Made by a program: the position numbers and the translations under genes. A DNA stretch of 64,000 nt from Paenibacillus sp. D2_2 (GTDB taxonomy: Bacteria; Bacillota; Bacilli; Paenibacillales; Paenibacillaceae). The stretch spans positions 2,946,501 to 3,010,500 of the forward strand of contig NZ_CP133605.1 in NCBI RefSeq assembly GCF_031199965.1, given 5' to 3'. The stretch's first letter is position 1, and every line of letters begins with the position of its first letter. The notes beneath the pieces are model-generated. The model was given only the letters and a program-made list of their open reading frames with translations, was not told where the DNA came from and searched no databases. Positions 1-64,000 of the stretch are shown one piece after another.

Positions 1-604
1 TCCAATAGATCCGGAAGATCCCTGATCCGTCTACAATGGCTGATTCTTCGATCTCGTGAGGGATCGTCTTCATGAACCCACTGATTATGAAGACCGCAAT
101 TGGTGTCTGGAAAGCCATATAGGGTAAGATCAGCGACAGATGCGTATTCAGGATGCCTATATGCTTAAATATGATCATGAGTGGAAGCAAAGTTCCCTGC
201 ATAGGAATCATCATTCCCACGAGGAACACCATCAACACTACATTCGCATATCTCCAACGGAATCTGGCAATGGCGAATCCAGTTAGTGAAGCAAGCACAA
301 TAACGCAGACCATCGTTACGGAAGTAACAAAGAGACTATTCAGCAAATAGCGAAAATACTGCCCGCCCCCGAGTGCGTCGCTGTAGTTCTGCCATTGCAG
401 ACTAGCTGGTAAGGCGAAGAAGCTCCCGGAGAGAATCTCCTCGTTCGTCTTCAAGGAATAGATTAACAGCCACAGCAAAGGATAGAGCTGGGTAACGAGT
501 AGAATCGCGAAGATCAGATAGACAATTGATGTCGTGATGGAGAAGCGTCTTCGCCTATAATTCCGAACAGTTGGTTTCCGTAGGACGGGTGCCGTGTGAC
601 TCAT
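1..604 (-). CDS. Carbohydrate ABC transporter permease, MalG-like (C-terminus cut by window edge)
   Basis: Second inner-membrane permease of a CUT1-family sugar importer. It is read on the minus strand from an ATG at 602-604 preceded by GGGGAG, and runs off the window at base 1. About 200 codons are visible: a basic N-terminus (RRRRFS), a first membrane segment, a periplasmic-side loop (QWQNYSDAL), more hydrophobic helices, and the EAA cytoplasmic motif (EIEESAIVDGSGIFRIYW) that docks on the ATPase. It lies 17 nt downstream of the MalF-like permease and after the binding protein, the usual CUT1 order. The substrate cannot be told from sequence; no ATPase gene is in view, and in Bacillales a shared MsmX-type ATPase often serves these importers (inference). 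Confidence 0.9.
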   Translation of the reverse strand, partial: MSHTAPVLRKPTVRNYRRRRFSITTSIVYLIFAILLVTQLYPLLWLLIYSLKTNEEILSGSFFALPASLQWQNYSDALGGGQYFRYLLNSLFVTSVTMVCVIVLASLTGFAIARFRWRYANVVLMVFLVGMMIPMQGTLLPLMIIFKHIGILNTHLSLILPYMAFQTPIAVFIISGFMKTIPHEIEESAIVDGSGIFRIYW

Positions 605-621
605 CTTATCTCCCCTCTCTT

Positions 622-1515
622 CTATGAATACCGTTTGTCCAGCTTGCTGAACAAACCGTTAATGATAATCGTTGCTGCTAGACATAGAATGACTAGGAAG
701 GAAGCGATAGCACTACCGTATCCATACTTCATCGATAAGAACGACATGTTGTACATCAGACTAGCGACGACCTCTGTCGCATGTGCCGGACCTCCGCCGG
801 TCATAACCATAATCAGGTCAAAGGATTGCAACGAACCAATAAACGATAATACGACCGAGATCTTAAAGATCGGAACGATTAGCGGCAAGGTAATGTAACG
901 ATCCGCCTTCAGCCCACTGGCACCGTCGATCTTTGCTGCTTCGTAAATATCGGAAGGGATATTCTGTATGCCAGTAAATTGAATCAAAATATGATAGCCG
1001 AGGTACTGCCATAAGGCGACGACGATCACGGAGTAGATCGCAATCTTTGGCTCGGTCAACCAGGAATGTGTCCAAGCACTAAGGCCCATCGACTCCAGGA
1101 CTTGATTGAGCATCCCGCCCATCGAGGCCGGATTATAAATTGTCTTCCACAGTTGTCCAATGACGACGACCGATAGAATGACCGGCAGAAAATAGCTAGA
1201 GACGAGAAAGTTAGGCTTCTTGACATAGCGGCTAATTAATATGGCTATAAATAATGCGAGAGGTAACTGCACACACATCGATACCCCTGCCAGCAGCATT
1301 GTTCTTCCTACGGCAGGCCAGAATATAGGGTCGTTCGTCAGCATTTTCTCGAAATTTTTAAGACCGACAAACTTAGCCACGCCGATCCCGTTCCAATCCA
1401 GCAAGCCACTATAAAATGATACGAGAATCGGCACGAATACTAGTAAGCTGTATATTATTAGACAAGGTAGAACAAACGCAGCGATCTTCCATCCGGAAAC
1501 CTTAAGTACATTCAT
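622..1515 (-). CDS. Carbohydrate ABC transporter permease, MalF/UgpA-like
   Basis: First permease of the CUT1 sugar importer, 297 aa from the ATG at 1515. An upstream in-frame start at 1530 is possible, but its codons form the GGGAGGGAA ribosome site of the 1515 start. Six hydrophobic segments are visible. The EAA loop reads IYEAAKIDGASGLKADRYITLP, the binding-protein-dependent permease signature (BPD_transp_1). It sits 98 nt downstream of the binding-protein gene across a hairpin and 17 nt upstream of the partner permease. Substrate unknown. Confidence 0.93.
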   Translation of the reverse strand: MNVLKVSGWKIAAFVLPCLIIYSLLVFVPILVSFYSGLLDWNGIGVAKFVGLKNFEKMLTNDPIFWPAVGRTMLLAGVSMCVQLPLALFIAILISRYVKKPNFLVSSYFLPVILSVVVIGQLWKTIYNPASMGGMLNQVLESMGLSAWTHSWLTEPKIAIYSVIVVALWQYLGYHILIQFTGIQNIPSDIYEAAKIDGASGLKADRYITLPLIVPIFKISVVLSFIGSLQSFDLIMVMTGGGPAHATEVVASLMYNMSFLSMKYGYGSAIASFLVILCLAATIIINGLFSKLDKRYS

Positions 1516-1553
1516 GATGTTCCCTCCCATCTAGACGTTGATGTATGTAGTAC

Positions 1554-1601
1554 AAGGAGACCGAAGAGAGCATGGGAACTCCAGCTTCCTTCGGTCTCCT
1601 T
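1554..1601 (-). terminator. Intergenic hairpin between binding protein and permease genes
   Basis: A perfect 13-bp inverted repeat (AAGGAGACCGAAG and its complement, arms 1554-1566 and 1589-1601) with a 22-nt loop. It lies just after the binding-protein stop and before the MalF-like start. No long T-run follows, so it probably acts as an attenuator or mRNA-stabilising stem that lets the binding protein be made in excess over the permeases, as is common in CUT1 operons (inference). Confidence 0.6.
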
Positions 1602-1613
1602 CCTCAGCGTCTG

Positions 1614-2984
1614 TTATTCCTTATTCTCGTCGTAAGCGGTCTGATGTTCTTTCGCAACCGCGGCCGCATCTGTTTTCGATACGAACAGATTCTGAATGCT
1701 GCTAAGATGAGCCTGTGCAGTACCCGGGTTCATCGTATTGTCGAAGGCCAGGTCTCCACCTTTAACATCCTTGAACAAGTTCAATACTTCCATCGCCATA
1801 TCGGAGTATCCGGCTGCTTTGAAATCTCCATCCACCGTCTGGGCCAGACCGATCGCGCCTTTCAGTTTGAACATTTCCTTCGGATAATTGACTAAGAAGT
1901 AGTTCAAGAAGTCGAGTGTCTCTTCTAAATGCTTGCTGTCCTTCGAAACAGCGAATGCGCTACCTGGAGCGAGCATGAATTCATTAGGATCACCCTTGCC
2001 GTTAACCGTCGGGAACTTGAATACGCCTACGTTCTGATTTTCGTTAGCTGTTGATTCTTCAATACCACCCGTAGCCCAGCTACCCATGAAATACATCGCG
2101 GATTTACCTGTCTTGAACAAGTTCTCACCTGCGTTATAGTCGAACGAAGTTGCTCCTTCTTGGAAAGCTCCGGCCTGGACCAGATCTTCAAACGCATTAA
2201 CTGCTTCGGTGAACGCTGGATCTTCAAAAGTCTTCTTGCCGTCAAGCACATCCTGAAGGAAACCAGGGCCGCCATTAGTGCGAAGCAAAATGTTCATGAA
2301 CAGGAAGGAACCGGTCCAGGAATCCTTCTCCCCAATCGCCATCGGCTGAATGCCTTTGGCCTTAAGTTGCTTCACCACGTCAACCAGTTCTTCGAAGGTC
2401 GTTGGAACCTTAACTCCGCCTTCTTCGAACATCTTCTTGTTGTAATAAATAATTGCGATATTGTTGCCGTCCGGAAGCGCATACAAATTGTTGTCGAAGG
2501 TGTAATAATTGAGGATACCCTCCTGGAATGTGCCCTTTAGTCCATTCTTCTCTACCATATCATTGAGTGGTGCGAACAAGCCGGCATCGACGAAGGGCTT
2601 CATTTGCGCAGCCGGGTTAACGATAGTGATGTCCGGCACTTCCTTGGAAGCCGCTTGTGTCTTCAGCTTCACCTTCTGTTGGTCGGTATTCAGCGAATCA
2701 AGCTCAATTTTGACATTTGGATGCTCGGCTTCATAGTTGGCAACAACCGTACGAAGCATTTTATACTTAGGATCAGTTGGGTCCGGATAGATGTTCTGGA
2801 AGGTAATTTTGACATCCTTCTTGCTCGTATCCTCTTTCGTACCAGAGTTCGTCTGGCTGTTCGTCTTGCCTTCATTCTTCCCACCATTGCTGCTAGTGCT
2901 ATCATTACTGCCGCTGCCGCAAGCAGCCAGGCCCAATGTCAGCGCACTTGCGAGCAGTGCGATCATCAGTGGCTTGAACTTCAT
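1614..2984 (-). CDS. Sugar ABC transporter substrate-binding lipoprotein
   Basis: Extracellular solute-binding protein (SBP_bac_1, cluster B), 456 aa. The chosen start at 2984 follows AGGGGGATTCACGGG; the longer frame to 3053 adds a non-signal-like extension. It begins with a lipoprotein signal peptide with lipobox LAAC (Cys22), followed by a Ser/Asn/Lys/Thr-rich linker typical of Paenibacillus lipoproteins. The mature part has the fold-typical segments DITIVNPAAQMKPFVDAGLF and YALPDGNNIAIIYYNKKMFE. It is first in the operon with the two permeases. It is likely anchored outside the membrane and delivers an oligosaccharide or monosaccharide; the specificity is not readable. Confidence 0.93.
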   Translation of the reverse strand: MKFKPLMIALLASALTLGLAACGSGSNDSTSSNGGKNEGKTNSQTNSGTKEDTSKKDVKITFQNIYPDPTDPKYKMLRTVVANYEAEHPNVKIELDSLNTDQQKVKLKTQAASKEVPDITIVNPAAQMKPFVDAGLFAPLNDMVEKNGLKGTFQEGILNYYTFDNNLYALPDGNNIAIIYYNKKMFEEGGVKVPTTFEELVDVVKQLKAKGIQPMAIGEKDSWTGSFLFMNILLRTNGGPGFLQDVLDGKKTFEDPAFTEAVNAFEDLVQAGAFQEGATSFDYNAGENLFKTGKSAMYFMGSWATGGIEESTANENQNVGVFKFPTVNGKGDPNEFMLAPGSAFAVSKDSKHLEETLDFLNYFLVNYPKEMFKLKGAIGLAQTVDGDFKAAGYSDMAMEVLNLFKDVKGGDLAFDNTMNPGTAQAHLSSIQNLFVSKTDAAAVAKEHQTAYDENKE

Positions 2985-3097
2985 CCCGTGAATCCCCCTT
3001 AACAAATATTTGATTTCTAGCTTCATTATGTTGTAAGCGGGATTATTAAACAATGCGCGATCTTAAGGAGTCATGTTTGTAAAATTAAGATCTTTCT

Positions 3098-3142
3098 AAA
3101 AAAACCGGGTCATCCCAGCCTTAGCTGGAGATTTCCCGGTTT
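3098..3142 (-). terminator. Rho-independent terminator after the MFS gene
   Basis: On the minus strand AAACCGGG...CCCGGTTT forms the outer stem with an inner CCAGC/GCTGG stem, followed by TTTTTTT. It lies 34 nt after the stop of the MFS transporter gene and separates it from the sugar ABC operon. Confidence 0.85.
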
Positions 3143-3176
3143 CTAGACATTATCTATTTGATCGGCTTTGAGATGA

Positions 3177-4400
3177 TTACAACTCTAAATCTAAGGGGAC
3201 CACTGCCTGTTTCACTTCATCGGCCTCCTCCCCATTAATAAGCATAGCGGCCAGCAAACCCACGCACAGTATGCAAGCTAGCAGAATAAATGTAATCAGG
3301 TAGCTGCCGCTCTTCATGGAATAGAGTGAAATAATCGGACCAAAGCTGGTGCCAGTAAATAAAATGAACGTATAAACGGATACAGCTATTCCACGCATCT
3401 TCCCTCCCAGTTGACCAACGAGCGAAACGAGCGAAGGTACGGCAATGGCGATGCCTGATACAAAGATGATACTCATTACAACGAGCAAGGGCAGATTAGA
3501 TATTATTCCCATAGACGCCAGTCCGATGATTGCCAGCAACAACCCGGCCCGCAGCGTGACACGTAGACCAAGCCGCTTGGATATTCTGCCTGCGAAGGGA
3601 GACACGAGCATGCCCAATATGCCAAACATCCGCACATAGAGGATCTCTTGCTTGCTCAGTTCAAAGGGAGCTTGGCTTAAATAATTGCCGAGCACCGTAT
3701 ACATGCTTACAAATGACATAAGCAGTACAAACGCCACCAAATAGCACAGCACCAGCTGTTTCTGGACAAATACCTTGCCGATTTGCTTCATAGGTTCCCA
3801 GATATTAGCGTGAGCTTGCTGGATGCCTCCTTTTGGAAGTAAGAAGAACACTACAGCTGCAGTTAATGCGTACACCATTGCAAGGGTATAAAAGACAGCA
3901 TTCCATCCGTAATGCTCACTGATCACACTGCTGATCACTTGCCCCACAATTCCTGCTGCTAGGAATCCCGTACTGATAAATCCGATTGTTGTAACCCGTT
4001 TTTCCGCTGGATACATTTCTACCGCATAGGCAAGTGAAACCGGGGAGAAGGTTGCAGCCGCTGCTCCTTGCAGTCCCCTTAGAACTAAGAGCCACGCAAA
4101 TTGATGAACGAATCCAAGCATTAAAGAGATAATCGTCAGAAAAAGCAGTCCTACGAAAATAACGAGTTTCCGTCCGTACTTATCCGATAGAGCGCCATAG
4201 ATTAAGCACCCTAGGGCAAAGCCAATCGAAAAGGTGCTTCCCGCAGCCGCTGCTTGTGTCGCCGAAATACTGAAAAGCTGCGCGAATACGGAAATAAGCG
4301 GAATGGTGACATACAAGCTGGACATAACTACGAGTCCGGACCAGCATAGAATGACGGTCATAAGTGAGTAGTTTCTTGCTATATTTGTTTGGTTATCCAT
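3177..4400 (-). CDS. MFS transporter (drug-efflux-like, YnfM/Bcr type)
   Basis: Twelve-helix major facilitator, 407 aa from the ATG at 4400 behind GAGGTG (an in-frame TTG lies 12 nt upstream). The helix 2-3 loop carries motif A (YGALSDKYGRKLV), and helix 4 onward has the LQGAAAATFSPVSLAYAVE segment seen in H+-antiporters of the YnfM/arabinose-efflux group. It is 23 nt downstream of the ABC half-transporter, so it may share its transcript; both would be exporters under the MarR regulator further upstream (inference). Confidence 0.88.
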   Translation of the reverse strand: MDNQTNIARNYSLMTVILCWSGLVVMSSLYVTIPLISVFAQLFSISATQAAAAGSTFSIGFALGCLIYGALSDKYGRKLVIFVGLLFLTIISLMLGFVHQFAWLLVLRGLQGAAAATFSPVSLAYAVEMYPAEKRVTTIGFISTGFLAAGIVGQVISSVISEHYGWNAVFYTLAMVYALTAAVVFFLLPKGGIQQAHANIWEPMKQIGKVFVQKQLVLCYLVAFVLLMSFVSMYTVLGNYLSQAPFELSKQEILYVRMFGILGMLVSPFAGRISKRLGLRVTLRAGLLLAIIGLASMGIISNLPLLVVMSIIFVSGIAIAVPSLVSLVGQLGGKMRGIAVSVYTFILFTGTSFGPIISLYSMKSGSYLITFILLACILCVGLLAAMLINGEEADEVKQAVVPLDLEL

Positions 4401-4423
4401 TGTACACCTCAATTTTAATATGG

Positions 4424-6219
4424 TTAATAGATAGATTTCGCCGGAAATTGCATATCATACAGCGCCTTGTATCTTCCCTTTTGCCGCAGCAGTGTCTCAT
4501 GATTCCCCAGCTCCATGATCTGTCCATGCTCCAGGACAACGATTTGATCTGCACTTTGAATCGTCGAAAGCCGATGGGCAATAACCAGACAGGTACGCCC
4601 TGGCAAAAGCATGGACAACGCACGCTGGATATACTGTTCCGACTCCGTATCAAGAGCCGCCGTAGCTTCGTCCAGAATGAGGATACGAGGATTGGTCAAG
4701 AAGGCTCTGGCAATGGACAGTCTTTGCTTTTGTCCGCCTGAAAGCTTGACCCCTCTTCCCCAATCGGAGTCTCATACCCTTGAGGAAATGCAGTAATAAA
4801 TTCATGGGCATTCGCAGCGACTGCTGCCGCTTGAATTTCCTCGGCTGTTGCTTCCGGCTTACCGTAAGCAATATTTTCACGAATAGTTCCGTTCAATAGA
4901 ATGACTTCCTGCGACACAATACCCATTTGCTGACGCAGTGATTTCATCGTCACATCCGTTAACGGATGTCCGTCAATATAGATATCGCCTCGCTGGACGT
5001 CGTACAAACGGGCAATTAGATAAGCAATCGTTGATTTCCCTGAACCTGATGAGCCGACTAGAGCAGTCGTCTGATTACGCCGCAGCAGCAAGTGGAAGTT
5101 CTGCAGAATAGGTCTTCCTTCTTCATAAGCAAACCCCACATCATCGAACACAATATCCCCATGAACAGGAGGGAGTACAATTGCATCTTCCTTATCGCAA
5201 ACCCTTGGGACAACCTCCAGCACTTCTTGAATCCGCTCGAAGGCGGCTGCAGATTGCTGTAGCTTGGTAATTAATCGGCTGAAGGAACGAATGGGAGCTT
5301 GCAGCAAGCCCAAGTAGGCCAAGTATGCGACAATCTCACCCACAGTCATACGGTTGTGCATGATCTGCCAAGCTCCGAACAAGAGCACTACAGTCATGCC
5401 TATAAGGTTAAGCCAGTTGATAATAGGCGCAAAGATCGCTGACAAGCGAGACGCCGCTACGGTTGCTGCCCGGTGCTGCTCACTCCATTTCGCGAACTCC
5501 ATGGCTTCCTTATCCTCACTTGCAAATGACTTGACCATACGAATGCCTGACAAAGTATCTTGAAGTGAGTTATTTAATTCCGCGGATATTTGCCGGACTG
5601 TTCGATATGCTCTTTTAATACGTAGACTGAAAAATCGCGATGTAACGAATAGAAAAGGTAAAGTGATTAAGGTCAGAAGCGCCAGCTTCCAATCGGTATA
5701 AAACAAGTAGCCGACAATCGCGATAAAAGTAATCATGTCTGCGAGAATAGATAGGCTGTCTGCGGAAACCAGCTCTTGCAGTTGATTGACATCGCCCGTC
5801 AACCTTGCCATTAGATCGCCTGTACGATTTCGGTCGAAAAACGTCAAATCCAAACTTAACGTATGCTTATACAGCTTGCTCCGCAGCTGGAAGATTGCTC
5901 TCTGACTGACAAGCGTCATCACGTAACTGCTGCCGAAATTAAATCCCCCTAGCAGCAAGCCCGCCAATACAATAAGTCCTCCCGTTTCCAACAAGGCAAA
6001 ATATCTTTTAGCAGGTATAATCTGATCAATAATGTGCTTGGTTAGCTGAGGAATCGTAAATTCGAGTACAGAGATGGCGATAACAGAGATCGCGCCGAGC
6101 ATTAGCAGGCCCCACTGTGACCTGGTGTGCATGAACATCTCCTTCACCATCGTGCGCAGCGTAACCAAATGAGGTGCACGCGCCTTCTGTTGATGCATGG
6201 AACCTTGTGTTCGTCTCAT
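4424..6219 (-). CDS. ABC multidrug half-transporter, fused TMD-NBD (frameshifted)
   Basis: MsbA/LmrA/BmrA-like exporter, about 598 aa when reconstructed. The N-terminal 320 residues form the six-helix ABC_membrane domain. The nucleotide-binding domain shows Walker [10 protein letters not shown] (about residue 390), a Q-loop, Walker [13 protein letters not shown] and H-loop IAHRLST. The frame breaks inside the signature motif: a C-run at 4750-4753 (G-run on the coding strand) is one base short. Adding one G restores [20 protein letters not shown] joined to the downstream frame. It is either a sequencing error or a real null allele. The start at 6219 has a weak ribosome site, and a Met seven codons in is an alternative. 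The gene follows the marR gene and one copy of the 32-nt operator. Confidence 0.85.
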
Positions 6220-6281
6220 GTTTGATCACGTACTTTCATTTCAATATAAACGTAAATAGTTGATTAAGATTAACTGGATAG

Positions 6282-6313
6282 TATTACATGTAATTAGATT
6301 ATCTAACTATATG
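6282..6313. promoter_or_regulatory. MarR operator copy 1 (upstream of ABC transporter gene)
   Basis: A 32-nt element containing two dyads, TTACATGTAA and TTAGATWATCTAA. It is the reverse complement of the element at 6896-6927 with a single difference, at the W centre of the second dyad. It lies 63-94 nt upstream of the ABC gene start and just after the marR stop, so it probably binds the local MarR protein. Confidence 0.75.
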
Positions 6314-6323
6314 ATCAAAAAAA

Positions 6324-6877
6324 TTATCTTCCTGCTCCTAGCCGATTTTCGATATTTTTATTTAACTTAACCAGGACGCTTCTGAACACCTCCTGCTCTT
6401 CTTTATTTAATTCTTCTACCAGAGATGCGCAGGTCGACCAGAAGGTAGGCAATACTCGTTGCAGCAGCAATCTACCTTCCGGACTGATACGAACGTGGGT
6501 CATACGGCCGTCCTTGGCATACGGCTCGCGGATAATCCAATTCCTCTGCTCCACCCAATTCAGTAATGAAGTAACCGAGGAACGGCGTATACCCAGCCGA
6601 TCTGCAATCGACGATGGTGTAACCAGCTCTTTATCAGCGTGAAGCGATAATAACACTAGTAGATCCAGCTTGCTCTCGGTGATGTCAAAAGAAGATAAGC
6701 CTTCATCCACTACGTCCAGGACGTTATCCCCAGCCACAGCATGACTAATCCCAAATGGGCTGCGTTCTGATCCGTCTCGGATGAGGCCGTACGCTCCATA
6801 AGTTTCAAATATGGCTCTATTCCCAGTCTAGGCAACTGCTGCTCTGTTGTGTATTCTTTGGCTGGCTTTCTATTCAT
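6324..6877 (-). CDS. MarR-family transcriptional regulator (frameshifted near N-terminus)
   Basis: Winged-helix regulator. The best start is the ATG at 6877, behind AAGGAGGTGTGCAAG. The N-terminal frame (MNRKPAKEYTTEQQL... to the MERTA segment) stops near 6710. The HTH frame, open from about 6800, gives VTPSSIADRLGIRRSSVTSLLNW and wing REPYAKDGRMTHVRISPEGR, then the C-terminal dimer helices. A shift somewhere in 6740-6815 is needed to join them, so the exact residues there are uncertain. Likely represses itself and the downstream ABC/MFS exporters through the twin 32-nt elements (inference). Confidence 0.8.
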
Positions 6878-6895
6878 CTTGCACACCTCCTTGCC

Positions 6896-6927
6896 CATAT
6901 AGTTAGATTATCTAATTACATGTAATA
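6896..6927. promoter_or_regulatory. MarR operator copy 2 (upstream of marR)
   Basis: Second copy of the 32-nt element, inverted relative to the copy at 6282-6313 and differing by one base. It overlaps the -10 hexamer and transcription start region of the marR promoter and ends next to the marR ribosome site, an arrangement expected for autorepression. Confidence 0.75.
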
Positions 6928-6952
6928 TAACCTACTTTTTATATCTTGACAA
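6924..6952 (-). promoter_or_regulatory. SigA promoter of marR
   Basis: On the minus strand TTGTCA (6947-6952), a 17-nt spacer, and TATATT (6924-6929). The -10 box overlaps the operator copy at 6896-6927. Confidence 0.7.
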
Positions 6953-7042
6953 GACAAATTAATCGCATTTGTGGATGGTCTTTACTCCGTTAGCCTAGAA
7001 TCAATCTTCTAGGTCGTTTGCATAATCTTCACCTCTACGACA

Positions 7043-7077
7043 AACAGCAGCCCCGGCTTGAAGTCAGAGCTGCTGTC
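7043..7077 (-). terminator. Likely terminator of cysI
   Basis: Arms ACAGCAGC (7044-7051) and GCTGCTGT (7069-7076) enclose a GC-rich loop, with TTTG following on the minus strand. The T-run is short, so termination may be partial. Confidence 0.55.
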
Positions 7078-7083
7078 TTACTG

Positions 7084-8813
7084 TCATCCTCTATGCGTGA
7101 AAATCAAGTCCGGAGCGGACTTCCTTGACGTAGCCGCTGCGGATGACAAAGTCGCCGAAATGCTCCCTACCCGCCTGTCTACTGCATAGTGCTTAATGAT
7201 CGGCGAGAGTGAATCGAGAATTTCCGCTTCACCGATGTTTTCTTTGTACAGCTTGCTAAGTCGGTCACCAGCGAAGCCGCCACCCAAATACATGTTGTAT
7301 TTGCCGGGCGCCTTGCCGATGAAGGCAATTTCGGCCAGTGCTGGTCTGGCGCAACCGTTCGGGCATCCGGTCATACGGATGACGATATCTTCCTCCGCTA
7401 GCCCGGATTCCTGCAGCATCGGCTCGATCTTATCGAGCAAGGAAGGCAGGTAGCGCTCCGATTCAGCCATTGCCAGACCGCAAGTCGGAAAAGCGACGCA
7501 TGCCATTGAGTTTCTACGCAAGGCTGTGTAATTAGCCCCATCGGATAATCCGTGCTGCTGGATAAGTTCGTTGATTTTTTTCTTCCTATGACTCGTCACA
7601 CTGCCGATCACCAAGTTCTGATTCGCAGTTAAGCGGAAATCACCCTGATGAATCTTGGCAATCTCCTTAAGGCCGGTCTTCAGCAAGTATCCTTCCTCAT
7701 CCTTAATGCGGCCATTCTGAATGTACAACGTATAATGCCATTTGCCATCGCTGCCCTTCACCCAGCCATAACGATCACCGTTATGCTCAAAATGGTATGG
7801 ACGAGCATCCTCCAAGCTCCAGCCGAGCCGCTTCGTCAGTTCTTCGATGAACCAGTCGATGCCGCGATCATCGATCGTATATTTGAAGCGGGCATGCTTG
7901 CGCACTGCACGATCGCCATAATCGCGTTGAATCATTACCGTCTTCTCCGCCAAATCGACGATCTGTTCTGGATGGCAGAAGCCAATCAACTGTCCAACCT
8001 GCGGATAAGTGTTGGTATCGCCGTGAGTCATCCCCATTCCGCCGCCGACCGTTACATTGAAGCCCTGCAGCTTGCCATCCTCTACGATCGCGATGAAACC
8101 GAGATCCTGCGAATAGACATTTACATCATTCGAAGGTGGAACAGCGACTCCGATCTTAAATTTTCGCGGCAGATACACAGCACCGTAAATCGGCTCCTGC
8201 TCTTCCTCCTTGCTCGGAGTACTCTCTACCTTCTCCCATCTAACCAGATCTCATGGTAGGCCAGTGTTCTTGGCTCAAGATGCTTGCTCAGCTGATTGGC
8301 CCAGGCATAGACCTGCTCATGAATCTCCGACTGGTACGGATTCGGGTTGCACATAACGTTCCGATTCACGTCTCCACAAGCTGCAATCGTCGTCAATAAG
8401 GAATCATTCACTTCCTTAATCGTCTGCTTCAATTTCCATTTCAAAAGTCCATGCAATTGGAAGGATTGCCGTGTTGTTAAGCGGATGGTGCCATTCCCGT
8501 AACGGTCCGACAAGGAATCCATCATCAGCCATTGATCCGGTGTAACGACTCCGCCCGCAGCGCGGACACGAAGCATAAATTGATACGCTGGTTCTAGCTT
8601 CTGTTTATTGCGCTCATTGCGTAGATCACGGTCATCCTGCATATAGCTACCGTGAAATTTCATCAACCGGTTATCGTCCTCCGGGATGGACGCGGTAATA
8701 CGATCCTCCAGCGTCTCCCGCAGTTTGCCACGCAAATAATTGCTGCAGCGCTTAATATCCTCCACATCACTATGCGGCGCACTGTTCAGCGACAGTAAGT
8801 TGTTATCTGACAT
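7084..8813 (-). CDS. cysI: Sulfite reductase [NADPH] hemoprotein beta-component (frameshifted)
   Basis: Assimilatory sulfite reductase subunit that reduces sulfite to sulfide at siroheme coupled to a 4Fe-4S cluster; about 576 aa reconstructed, matching the usual CysI length. The start at 8813 follows AGAGGAG. The N-terminal half has [12 protein letters not shown]. The C-terminal half carries the cluster/siroheme ligands ACVAFPTC and GCPNGC. The frame breaks at 8235-8237: the coding-strand run after GAT is GGG where GGGG is needed to read [21 protein letters not shown]. It pairs with cysJ upstream; the two are separated by a 280-bp MITE. The chemistry is firmly identified; whether the break is real is doubtful. 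Confidence 0.92.
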
Positions 8814-8858
8814 CCGCTTTACTCCTCTCACAAGACTTGAAAAAACTATTTAATAAGT

Positions 8859-9139
8859 GTTCAAAAAGTCCGATTTTCAGCACCGAGAAGGTTGGATGAA
8901 GCTAGGGTCTGAGGAGCGGAGCGTACGTTTTGAGTACATGAGCACCGGAAGACCCGGCTGAATTCAAGATTCGATGCCGAATAAGCTCTCCGTGTTTCTT
9001 CGTGTTAGATATAGAATTTATTCGTTATCAACGGAGTTGATGAAATTCTATATCGCCAAGAAAACCTACCTTTGAATCGCGGTCGCTCATCCTTGAATGA
9101 CTTCGATCGGTTTTCTTATCAAAAGTGGACTTTTTGAAC
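8859..9139. repeat. MITE-like repeat, copy A (281 bp), between cysJ and cysI
   Basis: Bounded by GTTCAAAAAGTCC and its inverse GGACTTTTTGAAC. Its left part is the reverse complement of the core shared by copies B-D (GCACCGAGAAGGTTGGATGA, GGAGCGGAGCGTACG). It also holds an extra internal stem (TATAGAATTT.../...AAATTCTATA). It has no coding capacity. It occupies nearly the whole cysJ-cysI gap and may weaken read-through. Confidence 0.8.
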
Positions 9140-9147
9140 TACCTCTC

Positions 9148-11055
9148 TTAGTACACATCTCTTAAGTAACGCTTCTCCTGCTGCATACCGGCCAAGTATT
9201 CTGTAGCCTGTTCTGCATTCAGGGCACCCTCGCGTTCTATAATTTGAAGCAAAGTGGCATGAACGTCATGAGCCATTCTTTTCTCGTCACCACAGACATA
9301 TACAACTGCTCCTTCTTGCAGCCAAGTAAACAGCTCGCGACTATGTTCTAGCATACGATGCTGTACATAGACCTTCTCCGCCGTATCCCGAGAGAAAGCT
9401 ACATCCATCCTAGTGAGTACTCCGTCCTTCAGCCAGCGCTGCCATTCTATTTGATAGAGGAAATCGGTCGTGAAATGCTGGTCCCCATAGAAGAGCCATG
9501 TTTTGCCGGTTGCCCCGTCTCCTCCCGTTCTCCGAGGAAAGCTCTGAATGGAGCTACGCCGGTGCCCGGACCGATCATAATAATCGGTGTATCCGGATTG
9601 TCTGGAAGCCGGAATTGATCATTCTGCTGAATATATACTGGGAGATGATCGCCCACCTCTGCGCGCTTTGCTAACTGAGTTGAACAGACGCCGTATCTTT
9701 CGCGGCCATAACTCTCATAATTCACCGTACGAACCGTAATATGGACTTCTTCTGGGTACGCCGCAGGGCTACTGGAGATGGAATACTGGCGGGGAGGTAT
9801 TTTACGCAATATGGATGTGAGTTCCTGTGCCGTATGTCCCTTTAGCGAAAAATCATGAATCAGATCCAACAAATCTCGGCCGTTCAGATACGATCTCAGC
9901 TCTGCTTCATGCCCTGCCTGCACTAGCTCCTGCAACTGGGCATGCCCCGTTAAGGCTGCAGCTTGGGTTAATAGTGGCTTAGTTAACACTGTAAGTTCAT
10001 AATGGCTCAAGAGAGCATCGCGAACTTGCTTCTGCTCACCATTCTTATTGACCGTCACTTGTTCATCACCAGACCAGCCCATCGCATCCAGAATATCCTG
10101 AACAAGTTGCGGATGATTCTCAGGGTAAATTGCCAGACAATCGCCCGGTTGATATTGCAGATCTGAACCTTCTAGCGAAATCTCTATATGCCTCGTCTCG
10201 CGCTCAGAACCGCGTCCGTTCAGGTTGAGATTTTCTAGGATCTCAGCCATAAATGGGTTCGTACGGGAGTAAGTTGAGGAACTTCTGTCGGCTTGAGATC
10301 CCGTTACCTGAGACATGTTGGCTTGAACAGGAATACCCGATGCTACCGCATGCCCCACATTTAGCGCTGCAAGAACTTGATTCGTCCACTCCGTTGCTGT
10401 CTCATCAAAGTCGACATCACAATCCGCGCGATCAACGATCCGTTTACCTCCAAGCTCCTCTAGCCGCTTATCGAAATCCTTACCTGTCTGGCAGAAAAAT
10501 TCATAGGATGTATCGCCAAGCGCCAGCACAGAGAACTCCAGGCTCTCCAGCTTCGGAGCCCGCTTGCTGTGCAGAAACTCATAGAATGAGATCGCCGCAT
10601 CTGGAGGGTCACCTTCACCATGTGTACTGACTAGAAGTAGCAGTTTCTCGATCTTCTTCAACTGGTTCGGCTTCAAATCTCCCATCGATATGGTTGTCAC
10701 CTGGAAGCCTTCGCCCTCCAGTCTGCGTGACAACTGCTGCGCCAGACCCTTCACATTACCCGGTCTGACTACCGTATAACACCGTGATTTCTTTGGAGGT
10801 CAAAGTACTACTAATCCCCGCCTGCACTACTAAAGAATGCTCGTTAGCTACAGGTATCATAGCATCTGTCGCTTTGACAACCACTTGCTGATCGATTGAA
10901 GCCGCAGCACCTGTGACAGTTCCCAGCAGGGCCGTGAGATATCCGCTCAACCACACCCGTTGAGAATCGTTCAGACTCGGTAATAAGCGATTTAAAAGGT
11001 CAACTTGTTCTTCGTTAAAAGGACTGTTCGTTACTTGTAAGACCAATAATTTCAC
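9148..11055 (-). CDS. cysJ: Sulfite reductase [NADPH] flavoprotein alpha-component (two frameshifts)
   Basis: Diflavin reductase passing electrons from NADPH through FAD and FMN to CysI; about 635 aa reconstructed. Domains in order: N-terminal extension (LQVTNSPFNEEQVDLLNRLL, as in Bacillus CysJ), flavodoxin with FMN loop YGSQTG and STHGEGDPPDAA, FAD domain with RQYSISSS, and NADPH domain with GPGTGVAPFRAFL and ending YLRDVY. Three frames must be joined: one extra base in the CCC at 10759-10761 and one missing base in the CCCC at 9513-9516 (coding G-runs). The GTG start at 11055 is close behind GGACGG. Divergent from the aminopeptidase gene across a palindrome-rich gap. Confidence 0.92.
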
Positions 11056-11120
11056 CCGTCCAACTTAAAATCCAAGTATTTATATCAGAATTATATAAAC
11101 TGAAATTAACATAGCATAGA

Positions 11121-11193
11121 TATGAGGTCAATTAGAATGATCTTATGGTATTTATCAATAATATTGATAAAGTGCGTCGACTCCCTTTCTTTA
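11121..11193. promoter_or_regulatory. Palindrome-rich divergent control region
   Basis: Contains a perfect 19-nt dyad, TTATCAATA-A-TATTGATAA (11152-11170), nested inside a wider inverted repeat TATGAGGTCA (11121-11130) / TGACCTCATA (11184-11193). It lies between divergent cysJ and the aminopeptidase gene. Probably operator sites; the regulator is unknown (CymR-type control of cysJ would be a natural guess but no CymR consensus was recognised). Confidence 0.5.
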
Positions 11194-11281
11194 TGACCTC
11201 ATATTTTTAAAGATTGAGTTATAATGGAGATCGGGCCCATAAAAGGCATGTAGGCAAGTAAGGTTAGGGAGGAATGAAGTA

Positions 11282-12532
11282 GTGGATAATTTCAATCAAT
11301 TATTAGAAAAGTATGCTGAACTGGCCGTTAGAGTAGGTGTTAATATTCAGCCGGGTCAGCTTCTGATCGTACAAGCCCCAATAGAGACGGTAGATTTGAC
11401 GCGTCTGATCGTCAGCAAAGCATATGAAGCCGGAGCTAAGCTTGTTCAGGTGGAGTGGATCGACGAGATGATCTCGCGGATCAGATATGAGAAAGCCCCA
11501 GAGGACTCCTTCAGCTTCTATCCTAAATGGGAAGCAGATAAAATGGAGCAATTCGCGGAAGCTGGCGGTGCATTGTTACATATTAAAGTACCTGACCCTG
11601 AGCTACTTCGCGGTGTTGACAGCTTGCGGGTATCTACCGCAGTTAAAGCAGCGGCCATTGCTCGTGAAAAATTCAGTATGTATACACGCAACAACATCAT
11701 CAGCTGGTCTCTGGTTAAAGCGCCAACGTTGGCCTGGGCCAACAAGGTATTCGCTGATCTTCCAGAAGAAGAGCGGATCAATGCGATGTGGGAAGCCGTC
11801 TTCGCCATGAACCGGGTCGGTAGCGGCGATCCTGTGCAGGCTTGGCAGGAGCATATCAAACAGCTCAAAGAACGCCAGGAGTTTATGAACAACAAGCACT
11901 ACCGCAGCCTTCATTATCGTGCTCCAGGCACCGATCTGCGTGTAGAGTTGCCTGAAGGATATAGGTGGCTTGGTGGCGGTGACGAAAATGCATCCGGCAC
12001 ATATTTTGTTGCTAATATGCCAACGGAGGAAATCTATACGATGCCGCATCGTACAGGCGTAAATGGTACCGTCCACAGCACGCTTCCGCTCAATTTGAAT
12101 GGCCAGCTGATCGAAGGGATCGAACTTACATTTGAGAACGGAAAAGTGACTCACTTCGATGCCAAATCGGGCCGTGAACATCTGGCCAAACTACTGGAGA
12201 CCGATGAAGGCGCCACCCACCTTGGCGAAGTCGCACTCGTTCCACATGATTCGCCGATCTCTCGTATGAACCGGGTCTTCTATAATACTGGTGTCGATGA
12301 GAATGCCTCCTGCCATTTCGCGCTTGGCAGCGCCTATCCAGTTAATATTGAAGGCGGTACTAAGCTGAGCAAAGAGCAGTTGCTAGAACGGGGGGCTAAC
12401 GTAAGTCTAACCCATGTTGACTTCATGGTTGGCTCAGCAGAGCTGGACATTGATGGCGAGCTTCCTGATGGCACTATTGACCGGTATTCCGCAAAGGGAA
12501 CTGGGCGTAAGACTCTAACTTCTTCCAGATAG
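11282..12532 (+). CDS. Aminopeptidase, M29 family (AmpS/PepS-like)
   Basis: Metallo-aminopeptidase of the thermophilic M29 family, 416 aa, normal length. GTG start with GGGAGG about 9 nt upstream. Conserved segments: PGQLLIVQAPIE near the N-terminus, NMPTEEIYTMPHR with a metal-binding Glu and His, LIEGIELTFENG, LGEVALVPHDSPI, and the C-terminal THVDFMVGSAELDIDG with His/Asp ligands. Cytoplasmic, releases N-terminal amino acids from peptides. It is a single-gene unit with its own terminator. Confidence 0.93.
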   Translation: MDNFNQLLEKYAELAVRVGVNIQPGQLLIVQAPIETVDLTRLIVSKAYEAGAKLVQVEWIDEMISRIRYEKAPEDSFSFYPKWEADKMEQFAEAGGALLHIKVPDPELLRGVDSLRVSTAVKAAAIAREKFSMYTRNNIISWSLVKAPTLAWANKVFADLPEEERINAMWEAVFAMNRVGSGDPVQAWQEHIKQLKERQEFMNNKHYRSLHYRAPGTDLRVELPEGYRWLGGGDENASGTYFVANMPTEEIYTMPHRTGVNGTVHSTLPLNLNGQLIEGIELTFENGKVTHFDAKSGREHLAKLLETDEGATHLGEVALVPHDSPISRMNRVFYNTGVDENASCHFALGSAYPVNIEGGTKLSKEQLLERGANVSLTHVDFMVGSAELDIDGELPDGTIDRYSAKGTGRKTLTSSR

Positions 12533-12546
12533 GTTGGGTTCTTAAT

Positions 12547-12589
12547 AAAACAGTTATCACCACAAAATGATGGTGATAACTGTTTTTTG
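12547..12589. terminator. Bidirectional terminator between aminopeptidase gene and proS
   Basis: AAAACAGTTATCACCA and its complement form a long perfect stem with a short loop and TTTTTTG on the plus strand and A/T-runs on both strands. It serves the convergent genes on either side. Confidence 0.9.
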
Positions 12590-12615
12590 CGTATCAATCT
12601 CTATGCTTAGGTGAC

Positions 12616-14344
12616 TCACTTAAACGAATGTAGCGGCAGCATCACTTTTTCCTTGACTTGATTAACGATCTCATCAATAGAGACAAGCTTACTGTGCCCA
12701 TCTTTACGAACAGTTAGCTCGACTTCCCCTTGTTCAGCGTTCTTGCCTACTGTAATTCGCAGTGGAATACCAATTAGCTCAGAATCCTTGAATTTTACGC
12801 CAGCACTTTCATTCCTATCATCATACAATACCTCAATCCCTTGCTGCGACAGATCGGCATACAGTCTTTCTGCAGCTTGAATTTGCTGTTCATTCTTACT
12901 GGATATAAGGATAAGATGAACTTGAAATGGAGCCACTGACATAGGCCAGATCATACCTCGATCATCATGATATTGTTCAGCAACGGCGGAGAGTAGTCTC
13001 GATATTCCAATACCGTAACAGCCCATGATCATCGGTTCCTTTTTACCGGAGCTATTCAAAAACTGAGCATTTAGCTTATCACTGTATTTGGTGCCTAGCT
13101 TGAAGATATGCCCCATCTCAATTCCACGTGAGAATTTCAGCCGCCCTTGCTCACAATGTGGGCAACGCTCTCCCTCTACTACGTTCCGGAAATCGCCAAC
13201 TTGCTCAAGCTTAAAATCCCGTCCTGGACGGACATGAATCTCATGTACATCCGCTTCATTGCCGCCTGGCAATGCCTTCACACATTATGGCAACCTCTTG
13301 ATCTACAAGCACAGGGATAAGGAGTCCACAAGGGCCAATAGAACCAGCAGGTGCCAGCCCAAACTCTTGTAGGGAACCTGGCTCAACAATCTCACAACTC
13401 TCGGTGTTCAAATATTTCATCACTTTAAGTTCATTGACCTGATGATCACCTCTGACTAAAACAGCAACAATTTGTTGATCCGTCTTATAAATAAGCGTCT
13501 TAATAATTTGCTTCGCTCCCACCTGCAGGCCGGTAACGAGTTCATCAATCGTGCGGATTCCAGGAGTGAGGATTTTCTCGCGCGGTGGCACTTCGGACGA
13601 AAGCACAACTGATGCAGCTCCGTCCCTACCAACAGCGGCTTCTATATTTGCTGCATAATTACAGCTAGTACAGGATACAATCGTATCCTCGCCAATATCG
13701 GCCAAGGCCATAAATTCATGGGTCTCCCCTTCGCCGCCAATCGCTCCCGCATCCGCCTCCACGGCTCTATAATTCAACTCCATACGCTCAAAAATGCGCT
13801 CATACGCCCCGTACATTTTTCGATAAGATCGATCTAATCCTTCCCAATCTATGTCAAAAGAATAAGCATCCTTCATCACAAATTCTCGTCCGCGAAGTAA
13901 TCCGAATCTAGGACGGCGCTCATCTCTAAACTTCGTTTGGATCTGGTACAGCGTGACGGGCAGCTTCCGATAAGAGTTAATCTCATCCCGTACCAAAGCT
14001 GTGATAACTTCCTCATGCGTTGGCCCCAGAACGAACTCCCGTTCATTACGATCAGATAGACGCATTAGCTCAGGACCATACACACTATACCGTCCTGACT
14101 CCTTCCACAGATCAGCAGGCTGGAGCGCCGGCATCAGTATTTCCTGCGCCCCGGTAAGTTCCATCTCCTCACGAATAATCTGCTCAATCTTACGTAATAC
14201 ACGCCGGCCTAATGGCAGATAGGTATAAATTCCAGCCGCCAATTGCCGGATAAATCCGCCTCTTAACAGCAATTCATGACTCGCCGCCTCTGCTTCCGCA
14301 GGCGATTCTCGCAAAGTGTTCAATAGTAAAGTGCTCTGTCGCAT
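12616..14344 (-). CDS. proS: Prolyl-tRNA synthetase (frameshifted)
   Basis: Class II aminoacyl-tRNA synthetase of the bacterial type with an insertion (editing) domain; about 575 aa reconstructed. The start at 14344 follows AAGGAGGTTGTTACA. Motif 2 is FRDERRPRFGLLRGREF and motif 3 is YGIGISRLL. The INS domain spans roughly residues 220-400, and the anticodon-binding domain is C-terminal. The two frames overlap at 13256-13281 and join if one base is removed around 13259-13272, giving IAGGNEADVH. This enzyme is normally essential, so the break argues for a base-calling error. Expression is controlled by the T-box leader upstream. Confidence 0.93.
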
Positions 14345-14370
14345 TGTAACAACCTCCTTGTTATAAAAAA

Positions 14371-14780
14371 CAAAAAGACACATTCGTTAGGGACGAATGT
14401 GTCGTGTTACCACCCTATTTCGACAATGACGCATAGCAGTCGTTCAAAAAGTCCGATTTTGATCACGAAGCAATTCAGGAAGTAAATTCGGCATCGAATC
14501 TTGAATTCACCCGGGCCTTCCAGTGCTCACGTACAAACTACGTACGCTCCGCTCCTCACGCCCTAGCTTCATCCAACCTTCTCGGTGCTGAAAACCGGCC
14601 TTTTTGAACTTGAGTAAATTACATCATTGTCCTCTTTCTCGGATAACGGCCGAACCCCGGTAACGGTTATCCCGTTACAGCTCGCAAGTCAGGAAGTACT
14701 CCTTCGCCGGAAGAATCCTCTCAGCCTGTGGGATTCTCTCTGCACCGCGAACTTTGGAATACCGGTCTTGGTCATTGCTT
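14371..14780 (-). promoter_or_regulatory. T-box riboswitch of proS, interrupted by a MITE
   Basis: Read on the minus strand. Stem I: base GTTCGC (14747-14752) pairs with GCGAGC (14680-14685), with AGAGAGAATCCC and GGCTGAGAGG typical of the T-box distal arm. A candidate specifier CCT (Pro) sits at 14691-14693. Then come stem III arms at 14624-14631 and 14422-14429, T-box AATAGGGTGGTAACACG (14403-14419), and a terminator GACACATTCGT...ACGAATGTGTC followed by TTTTTG (14371-14403). Uncharged tRNA-Pro should stabilise the antiterminator. The 158-bp repeat at 14452-14609 lies in the stem III loop. Confidence 0.85.
14452..14609. repeat. MITE-like repeat, copy B (158 bp), inside the proS leader
   Basis: Ends are GTTCAAAAAGTCC and CCTTTTTGAAC. 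The core contains GATCACGAAG, AATCTTGAATTCA, GCTCACGTACAAACTACG and CCTCAC near GCCCTAGCTTCATCC, shared with the other copies. It has no open reading frame of note. Confidence 0.8.
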
Positions 14781-14787
14781 TTTTGAA

Positions 14788-14816
14788 ACTTTATCATGCA
14801 CAGGTGGGATAGTCAA
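14788..14816 (-). promoter_or_regulatory. SigA promoter of proS leader
   Basis: TTGACT (14811-14816), a 17-nt spacer, and TAAAGT (14788-14793) on the minus strand, starting three nucleotides from the hemY stop. It places the transcript start just upstream of T-box stem I. Confidence 0.7.
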
Positions 14817-14818
14817 TA

Positions 14819-16204
14819 CTATAGAAGTTCAGCCACGCGAGCTGCGGTCGCTTCACCGTTGGCGATGCAGTCCGGGATACCTACGCCGTAATATGAGCAA
14901 CCGGCCAGGAACAGACCCGGATACTGCTGCGCGACCTTACGCTCCAGTGATTGGACAACCTCATGATGCCGCAAATGATAGTTAGGCATAGAGTCCGTCC
15001 ACCGCGTAATTGCATAGGTTGTCGGCTGCGGAAGCTCGCCTATACTCTGCTGCAGATCAGACATCGCTTCCTGCAACATATCTTCCTCAGATAGGCCTTG
15101 AAGTCGTTCATAATTCGGACCTGAGCTTTTATAGAATAGGCGCACCAGTAATTGATGATTCTTCGATGTATGAGTCCATTTACGACTAGTCCATGTAGAA
15201 GCCTGGCACTTCAATCCACTGCTATCGGCAACGATGAATCCCGTTCCATTCTCCGGAAGCAATTCATCACTTACGTCAAAGCCCATATATACACTGATCA
15301 AGGAACTTCCGACCAATTCTGCAAAGTCTTCGTTCAGACTCTCATCGGTAAGCATCGACTGAGCCGCTTGATGTGGCACACTCAGAACAACACTGTCCGC
15401 CAACAAGCTACGGCCATCCTCCAAATCTATCGAATACTGCTCATTGTCTCGTATTACACGGCTCACTTTGCTGCCTTTCATCCACACGATCTCTGACAGC
15501 ACCTGCTCCATCCGCTCAATAATCGCTGAAGTACCACCTGCAAAGGAAAGAAATTTCTTCTCCCCTTGCGATTTAAAGGTCTGGCGATTTTCTGCAAGTC
15601 CCTTCATAATACTGCCGTACTGATTCTTATAATCCAATAAATATGGCAGCGTGGAAGCAATTGTTAATTCATTTAGCTTACCGGAGTAGACACCTGATAA
15701 TACCGGAGCAATTTGCTTCTCAACGATCTCTTTGCCAAGAAAAGCTTCTAGGAACAGTCCGATCGAATCGTTCATCGTGAACGTCTCATTCGTTGTGTAG
15801 AAGTCCTTCAGCGCCTCCACCTTGCCCTCTGCCGAGACAAGCTCGCTCTCAGCCAATGCCTGAAGACTCAGCGGGATGCCGAATACCGCGTCCTCGGGTA
15901 TTAACTTCAGCTTACCGTCCGTATGAAGATAGGATTTGCCAGTAGCGTTATAGACGACCTCATCTCGTAGTCCAAGCTCATCGATCAGTGGGTCAACGTT
16001 CCGTTTACGGGCAACGAGAGAGTCGGCTCCAACTTCCATAATAAATCCATCCTGCTTCACAGAATGGATTTTTCCACCTAACCGCTCATCCGCTTCAATT
16101 AGTACTATTGTTGCATCAAGATTCCGTTCCTGAATGATCTTATGCAAATAATAAGCCGTGGACAAACCTGTAATTCCTCCACCAATTACTGCAACCTTCT
16201 TCAA
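14819..16204 (-). CDS. hemY: Protoporphyrinogen / coproporphyrinogen III oxidase
   Basis: FAD-dependent oxidase of heme synthesis, 461 aa. In Firmicutes this family (HemY, also called CgoX) oxidises coproporphyrinogen III to coproporphyrin III. N-terminal dinucleotide motif VAVIGGGITGLSTAYYLHK and the following LIEADERLGGKIHSVKQDG; the C-terminal FAD motif is LFLAGCSYYGVGIPDCIANG. TTG start at 16204 with GAGGTGG seven nucleotides upstream. It stands alone here rather than with hemE/hemH. Confidence 0.92.
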   Translation of the reverse strand: MKKVAVIGGGITGLSTAYYLHKIIQERNLDATIVLIEADERLGGKIHSVKQDGFIMEVGADSLVARKRNVDPLIDELGLRDEVVYNATGKSYLHTDGKLKLIPEDAVFGIPLSLQALAESELVSAEGKVEALKDFYTTNETFTMNDSIGLFLEAFLGKEIVEKQIAPVLSGVYSGKLNELTIASTLPYLLDYKNQYGSIMKGLAENRQTFKSQGEKKFLSFAGGTSAIIERMEQVLSEIVWMKGSKVSRVIRDNEQYSIDLEDGRSLLADSVVLSVPHQAAQSMLTDESLNEDFAELVGSSLISVYMGFDVSDELLPENGTGFIVADSSGLKCQASTWTSRKWTHTSKNHQLLVRLFYKSSGPNYERLQGLSEEDMLQEAMSDLQQSIGELPQPTTYAITRWTDSMPNYHLRHHEVVQSLERKVAQQYPGLFLAGCSYYGVGIPDCIANGEATAARVAELL

Positions 16205-16280
16205 TCTATCCCACCTCGATCAAGGGTATATTCACTCCCCCCATCATAACCTACTTGTCTTAAGGCGGACAATATTGATA

Positions 16281-17046
16281 CTACAAAGTTCCTTTAATAT
16301 ACACATCAATAGCATCTCGTAGAAATTGGGCCAGTCCATGCTGATGCTTGTCATAATACTCACGAAACCTCTCGTCCTCTACATACATTTGCGCTAAGCC
16401 CGCATGAGCTTCCTTATTGTAGCTGTTCCAATAATAAGTCAGCCACTCTCTATGCAATCCAGCAGCATGCTGAGCCTGTTCTCCTGCCGGATCTCCTGTC
16501 TTATACGCCTCCAGCAAAGCCGCAATGACTTCGTCGGCCAGTGCTGTCACACGCTCATATTGCTCAACTGTCATATTTCGGAGCTTCCCGTTTGATTTAT
16601 CGATTGTATCAGCGCCATATTTCTCTCGAATCTCAGTCCCATATTTCTGCTCATTCTTAGCGATTAACTGTTCTTTGAAGCCAGTAAATTTCTCTGTATC
16701 AGTCATCGTTATTCTCCCTTCTGCTTCGGTTATCGTATGATCTACATTCGCAATTAGCAGATCAAGCTGCCGCTTGCGGTCAAGGAGCTGTTTGCGATGC
16801 TGCTTCAGCGCAGCGATCCGATCAAAGGACGGGGCCGTAATCACCTCTTTGATGTGATCCAGTGCAAATCCAAGCTCGCGAAAAAACAATATTTGCTGCA
16901 ACTGGTTGAGCTCGGCTGCCCCGTAAATCCGATATCCTGATGAGTTGGTTCTTGCCAGGCTTAAGAATTCCAATCTCATCATAATAGCGTAGTGTCCTTG
17001 TACTGATCCCCGCTAGCTGACCCAACTTTTGAATGGTGTATTCCAT
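16281..17046 (-). CDS. MerR-family regulator with TipAS antibiotic-binding domain (frameshifted)
   Basis: Mta/TipAL-like activator, about 254 aa reconstructed. Start 17046 behind GGAGGGAAGCTG. The N-terminal MerR HTH reads YTIQKLGQLAGISTRTLRYYDEIG, then a coiled dimerisation helix (HRKQLLDRKRQLDLLI). The C-terminal TipAS domain ends YYDKHQHGLAQFLRDAIDVYI. The frame breaks around 16955-16956; removing one base gives ILKPARTNSSGYRIYG. In the family, hydrophobic or thiopeptide drugs bind TipAS and switch on efflux genes and its own gene; no target gene is adjacent here. Confidence 0.87.
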
Positions 17047-17185
17047 CAGCTTCCCTCCTGACAAATTCACTCTACACCTTAACGTAACGTGAAGGTCAAC
17101 ACCTATTTTATTATTCCTATATAAGTTATCTTGTTAATTGGCCTCGATTGGATTTCAAATCAGAAGCGGGCTTGATGAGCATCTT

Positions 17186-18283
17186 CTATAAGAGCATTTG
17201 CTTCCAGGGGAAGCGTAGCGTAGCTTCCTTCGTCCTCTCCTGACATTGCTTAATAATCTCCACACTAATTATATCTGGGATATGCTGGCGATGCTTCTCG
17301 AACATTGTGAGACTGGCCAATAATCGATGCTGATTCTTGAGGTATAAGCTTATTTTAATACTGCGAAGTAATTGACTTGCTCCCCGCATCAGCTCTCCTC
17401 TATCAAGCCAATATACAGCACTTTGATAGTACATTCGGCTATATTGATCACGCTCTCTAATCTGATTTTCGCCACATATCATGAATGCGGGGGTTTCAGT
17501 AAAGTGGTGCAGCATCTCTTCTAAGTTGTGATCGAGGGAGAACCCGTATTTATTAGCAGCAATTAATGAACCGATTAAGCCTTCTAATCTTAAATGCGGG
17601 TATTCTTCTATGAGGGAGGCAAGCTGCGGAAGTCGGTTCAACTCGCAGGTCTTCAGCTCTAGCGCCAACAATCTTCCCTTAACTAACAACGAGAGACACT
17701 CTGCTTCCAGTATGTCTTCTGGTAGGGCATCATAGATTAGCGGTAAATGGAAGCCGTCTTCTAGACATTCCCTTGCCTCGGAGTACGCCATTTCAGACTC
17801 ATATGCTTCTGACATCATTAATAGTCCTTGTCCATAATACGCCACTATAGAGCGTCTAAAGGGAGGCCTGTTTCGAAATTTGTTATCATTCTGTTTCTTG
17901 AAAAATAGCTCAACCTGCTTCATCATTTCAGCAGCATATTGCCGCACCTCATCCCAACGATCAAGCACAGCATAGGCGCGCGCAAGCAGATAGAGCCCTT
18001 CCAACGTATGCTCATAAGGCAGACGATAACGAAAAGGAATGAACCTGAGCATTTCCTCCGTATTACCAGGCTTTGTCTCGCTAGTCATGTAAAATATCCG
18101 GAAATAGCATATGACGATCTCATCCGTCACTGTCCTCTCGTCATTCAGCTTCACAATTTTCTCATATAATTCGGATGCAGGCTGCCACTTGCCGCGAGCG
18201 AACAAGGATTCTGCTTCTTCGAACAGCTCCTTATGTGTCACAGCCAGTTCCTGCTTTTGCGAGACTCTGTGATCAGTCGTCAT
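17186..18283 (-). CDS. Helical-repeat (TPR-like) protein of unknown function
   Basis: 365 aa, not recognised as a named family. It is mostly amphipathic helices with TPR-like pairs (ELFEEAESLFARGKWQPASELYEKIVKL near residue 20, and LLRSIKISLYLKNQHRLLASLTMFEKH near the C-terminus). No signal peptide or membrane segment. It is divergent from a small Xre-type HTH gene 168 nt away. In Bacillales, HTH plus TPR modules often form peptide-responsive regulators; here the two halves may be separate proteins (inference). Confidence 0.7.
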   Translation of the reverse strand: MTTDHRVSQKQELAVTHKELFEEAESLFARGKWQPASELYEKIVKLNDERTVTDEIVICYFRIFYMTSETKPGNTEEMLRFIPFRYRLPYEHTLEGLYLLARAYAVLDRWDEVRQYAAEMMKQVELFFKKQNDNKFRNRPPFRRSIVAYYGQGLLMMSEAYESEMAYSEARECLEDGFHLPLIYDALPEDILEAECLSLLVKGRLLALELKTCELNRLPQLASLIEEYPHLRLEGLIGSLIAANKYGFSLDHNLEEMLHHFTETPAFMICGENQIRERDQYSRMYYQSAVYWLDRGELMRGASQLLRSIKISLYLKNQHRLLASLTMFEKHRQHIPDIISVEIIKQCQERTKEATLRFPWKQMLL

Positions 18284-18451
18284 TGAATGATCTCCCTCGA
18301 ATTGGCAAACATAAATTCAATATTTTAGGAAATATAAATATATAAAATACATTTACCTTTATATTACCAATATTAACTTATAAGTTCAATTAAACTTTAT
18401 ATGCATGTTATAGATTAACTTAGGTTGCTACAATTCATGTAGGTGATGAGC

Positions 18452-18790
18452 ATGAGCTTTGATTATTCCCTGATTGGCAGGCGCATCAAGCAAGCCCGGG
18501 AAGAACATGGGATTACACAAGAAATACTGGCTGAGAAGCTGGACGTCTCCAACGCATACATAAGCAAGATTGAGCGTGGTAAGACACCGATTAATCTGGA
18601 CAGGCTTTCACAGATATGCGTAGTACTTGAGGAATCACCAGAATATATTCTGAGCGGTACCAATAAGCTGTCCAATGACTATTTGCGCAATGAAATTATT
18701 GAGATGCTGGAAGAATGTCCACCGGAGAAGATCAAATTAATTATGCAAGTAATAAAACCAATTATTGAATTCAATTCGCCAAAAGGCTGA
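18452..18790 (+). CDS. Xre/HTH_3 transcriptional regulator
   Basis: 112 aa from the ATG at 18452, six nucleotides after AGGTGATG. The HTH_3 domain covers residues 5-62: IGRRIKQAREEHGITQEILAEK, then VSNAYISKIERGKTPINLDRLSQI. A short C-terminal helix pair (EIIEMLEECPPEKIKLIMQVI) is probably for dimerisation. It is divergent from the TPR-like gene and followed by a hairpin. Targets unknown. Confidence 0.88.
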   Translation: MSFDYSLIGRRIKQAREEHGITQEILAEKLDVSNAYISKIERGKTPINLDRLSQICVVLEESPEYILSGTNKLSNDYLRNEIIEMLEECPPEKIKLIMQVIKPIIEFNSPKG

Positions 18791-18825
18791 CACCCGAATC
18801 GTGGTGCCGGCCTTGCTTTATTTTG
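18783..18825 (+). terminator. Terminator of the Xre gene
   Basis: Imperfect stem AAGGCTGACACC / GGTGCCGGCCTT followed by the T-rich GCTTTATTTTG. It starts inside the last codons of the gene. Confidence 0.55.
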
Positions 18826-18935
18826 TAGGGGAACTTGTTTATCATTAATAGAGGTTAACTGGACTTTTTGAACACGTATTAATAGATGAGTATCTAGCTA
18901 CGTTGATAATTAGTGTAAGAAGATGAGGTAATGCG

Positions 18936-21900
18936 ATGCGACATTTATTAACTCAGAGCGCGATACATATGTTCTGCGGCAAAGCGGCTTATGAGACAGG
19001 ACGGGCTTACTATGAGGCCGGCAAGGTGAACTACACAAGGCAGAATACGGACCAACAAATTTATAAGGCTATTGTATCGGGAACAGATGAATATGAAGTG
19101 AATTTGACGATCTATTCGGACGGCGCATTAACAACGGATTGTACTTGTCCGGCTTTTGCTGCGAGTGGTAATTACTGCCCACATATCGCGGCGGTGATGA
19201 TAGGCGTGTATGAATTACAGAATCATCCCAAACCATCGGCTGCACATGTTATGGAACGTAAAGAGACCATTGTAAATCAAGCGGCCAAGCTGGAGCGGGA
19301 CTTACCCCCTGCCCCTATCGCAGCTCGACCCAGGAAACGCGGCTGATGCGTGATATTATGGGACTGTTCGGTATGAGCAAGCCCCGTCTGACACGGACTG
19401 GATCATATTTCGATGCAAGAGAGCGAATTGAAGCTGAATTTATACTGAGGCTCGACTCCTACGGATATGAGAAGCAAATATTCTCGATCGAGATGAAGCT
19501 GGGGACAAAGCGTCTATATATTGTGAAAAATATTAAGCAGTTTCTGGAACAAGTCGATCTCGGCGGAAAATATACATTCACGCCCAATTTCACCTATGAT
19601 CCGCAGTTCCACAGCTTCCCTGCTGAACTGTCCGCGATTGTACAGAAGCTAATCGACATTCATCGGAACGAGCATTTAATTCGTGAGACGGCAGATCATT
19701 ATAACATTCGTTCCGGCTATCCCGAAGAACGGAGCCTAGTGATACCACCTTATGCCTGGGCAGAGCTGCTAGCACTGTTACGCTCCTCCCCTTCTGTTAA
19801 GCTAGAGGCCAATGGGGTATTGTACAAAGGATTCTTCGAATCAAGCAGACCGCTGCCGATCCAATATGCTATCCGCCATTCCGATGAGGATGATTCCTAT
19901 TCTTTCGAGGTCGAAGGTTTGGATGAGATCACCATTCTCGATTCCTATAATATGGCATTAATCTATAACGAGCTGATCACTCTCGATCCGCAACAATGCC
20001 TACAGCTCCATGAACTTAAGAAGCTGCTAAAGGTTTATCGCAAAGCTAAAGTCGGCGTTGGCACAGAGCAGATGGCTCTGTTCATAGAGAAGGCCCTGCC
20101 TGGGTTAATGAAACTAGGTGAAGTGAAGATCGATGATTCGATCACAGACCGGATCGTGCGCAAGCCACTACAGGCCAGATTATATCTGGATCGCTTGAAG
20201 AACCGCTTGCTTGCTGGACTGGAGTTTCAATACGGAGATGTAGTCATTAACCCGCTTGAGGATAAGGATCTACAACGTGGATCCGACCACATCCTCATTC
20301 GTGATGAAGACCAGGAGCAGCAAATCCTTGAGTTGATGGATGATAGCTCATTCGTGCGAACAGAGAGCGGCTTCTTCCTGGAGGATGAGACGGCAGAATT
20401 TGATTTTCTCTATCATATTGTACCGAGACTGGAGCAATTCGTTAATATATTTGCCACGACGGCTGTAAAAGTAAGGATAGAGCGGCCTTCTACACCGCCT
20501 AGAATCTCAGCTATTTGGGATGAACGTACGGATTGGCTCGAATTCAAATTCGAATTGAATGGTGTTGCTGAGAAAGAAGTACGCGAGCTCATCGAGGCGA
20601 TCCAAGTCAAACGTAAATATTACAAACTGCCAAACGGTTCTTTAATGCCATTATCAGACGAGAAATTCAAGAAAATGATTCAGTTCGTTCAGGATTCAGG
20701 CAAGCTTCAGTTCAATGAAAATGGTGATGGCATACGTGTTCCGTTAGCCAGTTCATTCCATCTCCTGGATGAGCAACGGTATACGGAGCTGTTAAAGCCG
20801 GAGAAGTCACTACGCCGTCTTCTGTCGAATCTGAAGAATCCCGACAATATGGAGTTCGTACTGCCAACAAGCCTTGCTCCTGTTCTACGTGATTATCAGG
20901 TTTATGGGTATCAGTGGCTGAAGACGCTGGCCATGTATCACTTTGGCGGCATTCTCGCCGATGATATGGGACTGGGCAAGACGCTGCAGAGTATCACTTT
21001 CCTCGTCTCTGTATTACCGGAAATTCGCGAGCATAAGCTACCGGCGATTATTGTAGCACCTGCTTCCCTCGTCTACAACTGGCGAAATGAACTGCGAAAA
21101 TTCGCTCCAGAGATACGGAGTCTGATCGTTGATGGCAGTAAGAGCGAGCGGGTTCGTCAGCTGCAGGAGCAAGACGGATTCGATATTATTATTACCTCTT
21201 ATCCGCTGCTACGTCGAGATATTGAGCAGTATACCGAACAAGCTTATCATACATTGATTCTGGATGAGGCGCAGAACTTTAAGAATCATACTACACAGAC
21301 GGCTCATGCCGTCAAGGCGCTCCAAGCCAAGTATAAGTTCGCGCTGACCGGAACACCAATAGAAAATTCGCTAGAGGAGTTATGGTCGATCTTTGATGCG
21401 GTCTTCCCTGCCCTATTCAGAGATAGACAGACATTCAACGATCTGTCGCGGGAGAACATCGCCAATCGGATCAAGCCATTCCTATTGCGCCGCTTGAAGA
21501 CGGATGTTCTGAGTGAATTGCCGGAGAAAATTGAATCGGTGCAAACTTCTGAGCTGCTGTCCGATCAGAAGAATCTGTATGCGGCCTATCTCGCCCAGCT
21601 TCAGCAAGAGACACTGAAGCATCTTAACGAGGACAGCTTCCAGCAAAATAAGATCCGCATTCTGGCCGGCCTCACTCGTCTACGTCAATTATGCTGCCAC
21701 CCTTCCCTATTTATTGAAGACTATAAGGGCAGATCGGCCAAGTTTGATCAGCTCTTCGACATTATTGACGAATGCCTCAGCTCTGGGAAGCGAATGTTAA
21801 TCTTCTCGCAGTTTACCCAAATGCTAAATCTAATCGGACGTGAACTCGGGTATAGTGGTATACCTTATTTCTACTTAGATGGAACGACACCTTCTTCTGA

Positions 21901-22246
21901 GCGGATTGATCTATGCGACAGGTTCAATGAAGGTGAGCATGATATCTTCTTGATCTCACTGAAGGCTGGTGGTACCGGGCTTAACTTGACCGGAGCAGAT
22001 ACGGTCATTCTGTACGATTTATGGTGGAATCCAGCCGTTGAGCAACAGGCTGCGGACCGTGCCCATCGCATCGGGCAGACGAAGGTAGTACAGATCATCC
22101 GTCTCTTGACCGAAGGAACGGTTGAGGAGAAAATGTATGAGCTACAACAGAAGAAAAAGGATCTGATCGACGAGATCATCCAACCCGGACAACAATCGAT
22201 CTCTAGTATGACGGAGCAAGAGATCCGGGAGATACTAATGATCTGA
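18936..22246 (+). CDS. SWIM zinc-finger / SNF2-family helicase, probably one gene with a frameshift
   Basis: The first frame (18936-19346, 136 aa) holds a SWIM zinc finger CTCPAFAASGNYCPH. The second (19346-22246, 966 aa) holds the Bacillus-type SNF2-associated domain and a full SNF2 ATPase: DDMGLGKTLQ, LILDEAQNFKN, FALTGTPIENS, SQFTQM and QQAADRAHRIGQ. The second frame is open upstream of its ATG (reading PYRSSTQETRL), and a C-run at 19304-19316 is a likely indel site, so a single protein of about 1100 aa is favoured. Alternatively they are two overlapping genes, like ywqB-ywqA of B. subtilis. A DNA translocase or remodelling enzyme; the cellular role is not established. Confidence 0.85.
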
Positions 22247-22257
22247 CGAAGATTTGA

Positions 22258-22298
22258 GAAGAGCAAGCTTGGTTAATACCAGGCTTGCTCTTGTTTTT
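22258..22298 (+). terminator. Terminator of the SNF2 gene
   Basis: GAGCAAGC and GCTTGCTC stem with inner CTTGG/CCAGG pairing, then TTGTTTTTG, ten nucleotides after the stop. Confidence 0.85.
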
Positions 22299-22736
22299 GT
22301 AAAGGAACTGCAAGCGAATTTATCCCATCTATCTATTTGCTTCTGTCAATTAGTTTACATAACACTCTTTATGTCAATCATTTCGAGTTTAGCTAACCAT
22401 ATTTTTCATTGTGGGGACACTCTAATTTTAGTTTATGACATAAATTATTAATCATATGAACATTAGTTCCTCGACTTTCTTTATAAACTGTACTTCGATC
22501 AGTATGGTCAGAGGAAAGCCTTATTATAGGCCTCCCCTTCAGTTTAATAGACCATTTTCACAATGTTATCGCATATAATTAACACGATTAATTATATGCG
22601 AACCTACTTCTAATAAGTAAATTTTTAAAATTACTTAATATTGGTTTACATAACTTATAATATGTTAACCAACTATTCATTCCTTCGTTCTTATTCTTTA
22701 AATTCTCTACAGACAATAATTGTACAGAACGTTACT
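22299..22736. other. AT-rich gap with a perfect 13-bp inverted repeat
   Basis: No credible gene in 438 nt between convergent genes. It contains CGCATATAATTAA / TTAATTATATGCG separated by CACGA (22570-22600). There is no T-run, so it is not an ordinary terminator; it may be a protein site or a cruciform. Confidence 0.5.
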
Positions 22737-24503
22737 TTAGTTCGGCGGATATACTTCAAACTCATACAGCGAGTAGCCGTATAGGGTTCCCATTTCTGTT
22801 CCATACATTTTTACATATTTAGCTTGCACATTGTTCAGAGGAATGTCCTGTACTCCCCCGCTTCCGTTGGATTCCGTGTAAACATCATTCCAAACCGATC
22901 CGTCATTGGAAACTTGGATTTTAAATTTGACCGCATATGCATCTTCCCAATGAAGTCTTACACTGCCGATCTTCTTAACCGTTCCGAGATCTACATATAT
23001 CCACTGTGGCTCACTACCTTCACTACTATTACTAGCCCATCTAGACTGTAAATTGCCGTCAAAGGCCCGCTCCGCTTCAAAGTTAATTCCACCGAAAGAA
23101 CTTGCTACTGCTGGTGCATTAACCGCCAGATTGGATAGTGACGTCTGCTCGACCGAAGTGGGCTTCCACCAGTTCCCAGAGATGTACAGCATATTGAGAA
23201 GATTATAGCTATCGCTGAGGTAATCCTCCCTCTTGTTCTTCATCCAATCCCAGCCGGCATTGACCCAGGCTTGGTTGCTGCTGTCAGCCGTACCCGCTGA
23301 GATGAACGGAGATACGAATACCGCTGTCGCATGATCCCCTTCTTCTGTTCCGTTTAGCGTATAGCTATTTTTAATATTCGAAGGAGTGTTATTCGTCTTC
23401 CCTTTGATCCAACTTGTCAACTTATCAGAGATCGCTTTGCTACGCGGGTCCCCATACATCGCATAATCCATGACGAATCTAAGCGGGACACGGCTGGCGT
23501 TATAATAATAAATGCTCGTCTTTTTGGATTTATCGAGATACCCATCAGGTGCAGGTTTAGGCGGGTTATTGATTACAAAATCTGAGATCAGACCTGTTGT
23601 AGGAGAGTAAGTATTACTAAAATCACTGTATATAGCATAGAGGTTATCGAGCAATTGAATCCATATCGGATCCTCAGTTACTTCATAGAAAGCCCTTAGA
23701 TGGCTGAGCATCCATGAGGAAGGCCTTGTATTGAGACCGTTCTTAGTATCCGAATCACCCAGATTCAGTCGGTTGTTCGTCGTTACATTACTAGCCTTAA
23801 TGCCATTCGATATCATTTGCTTCGCTTCTTGTAAATAGTTGATCGAGCCAGCTGATCCCCACTGATTATGGGCAAGAATTAATGAATATGCGATATCGAG
23901 ATCCCCTTCGGTAACTGATTCGAAATGTCCTTGAGCCTTCTTGTCATCCGCGACAACCCTCCCCATAAGATTAGGGTTTATCGCACTCTTGTACGCTCGG
24001 GCCGTCTTGAACAATCCATTATAGATCGTCTGCGCATCCGGATCATGTCCAGCCATAAGCACCGTAATGATCATTCCGTATCCTTGTCCCTCCGAAGAAC
24101 CCAAGGCAGTGAAGCCATCCTGACTCCCAGTTATGTCACCCTTGACATAATAACCACCAGGTAACGAGCTGAGGTCATGCTTCAAGTACTTCCCTTTCCA
24201 ATAATCATAGTACTGGGCGACAGATTGATTCATCGCATTCTGGGTGATGTGGGTTGGTTTGATAATACCTGGATAACTTACCTGTTGTGGAAAAGACTTC
24301 TTTTCTCCCGAGGCATAGCTGTTCTGCGGAAGCGCGATTGATCCCGCCCCGGCTAATAAGACTGCAATGACCAGACTGACAAACATCTTGTACCTTTTGC
24401 TCTGTTTTGGATTGGACACTGTAGTCGAAGTAGCTGTTGCAGCAGATCGTGGGTGAACATTGAACTTTGTCCGCATTTTAACCCTTGTCCTTGTCTGAAG
24501 CAT
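22737..24503 (-). CDS. Secreted glycoside hydrolase family 8 enzyme with C-terminal F5/8-type carbohydrate-binding domain
   Basis: 588 aa from the ATG at 24503 behind AAAGGAGGAAATGCG. A long basic N-terminus leads into a signal peptide (residues 38-64, cleavage near SYASG). The GH8 domain (about 70-450) has the proton-donor motif LGSSEGQGYGM (Glu138) and the EGDLDIAYSLILA segment. A discoidin/F5-8 type C module (about 460-588: AFDGNLQSRWASNSSE, WIYVDLGTVKKIGSVRLHW) should bind polysaccharide. GH8 covers endo-beta-1,4-glucanases, lichenases, chitosanases and xylanases; the exact substrate cannot be decided here. Single-gene unit. Confidence 0.9.
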   Translation of the reverse strand: MLQTRTRVKMRTKFNVHPRSAATATSTTVSNPKQSKRYKMFVSLVIAVLLAGAGSIALPQNSYASGEKKSFPQQVSYPGIIKPTHITQNAMNQSVAQYYDYWKGKYLKHDLSSLPGGYYVKGDITGSQDGFTALGSSEGQGYGMIITVLMAGHDPDAQTIYNGLFKTARAYKSAINPNLMGRVVADDKKAQGHFESVTEGDLDIAYSLILAHNQWGSAGSINYLQEAKQMISNGIKASNVTTNNRLNLGDSDTKNGLNTRPSSWMLSHLRAFYEVTEDPIWIQLLDNLYAIYSDFSNTYSPTTGLISDFVINNPPKPAPDGYLDKSKKTSIYYYNASRVPLRFVMDYAMYGDPRSKAISDKLTSWIKGKTNNTPSNIKNSYTLNGTEEGDHATAVFVSPFISAGTADSSNQAWVNAGWDWMKNKREDYLSDSYNLLNMLYISGNWWKPTSVEQTSLSNLAVNAPAVASSFGGINFEAERAFDGNLQSRWASNSSEGSEPQWIYVDLGTVKKIGSVRLHWEDAYAVKFKIQVSNDGSVWNDVYTESNGSGGVQDIPLNNVQAKYVKMYGTEMGTLYGYSLYEFEVYPPN

Positions 24504-24759
24504 CGCATTTCCTCCTTTAGAGTTTGTTCTAAAAGATCGCTTCTGATCACCAAATGAATCAGGCATCCTCTTTAGGAACTCCCACTTTAAGTGTGATTCA
24601 TGTGCCGCTTGTGCTGAATGAACTACAACGTTGGAAGATGTGCCAGGTCTGAATCAAGGATGTCTTATGCTTGTATAATATTACATTTATTGAAAATAAT
24701 AAACTGGATTCGAACAAACAAATTCAATGCATTTTGAATGTACAGGAGGAACCAAGCCT

Positions 24760-24933
24760 ATGAGTAACAATCAAGATCATTCTCAGGATGAAGCGAAGCT
24801 CCGGAATAAAATGGACTCTGCCGGAGATTCATTAATGGAAAAAACGAAAATGGAACAAGGCGTAGATATCGAGCCTGAAGCCGATGAATGGGTGGCGAAG
24901 CCGGCTGCTTTTAGCGATACGGACGAGGAATAA
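24760..24933 (+). CDS. Small acidic hydrophilic protein
   Basis: 57 aa starting at the ATG at 24760, behind CAGGAGGAACC. Charged throughout (DEAKLRNKMDSAGDSLMEKTK) with an acidic tail ending SDTDEE; no Cys, no hydrophobic segment. Followed by a hairpin terminator. The strong ribosome site and terminator support it being a gene; function not recognised. The composition resembles small stress or spore-coat-associated proteins, but that is only an impression. Confidence 0.65.
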   Translation: MSNNQDHSQDEAKLRNKMDSAGDSLMEKTKMEQGVDIEPEADEWVAKPAAFSDTDEE

Positions 24934-24948
24934 TCGAAAGTTTACATG

Positions 24949-24990
24949 GAATCCGCTACAGCGAAGGAGCTGGGCGGATTTTCTCTTTCC
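24949..24990 (+). terminator. Terminator of the small acidic gene
   Basis: AATCCGC / GCGGATT stem with inner AGC pairing, followed by TTCTCTTT. Confidence 0.7.
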
Positions 24991-25031
24991 TGGCAGCTGG
25001 CAGCCATACAGTCTTAAGCTGTTCTGTCGTC

Positions 25032-25068
25032 AAAAAAGAAGCAACCAAACCATAGGTTCAGCTGCTTC
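25032..25068 (-). terminator. Terminator of the Cu/Zn SOD gene
   Basis: On the minus strand GAAGCAGCTGAACC...GGTTGCTTC with TTTTTTG after it, 15 nt downstream of the stop. Confidence 0.8.
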
Positions 25069-25082
25069 GTATGTGACTGATC

Positions 25083-25628
25083 TTACCGCGTTATATCAAT
25101 AACAGCGCAGGCAATGCGCGCCCCGGAATTTCCTGACGGATCGGTGACGTAGTCATCGGCTTTTTCATGAATCATAAGAGAAGTTCCGCCTGGCTTCAAC
25201 AAAGAATTCGGGGAGCCCTTCTTGAGTGTTACCATCTTGCTCTCCAAATCGGTGTTGACCGTTCCATCGGCTTTGACCGAAAGGTTCAGCAGATCACCTG
25301 CATGGAACCCTTTCGGATTTTTGAATCCATGCTGTTTGCCCTGTGGGTTGAAGTGAGCCCCAGCGGTTTTAAAGTCAGGCGGTTCGCATTTTCCAGTCTC
25401 ATGAAAATGAATACCATGCTCTCCCGGAGGCAGGTTCTTCGCTTCAATATGGATCTGAACGACGTCCGCTTTTTGCGTCAACACGGCCGTGCCCACCTCT
25501 GCTCCCTTGGAATCGATGATCACCGTCTTTATTTGCAGTTCCTCTGACTTAGCAAAAGCAGGATTCATAGGTGCAGCTCCAAATAATAGGGTGGCAAGGA
25601 TACTTAGGCAGATAGCTTGTTTTTTCAT
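25083..25628 (-). CDS. Superoxide dismutase [Cu-Zn]-like secreted protein
   Basis: 181 aa from 25628 (CAGGAGGA 12 nt upstream). Cleavable signal peptide ending NPAFAKS, without a lipobox. The SODC domain shows copper ligands HFHE, AHFNP and MIHEKADDY, and the disulfide pair GKCEPP / ARIACAVI. YojM of B. subtilis is the closest described type; some members bind metal poorly, but all main ligands are visible here. Acts outside the membrane on superoxide. Confidence 0.88.
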   Translation of the reverse strand: MKKQAICLSILATLLFGAAPMNPAFAKSEELQIKTVIIDSKGAEVGTAVLTQKADVVQIHIEAKNLPPGEHGIHFHETGKCEPPDFKTAGAHFNPQGKQHGFKNPKGFHAGDLLNLSVKADGTVNTDLESKMVTLKKGSPNSLLKPGGTSLMIHEKADDYVTDPSGNSGARIACAVIDITR

Positions 25629-25754
25629 TGTGCAGATTGTCCTCCTGTAGATGTTTTCGCTTCCTTCCACAGGATGTCCCATTTGCATAGAAAAGATAAC
25701 ATTTTGGCAAGCACTCTCTGTGTATTACCTTCGGCTTACCAGATAATTCGTTTA

Positions 25755-26501
25755 TTATAATATTTGTCGCAAATAGTTGAGACTGGTCTTGATCGATTCC
25801 AGCTGTGGAATCTCGTACTCCTCCTGCTCCACGGTATACCATTCCACTCCACTACGCTTACCTACAGCCGTTATAGTCTTGAAGTCAAGAATGCCCGAGC
25901 CGATCTCCGTATTTCGCTGATCCTGCTTGTCTTTCATATCTTTGATATGAAGAATACGACAACGGTCTGCAAAAGACTCTATCCATTCTGCTGCACTGAA
26001 CCCGGCATACTCAGCCCAGTATGTATCCAGTTCGAAGAACATATGCTCAGGCGAAGTATGTTGGGCCAACAGCTCCATTCCCGTTAAGCCGTCATGCTTC
26101 TGGAATTCGATGCCGTGATTGTGATAACCGAAGCGTAGCCCCTGCTCTTTGCAGCGCTCACCAATCCGATCGAAAATCTCCGCGGTCCGCTTATAGCTGT
26201 CAGCATTCTCACGCAACTCTTCAGGAAGCCCTGGACAAATAATATATGGACTGCCGATAGCTAGCGAATAATCGATCATCTCTTCAATCCGTTCGGTGAG
26301 ATCTGGCATACCGATATGACTCCCGGCAGCACGTAGTCCGTATTCGTCTAGGGACTTCCTAAGCTGCAACGCCGGAGTACCGAAATATCCAGCGAACTCA
26401 ACACCGTCATAACCGATCTCCGCAACTTTTTTTAGTGTACCTAGAAAATCCTCGCTCGTTAGTTCTTTGATAGAATAAAGCTGCAGCGCTATGTTTTCCA
26501 T
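25755..26501 (-). CDS. Sugar phosphate isomerase/epimerase-like TIM-barrel protein
   Basis: 248 aa, AP_endonuc_2 / xylose-isomerase-like fold, start at 26501 behind AGGAGGCATCATCAT. Motifs: GYDGVEFAGYFG on strand 2, GFRYGYHNHGIEFQ-like LRFGYHNHGIEF, FFELDTYWAEYAG, ILHIKDMKD and the C-terminal WYTVEQEEYE, all metal-ligand segments of the IolE/IolI-like group. Likely cytoplasmic, acting on a sugar or inositol derivative; no catabolic neighbours reveal the substrate. Confidence 0.85.
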   Translation of the reverse strand: MENIALQLYSIKELTSEDFLGTLKKVAEIGYDGVEFAGYFGTPALQLRKSLDEYGLRAAGSHIGMPDLTERIEEMIDYSLAIGSPYIICPGLPEELRENADSYKRTAEIFDRIGERCKEQGLRFGYHNHGIEFQKHDGLTGMELLAQHTSPEHMFFELDTYWAEYAGFSAAEWIESFADRCRILHIKDMKDKQDQRNTEIGSGILDFKTITAVGKRSGVEWYTVEQEEYEIPQLESIKTSLNYLRQIL

Positions 26502-26585
26502 ATGATGATGCCTCCTTCTATATAATGGGGTAAGGTAAAGATACCAAAATCAAAGCGTAATAATACAATGAAACTACTTAAATAT

Positions 26586-26779
26586 ATCAAATATTTGATG
26601 CCATTGTTACTAAAATGAAAACCGAACCATCGTGCGGGATTTTACGAAACTAGGTATCGTTATTCGACTCAAATTGCTCTGTTTAGACCAAATTTTTGAC
26701 CAAATAGCGATCTGTAGTTTCGTTAGATTTTTTTACGCACTAGTATAGTACAAATAGCGTGTCCCAGTTTCGTTAGTTT
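26586..26779. repeat. Intergenic direct and inverted short repeats
   Basis: Three related copies of a motif AAATAGCGAT-(n)-AGTTTCGTTAG: inverted at 26638-26664, direct at 26702-26730 and 26751-26779. A perfect dyad ATCAAATATTTGAT lies at 26586-26599. No gene is seen in 26502-26912. Confidence 0.55.
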
Positions 26780-26912
26780 GGCTGGCGCCGGGAGGGAGCA
26801 CACTACTGAGTCATCGCTACTATCCATTGCTACTGAGTACCATTAATGGCTCATTTCGGCCAAGTCACTAACTATTAAGCTACTGACGATCCCTAATCCC
26901 CATGTAACACGA

Positions 26913-27530
26913 TCACAGAAGCAACGTATGTATCATCACTTTCAGACCCTTCAGCATCGTCTCATGCGACAAGGAAGGCAAGCTTGGCTTGGCTGCGGCC
27001 ATCTCTTCCGACGCCGGGAAATGGACGAATCCGCCGACCATTGGCAGCTGGTGAACACGAATGTAATCGAGCAAAGCATACATGGTATTGTTACAAATAA
27101 ATGTTCCTGCCGTATAAGAGATCACAGCCGGAATGCCCTGCTCCTTCATGCTGTCCACCAACTCGCGAACAGGAAGAAGGCTGAACAAACCGTCAGGACC
27201 GTCAGGGTTAATCCGCTCGTCAAAAGGGCGATTTCCTTTATTGTCAGCTACGCTGGATTCTTTAGGAACCTCCTTAAGATTAATTGCGATCTGCTCTGGC
27301 GTAATCGAAGTACGCCCTGAAGCAAGCCCGCAACAGATAACGGCATCCGGCCGTAGCACCCGCACTACCTCAAGCAGCTTGTCCGCACATACATCAAAGA
27401 CAACTGGAAGTATCAAAGTATGAATTTCTGCTCCGGAAATCTTCTCCTCCCCGATATCGGCAAGTAGCCTCTCGGTCGGGTTTATGGAATCTCCACCAAA
27501 AGCTTCAAACGCGGTGATCAAAATTTTCAT
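26913..27530 (-). CDS. pcp: Pyrrolidone-carboxylate peptidase (pyroglutamyl-peptidase I)
   Basis: Cysteine peptidase C15, 205 aa, removes N-terminal pyroglutamate. Start at 27530 behind GAGGGGGATAAGA. N-terminal signature ILITAFEAFGGDSINPTE; catalytic Glu in the INLKEVP region; Cys in SYTAGTFICNNTMY; His in VGGFVHFPASEE. Its start lies 26 nt inside the end of the helicase gene, so it is the last gene of that operon or at least translationally coupled to it. Confidence 0.93.
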   Translation of the reverse strand: MKILITAFEAFGGDSINPTERLLADIGEEKISGAEIHTLILPVVFDVCADKLLEVVRVLRPDAVICCGLASGRTSITPEQIAINLKEVPKESSVADNKGNRPFDERINPDGPDGLFSLLPVRELVDSMKEQGIPAVISYTAGTFICNNTMYALLDYIRVHQLPMVGGFVHFPASEEMAAAKPSLPSLSHETMLKGLKVMIHTLLL

Positions 27531-29734
27531 TCTTATCCCCCTCTCGTTCAAGTCCAGCCCTGAGCCCCTCAACATCCAACCCATCCACGGCAAAAGCCTG
27601 ACGAACTAGCTCTGGTGCGACAAATTCATCGTATTTGCCCAAATACGGCGCTTCATCTGGCCCAAGCAGCATGGACGGATCCGTACAAAAACTGCATTCG
27701 AGTAAAATCTGTTCCAAGAGCGCTTGACTGTCCGCTTTACCGGACACAACGAAATAATACGGCTCCATCGGCACGATGGAACGAAGTGAAAGACGCTGCG
27801 AGAGGTTATTTTTGAGCAGCCGCTCTAGCGTACGGAACTGTTTGCTGCCAACCCACGGCAAAATGAATAACGAGTCGCCACCTGCCGGGATCGACCGGTG
27901 ATCTCAACAGCCCGCTCTCCTTCGCTAGACGACGAGCCCGCTCCAGGCGATTGACTGCCTGCGGAGATAGATACGGATAGATCATACTATCCGCCAATAC
28001 CTCACGCATTTTCCGCACTACCAACGTATGAATGTCTCCGCCAGCCCCGAGCCACAATGTATCGACTTTACCTAAAGAGTCTTTAACGTATACAGCCTTG
28101 TGCTTGGTGTCCACCTCAGTGACCTTCCACAGCTTGCCTGCTAACGAGAAGCAGTATCCTGGCGGCGGCACAGTCGTAATCGAGCCAATTTCCTCCGTTC
28201 CATTATAAACGGCATGTTCCTCATCATCCTTGAATACAGCGTAGAATCGAAAGTTGTTCACAATCTTCTCGCCCGTTAGGCCGATGATCAGGGTTTGCTG
28301 CTCGGTCCATTGAATATGATCCGTTTGCAGCAAGTAATTCAGGAACACTTTGTACGTATCCTGGGAAATCTGATGGAAAGACGGCAGCGACAGCACATCG
28401 GATGCCAGCTCGGCAGGCGTCGCTTCGCCTCTACTCTTCAAAATGCTCATCGTTTGGTGATAGAGAAGACCGATTGGCATTTGACGTATATCGAGCGGCT
28501 CCACCCAGCGGTCTCGAACGTACAGCTCGATGACAGCAATCGCCCGCAGCAGCATCCACGGCATACGGGCAGGCAGCATCGCATCTTCGTCCTCTTCTTC
28601 CGGGCAGACAAACAGCATCTCGGAAGCTGCATCCCCCCGCCTTCCAGACCGACCTAGCCGCTGCACGAAGCTGGAGGCGCTGTACGGTGCACCCAGCTGT
28701 ATGACCCCTTCCAGCTCTCCCAAGTCAATTCCTAACTCGAGCGTTACTGTCGCAGCGGCAACTGCAGGGCCTGGCTTATCCTTGAGCGCAGCCTCTGCTT
28801 CTTCGCGCAGCATCGCCGAGATGCTGCCATGATGCACATAGAATACATCCGGCTGATGGCGGTGCGCCGCCACCCTACGCAGCTCCAGCGTCGTCAACTC
28901 CGCATCGGAACGACTGTTGGTGAATACTAACGCTTTTTTCAAATGTGTACTGTCATAGACGAAGTTGTAATAAGCCTTGCGGGCATTCTGTAAATGCTCG
29001 GCCTGCTCCTCGTCCCGGGCATCCGGGAACGAGAAGTGCTCAACCCGCAGCCGCAGCTTACGCCCCCCAGGCACGGATACGGCTTCGACCGGCTGCTTAC
29101 TTCCAGCGCCGAGCCAGGCCTTGGCTGCTTCATAGTCACTTAGGGTTGCGGATAAGCCCACACGTCTTGGCAAACAGCCTGCCATTCTCTCAATCCTTGC
29201 GATCAGGCTTAGCACCTGAATACCTCGGTCCACCCCCATAAAAGCATGTACCTCGTCGATAATAATGTATCTAAGATCATGGAACAAAGCGGGGATCGCA
29301 TTAGGCCGGTTCATCAGTAGACCTTCCAGCGATTCCGGCGTAATCTGCAGCACGCCCGATGGATTACGCATCAACTTGCTCTTCTCCGTCTGTGAGACAT
29401 CGCCATGCCAATGCCAGGCTGGAATATTACCATCCCGAAGCAATTCTTTGATCCGTTCGAACTGGTCGTTGATCAGCGCCTTCAGAGGGCCAATATACAA
29501 AATACCTACGGATGCGGATGGACGTTCATGCAACTCGGTTAATGCCGGGAAAAAAGCTGCCTCTGTCTTCCCTGACGCCGTCCCTGCTGCAATCAGCATA
29601 TGGTGCGGGGAATCCATGCAAATTTTAAGCGCCTCTACCTGTGCCGGACGTAGCGTCTCCCATCTCTTCCGATAAATAAATTCCTGAATAAACAGCGCCA
29701 AGCGGTAAAATAGCTGATTCGCCTCGCCGCTCAT
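27505..29734 (-). CDS. Lhr-like DEVH superfamily II helicase of the TerB-ATPase-helicase operon (frameshifted near C-terminus)
   Basis: About 742 aa reconstructed. Q-motif-like TLRPAQVEALK, motif I AGTASGKTEAA (residues 50-60), Ib QITPESLEGLL, II DEVH, III LSATLSD, V ATVTLELGIDLG, VI QRLGRSGRRG, then a winged-helix and Lhr-type C-terminal region. The last 110 codons are in another frame (27505 to about 27880), joined by a shift around 27876-27890 to read GGDSLFILPWVGSKQ. The ATG overlaps the ATPase stop by four nucleotides (ATGA). The nearest described relatives in defence contexts are BrxHI-type helicases of BREX, but Lhr repair helicases are equally close by eye. Predicted ATP-dependent DNA or RNA unwinding. 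Confidence 0.85.
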
Positions 29735-31088
29735 AATTCAAACTCCGCCAGGAAATCATCCAGTTCATCCTTTGGCTCCCCTACACCTGCCGCTGGCTCA
29801 ACCATCCGTTCTCCAAGCAACTGGCTGAACGAAGCCTCAGGATTCTGATGCAAGGTATGCAGCAAATCCATAAAATCACGCACGATTTCCCGCGGTGTCA
29901 GCAGCTCGTCCGCTCCCATTCTACCAACAGCCATCTCCATAAACTGAATTAATTCCGCATCAGTTAAGTTCGGGGTATAGCTAAAATGCAAACCATGAAT
30001 TTGCCGCAGCTTCTGCAGTAGGATCAAAATTTCTTCATGTGAAAGCATCTCAAGTTTGAGAATTGGACCCGTGTAATTACGGTAACCGGCGCCTGCAAAT
30101 CTTCCTTCCACCAGACGGGAGCGCAGCGCCTCATAGCTGAATAGACCGCGCCGTTCGTCCTCAACAAACTGAGGCGTACCCCCCAGGAAAATACCAAGAT
30201 GCTCCGCTTTGCCCTGCATCGTATCGTTAAACATCGTCAGCAGCTTTTCATAATTGCTCGTGCGAGCGATGCTGTTCGATATTTTATATAAATTGACGCC
30301 CTCATCAATAAACAGCAGCAATCCTTGATAGCCAACCGCCGCCACAAATTCCGACCACAGCTTGATATAGTCGTACCAGTTATCATCATCGATAATGACG
30401 CTCACATCGAGTTCTTTCCGCGCTTCGGTCTTGGTCGGGAACTCGCCGCGAAGCCAGCGCAGAGCTGCCTGCTTCTGCCCATCCTCACCTAGCTTATGCC
30501 CATTCCAATAGGCCGCCAATACGCGTGCAAAATCAAAACCGTGTACCAGGTTCTGCATCTGTGCTGTGACCGTGAAAATCCGCTGCTCCACTGCTTCTGT
30601 TAGTGCTGGATCACCGGGGCGTAAGCCTTCCTCTTCATCGCATCCTGCTGAATGGTAGTAATCCATTTCTGCAGCACGGCCTCCAGCGCTCCACCGTCCG
30701 GACGAGTCCGCGTCGACAAATGCGTCATCAGCTCACGGTAAGTGGCCAAGCCTTGGCCTTTCGTACCAACCAGACGCCGTTCGGGTGACAAATCCGCGTC
30801 AGCCGTCACAAAGTCGCGATCGAGCGCATAATTGCGGATCGTTTGTAGCAGGAAGCTCTTACCGCTGCCATAGCGTCCGGTGATCAGCTTCATGGCTGCC
30901 CCGCCTGCGGCGATATTGTCCATATCGCGTAATATGGCTTCTACCTCAGCCTTTCGGCCCACCGCGATATGTTCCAGGCCGATTCTTGGCACCACGCCTG
31001 CAGTCAACGAATTGACCAACGCCGTTGTCAGCCGCCGCGGGATCTTGATCTGCATTGTCATTGATTCCGTCATTTTTGAATCTGTCAT
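29731..31088 (-). CDS. P-loop ATPase, DUF2791 (BrxC/BrxD-like), second gene of the TerB operon (frameshifted)
   Basis: About 452 aa reconstructed. Walker A GRYGSGKSF (residues 71-79) after a conserved N-terminus PRRLTTALVNSLTAGVVPRIGLEHIAVGR; Walker B GLLLFIDEGVNL; sensor segment FLGGTPQF; arginine-rich YEALRSRL. The frame breaks at 30612-30625: one extra T or C in the coding strand restores AYAPGDPALTEAVEQ or similar. The start at 31088 overlaps the TerB stop by ATGA, and its stop overlaps the helicase start the same way. In BREX type 2, BrxD belongs to this ATPase family beside BrxHI; here PglX, PglZ and methylase genes are absent. Confidence 0.85.
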
Positions 31089-32761
31089 TCCACTCCACCT
31101 CGTCCGTTTCGCCCTAATAATGCAAAATGATCTATATAATCTACAGCGATAGATTCACCGTCCACCACCAAATCTCCGATTGTCTCCATCGCTAGCTCGT
31201 TGATTTCATCGAGTAGCAGCGCAGGCATCATCCCGTATTTCTCGGCAATATCATTTACACTGTCACTTGCCTCTTTCAACGCATATAGAGCTTCAAGATG
31301 TGCCTGCCCAAGCTGTTCGGTAAACAGCAGCCAATCTTCGTCTAAGCTGGACGTATCCCAGACGATATTCGGATTTAGGTCGACCTGGTTTGTGTCATCC
31401 CCTTGGGCCAATTCTGCTTGCTGTACTATCAAATCTGTCTGCAGCAAAGAAACATCTGTAACGCTGTTTAAGCTCAATTCCATGGATTGCGGCGATATTT
31501 CAGCACTTGGTCCTACTTCTAAGCTGTCATTGCCCCAACGTTCCGCTCTCGGTTCTATCTCCTTCACACCGTCCGCCATAGACTCGATAGCTGGTATCCA
31601 TTCTTGCTGTATCTCCTCAACTATCAGTTCATCCTCGACGGTCAACATACTCCGTACTTCTTCACTATCCTTCTGCAGCGTAGCCAGTCGTTCGGGATCA
31701 ATGGAGATTACAGGTCCGGCAGGCTTCGTTGCTTCGGTATATTCTTTCTCCAGGAAACGCTCGATCAGTATCCATGTCTCCTTCATAAGCGATATGCCGC
31801 GCAGCCGACCCTTGAAGTGGTGAAGCTCTCGCAGTTTATTTTCCGTACAGCGGATCAACTGGGTCATGTAATAACGAAGCGGCGGACATTTCCGCAATTG
31901 GTATATACGGAGCGGCAGCGTGCGTCCATATAACTCCGTATCATAAACGGCACTACGGAATAAATAACGCTCTATCGTCTTACCATTTCCTTTGTAGAAG
32001 GTATCGACCAAGTTTTTACCTGTTGTCTTCCGCAAATAGGAATCGACTAGAACTACCACCTTTGGAACATAGGCCTCCATGAGTGCGCGTCCGCCGCTCA
32101 TATAGAACTTACTACGCTGCAAGTCATAATCTGAGAGAGTTAATATTTGCTCCAAACTCAGTTCGGAAGGCTCATTTTCTAAAGTTCTCTTTAATTCCAG
32201 ATCGAACAGCTCTCCGGATTTAGCACTAGAAGACCTCATGACGATATCCATTAAAGGAAGGTTCAGCTTATGCACCAGAACAAAATCACATATCCAATCA
32301 ACCATATAACTATTCATCTTCGGGAACATAGATTGGTAAGCGTCCCATAGCTCTATCAGCAGTTCATATCCCTGCTCCGGCTCCTTCCAGCCAACACCAT
32401 GAATCAGCTCATATAAATAGACAAAAATATAAGAAAGGTCAGTAAAAGGGTGCCGTCCCTGCCGCATCTCGCTTCTCCAGTAAAAAAACCAGCCCTGCTG
32501 TTCTTCGTTCATCTGCTCAAAGGTAGGCCAATAGCTCATAAAAGGTACATAAAGTGACGGCTCCCCTTCTCTTTCTGCCCATTCTTTGGCTTGCTTCACA
32601 AATCTACGTTCTCTCGTAAGCTCTTGCACAGAAAGAGAGGCTCCTTGAACTGGGCGATCCCTCCGCTCAGGGATAGTCATCTCCTGTAACGAGTCGCTCT
32701 GCTCCTTTATTTCACTCATATCTATTTCCGCAAAGTCCAACGATTTGTTATATGGATTCAT
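31085..32761 (-). CDS. TerB_N / TerB_C domain protein, first gene of the operon
   Basis: About 558 aa (565 if the upstream in-frame start at 32782 is used; a weak GGTGAT ribosome site favours 32761). TerB_N region about residues 60-270 (YVPFMSYWPTFEQMNEEQQG, WFFYWRSEMRQG, LSYIFVYLYELIHGVG). A variable acidic linker follows (about 390-480). The TerB_C end is DWLLFTEQLGQAHLEALYAL and INELAMETIGDLVVDGESI. These domains have been linked in comparative genomics to tellurite-type stress and DNA-processing gene sets. No catalytic motif is visible; probably a scaffold or sensor for the ATPase and helicase. Confidence 0.85.
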   Translation of the reverse strand: MNPYNKSLDFAEIDMSEIKEQSDSLQEMTIPERRDRPVQGASLSVQELTRERRFVKQAKEWAEREGEPSLYVPFMSYWPTFEQMNEEQQGWFFYWRSEMRQGRHPFTDLSYIFVYLYELIHGVGWKEPEQGYELLIELWDAYQSMFPKMNSYMVDWICDFVLVHKLNLPLMDIVMRSSSAKSGELFDLELKRTLENEPSELSLEQILTLSDYDLQRSKFYMSGGRALMEAYVPKVVVLVDSYLRKTTGKNLVDTFYKGNGKTIERYLFRSAVYDTELYGRTLPLRIYQLRKCPPLRYYMTQLIRCTENKLRELHHFKGRLRGISLMKETWILIERFLEKEYTEATKPAGPVISIDPERLATLQKDSEEVRSMLTVEDELIVEEIQQEWIPAIESMADGVKEIEPRAERWGNDSLEVGPSAEISPQSMELSLNSVTDVSLLQTDLIVQQAELAQGDDTNQVDLNPNIVWDTSSLDEDWLLFTEQLGQAHLEALYALKEASDSVNDIAEKYGMMPALLLDEINELAMETIGDLVVDGESIAVDYIDHFALLGRNGRGGVE

Positions 32762-32845
32762 GGAACGCACATCACCATTCATACAATAATTTGTTCTAGT
32801 TTCGAAAGTATCTCTTTTATGATCATAACATTATTATCGTCCCAA

Positions 32846-32857
32846 GAACACATGTTC
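32846..32857 (-). promoter_or_regulatory. LexA (SOS) box upstream of the TerB-ATPase-helicase operon
   Basis: Minus-strand GAACATGTGTTC, a full match to the core GAACRNRYGTTY of the Bacillus LexA/DinR box, inside the wider dyad AGAACA-N2-TGTTCT. It lies 85 nt upstream of the likely start and overlaps a possible -35 (GTGTTC, 18-nt spacer, TATGAT). Confidence 0.65.
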
Positions 32858-32925
32858 TATAAATAGAATTAAAATTTTTGAATTGCTCTAATCCTGCCCT
32901 TTAGTTTCGCCCCAATGATAAATTA

Positions 32926-32964
32926 AAGCCCGCCAAAAGTCGTATCGACTTCCAGCAGGCTCAA
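32926..32964 (-). terminator. Terminator of the serine hydrolase gene
   Basis: Minus-strand AGCCTGC...GGCGGGCTT outer stem with perfect inner GAAGTCG-ATA-CGACTTT stem, then TTTAATTT. It isolates the TerB operon from upstream transcription. Confidence 0.75.
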
Positions 32965-32971
32965 CGTTTAT

Positions 32972-34417
32972 TTATTCAGCTGTTCTTCCACGAACGGTAA
33001 TAACCCGATCCAATCCGACATTATATCTCACATTCATAGTGATCGTATCAGCGACAAAATGGACCTCCAGTGTAACACAACTAGGAGTTTCAATCGCTTG
33101 CAGTGTTACTATAAGCTCATCTTGCGATTTCCAAGTAAAGCTGCCAGCTATACGAGTTCCCTTCCCCTCAATAGTTAGCGTTGATTCAGTCAACCAATGC
33201 TCGCGTCCCAAAGTGATGCTATCTTCACATTCCAGCTTCAACGTTAGACGTGCAGAATCTTTATCGAATTCGATCCCCCATTCTTTCAGTGGGAACGGAT
33301 TCTGATCCATCTGAGTTTGATCGATTTCAAATCTTTTTCCATGAACTAGCGATTCCTGAATCGACTCTTTACCCAGCCGCGGAACCTCCAGTTGCAGCTT
33401 GGATAAATATTCGCTTAGCTCTACCGAGCTATCGTCCGTTGCAATCGGCTCAGGCAGGAAACCTGGCAATAGATGATCCCAGACACTGTTCAATATAACC
33501 TGCATATCTCCTGTTCCTGACGTAATCGCCATAACAGCATCCTGTTCCGGCATGACAATACAGAACTGGCCGAAGGCACCGTCTCCGCGATAGATTCCAT
33601 GGCGGCAGCGCCAGAATTGATATCCGTAGCCTTGCGCCCAGTCACTATCACCGCCATCGCCATTGGATATTTGCTTTCTGGTAGCCTCATTGACCCAATC
33701 CTCATCAACAATCCGCACACCGTTCCATAGCCCTTTTTGCAAATACAACTGCCCGAACTTAGCGATATCCTCCGTCTTAATATTAAGCCCGTACCCACCG
33801 GTATTAATCCCACGCGGGCAAACATCCCAAGACGGATTCTCAATGCCAAGTGGCTCAAACAGCCGCGGGGTTAAGTAATCAATCAGACATTGTCCCGAAG
33901 CTTTCTGTAAAATCGCAGACAACATATATGTAGCCCCGGTATTATATAGGAAATGCGTTCCCGGCTCATGCGGCACAGACAGCTTCAGAAAAGCTCTGAC
34001 CCAATTGCCATCCTCTGCTGCAAGCAATGCATCCATCGTATCTTGGTCATGTCCAGTCCCCATCATTAGCAGATGGCGGATTTGCATCGTAGCGAGATGT
34101 TCAGAGATGGTCTCCGGCAGATCTTCCGGGAAATATGAGACAACCGAATCATCCAGCGTCATGATTCCCTCGTGGACAGCCATACCAATTGCCGTCGAAG
34201 TGAAACTTTTACTTAGCGAGAATAGCATATGAGGAAGCTCTGGCGCATAAGGGGCCCACCAGCCTTCCGCCGCCACCTGGCCATGCCGTAACAGCATAAA
34301 ACTATGTAGTTCACTCTGATGCTCTCTCACAGCATCCAGAAAAGCGATGACTTGCTGCGGCAATATTCCCAACTGTTCCGGCGTAGTTCTAGGTAATGAT
34401 CTCTTCGTCATTTGCAT
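32972..34417 (-). CDS. Serine hydrolase, class C beta-lactamase / DD-peptidase fold
   Basis: 481 aa from 34417, which has AGGAG ten nucleotides upstream (an earlier in-frame ATG at 34435 lacks one). Catalytic tetrad SLSK (in MLFSLSKSFTSTAIG), Tyr motif YNTGATYML and a C-terminal HG-type segment in RCRHGIYRGDGAFG. The last 130 residues form a beta-rich domain often found in these proteins. No signal peptide is evident, so it is probably cytoplasmic and more likely an esterase than a true beta-lactamase. Confidence 0.85.
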   Translation of the reverse strand: MQMTKRSLPRTTPEQLGILPQQVIAFLDAVREHQSELHSFMLLRHGQVAAEGWWAPYAPELPHMLFSLSKSFTSTAIGMAVHEGIMTLDDSVVSYFPEDLPETISEHLATMQIRHLLMMGTGHDQDTMDALLAAEDGNWVRAFLKLSVPHEPGTHFLYNTGATYMLSAILQKASGQCLIDYLTPRLFEPLGIENPSWDVCPRGINTGGYGLNIKTEDIAKFGQLYLQKGLWNGVRIVDEDWVNEATRKQISNGDGGDSDWAQGYGYQFWRCRHGIYRGDGAFGQFCIVMPEQDAVMAITSGTGDMQVILNSVWDHLLPGFLPEPIATDDSSVELSEYLSKLQLEVPRLGKESIQESLVHGKRFEIDQTQMDQNPFPLKEWGIEFDKDSARLTLKLECEDSITLGREHWLTESTLTIEGKGTRIAGSFTWKSQDELIVTLQAIETPSCVTLEVHFVADTITMNVRYNVGLDRVITVRGRTAE

Positions 34418-34540
34418 CCGTTCTTCTCTCCTCATGGGTACGATTAGCCTACCCTATCAAATGTATGAACCTTACTAAACGTAGACAATCATTACCATTA
34501 TACTACACTTCCTATCCTGTCATATAACTAATGATACATG

Positions 34541-35563
34541 CTAAGGAACCAGAATCATTCTCCCCACCGCTTCCCGCTGCTCAAATCGACGATGAACCTC
34601 GGCAGCTTCAGCCATTGGATATACACCTTCAATCGGTACCTTTAACAGATCTTGATCGAGCCATTCAAGCAGCAGCTGTTCATATGCTTTCCAATGCTTC
34701 CGATAAGGAAGGCCATTCGTCCGCGTTACAAATAACGAGCCTTTCTCCTGTAATCTCATTAGATCTAGTGGGGGGATAAAACCGCTGGATTGCCCAAAAA
34801 TAATCAAATATCCACCTAATCCCAAACTATCCAGATTCATCTCGAATACATCCTTACCGACCCCATCATAGACGACTCGTACTCCCTCATCACCAGTAAG
34901 CCTACGAATCTCTTTCGCAGCAGCAGTGCTACCCCCAGAATGCTCGGAAAGGACAATCACATGGTCGCAGCCTACCTCACGAACCGCCCGAGCCTTCTTC
35001 TCAGAAGATACAACACCAATCACTCGTCCCCCGCATAGCTTCGCCATTTGTACCAGTAGCATCCCTAGACCACCTCCTGCCGCTTGCACCAAGCACCAGT
35101 CGCAGGCCCGCACAGGATAAGCATGATGTGTAAATGCATATGCCAAGAACCCTTGTGTCAGTACCGCAGCAGCCTGCTCAACACCAAGGCCGGCTGGGAT
35201 TGGCATTAGTCTGGTGCTTGCCGTAATTACATGCGTTGCATACGTCCCGGTTCCTCCAAAACACATGACCCGGTCGCCAACCTTCATCCCCTCTGGGCAT
35301 CCCTGCGCCAAGCCTTCGATAACACCTGCAGCTTGACTACCGATTGTCAGCGGTAATTCCGTTGTCATTCCGCCTTTTTCCTTGTAAAATTTATGGTTGA
35401 CCAGATCTCCCCTACGCATTTGTACATCCAGGAAATTAACCGCGGCCGCTTCGATTCGAACCAATGCTTCTCCGTGCTCGAGTGATCGAAGCTCTACCTC
35501 CTCCCATTTCATTTCTTCAGGTGCGCCATATGAATGAATACGTACTGCTTTAGCCATAACCAT
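34541..35563 (-). CDS. Zinc-less NADPH:quinone oxidoreductase, MDR superfamily
   Basis: 340 aa; ATG at 35563 or 35557, both behind AAAGGAGG. GroES-like N-terminal domain (AAAVNFLDVQMRRGD), then a Rossmann domain with VQAAGGGLGMLLVQMAKLCGG as the NADPH motif; no zinc-binding Cys cluster. Reduces quinones or enones. Divergent from a marR gene; its promoter is flanked by two identical dyads, so it is probably induced by an electrophile sensed by that MarR (inference). Confidence 0.87.
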   Translation of the reverse strand: MVMAKAVRIHSYGAPEEMKWEEVELRSLEHGEALVRIEAAAVNFLDVQMRRGDLVNHKFYKEKGGMTTELPLTIGSQAAGVIEGLAQGCPEGMKVGDRVMCFGGTGTYATHVITASTRLMPIPAGLGVEQAAAVLTQGFLAYAFTHHAYPVRACDWCLVQAAGGGLGMLLVQMAKLCGGRVIGVVSSEKKARAVREVGCDHVIVLSEHSGGSTAAAKEIRRLTGDEGVRVVYDGVGKDVFEMNLDSLGLGGYLIIFGQSSGFIPPLDLMRLQEKGSLFVTRTNGLPYRKHWKAYEQLLLEWLDQDLLKVPIEGVYPMAEAAEVHRRFEQREAVGRMILVP

Positions 35564-35579
35564 TAATGCCTCCTTTTTT

Positions 35580-35638
35580 GTTTCTTGGAAACAATATATG
35601 CGCATCACGGCTTTTTGTCAATATTGTTTCTTGGAAAC
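35580..35638 (-). promoter_or_regulatory. Promoter of the oxidoreductase gene framed by two MarR-type operators
   Basis: Minus-strand TTGACA (35616-35621), 17-nt spacer, TATATT (35593-35598). GTTTCTTGGAAAC occurs at 35580-35592 and again at 35626-35638, directly abutting the -10 and the -35 sides, 46 nt apart. Confidence 0.75.
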
Positions 35639-35709
35639 TTTCATAAAGTTAGATTTCCCTGTATAATATACTGAGCCTATTATCATTCAATCAGGAAAGG
35701 TGCATTGGT

Positions 35710-36246
35710 GTGGAAAAGTCAGATGAACCGTTCTCCTCAAAGGGAATGAAGCAAAAACAATTATCAATTAACCGCATAATGGTGCTTGTAGAACAAATTG
35801 GACAACGCATTCAGCAGGAAGATGATGAAGAACGCAAATGGCTGATTCAGCATTGTCGGGACCCGCTCTTATGCTCTCTTCTTCCGGAGATGACCGTTGC
35901 TGAGCTGCATGTTGTAGATGCCATCGGCAAGCTCGAACCGGTTAACGGGATTACTATCTCCAAGCACTCAGGTATTCCCAAAGGGACCGTTTCAAAAATC
36001 ACTCGAAGACTGATCCATAAGAAATTACTGCAGTCAGAGTCGCTCCTAAACAACAAAAAAGAAATTTTATTCCGGATGACCCCGCTAGGAGAGAAGCTGT
36101 TTATACTGCACCAGCAGCTTCACATCGAGATCGAAAAAGGAGCCACGGCTTTCTTGAACCGATATTCCGAGGAAGAGCTTTCACTCTTAAGCCGTATCCT
36201 TCAGGATACACTTACTACCTCATGGGTCACTCTTGATGAAGAATAA
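35710..36246 (+). CDS. MarR-family transcriptional regulator
   Basis: 178 aa, GTG start at 35710 after AGGAAAGGTG. Longer N-terminus than usual (about 60 residues of charged helix), then the winged helix: LHVVDAIGKLEPVNGITISK, KHSGIPKGTVSKITRRLIHKKLLQ, wing KKEILFRMTPLGEK. Upstream dyads GTTTCTTGGAAAC suggest that it controls itself and the divergent oxidoreductase. The MFS gene 23 nt downstream is probably in its operon. Confidence 0.87.
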   Translation: MEKSDEPFSSKGMKQKQLSINRIMVLVEQIGQRIQQEDDEERKWLIQHCRDPLLCSLLPEMTVAELHVVDAIGKLEPVNGITISKHSGIPKGTVSKITRRLIHKKLLQSESLLNNKKEILFRMTPLGEKLFILHQQLHIEIEKGATAFLNRYSEEELSLLSRILQDTLTTSWVTLDEE

Positions 36247-36269
36247 CAATGGAGGATAACATCTAACGT

Positions 36270-37427
36270 ATGAAATCTGCTTACACCGTAAAATCTTTTA
36301 ATTTTCTCTTCTTTGCCCTGCTGTCCATGTTCATACCATTCTTACCTCTCTATTTCAGTGACCGCGGGCTGAACGAGACACAGATCGGTACCATCATTGG
36401 TATCGGCGGCTTTATTACTCTGATTGCCCAACCATTGTGGGGGATGATCAGTGACCGACTACGTACCATCCGTAAAGTTCTACTGTTGCTTGTGATCTGC
36501 TGTACGATAACGGGCTACTCTCTGTATAGCACTGATAGCTACCCCTTGATCCTGTTATTCGTTATGCTGACTTATTTCTTTCTGATGCCGGTCGATCCTC
36601 TGACCGAAAGTTTGAATTTCCGCGTGGCCGAATCTGAAGGAATCAGCTACGGATCATTACGAACATATGGCGCCTTAGGTTATGCTGTAATGTCCCTCCT
36701 TGCCGGCTTTCTGATGACAGAATACGGTTCGCGTAGTCTGGGTATTACGTTTGCAGTGCTTGGCGTCATTAGCCTGATTGTCGCCTTCTTGATGCCGGAT
36801 GCTCCGGTATCAGGCAAGCCGTTGACGATCAAGAGCCTCAAGAATTTTCTGAGTAACAAGGAGACGCTTCTCTTCCTTATTCTTGTATTTATCAGCTCCA
36901 TTCCGGCTCGGATGAATGACACTTATTTGGGGCTATACATTAAGGACTTAGGTGGAAAACCCAACCTTCTTGGACTGGCATGGTTTCTGGCCGCTGGAAG
37001 CGAAATTCTGGTGTTCTCGTTAAGCTTCTGGTGGCTACGCAAAAATAAGGAACTTGCCATTATTGCCTTTGCCGGGGCGTTTTACTTTATTCGCTTCTTC
37101 ATCTCCGCCTGGATCAAGGATCCGAATTGGCTTGCCTATATCCAGCTTTTGCAGGTATTCACGTTTCCTGTGTTCTACACTGCGGCGATACAATATCTGT
37201 ACAGCATCGTGCCTGTAGAGTGGAGAGCGACTGGTCAGACCGTATTGGCACTACTCTTCTTTGGAGTATCCGGCATTATTGCCTCATTCGCAGGAGGTGC
37301 ACTATACCAAGCTCTTGGCGGTCATGTGATGTACTTGACGATTTCCGTCCTGTCACTAATCGGGACGTTGTTCGGCCTGGTACTCTATCGCAAATATGGA
37401 CGAAATAAATCCACGGAAGGATCCTAA
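36270..37427 (+). CDS. MFS transporter, LacY/HcaT-like (MFS_1_like)
   Basis: 385 aa with twelve predicted helices. N-terminal VKSFNFLFFALLSMFIPFLPLYFSDRGLNETQIG, loop 2-3 motif GMISDRLRTIRK and RTYGALGYAVMS are features of the nucleoside/phenylpropionate-permease branch. GGAGG is 14 nt upstream of the ATG, somewhat far. Downstream partner of the marR gene and closed by a bidirectional terminator; could export or import the MarR ligand. Confidence 0.87.
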   Translation: MKSAYTVKSFNFLFFALLSMFIPFLPLYFSDRGLNETQIGTIIGIGGFITLIAQPLWGMISDRLRTIRKVLLLLVICCTITGYSLYSTDSYPLILLFVMLTYFFLMPVDPLTESLNFRVAESEGISYGSLRTYGALGYAVMSLLAGFLMTEYGSRSLGITFAVLGVISLIVAFLMPDAPVSGKPLTIKSLKNFLSNKETLLFLILVFISSIPARMNDTYLGLYIKDLGGKPNLLGLAWFLAAGSEILVFSLSFWWLRKNKELAIIAFAGAFYFIRFFISAWIKDPNWLAYIQLLQVFTFPVFYTAAIQYLYSIVPVEWRATGQTVLALLFFGVSGIIASFAGGALYQALGGHVMYLTISVLSLIGTLFGLVLYRKYGRNKSTEGS

Positions 37428-37448
37428 GAAGAACATATTTACAAGATC

Positions 37449-37496
37449 AAAAAAGACGGGTACTCCCAAATTATTCGGAGAGTGCCCGTCTTTTTA
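37449..37496. terminator. Bidirectional terminator
   Basis: AAAAAGACGGGTACTC and GAGTGCCCGTCTTTTT form a stem with one mismatch and a 14-nt loop. It ends the MFS gene and, on the other strand, the ABC-2 permease gene. Confidence 0.88.
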
Positions 37497-37511
37497 ATAA
37501 AGTAGTAGAGG

Positions 37512-38564
37512 CTAGAGCTTGCGGTATTTTTTCAAGGCCACAATATTTAGAACAATAAACAGCGCCGCGAATAGCACCAGTACACTTAGATCCACTACAA
37601 TGTCTGCAAATCCTAAGCCTTTGTACATCACACTCTTTAGAGCATCTGCCCCGTAATACAGCGGCATAATTCTAGCGATTACCCGTACCCATGTAGCCAT
37701 ATGCTCAAGCGGGAATATACCGGCAAAGAAGATCTGCGGTATGATGACGAGTGGAATGAACTGCACCATTTGAAACTCTGAGGCGGCGAAGGTAGATAAT
37801 AGAATCCCTAGCGACAACGCCACGAAGGCCAGCAACAGGTTTGTCAACAGCACATACCAGATCGATCCAGCCATATTCATGCCAAGAACTAACGTCGCAT
37901 ATAGAACGACAATCACGGTTTGTAGAAACGCAAAGATGCCATATCCAGCCAAGTACCCGGTAATTACTTCTCCCCTGCGCACTGGCGTAGACATTAATCG
38001 TTCCAAAGTTCCCGTCGTTCGTTCTCGCAGTAATCCAATCCCGGAAATTAAGAATACGAAGAAGAACACAAAGAATCCAATTAGAATCGGACTTAGCGTA
38101 TCAAAAAAGGTCGTATCCGCGCTGCCATATACATACTCAACAGTTAGTTCGGGCTTAGCACTAGGAACTCCACCTTCCTGCTGAACCGCACCGGTAAGAG
38201 CGTCAGCCGCCTGGCCAATCTTCATCTGCAACGCTTTGGACTGCGAAGGATCGCTATTGCCTAGAATTAAATGGAGCTGTCCCTCTTGAATTTCAATGAT
38301 CGCATCAAGCTTATCTTGTATTAACGTATCCCGATTAGCTGTCTCATACGTTACGATATCGAGCCCCTGCTGCTTCAGAACTGAAGCCCATTGCGGAGAG
38401 AAACCGACCACACCTATTTTCGCGTCGGACGCATTGCCGGTGTGATTAAATAAATAATGCATCAGCGACAAGACGAGTAGCGGTGCTAGGAACAACAAAG
38501 CTAACGTTCGCTTGTCACGCAGCAGTTGTTCGCAAATTCTTCTTATGAGCGCCTTGATTCTCAT
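37512..38564 (-). CDS. ABC-2 type transporter permease
   Basis: 350 aa from the ATG at 38564 (GGGGCGG upstream); the longer open frame to 38702 is only the shadow of the ATPase gene. One N-terminal helix (LALLFLAPLLVLSLMHYLF), a large extracytoplasmic domain (residues about 45-170), then five helices with TTGTLERLMSTPVRRGEVITGY, the hallmark of ABC2_membrane_3 exporters. Start lies 50 nt inside the ATPase gene, so translation is coupled. Probable drug or lipid exporter. Confidence 0.9.
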   Translation of the reverse strand: MRIKALIRRICEQLLRDKRTLALLFLAPLLVLSLMHYLFNHTGNASDAKIGVVGFSPQWASVLKQQGLDIVTYETANRDTLIQDKLDAIIEIQEGQLHLILGNSDPSQSKALQMKIGQAADALTGAVQQEGGVPSAKPELTVEYVYGSADTTFFDTLSPILIGFFVFFFVFLISGIGLLRERTTGTLERLMSTPVRRGEVITGYLAGYGIFAFLQTVIVVLYATLVLGMNMAGSIWYVLLTNLLLAFVALSLGILLSTFAASEFQMVQFIPLVIIPQIFFAGIFPLEHMATWVRVIARIMPLYYGADALKSVMYKGLGFADIVVDLSVLVLFAALFIVLNIVALKKYRKL

Positions 38565-39285
38565 ACTGTACCGCCCCTGCCCGCAGAAATACTTCTTCCA
38601 AGCTCGCCACATCATACTGCTGTTTAAGCTGCTCAGGCGTGCCACTGGCCAGTATGGTTCCTTCACGAACCATTGCCAACTGGTCGCACTTATCCGCCTC
38701 ATCCATCACATGTGTCGTCACAATGATGGTCTTATGCTCAGATGTCTTTAGTCTGATGAGCTCCTTCCAGATCGCCTGTCTCAGTTCCGGGTCAATACCA
38801 ACTGTTGGCTCATCTAGAATCAGGACGGAAGGATCATGCAACAATGCTATCGCCAGCGATAGTCTGCGTTTCATCCCGCCAGAATAAACAGCAACTTTCC
38901 TTCCCAAATCATCCGTTAGGCCAACCAGATCGGCTGCATAGGCGATTCGCTGCTTCTGCTCAGCCCTGTTCATCTTGAACATTGAGGCAAAAAATTTCAG
39001 ATTCTCCTCCGCTGTGAGTTCACCATATAAAGCATCCGATTGCGCCATATATCCGATGTGCTGAAGCATCGACAAACTAGGCATTCTCGTCTGCAATACT
39101 TGAACTTCTCCTTCATCCGGCAAATCCATACCAACCATCATTTTGACAAGTGTCGTCTTACCTGCACCAGAAGGGCCGATCAGCCCATAAATTTGCCCCA
39201 TCTCCATTTGAAGATTCACTTTGTTCAGCACGTTCTTCGAGCCGAAGCTCTTACTAACTTGCTGCACTTTGACGGTAGCTTCCAT
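38515..39285 (-). CDS. ABC transporter ATP-binding protein (ABC-2 exporter)
   Basis: 256 aa. Walker A GPSGAGKTT, Q-loop YMAQSDALYGELTAEENL, signature YSGGMKRRLSLAIALLHDP, Walker B VLILDEPTVGIDP, H-loop TTHVMDEA. Partner of the overlapping permease gene. A tetR gene starts divergently 158 nt away and is the obvious local regulator. Confidence 0.92.
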   Translation of the reverse strand: MEATVKVQQVSKSFGSKNVLNKVNLQMEMGQIYGLIGPSGAGKTTLVKMMVGMDLPDEGEVQVLQTRMPSLSMLQHIGYMAQSDALYGELTAEENLKFFASMFKMNRAEQKQRIAYAADLVGLTDDLGRKVAVYSGGMKRRLSLAIALLHDPSVLILDEPTVGIDPELRQAIWKELIRLKTSEHKTIIVTTHVMDEADKCDQLAMVREGTILASGTPEQLKQQYDVASLEEVFLRAGAVQYENQGAHKKNLRTTAA

Positions 39286-39443
39286 CTTTTCCGCCCCCTA
39301 AATAAATGAACACTGCGTTGATTATCTTCTGCGATTTAATTATAATCAATACAGATTTCAACTACAATAAACAGAATCCTCGAATGTGATCATTATTCGG
39401 TAGCCGTGGAACAAACATTGCTGGGGACTGGGGGAACTGATAA

Positions 39444-40077
39444 ATGATGGAGTCATCAAGAGACAAGCGGGTAATGCGAACAAAGGCGGTCATTCGCGAG
39501 GCATTAACACAGTTAATTGAGGAAAAAGGATTCGAAGCGCTAACCGTCAAAGATATTACAACACGGGCGGAGATTAATCGCGGAACCTTCTATCTGCATT
39601 ACCGTGATAAATATGATCTTCTAGAGCAGAGCGAGCAAGAGCTAATTCAAGGTCTCATTGGGATTCTTACCACGATTCGTCCGTTTAATAGTCTAAATCA
39701 AATAGAAATGGAACAGATATTCCCCATATTGTGAAGATTTTTGAATACTTTGGCGAGCAGGCCGACTTCCTTAAGACGATTCTCGGACCCAAGGGAGACC
39801 CTTCCTTCCATATGATGCTAAGAAAAATGATGTCAGAGCATTTATTCGAGAAAAACATGGTTTCATTCATTCGTAAGGAAAACGCGTTGGTTCCGACAAA
39901 TTATCTGGTCTCTATCTGGCCTCGGCCCATTTCGGCATTATACAGGAATGGCTGATGCAGGGGCGCCAAGAGTCGCCACAGGAAATCGCGTCAATTATGT
40001 TCAAGCTGACCGCGCGAGGTCCTTTGTACGCGGCAGGTGTGATTAAAGACCCCAAACAAATCGCGGACAGGAGGTAA
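39444..40077 (+). CDS. TetR-family transcriptional regulator (two frameshifts)
   Basis: About 211 aa reconstructed. The N-terminal HTH is intact: TKAVIREALTQLIEEKGFEALTVKDITTRAEINRGTFYLHYRDKYDLL. The frame is lost at the CCCC of 39722-39725 (CCCCC would give FPHIVKIFEYFGEQ) and again near 39911-39913 (a missing T would give SYLASAHFGIIQEWLMQGRQ). It then runs to a TAA at 40075-40077, ending QIADRR. The C-terminal domain is of the TetR_C_7 (YhgD/DhaS-like) kind. Divergent from the ABC-2 exporter, its likely target. Confidence 0.83.
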
Positions 40078-40080
40078 GTC

Positions 40081-40692
40081 ATGGATCAACAAAAGCTAAT
40101 CCGAAAATTCGATAAACAATCGGCATTATATGAGGAAAATACGCGCAAGCGGATGCTTAGAGAGTGGCGGCAGCGTCTTATTGAAGGTGTCAGTGGAGAC
40201 ATATTGGAGATTGCAGTTGGTACAGGTGCCAATTTCCCGTATTATGATATGACTAAAGTCCGGCTGACCGCGGCTGATTTCAGTCCAATGATGCTAAAGC
40301 GTGCAGCCGGAATCGCAAATGAACTGCAAATGCAAGTAAACTTCATCGAGAGCGACATTGAGAAATTGGTTCTACCTGAGCAATCCTTCGATTATGTTGT
40401 TTCTACCCTTTCCTTGTGCGGATATGATAATCCAGCACATGTCCTCCGCAATATAAGGCAATGGTGCCGACCTGACGGGCGAATCTGTCTGATGGAGCAC
40501 GGACTAGGGAATAACATCATGCTAAAATCGGCCCAGCACATCCTCAACCCGATAGCTCATAAAATATCCGGCTGCCATTGGAATCGCGACATCATGCAGA
40601 TGGTCAAGGATTCTGGCCTACAAATCGAGCGGATGGAGCAGCATTGGGGCGGCATGATTCATCTGATTTGGGCGGTTCCTGACAATTCGTGA
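40081..40692 (+). CDS. Class I SAM-dependent methyltransferase (UbiE/PmtA-like)
   Basis: 203 aa. SAM motif I GDILEIAVGTGANFPYYD, motif II LTAADFSPMMLKRA, motif post II FDYVVSTLSLCGYDNP. The ribosome site AGGAGG is made by the last codons of the tetR gene three nucleotides upstream, so the two are coupled. Small methyltransferases of this type act on phospholipids or small molecules; substrate unknown. Confidence 0.88.
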   Translation: MDQQKLIRKFDKQSALYEENTRKRMLREWRQRLIEGVSGDILEIAVGTGANFPYYDMTKVRLTAADFSPMMLKRAAGIANELQMQVNFIESDIEKLVLPEQSFDYVVSTLSLCGYDNPAHVLRNIRQWCRPDGRICLMEHGLGNNIMLKSAQHILNPIAHKISGCHWNRDIMQMVKDSGLQIERMEQHWGGMIHLIWAVPDNS

Positions 40693-40773
40693 TGCCTCTG
40701 GCAACAGCCCTTTATATGAGTGAAATCGGATCAGGTAGCTCTTTGGGGTGTAACACATCCGCTCATTATACAT

Positions 40774-40809
40774 AAAAAGGCTCAGGTCTTATTCATGACC
40801 CGAGCCTTA
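40774..40809. terminator. Bidirectional terminator
   Basis: AAAAAGGCTCAGGTC / GACCCGAGCCTT stem with one mismatch; T-run on the minus strand. Lies between the convergent methyltransferase and hydrolase genes. Confidence 0.82.
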
Positions 40810-40818
40810 GCCTTGCTA

Positions 40819-41805
40819 TTATTTCACAAAACGCCCGATAAAATCGGCCACTACACTCTCGTACTTCTCTGGATTCACGCGGTATGCTTCAGCATGTCCC
40901 GCACCCGGAACGATGTATAGTCCCTTCTCCACTGGACTGTTCTCATAGACGATATGTACCATCTCCGTTGGAACGAAGGTATCGTTGTCTCCATGAATGA
41001 ACAGCGTCGGAGTATGTGATTTCCTTACTTGCTTCAAGGCTGACGCCTCACCGAAGAAATATCCAGCCCGCAGCTTCGTTAACAGGCTTGTCGCGTGCAG
41101 TATCGGAAATGTTGGTAGATGATACATCCGTTTTAATTGGAAGGACAATTCATCCTTTACCGACGTGTAACCACAATCCTCAACAACAGCCTTTACATTG
41201 ACAGGGAGCCTCTCCCCACTTGTCATCATCACTGTGGCTCCACCCATCGACACCCCGTGTAGAACGATCTGCGTATCCGCTCCATTTACTTCAATAGCAC
41301 GCTGAATCCATTTTTGATAGTCTTTTCGCTCTGGCCAGCCGAAGCCAATATATTTGCCCCCGCTACGCCCATGAGCTCTGCCATCTGGAAGCAAGACGTT
41401 ATAGCCTAGCTGTTCATAGTATAGCTTGGCGAAGGAGCTCATTTCTATTGCGTTACCAGTATAACCATGCGCAATAATCGCCGTCTTGTCGGAATGCTCG
41501 CAGGCTGCCAAGTAATAGGCTTGGAGATGAATTCCGTCATCCGAGTCCATTTCCCAATACTCAAAGTTTTGGCTATTCCACCATTCCCGAGCTTCATTAA
41601 TGAATACGTTAGCAGCTTCTGGCAGCTCACTCGACTGTAAATCCGGATTATCGTTCAAGAATTCCTTCGTAGTGCGCGCAATGGCTACTTGATAGAAATA
41701 CAAGCTAGCGATTGTAATTATTAATAATAGCAATACAACAATGGCTACAATTAGGATAGTCATTCTGTCTTTATTTCGCTCCCTATTTAAGTATACTGCC
41801 TTCAT
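40819..41805 (-). CDS. Membrane-anchored alpha/beta hydrolase
   Basis: 328 aa. One N-terminal transmembrane helix (ILIVAIVVLLLLIITIASLYF), then an alpha/beta hydrolase domain with oxyanion HGYTGNAIE, nucleophile elbow HGVSMGGAT, acid HGDNDTFVP and His in GAGHAEAY. Similar in plan to B. subtilis YqkD. Probably an extracytoplasmic esterase or peptidase-like hydrolase with unknown substrate. Confidence 0.87.
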   Translation of the reverse strand: MKAVYLNRERNKDRMTILIVAIVVLLLLIITIASLYFYQVAIARTTKEFLNDNPDLQSSELPEAANVFINEAREWWNSQNFEYWEMDSDDGIHLQAYYLAACEHSDKTAIIAHGYTGNAIEMSSFAKLYYEQLGYNVLLPDGRAHGRSGGKYIGFGWPERKDYQKWIQRAIEVNGADTQIVLHGVSMGGATVMMTSGERLPVNVKAVVEDCGYTSVKDELSFQLKRMYHLPTFPILHATSLLTKLRAGYFFGEASALKQVRKSHTPTLFIHGDNDTFVPTEMVHIVYENSPVEKGLYIVPGAGHAEAYRVNPEKYESVVADFIGRFVK

Positions 41806-41856
41806 TATGGCTACTTAAATATAACAAGATCATAAGGGGCATTCAACATAGAGATT

Positions 41857-42063
41857 GTTCAAAAAGTCCGCTTTTGATCACGAAGTGGATTAAGAAGCAA
41901 ATTCGACATCTAATCTTGAATTCAGCCGGGCCTAAGCAGATGCTCACGAAGTCATGTTTCCTACGGAAACATCTCAGGTGCTCACGTACAAACTACGTAC
42001 GCTCCGCTCCTCAGTCCCTAGCTTTATTCAACCTTATCGGTGCCGAAAACCGGATTTTTGAAC
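41857..42063. repeat. MITE-like repeat, copy C (207 bp)
   Basis: Ends GTTCAAAAAGTCC and TTTTTGAAC, same orientation as copies B and D. It carries an extra internal segment with the small hairpin GATGTTTCC / GGAAACATC-type (ATGTTTCC TAC GGAAACAT). It lies directly after the MFS gene end at 42072. Confidence 0.8.
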
Positions 42064-42071
42064 TCGCATTG

Positions 42072-43289
42072 TTAGCGTTCGAAGTTCGCAGCCTGTTGAC
42101 GTATTTTCGATCTAAACCCAAACTGTACCAAGCAGTACATCAGCAGGAATAGGATCATGAATCCAGCTGAATAACGGTACATTACCGCGTAGTTGCTATG
42201 TGAAGCGATAAGTCCCAGTAAGATAGACCCGATGGCAACACCGAAATCCGTTGAGTTATAAAACATGCTGTTGGCCGTTCCGTATTGTTCCGGCGTAGAG
42301 GTGCGGATCATCCACGCTTGAAGCGTTGGCTGAATAGCCCCGAATCCAAGTCCATATAACAGTGCGGATACGATTAATAGAGGCAAGGATCTAGTATAAG
42401 ACAATACTGTCATACTAGCCACTACGAAGATCGCAGCCGGAATTAAGACTGCCGCATGACCTTTACGGTCAAAGAGTCGGCCTGATATTGGGCGAACAAT
42501 GACGATCGTAATTACGTTGAATAGGAAGAACAAACCGACCTGCTCCAGATGAATGAACTCACCGAATAGTGCGATGAATCCAAGCAAACCGCTATAGGTA
42601 ATACATAGTATCGCATTAAGTAGAGCAGGGAACCACATCTTGTGATTGAACTTCGGTTTGACCTGTTTACCGCTCTGTTGCTTAGTAGCCTTACTCCCAA
42701 CGTGAGCCGTAGGTCTTGATATTGAACGAGAAAACAGTAAAATTGGCAGGATCAAGACAACGGTAAGTGTTGCTACAATCGTTAAATTACTAAATCCATA
42801 AGCACGCATGACATTTAATCCTATAATTGGACCAAATGACATGGCCAGACTGCTTGATAATCCGAAATATCCGATCCCCTCTCCCATACGGCTTCTTGGG
42901 ATAATCTGCGATGCCAAAGTCGGTAAAATTGTGCTTGATATCCCAAAGCCAAGGCCAAAACCCACGCGCATTGACAGTAAGCCGCCTATGGTTCCAGCTA
43001 GTGAGTAGATGCCAGTTGTAATCGTAGCGATGATTAGTCCGGCGTAGAGCAACTTATCGCGAGGCACACTTTTAATGAGTCCAGCCGTTAGAAACCTCGC
43101 AATAATCGCCGATGCTGCGAATACACTTGTCACCAGGCTGACCTGAAAATCACCGGCCTGAAATTCATTTTTTACATATGCCGGAAAAGTAGACAGCAAC
43201 ATTTGCAAATTCAAAAACATTAAAAAAGAACAGATCGTTAACGAAATAAATGATTTCGTCCACAATCGTTCCTGGTCTTCCAGTAACAT
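42072..43289 (-). CDS. MFS transporter flanked by MITE copies
   Basis: 405 aa from the ATG at 43289 behind GGGAGAGATT; the open frame to 43340 upstream is made of MITE sequence. Twelve helices, motif A-like RFLTAGLIKSVPRDKLLYAG, LPTLASQIIPRSRMGEGIGYFG in the middle loop and GFGAIQPTLQAWMIRTSTPEQYGTANS in the second half, as in YfcJ/staphyloferrin-exporter-like pumps. Lies downstream of a marR gene with copy D between; copies C and D bracket it. Confidence 0.88.
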   Translation of the reverse strand: MLLEDQERLWTKSFISLTICSFLMFLNLQMLLSTFPAYVKNEFQAGDFQVSLVTSVFAASAIIARFLTAGLIKSVPRDKLLYAGLIIATITTGIYSLAGTIGGLLSMRVGFGLGFGISSTILPTLASQIIPRSRMGEGIGYFGLSSSLAMSFGPIIGLNVMRAYGFSNLTIVATLTVVLILPILLFSRSISRPTAHVGSKATKQQSGKQVKPKFNHKMWFPALLNAILCITYSGLLGFIALFGEFIHLEQVGLFFLFNVITIVIVRPISGRLFDRKGHAAVLIPAAIFVVASMTVLSYTRSLPLLIVSALLYGLGFGAIQPTLQAWMIRTSTPEQYGTANSMFYNSTDFGVAIGSILLGLIASHSNYAVMYRYSAGFMILFLLMYCLVQFGFRSKIRQQAANFER

Positions 43290-43315
43290 AATCTCTCCCA
43301 CTTTCTTAAAAGGTT

Positions 43316-43482
43316 GTTCAAAAAGTCCACTTTTGATCACGAAGTAACACTGAAAGCATATTCGGCATCGAATCTTGAATTCAGCCGGGCCTTCCGGTGC
43401 TCACGTACCAACTACGTACGCTCCGCTCCTCAGGCCCTAGCTTCATCCAACCTTCTCGGTGCTGAAAACCAGCCTTTTGAAC
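43316..43482. repeat. MITE-like repeat, copy D (167 bp), between marR and MFS genes
   Basis: Ends GTTCAAAAAGTCC and CCTTTTGAAC, same orientation and core as copies B and C. It separates the regulator from the transporter start by about 200 nt, so it sits inside what is otherwise a marR-MFS operon. Confidence 0.8.
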
Positions 43483-43488
43483 TCGCAC

Positions 43489-43944
43489 TTAAATATCCCG
43501 GTTAACTCCAATGAAATGATGATCAATACGATGCAATAGCTCCAATATCGCCTCGTATTCCTGTTCAGTTATACATTGTAGCAACTCACTTCTCATATCC
43601 TGTTCATAGATCATACCCGCTTCAATGATCGGCTTTGCCTTTTCTGTGCTGTATACCAGATAAGAACGCCGATCCTCCTTGCCTTGTTGTTTGCGTACCA
43701 GTCCTTTGTTCTCCAATTGATCCAGAATACGCGTCGTCGTTGGATGATCCTTGCTGGTCCGCTTAGCGATCTCCTTCTGTATTAAGCCTTCTGCACTATC
43801 AACCTCGAGTAAGACTGACCACTGCTCTGGTGTGATATCGAATTGCTTCAAGCGATGTTGCATGTACATAGACAATTTGCGATAGGTCACGCCCATTTCA
43901 AAACCAACGGAAGGAACATTCTCCACTCCATCCTTTGCTAACAT
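43489..43944 (-). CDS. MarR-family transcriptional regulator
   Basis: 151 aa from 43944 behind GAGGTGATCTGG. Winged helix ITPEQWSVLLEVDSAEGLIQKEIAKRTSKDHPTTTRILDQL, wing VRKQQGKEDRRSYLVYSTEK. It probably represses itself and the MFS pump gene downstream. Confidence 0.88.
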   Translation of the reverse strand: MLAKDGVENVPSVGFEMGVTYRKLSMYMQHRLKQFDITPEQWSVLLEVDSAEGLIQKEIAKRTSKDHPTTTRILDQLENKGLVRKQQGKEDRRSYLVYSTEKAKPIIEAGMIYEQDMRSELLQCITEQEYEAILELLHRIDHHFIGVNRDI

Positions 43945-44044
43945 CCAGATCACCTCATTATCAAATCAGACTTTCTGTGAATACTTGTCTTAACAACTAT
44001 ATGATAAACAACTATTTTTGTAAATGGAAATTATTATCATTCAG

Positions 44045-44082
44045 AAAACCCCGCCGCTTCCATATAGAAAGCGACGGGGCTT
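44045..44082. terminator. Terminator after the ArsR gene
   Basis: Minus-strand AAGCCCCGTCGCTTT...GGAAGCGGCGGGGTTTTC: a GC-rich stem with a short loop and T-run, 23 nt after the arsR-type stop. Confidence 0.85.
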
Positions 44083-44104
44083 AATACTCCCAATGACGGT
44101 CTAG

Positions 44105-44442
44105 TTATTCTTCGTGGTTCGAATCCGATTCCACGAAATATTTTAATTGGGACAGCTTATTATCCCAGAAGCGATCAAAGTAAGATAACCATCGCTTCAG
44201 TTCGAATAGTGGTCCGTATTCAAACGATAGCGAGTCTCTCGGCCGATCTTCCGTTCCTGAACCAGCCCGGCATCCGCTAGAACATGTAGATGCTTAGAAA
44301 CAGCAGTCCGGCTCATCTCAAAATGACCAGTCAGTTCTTTCAAGGGTAACTCTTGATCCCCCAAGATGCTAAGCAATTCGCGGCGAGTCGGATCAGCGAT
44401 GGCCTGAAAGACATCCTGTTTAGCTCTGGCCGCTTCCATCAT
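44105..44442 (-). CDS. ArsR-family transcriptional regulator (frameshifted C-terminus)
   Basis: About 112 aa reconstructed. HTH_20 domain FQAIADPTRRELLSILGDQELPLKELTGHFEMSRTAVSKHLHVLADAGLV and wing RKIGRETRYRL. The frame stops early at 44197 because an A is missing (TT at 44219-44220); restoring it gives RLKYGPLFELKRWLSYFDRF and a tail ending SNHEE. This is the SdpR-like autorepressor type, without metal-binding Cys. Its ATG overlaps the stop of the SRPBCC gene. Two GAAACC-N4-GGTTTC dyads upstream of the pair are the likely operator. Confidence 0.87.
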
Positions 44443-44867
44443 TAAGCCTCAAGATATGACTTCAGCTTGATAACCAGACCGCTCCAGCCACCGTCCATAT
44501 TGCCACGAATAACGGTATGAGGCTGACCGAATTCCGTAACCTGATCGGCGCTCCAGCCGCCATGGATGACCGTAACTTCTGTCTGCTCTTCTTTGTCCGT
44601 CAATTCAAAGGTTAGCGTCCAATCCTTGCCCCAATTGAAGGACAAGCGATGCGGTACATCTACCAAAGTTACTTTGCAAGGAGAGAGCCCGAACGGTCCT
44701 GCATTTAATTGAAATTCATGCCCTACTACCGCTTCAAGATCATTAGGCATGAACCAAGCGGACAAACCATCCGCTGTGGACACGGCGCTCCACACTTTGT
44801 TTATCGGGGCATTTACTAAAACGGAATGACGGATATCCGGCAATTTCTGATCGATATTGTTGTCCAT
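44442..44867 (-). CDS. SRPBCC (AHSA1-like) domain protein
   Basis: 141 aa. Starts the ArsR operon. START-like fold motifs: VLVNAPINKVWSAVSTADGLSAWFMPND, KVTLVDVPHRLSFNW, and the C-terminal GGWSGLVIKLKSYLE helix. Such proteins are regularly paired with small ArsR repressors; they bind hydrophobic ligands, but the actual role is unclear. Confidence 0.88.
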   Translation of the reverse strand: MDNNIDQKLPDIRHSVLVNAPINKVWSAVSTADGLSAWFMPNDLEAVVGHEFQLNAGPFGLSPCKVTLVDVPHRLSFNWGKDWTLTFELTDKEEQTEVTVIHGGWSADQVTEFGQPHTVIRGNMDGGWSGLVIKLKSYLEA

Positions 44868-44895
44868 ATTAATGTATAAACTCCTTTCAAAATAG

Positions 44896-44942
44896 GAAAC
44901 TATTTGGTTTCTAATTAGAATTATACGAAACCAAATGGTTTC
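44896..44942. promoter_or_regulatory. Twin dyad operator of the SRPBCC-ArsR operon
   Basis: GAAACTATTTGGTTTC (44896-44911) and GAAACCAAATGGTTTC (44927-44942), 31 nt apart centre to centre (three helical turns), upstream of the operon start at 44867. Confidence 0.7.
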
Positions 44943-44953
44943 ATGTCAACTAC

Positions 44954-44994
44954 CAAAAAAGACCGCATCCTTCATCATTAGGATACGGTCTTGG
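44954..44994 (-). terminator. Terminator of the aldo/keto reductase gene
   Basis: Minus-strand AAGACCGTATCCT...AGGATGCGGTCTTTTTT: stem with one mismatch and T-run, 12 nt after the stop. Confidence 0.88.
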
Positions 44995-45005
44995 CCTAAC
45001 TTTTA

Positions 45006-45989
45006 TTAGTACGCTCCGCGAATATGTTCATCCACTTCGTTCTTATAATACTTACGCAGACGCTCCAATTCCTCCGGGCTGAATGATGGTACATCTAAGG
45101 TACCCAAATTATCTTCAACCTGCTTCACATTTTTGAACCCTGGGATCACGCAGCTGACTTCCGGATGATCGAGAATCCAGCGCATAGAAGCACGAGCCAT
45201 ATCACCACGGCCCTCAGCGATCCAAGACAAGCCGTTTGCAAGCTCCACCCCTTTGGCGAACGGCAAGCCAGCGAAAGTCTCACCCACGTTAAAAGCCTCG
45301 CCATTCGCATTAAAGTTGCGATGGTCATTGGCACTGAACTTTGTGTCTGTATTGAATTTACCTGTTAGCAATCCGCTTGCAAGCGGAAGACGAACAAGCA
45401 GTCCTACACCTGCTTTATGGGCTGCCGGGAACAATTCCTCTGCCGGTTTTTGACGGAACAGGTTAAAGATGACCTGCAACGCAGACACACCAGGAACGTC
45501 TAGACAGAACAGTCCTTCTTCAACCGTCTCTACACTAACACCGTAATGACGGATTTTCCCCTCAGCTTTAAGCTTGTCCAACTCTTCAAATACGCGTCCA
45601 TCCTTAAGGATCTCAAAAGGAGGACAATGAATTTGATATAGATCTATCCGCTCTCGCTGTAACCGCTTCAGGCTATTCTCGCAGTAGTTGCATATAGACG
45701 CCTCTGAATACGTATTCGGATCATGAATATCTCCTGCGCGGCAAAATTTCGTCGCAATATGAATCTCATCTTCTTTGCCCTTCGTCGCTTTGGCAAGTAA
45801 CTCTTCGGCATGTCCACCGCCATATACATCTGCGGTATCGAAGAAGTTGACTCCTTGCTCCATCGCTGTCTCCAAACCGCGGAGAGCATCCGAATCATCG
45901 GAACTTCCCCAATCTCCTCCGATTCCCCAGGTTCCGAAGCTTACTTCACTAACTTTTAAATCGGTATTGCCCAACTGCCGGTATTTCAT
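45006..45989 (-). CDS. Aldo/keto reductase
   Basis: 327 aa, start behind TAGGGAGGATTACCG. TIM-barrel NADPH-dependent oxidoreductase with catalytic residues in FFDTADVYGGGHAEELL (Asp, Tyr), HIATKF (Lys) and DLYQIHCPP (His), and C-terminal coenzyme segment SCVIPGFKNVKQVEDN. Likely reduces aldehydes or ketones; single-gene unit. Confidence 0.92.
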   Translation of the reverse strand: MKYRQLGNTDLKVSEVSFGTWGIGGDWGSSDDSDALRGLETAMEQGVNFFDTADVYGGGHAEELLAKATKGKEDEIHIATKFCRAGDIHDPNTYSEASICNYCENSLKRLQRERIDLYQIHCPPFEILKDGRVFEELDKLKAEGKIRHYGVSVETVEEGLFCLDVPGVSALQVIFNLFRQKPAEELFPAAHKAGVGLLVRLPLASGLLTGKFNTDTKFSANDHRNFNANGEAFNVGETFAGLPFAKGVELANGLSWIAEGRGDMARASMRWILDHPEVSCVIPGFKNVKQVEDNLGTLDVPSFSPEELERLRKYYKNEVDEHIRGAY

Positions 45990-46131
45990 CGGTAATCCTC
46001 CCTAATCTAGCGATCTCAGAGAGCTTGTCCGTGAACGCGCTCCCACACAGTATTCATATCCAGTGTATATCATATGTATAGCTTTTGGCTATCGCTGTTG
46101 TTCATTTTATTGAGTTTTCTTACTAAACTAG

Positions 46132-46191
46132 AAATATGAAATAAAAATTAATCATCTATGATCGCGCATATCCGCCGAAAATGTGATTTTT
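46132..46191. repeat. 60-nt repeat, copy 1
   Basis: Identical to 49391-49451 except for one A. Contains ATGATCGCGCATATCCGCCG and lies downstream (minus strand) of a YolD-like remnant, as the second copy does. Probably the tail of a duplicated YolD-like locus. Confidence 0.7.
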
Positions 46192-46211
46192 CACGTGATT
46201 TCTTGTGATGA

Positions 46212-46729
46212 TCACCTAGCTACATCAGAACGCACTTGAAATGTAGTAAGCTTAATTTCCTTCCGATATGTCTGGATAGTGGTAACAAATCTGCTTATCT
46301 CGACATTTGCAAACTTGTCAAAAAGTTTCAAGGCGATTCGCCTATGGTTATGGAACGATTCAGACAGGACTCTATGAATCTGCTCCACTTCCTGATTATC
46401 GAGAACAGGACGCATCTTCCTCTTTACCTCTTGTTGTTGTCGAATCATCGCTTATTTATGCTCAGGTAGTATAAAGTTCCTCTCCCACAAGTCATCGTCG
46501 GTTTGGGTTTTGGCATAGATATATCCCGCTCCATCCCTCAAGGATCATAATGGTATCCAGTCTTGGATTGTCTGGCCAGAAGATATATGCTGCTGTACAA
46601 GCACATCCAAAGCGGCCTTGATATCCGGGTATTGTCGCGTTCTAACTCGGGCTTGGTCGGCATTCGACGACGCTGCGATGAGAAGTTATACTGAATCCTA
46701 AGCACCTTTCGTTCCAGATCGCTTAACAT
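46212..46729 (-). pseudogene. Decayed two-gene locus: HTH-like small protein plus YolD-like protein
   Basis: Minus strand. The first part starts at 46729 behind GGGAGGTGATAAT and reads MLSDLERKVLRIQYNFSSQ, then shifts frame through PDIKAALDVLVQQ and YIFWPDNPRLDTIMILEGW. The YolD-like part shows LWERNFILPEHK, an in-frame TAA (where CAA would fit) at about 46452, then an intact 78-codon frame (46212-46448) with MRPVLDNQEVEQIHRVLSES and TTIQTYRKEIKLTT. YolD-like proteins usually sit beside Y-family polymerase (UvrX) genes; none is present. Several frame breaks plus a nonsense codon point to true decay. Confidence 0.7.
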
Positions 46730-46746
46730 ATTATCACCTCCCAATA

Positions 46747-46758
46747 AGAACGTACGTT
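46747..46758 (-). promoter_or_regulatory. LexA-like box upstream of the YolD-like remnant
   Basis: Plus-strand GAACGTACGTTT fits the Bacillus core GAACRNRYGTTY. It is 18 nt from the ATG at 46729, in keeping with the SOS control usual for uvrX-yolD type operons. Confidence 0.55.
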
Positions 46759-46794
46759 TGTATCATGCCCCCAACCAGTTAATTTAATCAATAT

Positions 46795-46830
46795 AAAAAA
46801 GACCACTTTGGCGTTGCCTCGGTGGTCATA
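46795..46830 (-). terminator. Terminator of the copper-amine-oxidase-like domain gene
   Basis: Minus-strand TGACCACC...AAAGTGGTC followed by TTTTTTAT; lies 120 nt past the stop at 46949. Confidence 0.75.
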
Positions 46831-46948
46831 TTTGCATTTGAAATATGCTCAATGATGTCTGGAAGACGGATATTGGTTACCGTTTCTGGTAATCGGTTAT
46901 TGATTCAAATGGAGATATATCTTCGTAAGAAATAGAACCGTTTCAAGT

Positions 46949-48193
46949 TTAGTAATTGTACCACCCAACTGTGTTGCCTTCTGAATCAACTCGTTTATCG
47001 AAGTCCAGGTCAAGATCGAAGTCATCACTAATTGTCCAATGACCATTAGCATATTTTAAATAAATAAGGTCTTCGGACACACGATTATCTCTCCCTCCAT
47101 CTTTTTTATCTATACTAAAATCAAGCTTACATTGGACGACAGCTTCCTTATCTCCAAGGTAAACAACCCGTTCATTCAATAAAATACGCCTTTCGCTGGA
47201 AAAGGGAAGGATTTCCTCCCTCATAAAATCTTCCCATGACCCATCCCCAAATAATGATTTATCTTTCCATTGTTGAATAAATGTAGGATCCGTATATTGA
47301 ATAATGAGATCTAGGTTTTTCTCGTTTAACGCTTGATAATAGGTTCTCAGATCCGACAAGACTTCGTTCTGCTCATCATAACGATTTTTCATGATAGACG
47401 CAGCCTGTTTGTCGATATCCTCCGGAAGTTCCGTATGACTATAAACTGAGGCTTCATCTGCGATCTTCCACTGTCCTCGTTCATAACGAATATCAAAGAT
47501 ATATACATCTGATTGATTCAATACTTCTGTATTCTTGATATACGTTACTTGGACTCTTGCTTCACTGGCGGAAGTATATTTAATCCGGTCAATTGTTACC
47601 TTAAAGTCTCGAACTGTGATTTCACTGACCGGTTGGTTGGCCTCGTAATCATATTCAAGATTCATATACCTCCGTTTAAGATTGTCAAATGTATATAACA
47701 AGGGACTGTAAGTCTTGTAGTACTTCGTAAGAAGATCTATTATAGCAGACTCTTCTCCATATCCGTAAGGCTTCAAATTAACAGTCAAACTAGATTTATC
47801 ATAATTAACAGAATATTTAGCTAAGTTACTAATCAAACGAAGAGGGAGATAAACATGTCCATTAATAACAGGAATCGTATTATCTAAGTAGTAAATCGCG
47901 TCGTCATACTCAATAATGTCCTCGCCTGCCCAGAATTGGATTTCAGCGCCATTAATGACCCCTGAGATTTGCCCAGTACCAGGATCATATGCAACCTTGT
48001 ATCCTAACGCGGAAAAAAATGAACGGTATGGCGCGTACATAACGCCCGACATTACGATCGGATGGACTCCAGCAATTTTTACATTATTCACATACAATTG
48101 AATCGATTTGTCAGCAGATGCCACTCCTATTAAATGCTGAGTAGTCACTAACAAGCAAAAGCTGAGCAGTGAAACTAAGAATTTTCTAATCAT
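46949..48193 (-). CDS. Secreted protein with copper amine oxidase N-terminal (stalk) domain
   Basis: 414 aa. Signal peptide (FLVSLLSFCLLVTTQHLIGVASAD, cleavage near residue 27), then a Cu_amine_oxidN1-like domain (VNNVKIAGVHPIVMSGVMYAPYRSFFSALGYKV and VINGHVYLPLRLISNLA). The rest has two NTF2/nuclear-transport-factor-like beta segments (residues about 150-280 and 285-410) ending WTISDDFDLDLDFD. Very common architecture in Paenibacillus; extracellular, cell-wall-associated, function unknown. The amine oxidase name does not imply enzyme activity. Confidence 0.82.
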   Translation of the reverse strand: MIRKFLVSLLSFCLLVTTQHLIGVASADKSIQLYVNNVKIAGVHPIVMSGVMYAPYRSFFSALGYKVAYDPGTGQISGVINGAEIQFWAGEDIIEYDDAIYYLDNTIPVINGHVYLPLRLISNLAKYSVNYDKSSLTVNLKPYGYGEESAIIDLLTKYYKTYSPLLYTFDNLKRRYMNLEYDYEANQPVSEITVRDFKVTIDRIKYTSASEARVQVTYIKNTEVLNQSDVYIFDIRYERGQWKIADEASVYSHTELPEDIDKQAASIMKNRYDEQNEVLSDLRTYYQALNEKNLDLIIQYTDPTFIQQWKDKSLFGDGSWEDFMREEILPFSSERRILLNERVVYLGDKEAVVQCKLDFSIDKKDGGRDNRVSEDLIYLKYANGHWTISDDFDLDLDFDKRVDSEGNTVGWYNY

Positions 48194-48440
48194 ATGACAC
48201 TTCCTATTCCACTTTAATGTGTTCTATGTACAACAATATTCTTCTATGTTGGGTACTCACGAAACTTTTGAACTATCCTGCCCGTTAGCTTAATCGACAT
48301 TACGCGCCAGGTCAGACGGACTTAGCCTCGCAAAGTGTAAGCTGATTCCTACGCATAACGTCTTATTCATGAATTTCGTATTACTCCACCTAAACTAGCA
48401 CCTTGGTCGAGCGCCAAAGCCGAATAGAAGTAAAAATGCG
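48194..48440. other. Gap without a recognised gene
   Basis: No supportable coding frame or RNA between the stalk-domain protein and the membrane-protein gene. A stretch around 48276-48300 (TGCCCGTTAGCTTAATCGAC) has the look of repeat debris, but no second copy was found in this window. Confidence 0.4.
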
Positions 48441-48478
48441 AAACTGGACTCATGCTGAGATGTTGCAGAGTCCAGTGT
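48441..48478 (-). terminator. Probable terminator of the small membrane protein gene
   Basis: Perfect ACTGGACTC / GAGTCCAGT stem; on the minus strand it is followed by TTCGCATTTTT. Confidence 0.65.
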
Positions 48479-48494
48479 TTGAGAAGTTTATATT

Positions 48495-48827
48495 TTAGTC
48501 GAGAGGGATAATACGAACATCCTCGACTGGCTGTTGTTTCATAATTGCACTCGCGCCTAAATCTTTCGGCGCCGATTCTTTAATCGCGGAAACGAGCCAA
48601 ATGGTACTCCCGACCATCGCAGAGATAAACCCAGCCACGATAAGACCAACGCCACGAACCCCGATAATTATGTAATTATATGCGTCTCCTCCGACAATGT
48701 GTCCGAAACTACTCCCTTTATCATAAATGCGATCAGGATTGTAGTCCCCGTAATGATACATTGTTATAAATCCGAAGACCACAAAAGCGGCAGCAAGTAT
48801 GTAGCTACCAACGATGTATTTTTTCAC
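48495..48827 (-). CDS. Small membrane protein of unknown function
   Basis: 110 aa from the GTG at 48827, behind AGAGGAGGTGATTTC (the open frame extends to 48863, but the ribosome site fixes the GTG). Two transmembrane segments (VGSYILAAAFVVFGFITMYHY and YNYIIIGVRGVGLIVAGFISA) with a polar loop between them, and a cytoplasmic tail. Follows the small Hfq/Sm-like gene by 23 nt, so probably co-transcribed. Confidence 0.72.
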   Translation of the reverse strand: MKKYIVGSYILAAAFVVFGFITMYHYGDYNPDRIYDKGSSFGHIVGGDAYNYIIIGVRGVGLIVAGFISAMVGSTIWLVSAIKESAPKDLGASAIMKQQPVEDVRIIPLD

Positions 48828-48850
48828 GAAATCACCTCCTCTCCAACATA

Positions 48851-49042
48851 TTAAAATGTACAACTCTCGAGAAGAAACCGCTCGCCGCCGATCCTCACGC
48901 TATTTTCTGTTACATCCTCTATTTTCCCGCTTCTGATCGATTCATCCGCAATAAAAACAACGATCGGAGTCTGCTCCTTTTGTGCGGTATAAAGGTGTAT
49001 CTCGGAGGTTAGTGGCTTCATGAAACGTGATTTATGCCTCAT
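48851..49042 (-). CDS. Small protein resembling a truncated Hfq/Sm fold
   Basis: 63 aa, or 56 aa from an inner ATG at 49021. The core IVVFIADESIRSGKIEDVTENS lines up by eye with the first Sm motif of Bacillus Hfq (VFLLNGFQLRGQVKGFD), and MKP at the inner start also matches. The C-terminal Sm2 motif (YKHAIS) is missing. AAGGGAG precedes the outer start by 13 nt. The match is by eye only; it may be an unrelated small beta protein. Confidence 0.55.
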   Translation of the reverse strand: MRHKSRFMKPLTSEIHLYTAQKEQTPIVVFIADESIRSGKIEDVTENSVRIGGERFLLESCTF

Positions 49043-49154
49043 TCTGATTCATAACTCCCTTACTTATACCAAAATTCTACCATATTTTTCAGATGATAGT
49101 GAGAGATCATTTATTAAGAAAAAAGCCCACCAACCAATTAAGGTTAATGGGAGT

Positions 49155-49194
49155 AAAAAATGATTGTCTTGAACCACTAAGACAATCATTTTTT
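49155..49194. terminator. Perfect bidirectional terminator
   Basis: 16-bp perfect stem AAAAAATGATTGTCTT with complement (49155-49170 / 49179-49194) and an 8-nt loop GAACCACT; T-runs on both strands. Confidence 0.9.
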
Positions 49195-49199
49195 GATTA

Positions 49200-49370
49200 T
49201 TATGCTCCAGCCTCTAATTCATCCAAAGGAATGAACCATGCCCTCTTACCGTAGTTTCTTGCCCAAAGAATTTGCTGACTCTTCGGATGATTCCTCCATG
49301 CTCTCCAAATTCCGTAACATCCTATTCTTTCATTCCAAACAAGTTTATTATTCCAAAAGTATTTTTCCAT
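49200..49370 (-). CDS. Tryptophan-rich 56-aa orphan protein
   Basis: Minus-strand frame from ATG at 49370 to TAA at 49200-49202. Six Trp in 56 residues (FWNNKLVWNE, GIWRAWRNH, ILWARNYGKRAWFIP) and an acidic end LDELEAGA. No clear ribosome site, so it may be the tail of a broken gene; upstream sequence is the 60-nt repeat. The strong terminator five bases after the stop supports past or present expression. Confidence 0.5.
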   Translation of the reverse strand: MEKYFWNNKLVWNERIGCYGIWRAWRNHPKSQQILWARNYGKRAWFIPLDELEAGA

Positions 49371-49390
49371 GAAAACCGTATATTAAATAA

Positions 49391-49451
49391 AAATATGAAA
49401 TAAAAATTAAATCATCTATGATCGCGCATATCCGCCGAAAATGTGATTTTT
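49391..49451. repeat. 60-nt repeat, copy 2
   Basis: Second copy of the element at 46132-46191, one extra A. Again lies just downstream of a YolD-like fragment (minus strand). Confidence 0.7.
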
Positions 49452-49454
49452 TTG

Positions 49455-49793
49455 TTATGACCTAATTGTATCAAAATGACAAAGCCCGATGTATTTCCTC
49501 CAATTCCTGATCGTCAAGTAATGGCCGTGTCTTTCTCTGACTCTCACGATCCAACTGCTCAATTGCTTCGTTATGCTCTGATTATTCGCAGAAAATAAAG
49601 TAATAAACTTAAAAATAGTACTAGACCGAGAAAATAAATTTATAGACAGATTTTGTTGATAGTAGATCTGATGGCTGAACGTTGGCTGACTAATTAACAA
49701 CCGCTCGGCAGACCGCGAAGAATGAAGCTCTTCACAGACCATTAAGAAATAGGTCAATAATCGATGTTCCTTTTGGTTGTCCCCGTCTAGCAT
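49455..49793 (-). pseudogene. LysR-type regulator N-terminal remnant fused to a YolD-like fragment
   Basis: The frame from 49793 begins HRLLTYFLMVCEELHSSRSAERLLISQPTFSHQI, a LysR HTH, followed by a degenerate INLFSRS, and then loses similarity. Toward 49460-49570 another frame reads EHNEAIEQLDRESQRKTRPL and LDDQELEEIHRALSF, a second YolD-like fragment. No effector domain remains. It looks like the scar of deletions joining two genes. Confidence 0.65.
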
Positions 49794-49890
49794 AGATATT
49801 CTCTATGTTCACAATTTAAAAATCGACAATGATCAAGTTTCGGTTTTTTTATACAGTTTATATAGCCCTTACAAGAGGAGAAAACATAGC

Positions 49891-49992
49891 ATGCTTAAAT
49901 CATCAGTGGGGTTGAAGTACGTTCCTGTCGAGCAGATCGGGCCCATGCCCTATGTACGAGCGGATGTGTTTATGGAGATGGAACTAAAATGA
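49891..49992 (+). pseudogene. Short ORF with strong ribosome site, probably a truncated gene
   Basis: 33 codons from ATG 49891 behind AAGAGGAGAAAAC: MLKSSVGLKYVPVEQIGPMP, then YVRADVFMEMELK and TGA. The frame stays open for 23 more codons after the TGA (to 50064, ...NLDVLVLTGDDSIIKAAVV), suggesting a gene broken by a nonsense or indel. Family not recognised. Confidence 0.45.
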
Positions 49993-50235
49993 ATACGGAG
50001 ACATAATTTAGATGTTTTGGTTTTAACGGGAGACGATAGCATAATAAAAGCAGCGGTAGTCTAAGACTTAGTTTAAAAAGGCTGAAGATATATCTTTCCA
50101 TAAAGCCTTTAATATCAGGCAGTTAGATCTAGTACTTTATTTCCGAAGACACTAATGGTTGTTAATGAGCATTTCGAAGACCGACTAAAAGTAGAATACG
50201 ACATAGAATAAAAAGGCTAAGGAATAAGATTACTT

Positions 50236-50310
50236 ATGAATATGGGTGTTTGGGTTGCTATCGCTGTTGCACTTGTTGTTGCTATAGGCTTTTTTAGAAA
50301 GAAGAAATGA
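50236..50310 (+). CDS. Candidate 24-aa transmembrane peptide
   Basis: ATG 50236 to TGA 50310: MNMGVWVAIAVALVVAIGFF then RKKK. A single hydrophobic helix with a basic tail; AAGGA lies about 12 nt upstream. The shape fits small membrane peptides or type I toxin-like peptides, or the surviving anchor of a broken surface protein. Not demonstrable from sequence alone. Confidence 0.4.
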   Translation: MNMGVWVAIAVALVVAIGFFRKKK

Positions 50311-50363
50311 AGGAAATCCAGAGCCAAAAAAGACCAGCCGCACAGACCCCGAACCCGGTCAGG

Positions 50364-51278
50364 TTATAGGGGGCTGCCCTGTCTTCCAGCATAATAAGGT
50401 TCCCCTGGATCAAGATCGATCACAATCCGGCGAGGTTCCACCAGTGAGTATTGATGCTCACAACGCCAACGCATTTCTTCACTTACACCGATCGTCTCGC
50501 CATCTTCAATGATATCGCCCTGATTATATAGGTAGTAAGCGATATTCCCCAGTTGCTCAGCAATCTCATTTGGTTCCAGATCATAATAATGACACTGCAC
50601 ATCAGGGATGCCAAGTGCAGCCAACCCTACCGTGTCCATAAGCCCCTCCGCTCTTCCACTGCCAGTTCCTTCAACATTATAGAATCGAATATTTAACGCG
50701 CCATATAGTAAATTATCTTGCTCTACAGCAGATAGGTATTCGTTAGGCTCAACCAACTTATCGCTCTCACGGAAGTAAACTGCGTCACAAGGACACGCCT
50801 CCAAGACCGCACGAAGCGCACCGCTGAACAGCTGTAGTCCCGATTGTGGCGTAAGTCCCGCAGCCATCATGTCTACCAATAACAAAGTATGATTGCATTG
50901 TTCCAAGGTTTCAGCAGCTTCCTGCCAGTGCCAGGACTGCTGGAGTGCGGTGTTGTAATCGGCAGCCGGACGATGCTCGATGTTCATCAAGCTAATCTGA
51001 GCCGGCAGTTCACCTTCTGTATATTGAAGCATATAGTTCAGATGGAAAAAATGTAACATCGTCCCTTCATATTCTTCATTAGCTTCCCATACAGCAAGCT
51101 CCTCAGTCGCGGATTCTTCCTCCTCCGGCATGCTTGTCCAGCCGGTGTAAAGCTCCATTTTCTTATAGAGTAAATCCCGGTCCAGTTTCGGCACCTGCTT
51201 GTATTTAAGTTCGACAGCATAAACACGAGCGAAGCCCAAATCGTTCTCTTCATTCAGCATTTCATTCACATCATTCAT
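50364..51278 (-). CDS. DUF4261 domain-containing protein
   Basis: 304 aa. The central and C-terminal region matches the DUF4261 pattern: THTL-like NHTLLLVDMMAAGLTPQSGLQLF, AVYFRESDKLVEPNEY, LNIRFYNVEGTG, LMDTVGLAALGIPDVQCHYYDLEPNEIA, and the closing YSLVEPRRIVIDLDPGEPYYA. Soluble, no signal peptide. Function unknown. Lies 60 nt downstream of another uncharacterised gene with which it may be transcribed. Confidence 0.8.
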   Translation of the reverse strand: MNDVNEMLNEENDLGFARVYAVELKYKQVPKLDRDLLYKKMELYTGWTSMPEEEESATEELAVWEANEEYEGTMLHFFHLNYMLQYTEGELPAQISLMNIEHRPAADYNTALQQSWHWQEAAETLEQCNHTLLLVDMMAAGLTPQSGLQLFSGALRAVLEACPCDAVYFRESDKLVEPNEYLSAVEQDNLLYGALNIRFYNVEGTGSGRAEGLMDTVGLAALGIPDVQCHYYDLEPNEIAEQLGNIAYYLYNQGDIIEDGETIGVSEEMRWRCEHQYSLVEPRRIVIDLDPGEPYYAGRQGSPL

Positions 51279-51337
51279 CCCCTTATTTCATTCATATCTT
51301 GATCTATTAAGCCACCTCGCCCCAAACTAGATATCCT

Positions 51338-51826
51338 TCACTCCCTCATCAGACCAGTACAATGTTCAAGTATGAGCCAGAAATTGTTGTTATCATAACC
51401 CGTAACGGTTCCCTGTACCTGATAGCCTGGATACATCAGCTCCGGCTTCGTCTGCGCACTTAGCATTGAGGTATCAGCAATGGCGTAGGCAGTCTCACTT
51501 AGTTGTATAATTACCCCTTGTGGGTAAAACATCATCATAGATCCATTAACAACGGTACCTCGTACGTAATCCTGCTTAACCTGCTCCCAGTCCGTCCTAT
51601 ATGGCGCAATAGCTTTGTTCCATATCTCATTGAATTGCTCATGAGATATCTCCTCATCACCTTCAAATAGTTCGATCTCCTTTTCTGCCAAGAAGAAATC
51701 CGGGGCGATGGATATCATATAACGACCATTCATCACAGTTATCTGTCGGTAAGCGATCATTTCAGCATCTACTTCGAAATAATAATATTCTTGTTCCTCA
51801 ATCCCTTGAGCTTTAATATATTTCAA
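51338..51826 (-). CDS. Uncharacterised soluble protein
   Basis: 162 aa, TTG start at 51826 with AAGGAGG seven nucleotides upstream. Acidic, Tyr-rich N-terminal half (EYYYFEVDAEMIAYRQITVMNG), central helix (QFNEIWNKAIAPYRTDWEQVKQ), C-terminal beta segment GYQVQGTVTGYDNNNFWLIL that vaguely resembles an S1/OB strand pattern. No recognised family. Confidence 0.7.
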   Translation of the reverse strand: MKYIKAQGIEEQEYYYFEVDAEMIAYRQITVMNGRYMISIAPDFFLAEKEIELFEGDEEISHEQFNEIWNKAIAPYRTDWEQVKQDYVRGTVVNGSMMMFYPQGVIIQLSETAYAIADTSMLSAQTKPELMYPGYQVQGTVTGYDNNNFWLILEHCTGLMRE

Positions 51827-51972
51827 CCCGAACCTCCTTCTGCTGACTGACGCATGAATCTTCCAATCAATACCTTCCCATTATATCCATTTCCCCCCTG
51901 CAAGTCAGCCGAAAAAAGACGATCCCCGCTGAATAAATCGGATAGAATCGCCGTAAGAGATCACTATTCTAC

Positions 51973-52516
51973 TCATTGCTGCATCTCTAAATAATCACGC
52001 TGAAGCAGACCCATAAAGACAATATCATGCCATTTCCCTTCTCTGAATAATGCCTCCTTGCTTAAGGCTTCCTGCTGAAAGCCCAGGCTCTTATACTGAC
52101 GGATTGCCCTGTCGTTGAATGAAAACTCTAAGTGACAAGCGGTGCATATTCATCTTATAGAAGCAATACCCCAGCAGCAGATTCATCCCCTCGGAACCGT
52201 AGTCCTGCCCCCAATACTTCTTCTCCCCGATATCAATAATGCACTCCGCATTCCGGTTCTTGTATTCAATATTGATCAAGGCCAGAACTCCAATCGGAGT
52301 CTCACTTTCTTTCTCAACTAAAATATAGCTTTTAGAGGAGGCAGAGCCCAAAATGACATACTCGACAAAGGTCTGGGTATCCTGGGGTGAGTATACATCT
52401 AAAATAGGATTCGTCGATCGCATAATCTCCTGATCATTTCTCCAAATATGGTACAACGCCGTATCGTCAGTGGTCATTTTCCGCAACTTAACACGTGCTG
52501 ATTCGAATAGCATCAT
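51973..52516 (-). CDS. GNAT acetyltransferase, RimJ/SpeG-like (frameshifted)
   Basis: About 180 aa reconstructed. Start 52516 behind GGAG eight nucleotides away. ESARVKLRKMTTDDTALYHIWRND is the typical N-terminus; the acetyl-CoA loop is GEKKYWGQDYGSEGMNLLL. The frame breaks at the AAAA of 52122-52125; shifting restores SFNDRAIRQYKSLGFQQEA and continues to a TGA at 51973-51975. Acetylates a small amine or a protein N-terminus; substrate unknown. Confidence 0.82.
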
Positions 52517-52544
52517 GTCTATCACTCCTCTTCTTTCATCAAAA

Positions 52545-52859
52545 CTATAATCCTAATTCATGAATCGGACGTAGCATCTGCTCCATTGAGAACATTAGAG
52601 CTGCTAGCTGCTCCTTAACCCTTGTGGCCTCATGACCTAATTGATAGGTATCGAGCATTAAGCCGTTCATAAAGGAAATAAGAAATCTGGCAGTCACAGC
52701 AGACTGTAGCTGTGGCCTAAATTCTCCACATTGCACCCCTGCTTCAATAACTCCCTCAATAGCTACAGCGGTTTCACTATAGCGCTCGGTTATGTAGGGA
52801 AAAGCATTTTTATTCTTCACGTATTGGGAGGATAGGAAAAACTCCGACTTCGCCAGCAC
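52545..52859 (-). pseudogene. TetR-family regulator, C-terminal fragment
   Basis: 104 codons matching the ligand-binding half of AcrR/TetR proteins (FFLSSQYVKNKNAFPYITERYS, EGVIEAGVQCGEFRPQ, RFLISFMNGLMLDTYQLG). A stop lies just upstream in frame, and no intact HTH is found up to the cdaS start, so the DNA-binding half appears deleted. The GTG used as start has no ribosome site. Confidence 0.65.
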
Positions 52860-53002
52860 CAGCGTTTGTTAAAGCAGCAATCATCTCACGGTATCCACGG
52901 TTCTTGGCATGCTGTAGAATTACCGGGCGAGGTGGATATACGTTCTACTTTTGGGCAAAGTAACAACGAATTGCGCATTATTTCCAGAATCGAGGTTTAG
53001 AT

Positions 53003-53626
53003 ATGCCTGACAACCATTGCAATGATTTCCCACTCAAGAAGCATTTGGCGAAGCATCTTGAAGAAATATCCTCATTAGCGCAGCAGAATATAGAGCTTCT
53101 GGAAGATGAGAATATATGTCTCATCACGGAGTTTGAAAATATGAGAAACCTCATGACAGATATCGTGACGACTGCGGCGTCCTTTTACTTAAATTGTTAT
53201 CTATCCCCCTATACAGCGAAATATAGAGACTTAACGATATGTATGCGGAACTTATCCGAACGCAAGCATGGCGCGCTCATTGTCGTGGAACGGAAGGATG
53301 CGCTGGACCCGCTGATTTCGTCTAATATCCCGATTGGCGGAACGTTAACCCATGCTTTACTTGAATCGATCTTCTATCCAGGCAATCCTCTTCATGACGG
53401 TGCTGTTCTGATTCGCTCTGATACCGTTGTTTCCGCAGCTAATGTTCTTCCCTTATCAAGCATTCACGTCTCAGACAAGAAACTGGGAACAAGACATTGC
53501 GCGGCGATCGGGCTGACTGAACGCTGTGACGCCCTGGTCCTCGTCGTATCCGAAGAGACCGGCCAAGCTTCATTTGCGATAAGCGGAGTACTTCATCCGG
53601 TTAATGTATCGCCAATCGAATTATGA
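53003..53626 (+). CDS. cdaS: Diadenylate cyclase, sporulation type
   Basis: 207 aa, GAGGT eight nucleotides upstream of the ATG. N-terminal two-helix YojJ-type autoinhibitory region (residues 1-65), then the DAC (DisA_N) domain: GALIVVER (90-97), HDGAV with Asp132-Gly-Ala, SAANVLPLS, and GTRHCAAIGL. CdaS makes c-di-AMP in the developing spore of Bacillus. The normally invariant RHR motif reads RHC here (Cys166, TGC where CGC would give Arg), which may lower activity. Ends at a bidirectional terminator. Confidence 0.88.
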   Translation: MPDNHCNDFPLKKHLAKHLEEISSLAQQNIELLEDENICLITEFENMRNLMTDIVTTAASFYLNCYLSPYTAKYRDLTICMRNLSERKHGALIVVERKDALDPLISSNIPIGGTLTHALLESIFYPGNPLHDGAVLIRSDTVVSAANVLPLSSIHVSDKKLGTRHCAAIGLTERCDALVLVVSEETGQASFAISGVLHPVNVSPIEL

Positions 53627-53632
53627 ACAGAA

Positions 53633-53670
53633 AAAAGGCAGGAATGAATATCAATCATTCCTGCCCTCTT
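53633..53670. terminator. Bidirectional terminator after cdaS
   Basis: GGCAGGAATGA / TCATTCCTGCC perfect stem, 7-nt loop, AAAAAA on the left and CTCTTGC on the right. Also ends the convergent lipoprotein gene. Confidence 0.88.
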
Positions 53671-53692
53671 GCACCCTTCTAAAATCTATTTA

Positions 53693-53982
53693 TTATCTCT
53701 TTTTCTTACGAAATAAGGAGATCCCCCCAAAGCCGCTGATTACAGCTAAGTAGTACCCCAAATCGTACCACCATCCTGAATTATTGATTTCATAAATTCT
53801 GATATCATGATTAAATAAACCGATAACTAGAGAGATCGGAGCGACCCAGCCATGCCATATCCCCAGAAAAAGCCAGCCTGATTTTGCGCGGTATACGTTC
53901 CATCTCCGGGTACACAACCTGAGAGAAGCGCCATTACAACTAGCAACATTGCGATCAGTATGAGATGTCTTTTTGATTTCAT
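53693..53982 (-). CDS. Small membrane lipoprotein (frameshifted)
   Basis: About 96 aa reconstructed. Start 53982 behind GGAGGTTGATAAAA. Signal peptide with lipobox LLSGC (Cys23), then GFFWG joined by restoring a fifth G at 53861-53864 to IWHGWVAPISLVIGLFN, a polar stretch, WWYDLGYYLAVISGFGG and a basic tail FRKKKR. Two membrane segments after the lipid anchor. A conserved small protein type in Bacilli; function unknown. Confidence 0.75.
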
Positions 53983-54004
53983 TTTTATCAACCTCCAAAT
54001 ATTT

Positions 54005-54280
54005 TTATTTTGTTCCATTTAACCGTCTCTCAAGCAGCTTCATTTCCTCATTCGCCTCTCTGGTTACGACCTTCAATATGATCCCTAGAATTAATGAGAC
54101 AATAGAGATAATAAGACATATTACCGTATATATAGTACCTCTTAAATCATTGGTATAATTGTATTGTATAATTTCCGAAAAGTTGCTAGTTATTAAAAAA
54201 ATCCACATCAATATGAAAAACAAAGCAAAGCTGACAAAGCAAAGATTGGATATTTTATTTGTCCTTTCAAAATAAAGCAT
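54005..54280 (-). CDS. Small two-helix membrane protein
   Basis: 91 aa from the ATG at 54280 behind GGAG (eight-nucleotide spacing). Hydrophobic segments FVSFALFFILMWIFLITS and YTVICLIISIVSLILGIIL, charged C-terminus EEMKLLERRLNG. It overlaps the end of the P-loop kinase gene by 14 nt and precedes the lipoprotein gene by 22 nt, so the three form one transcription unit. No family recognised. Confidence 0.72.
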   Translation of the reverse strand: MLYFERTNKISNLCFVSFALFFILMWIFLITSNFSEIIQYNYTNDLRGTIYTVICLIISIVSLILGIILKVVTREANEEMKLLERRLNGTK

Positions 54281-54803
54281 TCGAGTCACTCCTTCCCCTA
54301 GTCCTTAACTCATATAATACTGACTCAGCCTGCTTCGGATTTTTAATAATAATTATTTTTTTACCTAACGAATATTTCTTCAGTTTTTCCATCACAGCTG
54401 GCCTTTTGTCTCTTCTGAAATTCCAGCTGTACTTAATGAATGGCCAGTCGATCGACTCAGGGCAGCCCTCATTTAAATCCGGTCTGGATCTGCCGTTATA
54501 TTGAATTCTCCTCTTGATTACTCGATAGGTGGTAACCCAAGGGGAGAGATCCATGAAGACGACGACATCCGCTGCCTCCAAACGCATATCTAACGTTTTT
54601 CCATAATATCCATCGATGATCCATTGATCTTCTTGCACTAAGTTTCTAATGAACTCATTCCACTCGTCTGGTGGAGTCTCCTGCCATCCCGGCTTCCAGT
54701 AATAATAATCCAAATGATAGACCGGAAGATCCAGAATTTCTCCTAGCTTACGCGCGAAGGTCGACTTTCCGGAACCATTTGACCCAATAATAATAATCTT
54801 CAT
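54267..54803 (-). CDS. P-loop nucleotide-binding protein, FlaR / topology-modulation type kinase
   Basis: 178 aa. Walker A GSNGSGKSTFARKLGEIL at the extreme N-terminus, LDYYYWKPGWQETPPDEW, WIIDGYYGKT, VVVFMDLSPWVTTYRVIKRR, and lid-like RRIQYNGRSRPDLNEGCPE. Adenylate-kinase-like fold often labelled DNA topology modulation protein; the real substrate is unknown. First gene of a three-gene unit. Confidence 0.85.
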   Translation of the reverse strand: MKIIIIGSNGSGKSTFARKLGEILDLPVYHLDYYYWKPGWQETPPDEWNEFIRNLVQEDQWIIDGYYGKTLDMRLEAADVVVFMDLSPWVTTYRVIKRRIQYNGRSRPDLNEGCPESIDWPFIKYSWNFRRDKRPAVMEKLKKYSLGKKIIIIKNPKQAESVLYELRTRGRSDSNALF

Positions 54804-54891
54804 AGCGAATGCCCTTCTTTTTTTGGATATTCTTTATTTAAGTAATATAAGTGGTTAAACTATTGATAAAAACGGTCAAGGAGTTTTAATG

Positions 54892-55563
54892 ATGTGCGGG
54901 CGATTTACGATAACTGCTCCTATTGAAGAAATAATGATTCGATACTATATCGAGAAATCAACAATCATCAATTATCAACCAATCTATAATGCCGCCCCGA
55001 TGCAGTATGTTCCCGCTGTGGTTAGCAGTAAAAACGGCAATCGGTTAGGCGAGCTTCGTTGGGGCTTAGTTCCATCGTGGGCGAAAGATGATAAGATCGG
55101 TAGCAAAATGATTAACGCGCGAGCCGAAACGATCACAGAAAAACCGTCATTCAATAAACTGCTGTCATCTCATCGTTGCATCTTTCCAGCGGATGGATTC
55201 TACGAGTGGAAGCAGTGGAACGTATCCAAACAGCCGTATAGAATTCTGATGAAAGATGATCGTATCTTCTCGTTTGCCGGACTTTATGAGATGTGGATCG
55301 ATTCTGACGGTAATAAACTAGCAACAGGCACAATCATCACCACAGAACCAAATCGTCTTATGGCCGACATTCATAATCGTATGCCAGTGATTCTTCGTTC
55401 AGAAGATGAGGCAGCATGGCTTGATCGCAAAAATACGGACGTTCCATCGCTGCTCAAGCTGCTGCGCCCGTATGACGCAGATGAAATGCGAGCCTATCCC
55501 GTTTCAACTGCTGTAGGAAATGTAAGAAACAACTTTCCTGAACTACTTCAAGAAATAAATTAA
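54892..55563 (+). CDS. SOS-response-associated peptidase family protein (SRAP, YedK/HMCES)
   Basis: 223 aa. Of two adjacent ATGs the second (54892) is preferred, because catalytic Cys must follow the initiator Met: MCGRFTITAP. Other active-site segments: NAAPMQ, INARAETI (Asn), DGFYEWKQ (Glu) and DIHNRMPVIL (His). The family crosslinks to abasic sites in single-stranded DNA and protects them. AAGGAG lies upstream. No LexA box was found in front. Confidence 0.92.
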   Translation: MCGRFTITAPIEEIMIRYYIEKSTIINYQPIYNAAPMQYVPAVVSSKNGNRLGELRWGLVPSWAKDDKIGSKMINARAETITEKPSFNKLLSSHRCIFPADGFYEWKQWNVSKQPYRILMKDDRIFSFAGLYEMWIDSDGNKLATGTIITTEPNRLMADIHNRMPVILRSEDEAAWLDRKNTDVPSLLKLLRPYDADEMRAYPVSTAVGNVRNNFPELLQEIN

Positions 55564-55579
55564 GCTCGTATGATTAGGT

Positions 55580-56110
55580 TTATAAACGATACTCAAGCTG
55601 CAGATCTCTTGGGTCATTCTCATAAAGTTCCTTCTTCATTTCCTCTGCTTCCGTACATCCCAATGCGTGATAGAATGCAACCGTATCCTCAGCGGATCCA
55701 GCACAGATGTAGATCTTATCAGCCCCCCACTCCCGTGCTTTCTCAGCGCAAGCATGAAATATTACTTTGCCAATACCCTTATTGCGATGTTCTAATGAAA
55801 TGAACAGAGAATCGAGTAATACATATTTGAATGCGCTACCGAAAAATTCCCGATTGATCGTTCCATATCCTATTAGCTGACCGTTTCCCTCAAAAACGCC
55901 AACAGCATATCCATGTTCATTTAAAGTCTGTCTTAACTTTGATAAATAATGCTCGTAACCGTCCGGCCAGTCATTCTCTTGATAATCGATTACCACTAAT
56001 TGACGTGTACCGTCTACCTGTCGCCATGCTCTTCTAATGTACTGTGAAGGATTAATTTCTTTGATTCGCTCGCATTCGTCAATGGTTAAGCTTCGGTATG
56101 TATAAGGCAT
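55580..56110 (-). CDS. GNAT N-acetyltransferase
   Basis: 176 aa, start behind GGAGGGAAAA. C-terminal half carries the acetyl-CoA signature LLDSLFISLEHRNKGIGKVIFHAC and IYICAGSAEDTVAFYHALGCTEAEE. N-terminal half (residues 1-80) is less conserved. Substrate unknown. Convergent with the SRAP gene. Confidence 0.87.
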   Translation of the reverse strand: MPYTYRSLTIDECERIKEINPSQYIRRAWRQVDGTRQLVVIDYQENDWPDGYEHYLSKLRQTLNEHGYAVGVFEGNGQLIGYGTINREFFGSAFKYVLLDSLFISLEHRNKGIGKVIFHACAEKAREWGADKIYICAGSAEDTVAFYHALGCTEAEEMKKELYENDPRDLQLEYRL

Positions 56111-56138
56111 TTTTCCCTCCAGAAAATATAAAATATGT

Positions 56139-56660
56139 TCAACTCTGTAGATCCTTAACTAAGTAAATTAACAATTCATCATCAACAACAACAGGCTTTC
56201 CTGGTATGACAGGAACATTATCATAAGTAATTCCATTGCCGTCCGCAATATATCCACGGGACATGTACATTCTCTGCGCATTTCCGTAATCCTTATAAAG
56301 CCCGACACCTAATCCGATATACCGGGAAGTTTGGCTGGCGATTCGCTCGAATTCATCGAATAACTGGCTAGCGATCTTCAATCTTCTGTAACTTGGAAAG
56401 ACGTTCAGATCATTGATTTCAGGAATTTGATTATCTCGAAAATAAGGATACTTCGATTCATACAACAAATGACAGCAACCAGCTATCGAATCATTGCAAT
56501 ACGCCATTAATGTGACACGTTTACCTTCCTGGTTCTCTTCAAGACAATTAAGGTAATAATCACCTCGATGATACCAAGGATACTGCTCTGCAAACTCTAT
56601 ATCGAGCAAATCAGCTTCTTCTACTGTCGATAGTCTTTTAATCTGAATTACATGTTTCAT
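56139..56660 (-). CDS. GNAT N-acetyltransferase
   Basis: 173 aa from the ATG at 56660, which overlaps the stop of the DUF3221 lipoprotein gene (ATGA) and has AAGAGGG upstream; the longer frame to 56792 is its shadow. Acetyl-CoA region INDLNVFPSYRRLKIASQLFDEFERIA, then IGLGVGLYKDYGNAQRMYMSRGYIADG. Translationally coupled to the lipoprotein; substrate unknown. Confidence 0.87.
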   Translation of the reverse strand: MKHVIQIKRLSTVEEADLLDIEFAEQYPWYHRGDYYLNCLEENQEGKRVTLMAYCNDSIAGCCHLLYESKYPYFRDNQIPEINDLNVFPSYRRLKIASQLFDEFERIASQTSRYIGLGVGLYKDYGNAQRMYMSRGYIADGNGITYDNVPVIPGKPVVVDDELLIYLVKDLQS

Positions 56661-56977
56661 TCTTTTCCCTCTTTTAGAATAGTAATATGCTTGGCTTCTG
56701 CCTGTGTAGGGTAAGATTCGTCTATCCCGCCCTTTATTTGATATTGTATCTTCTGACCTGGTTTCAAGCCGTGTTTCTTCGTACTGAGCCAAATGGCATT
56801 ACCGGAATATTCATTCATTATATCCTTCCAGCTCTTCACGGGAAATTTCTCATCGACGACTAAAATTCCCTTATTAGTAATTTCTAGAATATATCCCTCG
56901 CCCACAACTTGTGACGTTCCTTGATTACAGCCAATTAGAGCCGTGAACACCAATGTCAGTAATACAATTTTCTTCAT
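56657..56977 (-). CDS. DUF3221 lipoprotein
   Basis: 106 aa, start behind AGGAGGAGAGCA. Lipobox LIGC (Cys17), then GEGYILEITNKGILVVDE and IWLSTKKHGLKPGQKIQYQIKGGIDESYPTQAEA, matching the DUF3221 (YobA-like) small beta domain. Exported and lipid-anchored; role unknown. Confidence 0.85.
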   Translation of the reverse strand: MKKIVLLTLVFTALIGCNQGTSQVVGEGYILEITNKGILVVDEKFPVKSWKDIMNEYSGNAIWLSTKKHGLKPGQKIQYQIKGGIDESYPTQAEAKHITILKEGKE

Positions 56978-57077
56978 TGCTCTCCTCCTAAGTATCCATA
57001 GTGATTCAAACCGTACTCCTGAAGAGATTTCTCAGCAATTTTTTCATATTCGATATTTGATTTAGAATGATCTCCTA

Positions 57078-57266
57078 ATTTAACGGTTGCTATCGAGGTT
57101 AAATCGTTGTTTTCGCATGATTTAAACTTCTAACGGTTTTTACAGAGGTTATTTCGGAATTTCAGCGAAAATACTACTGATATTACTTGAATAGCACGTA
57201 TGACAACCGTTAGATGTATAAAACTATCATTTTGTTATGATTAGCCGTTTTGGCAACTGTTACAAT
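57078..57266. repeat. Short interspersed repeats in an intergenic gap
   Basis: Four related units around TAACGGTT: direct at 57078-57104 and 57128-57154 (both TAACGGTT...GAGGTTA), inverted at 57189-57215 and 57240-57266. No gene seen in 56978-57310. Confidence 0.55.
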
Positions 57267-57310
57267 CTAAATTACGTATATGTACGTTACGCTGTTTTCC
57301 ACTTGTAAAC

Positions 57311-57856
57311 TCACACATCAGAAATTCCGGGTTGCCATCCGGTCTCTTGCGACCAACTATGCGCTTTCTGTATTATTTCCCATACGATCGGTCCTTTTCC
57401 TTCAACATATTTATGGCGTTCCTGCCTGTACAATTGCATTAAACGATACTTCTCTAGAGCATACCTTAAGCAATCTTCTCTATGTTCTCTTAAATAATCT
57501 CTAAATAGGAGAGTTATCTGTTCCGAGAAACCCCCGACTTCTCTTATATGGATATGCGTTCTTCTAGATCCCGGTACTTCACGAAAGTATCTCTTGGTTT
57601 TATCGGGATTCTCTGCTCTAAATACAAAACCAATACGCTCCAGCTTATCTTTATAATTAGAGACAACTTCATAATTGTGCATTGAAACCTGTATATCTAT
57701 AATTGGCTTGGCATCCATTCCAACGATCGACGTAGATCCTACATGATCAATTCGAACCGCCATTTCTCCTAAAGCGTCCCTTAATTTCAATCCAATCTCG
57801 AGAAATAAGTCGCTCCATTCAGGATCATATTCAGCAATTCTCCACTGGTCTTCCAT
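57311..57856 (-). CDS. GrpB family protein (UPF0157)
   Basis: 181 aa from the ATG at 57856 behind GAAGGAGGGGTTGT. Nucleotidyltransferase-like fold with RIDHVGSTSIVGMDAKPIIDIQVS as the metal-binding signature, RTHIHIREVGG, and the C-terminal LEKYRLMQLYRQERHKYVEGK helix. Function unsettled; some relatives are annotated as dephospho-CoA kinase-linked domains. Overlaps the end of the upstream hydrolase gene by 26 nt. Confidence 0.88.
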   Translation of the reverse strand: MEDQWRIAEYDPEWSDLFLEIGLKLRDALGEMAVRIDHVGSTSIVGMDAKPIIDIQVSMHNYEVVSNYKDKLERIGFVFRAENPDKTKRYFREVPGSRRTHIHIREVGGFSEQITLLFRDYLREHREDCLRYALEKYRLMQLYRQERHKYVEGKGPIVWEIIQKAHSWSQETGWQPGISDV

Positions 57857-58483
57857 ACAACCCCTCCTTCTCAAACAACTGCTTCCATTCACATGCTGTT
57901 GTCTTAATAAAACGTTCTATCGCTTCTGTTTGAAAATAGACAGGTGTAATTTGGGGTTCATTCCCCTGATCTTGCAGCCATCTTACCTTGGTATCCCTGT
58001 ACTGGTTAACTTCAAGCTGTGTTACATAAGGATTTATTGTAAAGCCTTCAGCATTTAATACTTTAGAAATGATTTCCCCCAAACGTCCATGGATCTTAAA
58101 AGAATAAACTCTACTTGACTGACTTCCTCGTTATATTTCGTCCTGATTTCATTTCCTTCGCCTTTAAAGTTTTGCTCAAAATCGGAGTAGAGTGTTTCGG
58201 TCCAACGTAAATCCGTATAAATATGAGAAAAGTATCCCAGCACAAATTCCTTCGATTCTGGCTCCGAATACTTCTCTATGTATTCTCTGCACTTCATCAG
58301 AATCATTTCCGCGGTGGGCATTTTACCTTTATGAATAAGGTGAGTAAATCCTTTCTCTTCCCTCGTAATAATTCCCCTTGCATGAATCGCATCAGGGGCG
58401 ATGCTGCCTAGTAATAAGCTGGGAGACGCTTTACCGGAAGACAATTCCTCAGATACCGCAAAATGTACCATTGGCCAAGGCAT
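57831..58483 (-). CDS. Zinc-dependent phospholipase C-like hydrolase (frameshifted)
   Basis: About 217 aa reconstructed. N-terminal MPWPMVHFAVSEELSSG, LLLGSIAPDAIHARG and KGFTHLIHKG supply the His/Asp set of the PF00882-like fold; GYFSHIYTDLRWTETL follows. The frame breaks at the CCCCC of 58076-58080; one more base gives VWGEIISKVLNAEGF and the downstream 83 codons. No signal peptide. Coupled to the GrpB gene. Confidence 0.8.
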
Positions 58484-58718
58484 TTAGATATCTCCTTCCA
58501 AACTGTACTCGTAGAACAACTCTACAAACCTCATTTAGATCCTTCGCAATATCCATTCCACAAACCTATCATTCGAAGGAATTACTACCAGTTTAATCAA
58601 CTGAATTGCTCCTAACAAGCAAAATAATAGAGCAGCGCTGGAATCCTTCTCCTTGCACTGCTCTCTTTCATGCACCAAGCTATTTCCAGTACAACGAATT
58701 TCTTACACAAGCTTTCTC

Positions 58719-59135
58719 TTAGCTCACCCGAAACGTTCCGGTTCCAAATGCGCATAGGTCGCCGTTGTCCATTCTGGCGAAGGCATGAGCTGTGATCATT
58801 TTGCGGCTCGTATGAATTAGCTCGGCGGTGACGATCATTTTGCCGGAACTAGATTTAGCCACGTAGTTCATATTCAAATTCGTGGTCACCACATTGCAAT
58901 TTGGCCTGTTCATCATCGCCAAGAGTCCCATCGCAGAATCTAGTAACGTAGCGTGAACCCCGCCATGTACAATCCCGATCAAATTATGATGATGCGGTTT
59001 GATCTCCAAAGAGACGACAACCTGCCGATCATCCACCGTCTCAACCTGCGCTCCAAGATATTCCCAGAAGGTCCCCTTTGAGAGACGCTCCCATTCCACC
59101 ATGTAGACATCTTTCTGATTGGAATCCACTTCCAT
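58719..59135 (-). CDS. PaaI-type hotdog thioesterase
   Basis: 138 aa, start behind AAAGGGGGATAGGT. Hotdog motif HHHNLIGIVHGGVHATLLDSAMGLLAM with the catalytic Asp, and TTNLNMNYVAKSSSGKMIVTAELIH. Hydrolyses acyl- or aryl-CoA. It ends the fatty-acid cluster, so it probably releases CoA from stalled beta-oxidation intermediates (inference). Confidence 0.9.
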   Translation of the reverse strand: MEVDSNQKDVYMVEWERLSKGTFWEYLGAQVETVDDRQVVVSLEIKPHHHNLIGIVHGGVHATLLDSAMGLLAMMNRPNCNVVTTNLNMNYVAKSSSGKMIVTAELIHTSRKMITAHAFARMDNGDLCAFGTGTFRVS

Positions 59136-59190
59136 ACCTATCCCCCTTTCTCTAAAACTATGCCTATCAAGAACAGGATCTAATAACGAT

Positions 59191-60875
59191 TCACTTAATA
59201 TCCTGACTCAATTTTGACTGCTCTTCTTCGATCAGCTTGCGCCGCAGCACCTTACCCGCCATCGTCTTCGGCAGACTATCCCGGAATTCATAAACCTTCG
59301 GGACTTTGTAAGCCGCCAGCTTCTCCTTACAGAACTTCTTCAATTCCCCTTCTTCTAGCTTGGCTCCATTCTTTGGCACGATATAAGCCTTCACCGTCTC
59401 TCCGCGATAAGGATCATATATACCAGCAACAATAGCCTCCTCCACACCAGGAAATTCGAATAACACTTCTTCAACTTCTCGAGGATAAATGTTGTAGCCG
59501 CCAGCGATAATGATGTCTTTACGTCGATCTAAAATGTAAAAATAACCGTCTTCATCCATCTTGCCTAGATCGCCGGTGAGTAGCCATCCATCGCGTAGGC
59601 ATTTATAAGTTTCCTCCGGTTGATTCCAGTACCCTCTCATCACCTGCGGTCCTTTAACCGCCAGCTCACCCAGCTCGCCAACTTCCACTTTCTCAAGCGT
59701 ATCTGGCTGAACGATCATGGCTTCCGTGTCTGGGAATGGGATGCCGATTGATCCGTTCTTACGTTTTCCCAAATATTGTTCGCATGTGTAACCGGTGAAG
59801 CTTCCGTAAGGCCATAGCCTTCAATTAGCTTACCACCCGTGACTTGCTCGAACCGAGACTGTACCTGATGAGGCAATGAGGCCGCTCCGCTAATACAAAC
59901 CTGAATCGAAGAAAGGTCGAACTTCCCGACCTCGGGATGATTAATAATGGCTACATACATCGTTGGCGCCCCTGGGAACACCGTCGGCTGCTTGCGGTCA
60001 ATCGTACGTAACACATTATCAATTTCGAAACGCGGTAGCAGAATCAATGTTCCTCCAAACATTACAGCCTGATTGAGCAGTACCGTCATCCCAAATACAT
60101 GGAAGAACGGAAGCGCCGCTAAATATTTCTCCTGTCCAGGCCTTGCGCGATAGAACCATAATTTCGTCTGAACCGTATTTGCGACAAGATTTTGGTGCGT
60201 AAGCATTACCCCTTTAGCAAAGCCTGTTGTTCCCCCGGTATACTGAATAAGAGCCAGCTCGTTCTCCGTATCGATCGGTTCCAAATAAGGAACCGGCTGC
60301 GTATTTTTAACCAGTTCTTTAAATGATACAACCCGTTCATTATAGTTAACTTTTACTGCAGTTCCATCTTTCCTAGCTTTCAACGGATACAATAAATTTT
60401 TCGGAAATGGTAACTCATCCTGAACTTTTGCCACGATTATATAGTCAAGCGGGTGTTCCTTCATGGTTTTATTGACCCGGTCTACGAGAATATCCAGCGT
60501 TACGATAACCCGTGCCCCTGAATCCTTCAGCTGATACTCCAGCTCTCGCGGCATGTACAGCGGATTGGTCATAACGACCACTCCGCCGATCAATAGGATG
60601 CCGTAATATGCGATCACAGTCTGCGGACAGTTCGGCAGCATGACTGCAACGCGGTCTCCTTTGTGAACTCCAAGGTTACGCAATGCGTTCGCGAAGCGGT
60701 AAGTTTTATCCAATAATTCACGATATGATGTTGTAGCTCCCATGAAATCTAGTGCTGCTTGATCGGGATATCGCTGCGCTGAATCCAATAAAAATTGGGC
60801 TAAATGCTGCTGAGGATAGTCATAGGTCGGTGGTACTTCGGCGGGATAATGTTGAAGCCAAGGTTTTGCATCCAT
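59191..60875 (-). CDS. Long-chain fatty-acid--CoA ligase (frameshifted)
   Basis: About 561 aa reconstructed, the LcfA length. Start 60875 behind GGAGGTGGAAGGG. AMP-binding motifs: YTGGTTGFAKGVMLTH, GYGLTEASPVTH, then LTGDLGKMDEDGYFYILDRRKD, AGGYNIYPREVEEV and the C-terminal catalytic Lys in KTMAGKVLRRKL. The frame breaks at 59768-59770; one extra base (coding GGGG) gives NNIWGKRKNGSIGIP. Activates fatty acids for the FadE/FadN/FadA steps encoded just upstream. Confidence 0.92.
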
Positions 60876-60902
60876 CCCTTCCACCTCCATTTCATATTTT
60901 CA

Positions 60903-62686
60903 TTATGAAACGTATGTCTCTGACTGGATCACTTGGGCTGCAATTTCCCTCTTTATTGCAACCAAATTGACGGGGTTTCTTTTCGTCCATTTCTTCAAGA
61001 CGGAGAGTTGCGTCCGCAGCATATCGCCTGTCGCCATCGTCGTCAGCACCTCTCTGGCCCAGTTCTCGATGCGGGTGAATTCCTCCTGGATATAAACCGT
61101 TGTCAGCGCAATTGTCAGCTTCGCCTTCTCCTCAGAGGTCTGGCTGATCTTCTTCTGCGTCCTCAGCAGCGCACTTTCCATCCCAAAAATTCCAATCATA
61201 ATATCGGCAAGATTACTGAGGATCTCTTGTTCCTGCTCAAGCTTGGTCTGATAGGTCTGCACCGCTCCCGCACTAACGAGTAAAAATACTTTTTTAGCCA
61301 TCTTTAGCAAATGTGCCTCTTGTTCCAGTGTTCCATCCCCTTCAGGAATACTCACACGCTCCATCATTTCTGCTTGAAGCTCCATTGCTTTTTGCAGCAG
61401 TGGTAATTCGCCTTTTAACGCCCGCTTCATCAAAGTACCAGGGATCAGGAGCCGATTGATTTCATTCGTTCCCTCGAAGATCCGGTTAATCCGAGAATCG
61501 CGGTATATCCTTTCGACTCGGTATTCCTTCGTATAACCGTAGCCGCCATGAATTTGCACACCTTCATCCACTACAAAATCAAGCGTTTCCGAGCCAAACA
61601 CCTTATTAATGGAACATTCCAACTGGTATTCGGCAATCGCCTTGGCTGAGCGATAACCAACGTCAGGGGCGCTAAGATCCACATCAGCAAGTCCGGTATC
61701 AAACAACCCGGCAGTCCGATAAACCATGCTCTCCAGTACATAAGTACGGATATTCATGTCTGCAAGCTTTTTGCCGATGAGCGGGAAGGATGATATTTTC
61801 ACCCCGAATTGTGTCCGTTCATTCGCATAGTGAGCAGCCAGTTCAAGTGTATCTTTGCAGGCTCCGACACAACCTGCCGCTAATTTAAATCTACCTATAT
61901 TCAAAATGTTAAATGCGATCAGATGCCCTTTGCCAACCTCCCATAGCAAATTCTCTACCGGTACCTTGACATCTTCGAGAATAAGCGGACAAGTGGATGA
62001 AGCCTTGATTCCCATCTTCTTCTCTTCCGGACCAATGCTGACACCTTCCATCGTGCGTTCTACAATAAAAGTGCTGAACTGTGTCCCTTCTACCTTCGCA
62101 TAAACGATAAAAATATCAGCAAATCCAGCATTCGTTATAAATTGCTTCGTACCATTCAATACATAATAACTTCCATCCTCGGACAAATGGGCCGTCGCCT
62201 TAGCGCCCTGCGCATCTGAACCGGAGGAAGGCTCCGTCAAACAATAAGCGGCGATCTTCTCCCCAGAGGCTAAGGGAGGCAGGTACTTCTGCTTCTGCTC
62301 CTCTGTTCCGAAATAGACGATCGGCAGTGTTCCGATTCCCACATGAGCTCCGAATGATAAAGCAAAGGAGGATGCTTTTGTCAGCCTCTCATTAATAAGT
62401 GTGGTGCTGACTTTATCTAGTCCCATTCCCCCGTACGCTTCCGGTACATCTGCCCCTAACAAGCCCAACTCGCCAGCTTCACGGAGTAATTTCACCGTTA
62501 AGTCATAGTCCAGATTCTCAAGCTCCGCATCATGCGGAGCTATCTCCCCTGCACGAACATCTTCGTCGCATCCGCGATCATGCGTTGCTCCTCAGTGAAA
62601 TCCTCAGGCGTAATCATGCTCTGAAAATCTCCATCCTCAATCACGAAGCTCCCGCCACGCACTTTGCGAGTATCTTGCTGATTCAT
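60903..62686 (-). CDS. fadE: Acyl-CoA dehydrogenase (frameshifted near N-terminus)
   Basis: About 594 aa reconstructed, equal to B. subtilis FadE. True start at 62686 behind AAAGGAGAGGATCGA, reading MNQQDTRKVRGGSFVIEDGD. The frame is lost at the CCCC of 62546-62549; one more base gives FVQGEIAPHDAELENLDYDL and joins the long frame. FAD and substrate motifs: YCLTEPSSGSDAQGAKA, FITNAGFADIFIVYAKV, RTQFGVKISSFPLIGKKLADM, QIHGGYGYTKEYRVERIYRD and FEGTNEINRLLIP; extended C-terminal helical domain. First dehydrogenation of beta-oxidation. Confidence 0.93.
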
Positions 62687-62735
62687 TCGATCCTCTCCTT
62701 TTGAATTGATCCATTGAATGAGTTAAATAGCGATA

Positions 62736-63917
62736 CTAGCCGTGCACCTCAAACACTCCAGCTGCTCCCATACCGCCTCCGATACACATGGATACGACTC
62801 CGTATCCTCCGCCACGTCTACGCAGCTCTGTGATTAGTGAGGCGCTCAGTTTTGCTCCCGTACAACCAAGCGGATGGCCAAGTGCAATCGCGCCGCCGTT
62901 CACATTCACCTTCTCCTCATCCAGCTTCAATTCGCGAATAATGTGCAGACATTGTGAAGCGAACGCTTCATTTATTTCATACAAGGCTACATCCTCCGCC
63001 GTGATTCCGGCCATCGCTAGCGCCTTGGGGATCGCCTTGACCGGGCCAACACCCATCAGCTCCGGCTCTACACCGGCCAGTGCAAAGGAGCGGAATGTGG
63101 CTAAGGGTTTAAGCTGAAGCTCCTCTGCTTTCTCCTTGCTCATCACGACCAGTGCTGCAGCACCATCGCTCATTTGTGATGAGTTACCAGCGGTCACAGT
63201 GCCACCCGCCTTGAAGCTCGGAGCTAGCTTTGCCAACGCCGCAAGCGTAGTGTCTTCACGAACGCCTTCGTCTGTATCAAAAATCGCTGCCTTGGACCTA
63301 ACTTTCCCCGAATCGTCGACGCTTTTGAACTCTGTCTGCAATGGAACGATCTCCTCCGCAAATTTCCCTGCAGCAATCGCTGCTGCAGCCCGCTGATGTG
63401 AACGCAGGGCAAAGGCATCCTGATCCTCGCGGCTGATCCCGAATTTCTCGGCAACACGTTCCGCCGTATGCCCCATCCCGATATATACTTCCGGATACTG
63501 CTCAACAATTCGTGGATTCGGCGAAACTTTAAATCCGGTCATCGGAACATGACTCATGCTCTCTACTCCTCCAGCAACGATGACATCCGCATGACCAAGC
63601 ATGATCCGCTCTGCCGCAAAAGCGACGGCCTGCAGCCCGGATGAACAGAAGCGGTTAATAGTAAGCGCTGGAACCGTCACCGGGAACCCGGCATATAACG
63701 CCATAATGCGGGCAAAGTTTAGGCCCTGCTCACCTTCCGGCATTGCGCAGCCGATGATAATATCCTCCACATCCACTTTTTGCAAGCCCTTGGCCCGCTC
63801 TATAGCTGCTTCCAGCACAACTTTACCAAGATCATCCGCGCGCGTGTGGACCAAGCTTCCTTTCTTGGCTTTGCCGACCGCCGACCGGGCTAATGATACG
63901 ATGACTGCTTCCCTCAT
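62736..63917 (-). CDS. fadA: Acetyl-CoA C-acyltransferase (3-ketoacyl-CoA thiolase)
   Basis: 393 aa from 63917 behind GGGAGGGAG. Active-site Cys in [18 protein letters not shown], His in [16 protein letters not shown], second Cys in [13 protein letters not shown]. Last step of beta-oxidation. Twenty nucleotides after the fadN stop and 49 nt before fadE: the fadNAE order of Bacillus. Confidence 0.95.
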
Positions 63918-63936
63918 TTTTTTCTCCCTCCCCAAG

Positions 63937-64000
63937 CTAATTGCGCAGCGGCTTGCCTTTGCTTAGCATATACTTCATACGCTGCCTCGTTTTCGCTTCT
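63937..64000 (-). CDS. fadN: 3-hydroxyacyl-CoA dehydrogenase / enoyl-CoA hydratase, C-terminal end (cut by window edge)
   Basis: Last 20 codons only. The frame ending at the TAG of 63937-63939 reads [16 protein letters not shown], closely matching the known FadN C-terminus, and the gene is in the right place directly upstream of fadA. Another frame runs on to overlap the fadA start but has no family resemblance. Confidence 0.8.

Follow-up and report, generated by a model that had tools for sequence, protein, structure and literature searches.

A MITE-like repeat in the stem III loop of the proS T-box leader of Paenibacillus sp. D2_2 and its recurrence in other T-box leaders

The window analyzed here is a stretch of 64,000 nucleotides from the genome of Paenibacillus sp. 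D2_2 (contig NZ_CP133605.1, positions 2,946,501 to 3,010,500). On its minus strand, a hemY-like protoporphyrinogen oxidase gene is followed by a T-box leader and by proS (Table 1). A cmscan run on 801 bases around the leader aligned it with the T-box model RF00230 over the entire model length (positions 1 to 219 of 219; 64.3 bits, E value 1.5e-13) and placed 192 nt as an insertion at the stem III position. The Rfam gathering score of RF00230 is 93 bits, and because the proS leader falls below this cut-off, nothing is reported when the whole window is scanned at that threshold. The full-length model match, the T-box motif, and the intrinsic terminator bear out an initial annotation of this DNA, made from the sequence alone, which had described a T-box leader with stem I, a specifier region, a T-box, and a terminator.

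Table 1. Features of the proS leader region (window coordinates)
Feature	Position	Strand	Basis
T-box leader of proS, stem I through terminator, with the repeat inside	14386–14784	−	RF00230, cmscan
Promoter-like site TTGACT-17-TAAAGT, TG before the second hexamer, directly after the hemY-like gene	14788–14816	−	9/12 consensus matches only
Probable specifier codon CCU (Pro)	14691–14693	−	By eye, without tool prediction
AAGAG, fits the RRRxG motif 5' of stem III	14632–14636	−	Sequence, by eye
Stem III 5' arm GACAATGATGTA	14620–14631	−	12-bp helix with the 3' arm
Stem III 3' arm TGCGTCATTGTC	14422–14433	−	12-bp helix with the 5' arm
T-box motif AATAGGGTGGTAACACG, 5' half of the antiterminator	14403–14419	−	Sequence and cmscan
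Intrinsic terminator, 11-bp stem plus T run	14377–14403	−	Terminator scan
MITE-like insert, 168 bp from TIR to TIR, transcribed in orientation R	14442–14609	−	Copy comparison, nhmmer E value 9.1e-62
Probable full element with family outer ends (GAGGTW and ACRCAC positions, diverged here)	14436–14615		Copy alignment
N-terminal portion of proS, ending at the frame interruption near 13,270	13268–14341	−	TIGR00409, 440.3 bits (cut-off 306.7)

The examined parts of the T-box are all present and in the usual order. The specifier position, assigned by eye, holds CCU in D2_2 and CCC in two related genomes, referred to below as G011 and G031; all of these are proline codons, matching proS. Stem III is preceded by AAGAG and followed by GAA (by eye), which agrees with the description, in PMC7583486, of stem III with its RRRxG and AA flanks as a portion of the T-box discriminator whose stem and loop are variable. 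The two 8-nt arms noted in the initial annotation (14422 to 14429 and 14624 to 14631) are indeed perfectly complementary, and the helix grows to 12 bp once G-U pairs are counted; the distance between the 8-nt arms is 194 nt and not the 158 bp originally given. The GACAATGA segment of the 5' arm is identical in G011 and G031, and the 3' arm of G031 carries one change, of the outermost base from C to T, which leaves a G-U pair. The proS T-box sequence, AGGGTGGTAACACG, has AAC instead of the usual ACC, and the alternative between antiterminator and terminator is present. What sets this leader apart from RF00230 is the 168-bp mobile repeat in the stem III loop.

The gene downstream, initially designated as essential, is the one class II proS that the genome search revealed. 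Its reading frame is interrupted near position 13,270 (within 13250 to 13290), giving ORFs of 375 and 221 aa. The frame is open in both G011 and G031. The argS frame (locus L193, named by eye) is also interrupted in the D2_2 assembly, which makes an assembly error likely, and both interruptions are probably sequence (indel) errors. A MerR-like gene at 16281 to 17070 (identified by eye) also looks interrupted.

The repeat, initially suspected to be of a mobile type, does belong to a multicopy family. It has no coding sequence, and its ends, GTTCAAAAAG and CTTTTTGAAC, are terminal inverted repeats (TIRs); GTTCAAAAAG occurs 7 times in the window, compared with 0.23 occurrences expected from shuffles. 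A genome search returned the proS copy, 39 other near full-length copies (88 to 92% identity), and 2 partial ones; 40 of 307 candidates were scored, so that the genome holds at least 40 near full-length copies. One exact 13-base repeat end has 130 matches in the genome (none for the reversed control), and a repeat match is present in 31 of 39 genomes of the genus. The family consensus extends past the TIRs (GAGGTW and ACRCAC) to a full length of about 180 bp. Beside these outer ends, 7 of 25 copies show a 5-bp duplication, against 0.88 expected from mismatched copy pairs, at the best of many spacings tried, and the target appears from these sequences to be AT-rich 5-mers. No target duplication is visible at the proS copy, as expected of an old insertion. 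The family is dispersed and intergenic, with none of 72 examined copies lying inside an ORF of 100 aa or more. A narrow search for an autonomous partner in the D2_2 genome gave 15 matches to a repeat end followed by ATG, and the 2 that were inspected are both solo ends beside unrelated genes. Judging by these sequence features, the repeat is MITE-like. Small hairpin-forming bacterial repeats of the bcr1 type are likewise intergenic, with an AT-rich 5-bp duplication and a structured transcript; they resemble the family of the proS repeat in size, location, transcript structure, and the probable duplication and differ in residing in a host family other than Paenibacillaceae.

Further copies or ends of the repeat are found in the window at 8859 to 9139, 18864 to 18873, 41857 to 42064, and 43313 to 43483, including a longer variant of about 280 bp. 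Solo repeat ends lie between genes at two other loci, L370 (chemotaxis genes, by eye) and L367, and one of them has a Shine-Dalgarno-like stretch and a start codon a short distance behind it. Two copies outside T-boxes, near position 2495 of locus L031 and near position 1432 of L328, sit between inverted flanks of 12 and 11 bp, respectively, and are perhaps other insertions into hairpin loops.

A search for proS in 40 genomes of the genus gave matches with E values of 1e-100 or better in 35 of them, and loci were obtained for 30, D2_2 included. The T-box motif pattern is present in 27 of these 30 and absent from 3. In G011, the closest relative (proS 93% identical; locus L137), the repeat occupies the same site, and the next relative, G031 (90% identical; L138), retains a relic with a 10-base repeat end and altered junctions. 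All 24 other congeneric leaders lack a repeat end (with at most 1 mismatch) within 110 nt before the T-box motif, and in one of these leaders an end with 1 mismatch lies some 330 nt upstream; among the first 14 named proS loci, 11 have the T-box motif, none of them with a repeat end within 110 nt of it. Orthologous leaders had been proposed as the place to look for an ancestral repeat, and by their sequences the insert at proS is derived, not ancestral T-box sequence.

The D2_2 and G011 repeats at proS are identical at 152 of 168 positions, which falls within the range of 74.9 to 92.6% identity among six orthologous copies in these two genomes; extra constraint on the proS copy was not found in this comparison. 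The junctions are more diverged: the 5' junction matches G011 at 6 of 14 positions and G031 at 0 of 2 alignable bases, and the 3' junction matches them at 7 and 8 of 12 positions, respectively. Such divergence would fit independent insertions in D2_2 and G011, but these are not needed, as the same position and the G031 relic fit one event. The switch core, in its turn, shows no sign of decay at the sequence level. The segment from antiterminator to terminator is identical to that of D2_2 at 58 of 58 positions in G011 and 57 of 58 in G031, and stem I to stem II at 146 and 141 of 153 positions, with 75.1% and 69.3% of the proS third codon positions identical in the same two comparisons.

Insertions of this repeat are not confined to proS. 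At an E value of 0.01 or better, Rfam searches yield 85 T-boxes in the three genomes (30 in D2_2, 29 in G011, and 26 in G031), and the repeat profile places a repeat in the stem III position of 9 of them. These include 2 of the 30 in D2_2 (proS and glyQS), 4 of the 29 in G011 (proS, glyQS, and two of three tandem T-boxes preceding a second thrS-like gene), and 3 of the 26 in G031, which are all three T-boxes of the second thrS array and carry relics some 75 nt long. With two short G031 relics recognized by alignment, at proS and glyQS, the total is 11 of 85 T-boxes at three loci; since the profile misses the G031 proS relic and short relics can escape it, relic counts are lower bounds. At an E value of 0.01, the same profile has no match in stem I or stem II of the 85 T-boxes beyond overlaps of up to 5 nt at the 5' edge. 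Scores below 93 bits are found for 51 of the 85 T-boxes, including all 11 with a repeat or relic (the G031 proS leader, with its relic only, scores 79.5 bits) and 40 of the 74 others, so that the repeat by itself does not account for the low scores.

We also surveyed 394 genomes of the family with exact patterns, which miss diverged copies, so that the frequencies given above hold for the three genomes only. A repeat end located 5 to 35 nt before AGGGTGG has 30 matches in 25 of the 394 genomes (the reversed control matches 3 genomes). Seven of the 30 continue as a T-box: proS in three cases, glyQS in two, and the glyQS of G363 and tyrS of G343, both from another genus (tyrS was named by a profile match and the G363 glyQS by eye). 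When the repeat end was required 36 to 66 nt before AGGGTGG, none of the 12 matches was a T-box, and a looser pattern, with 21 matches in 17 of the 394 genomes, gave no new repeat-bearing locus by profile. At tyrS only a 6-bp arm was found, which makes the placement uncertain; this leader probably carries the repeat in stem III.

The second thrS-like gene (in G011, 349.7 bits against TIGR00418, whose cut-off is 383.65, for a protein cut by the locus end) provides several stages of insertion in orthologous leaders. In D2_2 (L303), each of the three tandem T-boxes has a compact stem III, GGATTCGCTAAAGGTAAGCTGTTAGCGGATTG, without the repeat. In the G011 array (L235), an empty T-box is followed by one with a full repeat and then by one whose repeat has an internal deletion; in the G031 array (L238), relics with both repeat ends are found in all three. 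The arms are recognizable across the species despite single-base changes: GATTCGCT is paired with AGCGGATT in D2_2 and in the second and third T-boxes of G011, with AGTGGATT in the first T-box of G011, and with AGCGAATT in the first of G031, and the second G031 T-box combines AATTCGCT with AGCGAGTT. At glyQS, the arms are GATTTGCTGA and TTAGCAAATC in both D2_2 and G011, and GATTTGC/GCAAATC is kept around the relic of G031; the glyQS of G363 has the arms GATTATCTTG and TAAGATAATC, with CTATAA repeated at both ends. Because 6 of 29 background copies also lie between arms of at least 8 bp, arms alone are weak evidence, and support for the placement in stem III comes from homology to T-boxes rather than from the arms. 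In the G011 glyQS leader (L234), the upstream and stem III copies have private deletions in common, which suggests gene conversion between them.

In equilibrium folding models, computed without tRNA, pseudoknots, or cotranscriptional kinetics, stem III of the native proS leader is paired with a mean probability of 0.99, and the insert forms 0.0 pairs with the rest. Joining the flanks without the repeat gives a stem III probability of 0.98, and flipping the repeat makes the fold only slightly worse than the native one (0.92, with about 2 cross pairs). With 40 dinucleotide-shuffled inserts, by contrast, stem III drops to a mean of 0.27 (standard deviation, 0.33) with 28.7 cross pairs, and none of the 40 matches the native fold. 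Thus, in the model, it is the inverted-repeat ends of the insert and not its length that make it harmless. The terminator forms in all folding cases. The apical helix of stem I has a probability of 0.07 with, without, or with the flipped insert; stem I is poorly modeled, and the same value in every case makes the model uninformative on this part.

The two strands of the repeat differ as RNA. The sense RNA is the more stable in 43 of 43 copies (mean, −62.0 versus −50.2 kcal/mol), and when 34 copies drawn from several genomes are aligned, 12 pairs have changed on both sides in the sense fold versus 9 in that of the other strand. A terminator-like hairpin is seen in 0 of 43 copies on the sense strand and 18 of 43 on the other, or 0 of 7 and 4 of 7, respectively, when the copies in T-boxes are taken. 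This contrast holds under the terminator rule built into the scan tool but was not seen with a home-made score applied earlier, so that the difference depends on the rule used. The 43 copies share one consensus and ancestry and thus are not independent tests.

At all five loci with the repeat in stem III (proS, glyQS, the second thrS, glyQS of G363, and tyrS of G343), it has one and the same orientation. The same orientation is found for the repeats that end no more than 6 nt from the start of stem I, before argS, thrS, glyQS, hisS, and the second thrS (loci L193, L305, L234, L239, and L238; argS and hisS were named by eye); in L238, a profile match on the other strand (E value, 0.0059) overlaps a stronger match on the usual strand and was left uncounted. 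Repeats farther upstream, or beyond the terminator, are found in either orientation. No general orientation bias was found in the genome, with 38 copies in orientation R and 30 in F (68 classified of 72; a previous tally of 77 rows, in which some copies were counted on both strands, had 41 and 36), or among the copies upstream of genes (11 versus 5; P = 0.21). Against this background, 10 of 10 in the same orientation would arise by chance with a probability of about 0.003 if the loci are independent, and the five stem III loci alone with a probability of about 0.06; the one-sided orientation is therefore suggestive. In the thrS leader, the repeat next to stem I lies between a TATAAT-like box and stem I. 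Before a metG-like gene (named by eye; L231 and L312), in D2_2 and G011, a repeat lies downstream of the terminator, 28 to 29 nt after the T-box match.

These observations support the initial interpretation of a mobile repeat inserted in stem III of the proS T-box and go beyond it in the recurrence of the insertion, its one-sided orientation, and the predicted folding of the repeat RNA apart from the switch. In our reading, the proS leader is most probably a T-box that still works, with a mobile helix that folds on its own in a loop permissive to insertions. A copy of an abundant MITE-like repeat of the Paenibacillaceae would have entered the apical loop of stem III in an otherwise ordinary attenuator before the three sampled species diverged. 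The sense transcript of the repeat would fold as one long hairpin closed by the TIRs and so extend stem III as a separate helix, unpaired with the parts that read the tRNA or form the antiterminator. The switch would bind tRNA-Pro through the stem I specifier and the T-box bulge and then choose between antiterminator and terminator. Selection would keep the base of stem III and its flanking purines and leave the loop end free to gain, change, and lose the mobile element. The T-box, the insert and its site, its derived state, the retained arms, and the recurrence can all be read from the compared sequences; the insulation of the repeat from the switch is predicted by the folding models, and we infer that regulation by tRNA-Pro persists, with the insert nearly neutral.

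The repeat may instead actively target the loops of DNA hairpins or palindromes, which would make stem III a landing hotspot and not merely a tolerant site. The copies between long inverted flanks outside T-boxes (12 bp in L031 and 11 bp in L328) and the three stem III loci in one clade are in line with such targeting. We consider it unlikely, given that arms of at least 9 bp, with a 26-nt 3' flank, surround only 3 of 29 background copies, that the target appears to be AT-rich 5-mers, and that selection against insertions elsewhere would give the same pattern.

Somewhat less probable still is a co-opted repeat, which as a long stem III helix, as a pausing site, or as an RNase III target would shift the threshold or timing of the switch and would have been selected for. 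The recurrence in stem III of synthetase T-boxes, on the same strand at all five loci, the greater stability of the sense RNA in 43 of 43 copies, and the retention of both repeat ends in the G031 second thrS relics could be taken as signs of such a role. However, G031 has lost most of the insert at both proS and glyQS, the second thrS array of D2_2 has no repeat, the proS copy is no more conserved than other shared copies, and the 43 copies come from one consensus and are not independent.

We regard it as improbable that the insertion broke the switch and left a decaying pseudoriboswitch, with proS either permanently switched on or poorly expressed. A 194-nt loop in the domain that senses aminoacylation, an Rfam score below that of the relic-bearing G031 leader (64.3 versus 79.5 bits), and the interrupted proS frame would all be compatible with such a loss. 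Against it, the core is identical or nearly so in three species whose third codon positions differ by 25 to 31%, the stem III arms at proS, glyQS, and the second thrS have survived both insertion and subsequent deletion with little alteration, and the interruption of argS as well points to an assembly error. That the repeat sequence was an original part of the T-box, for which nothing speaks beyond its presence at the same place in two species, is ruled out by the congeneric leaders without it and has practically no chance of being correct in view of at least 39 other near full-length copies in the genome and of 0 of 72 examined copies lying inside ORFs.

A MITE-like repeat in a T-box leader has a precedent in the pneumococcal trp operon, where a BOX repeat lies between two T-boxes and, according to PMC3049150, RNA-seq suggests that the switches still act. 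The BOX repeat thus seems to be compatible with working switches, as we propose for proS. In contrast to that arrangement between two switches, the proS repeat occupies the loop of stem III within one switch, and repeats of its type recur at several synthetase genes, where all the loci found have it on the same strand. A review (PMC10969869) notes that BOX elements may contain T-box motifs and considers riboswitches formed from MITEs conceivable. The main text of the T-box database paper (PMC7778990) uses neither “insertion” nor “repeat,” and in the mostly non-subscription literature on riboswitches and MITEs, on MITEs of Paenibacillus, and on insertions in T-boxes we found no repeat inside the stem III of a T-box, which is not proof of novelty.

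These leaders constitute natural pairs of T-boxes with and without some 170 to 200 nt in the discriminator, and the second thrS transcript of G011 combines an empty, a full, and a trimmed stem III side by side, so that the tolerance of stem III is directly testable without designed inserts. Several switches have received the repeat in one and the same loop, apparently since the folding of its RNA is self-contained and leaves the remaining switch undisturbed, which suggests a way for hairpin-forming repeats to settle harmlessly inside riboswitches. Some of the length variety of stem III may come from mobile repeats. As a broader and more tentative proposal, which we put forward as a possibility rather than an expectation, stem III of Paenibacillaceae T-boxes would be a recurrent home of a single MITE family, the sense RNA of which folds into an independent hairpin devoid of terminators, with insertion and trimming yielding the length variety and orientation marking selection at the RNA level. 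If this is true, mobile DNA would be a source of the known length variety of stem III.
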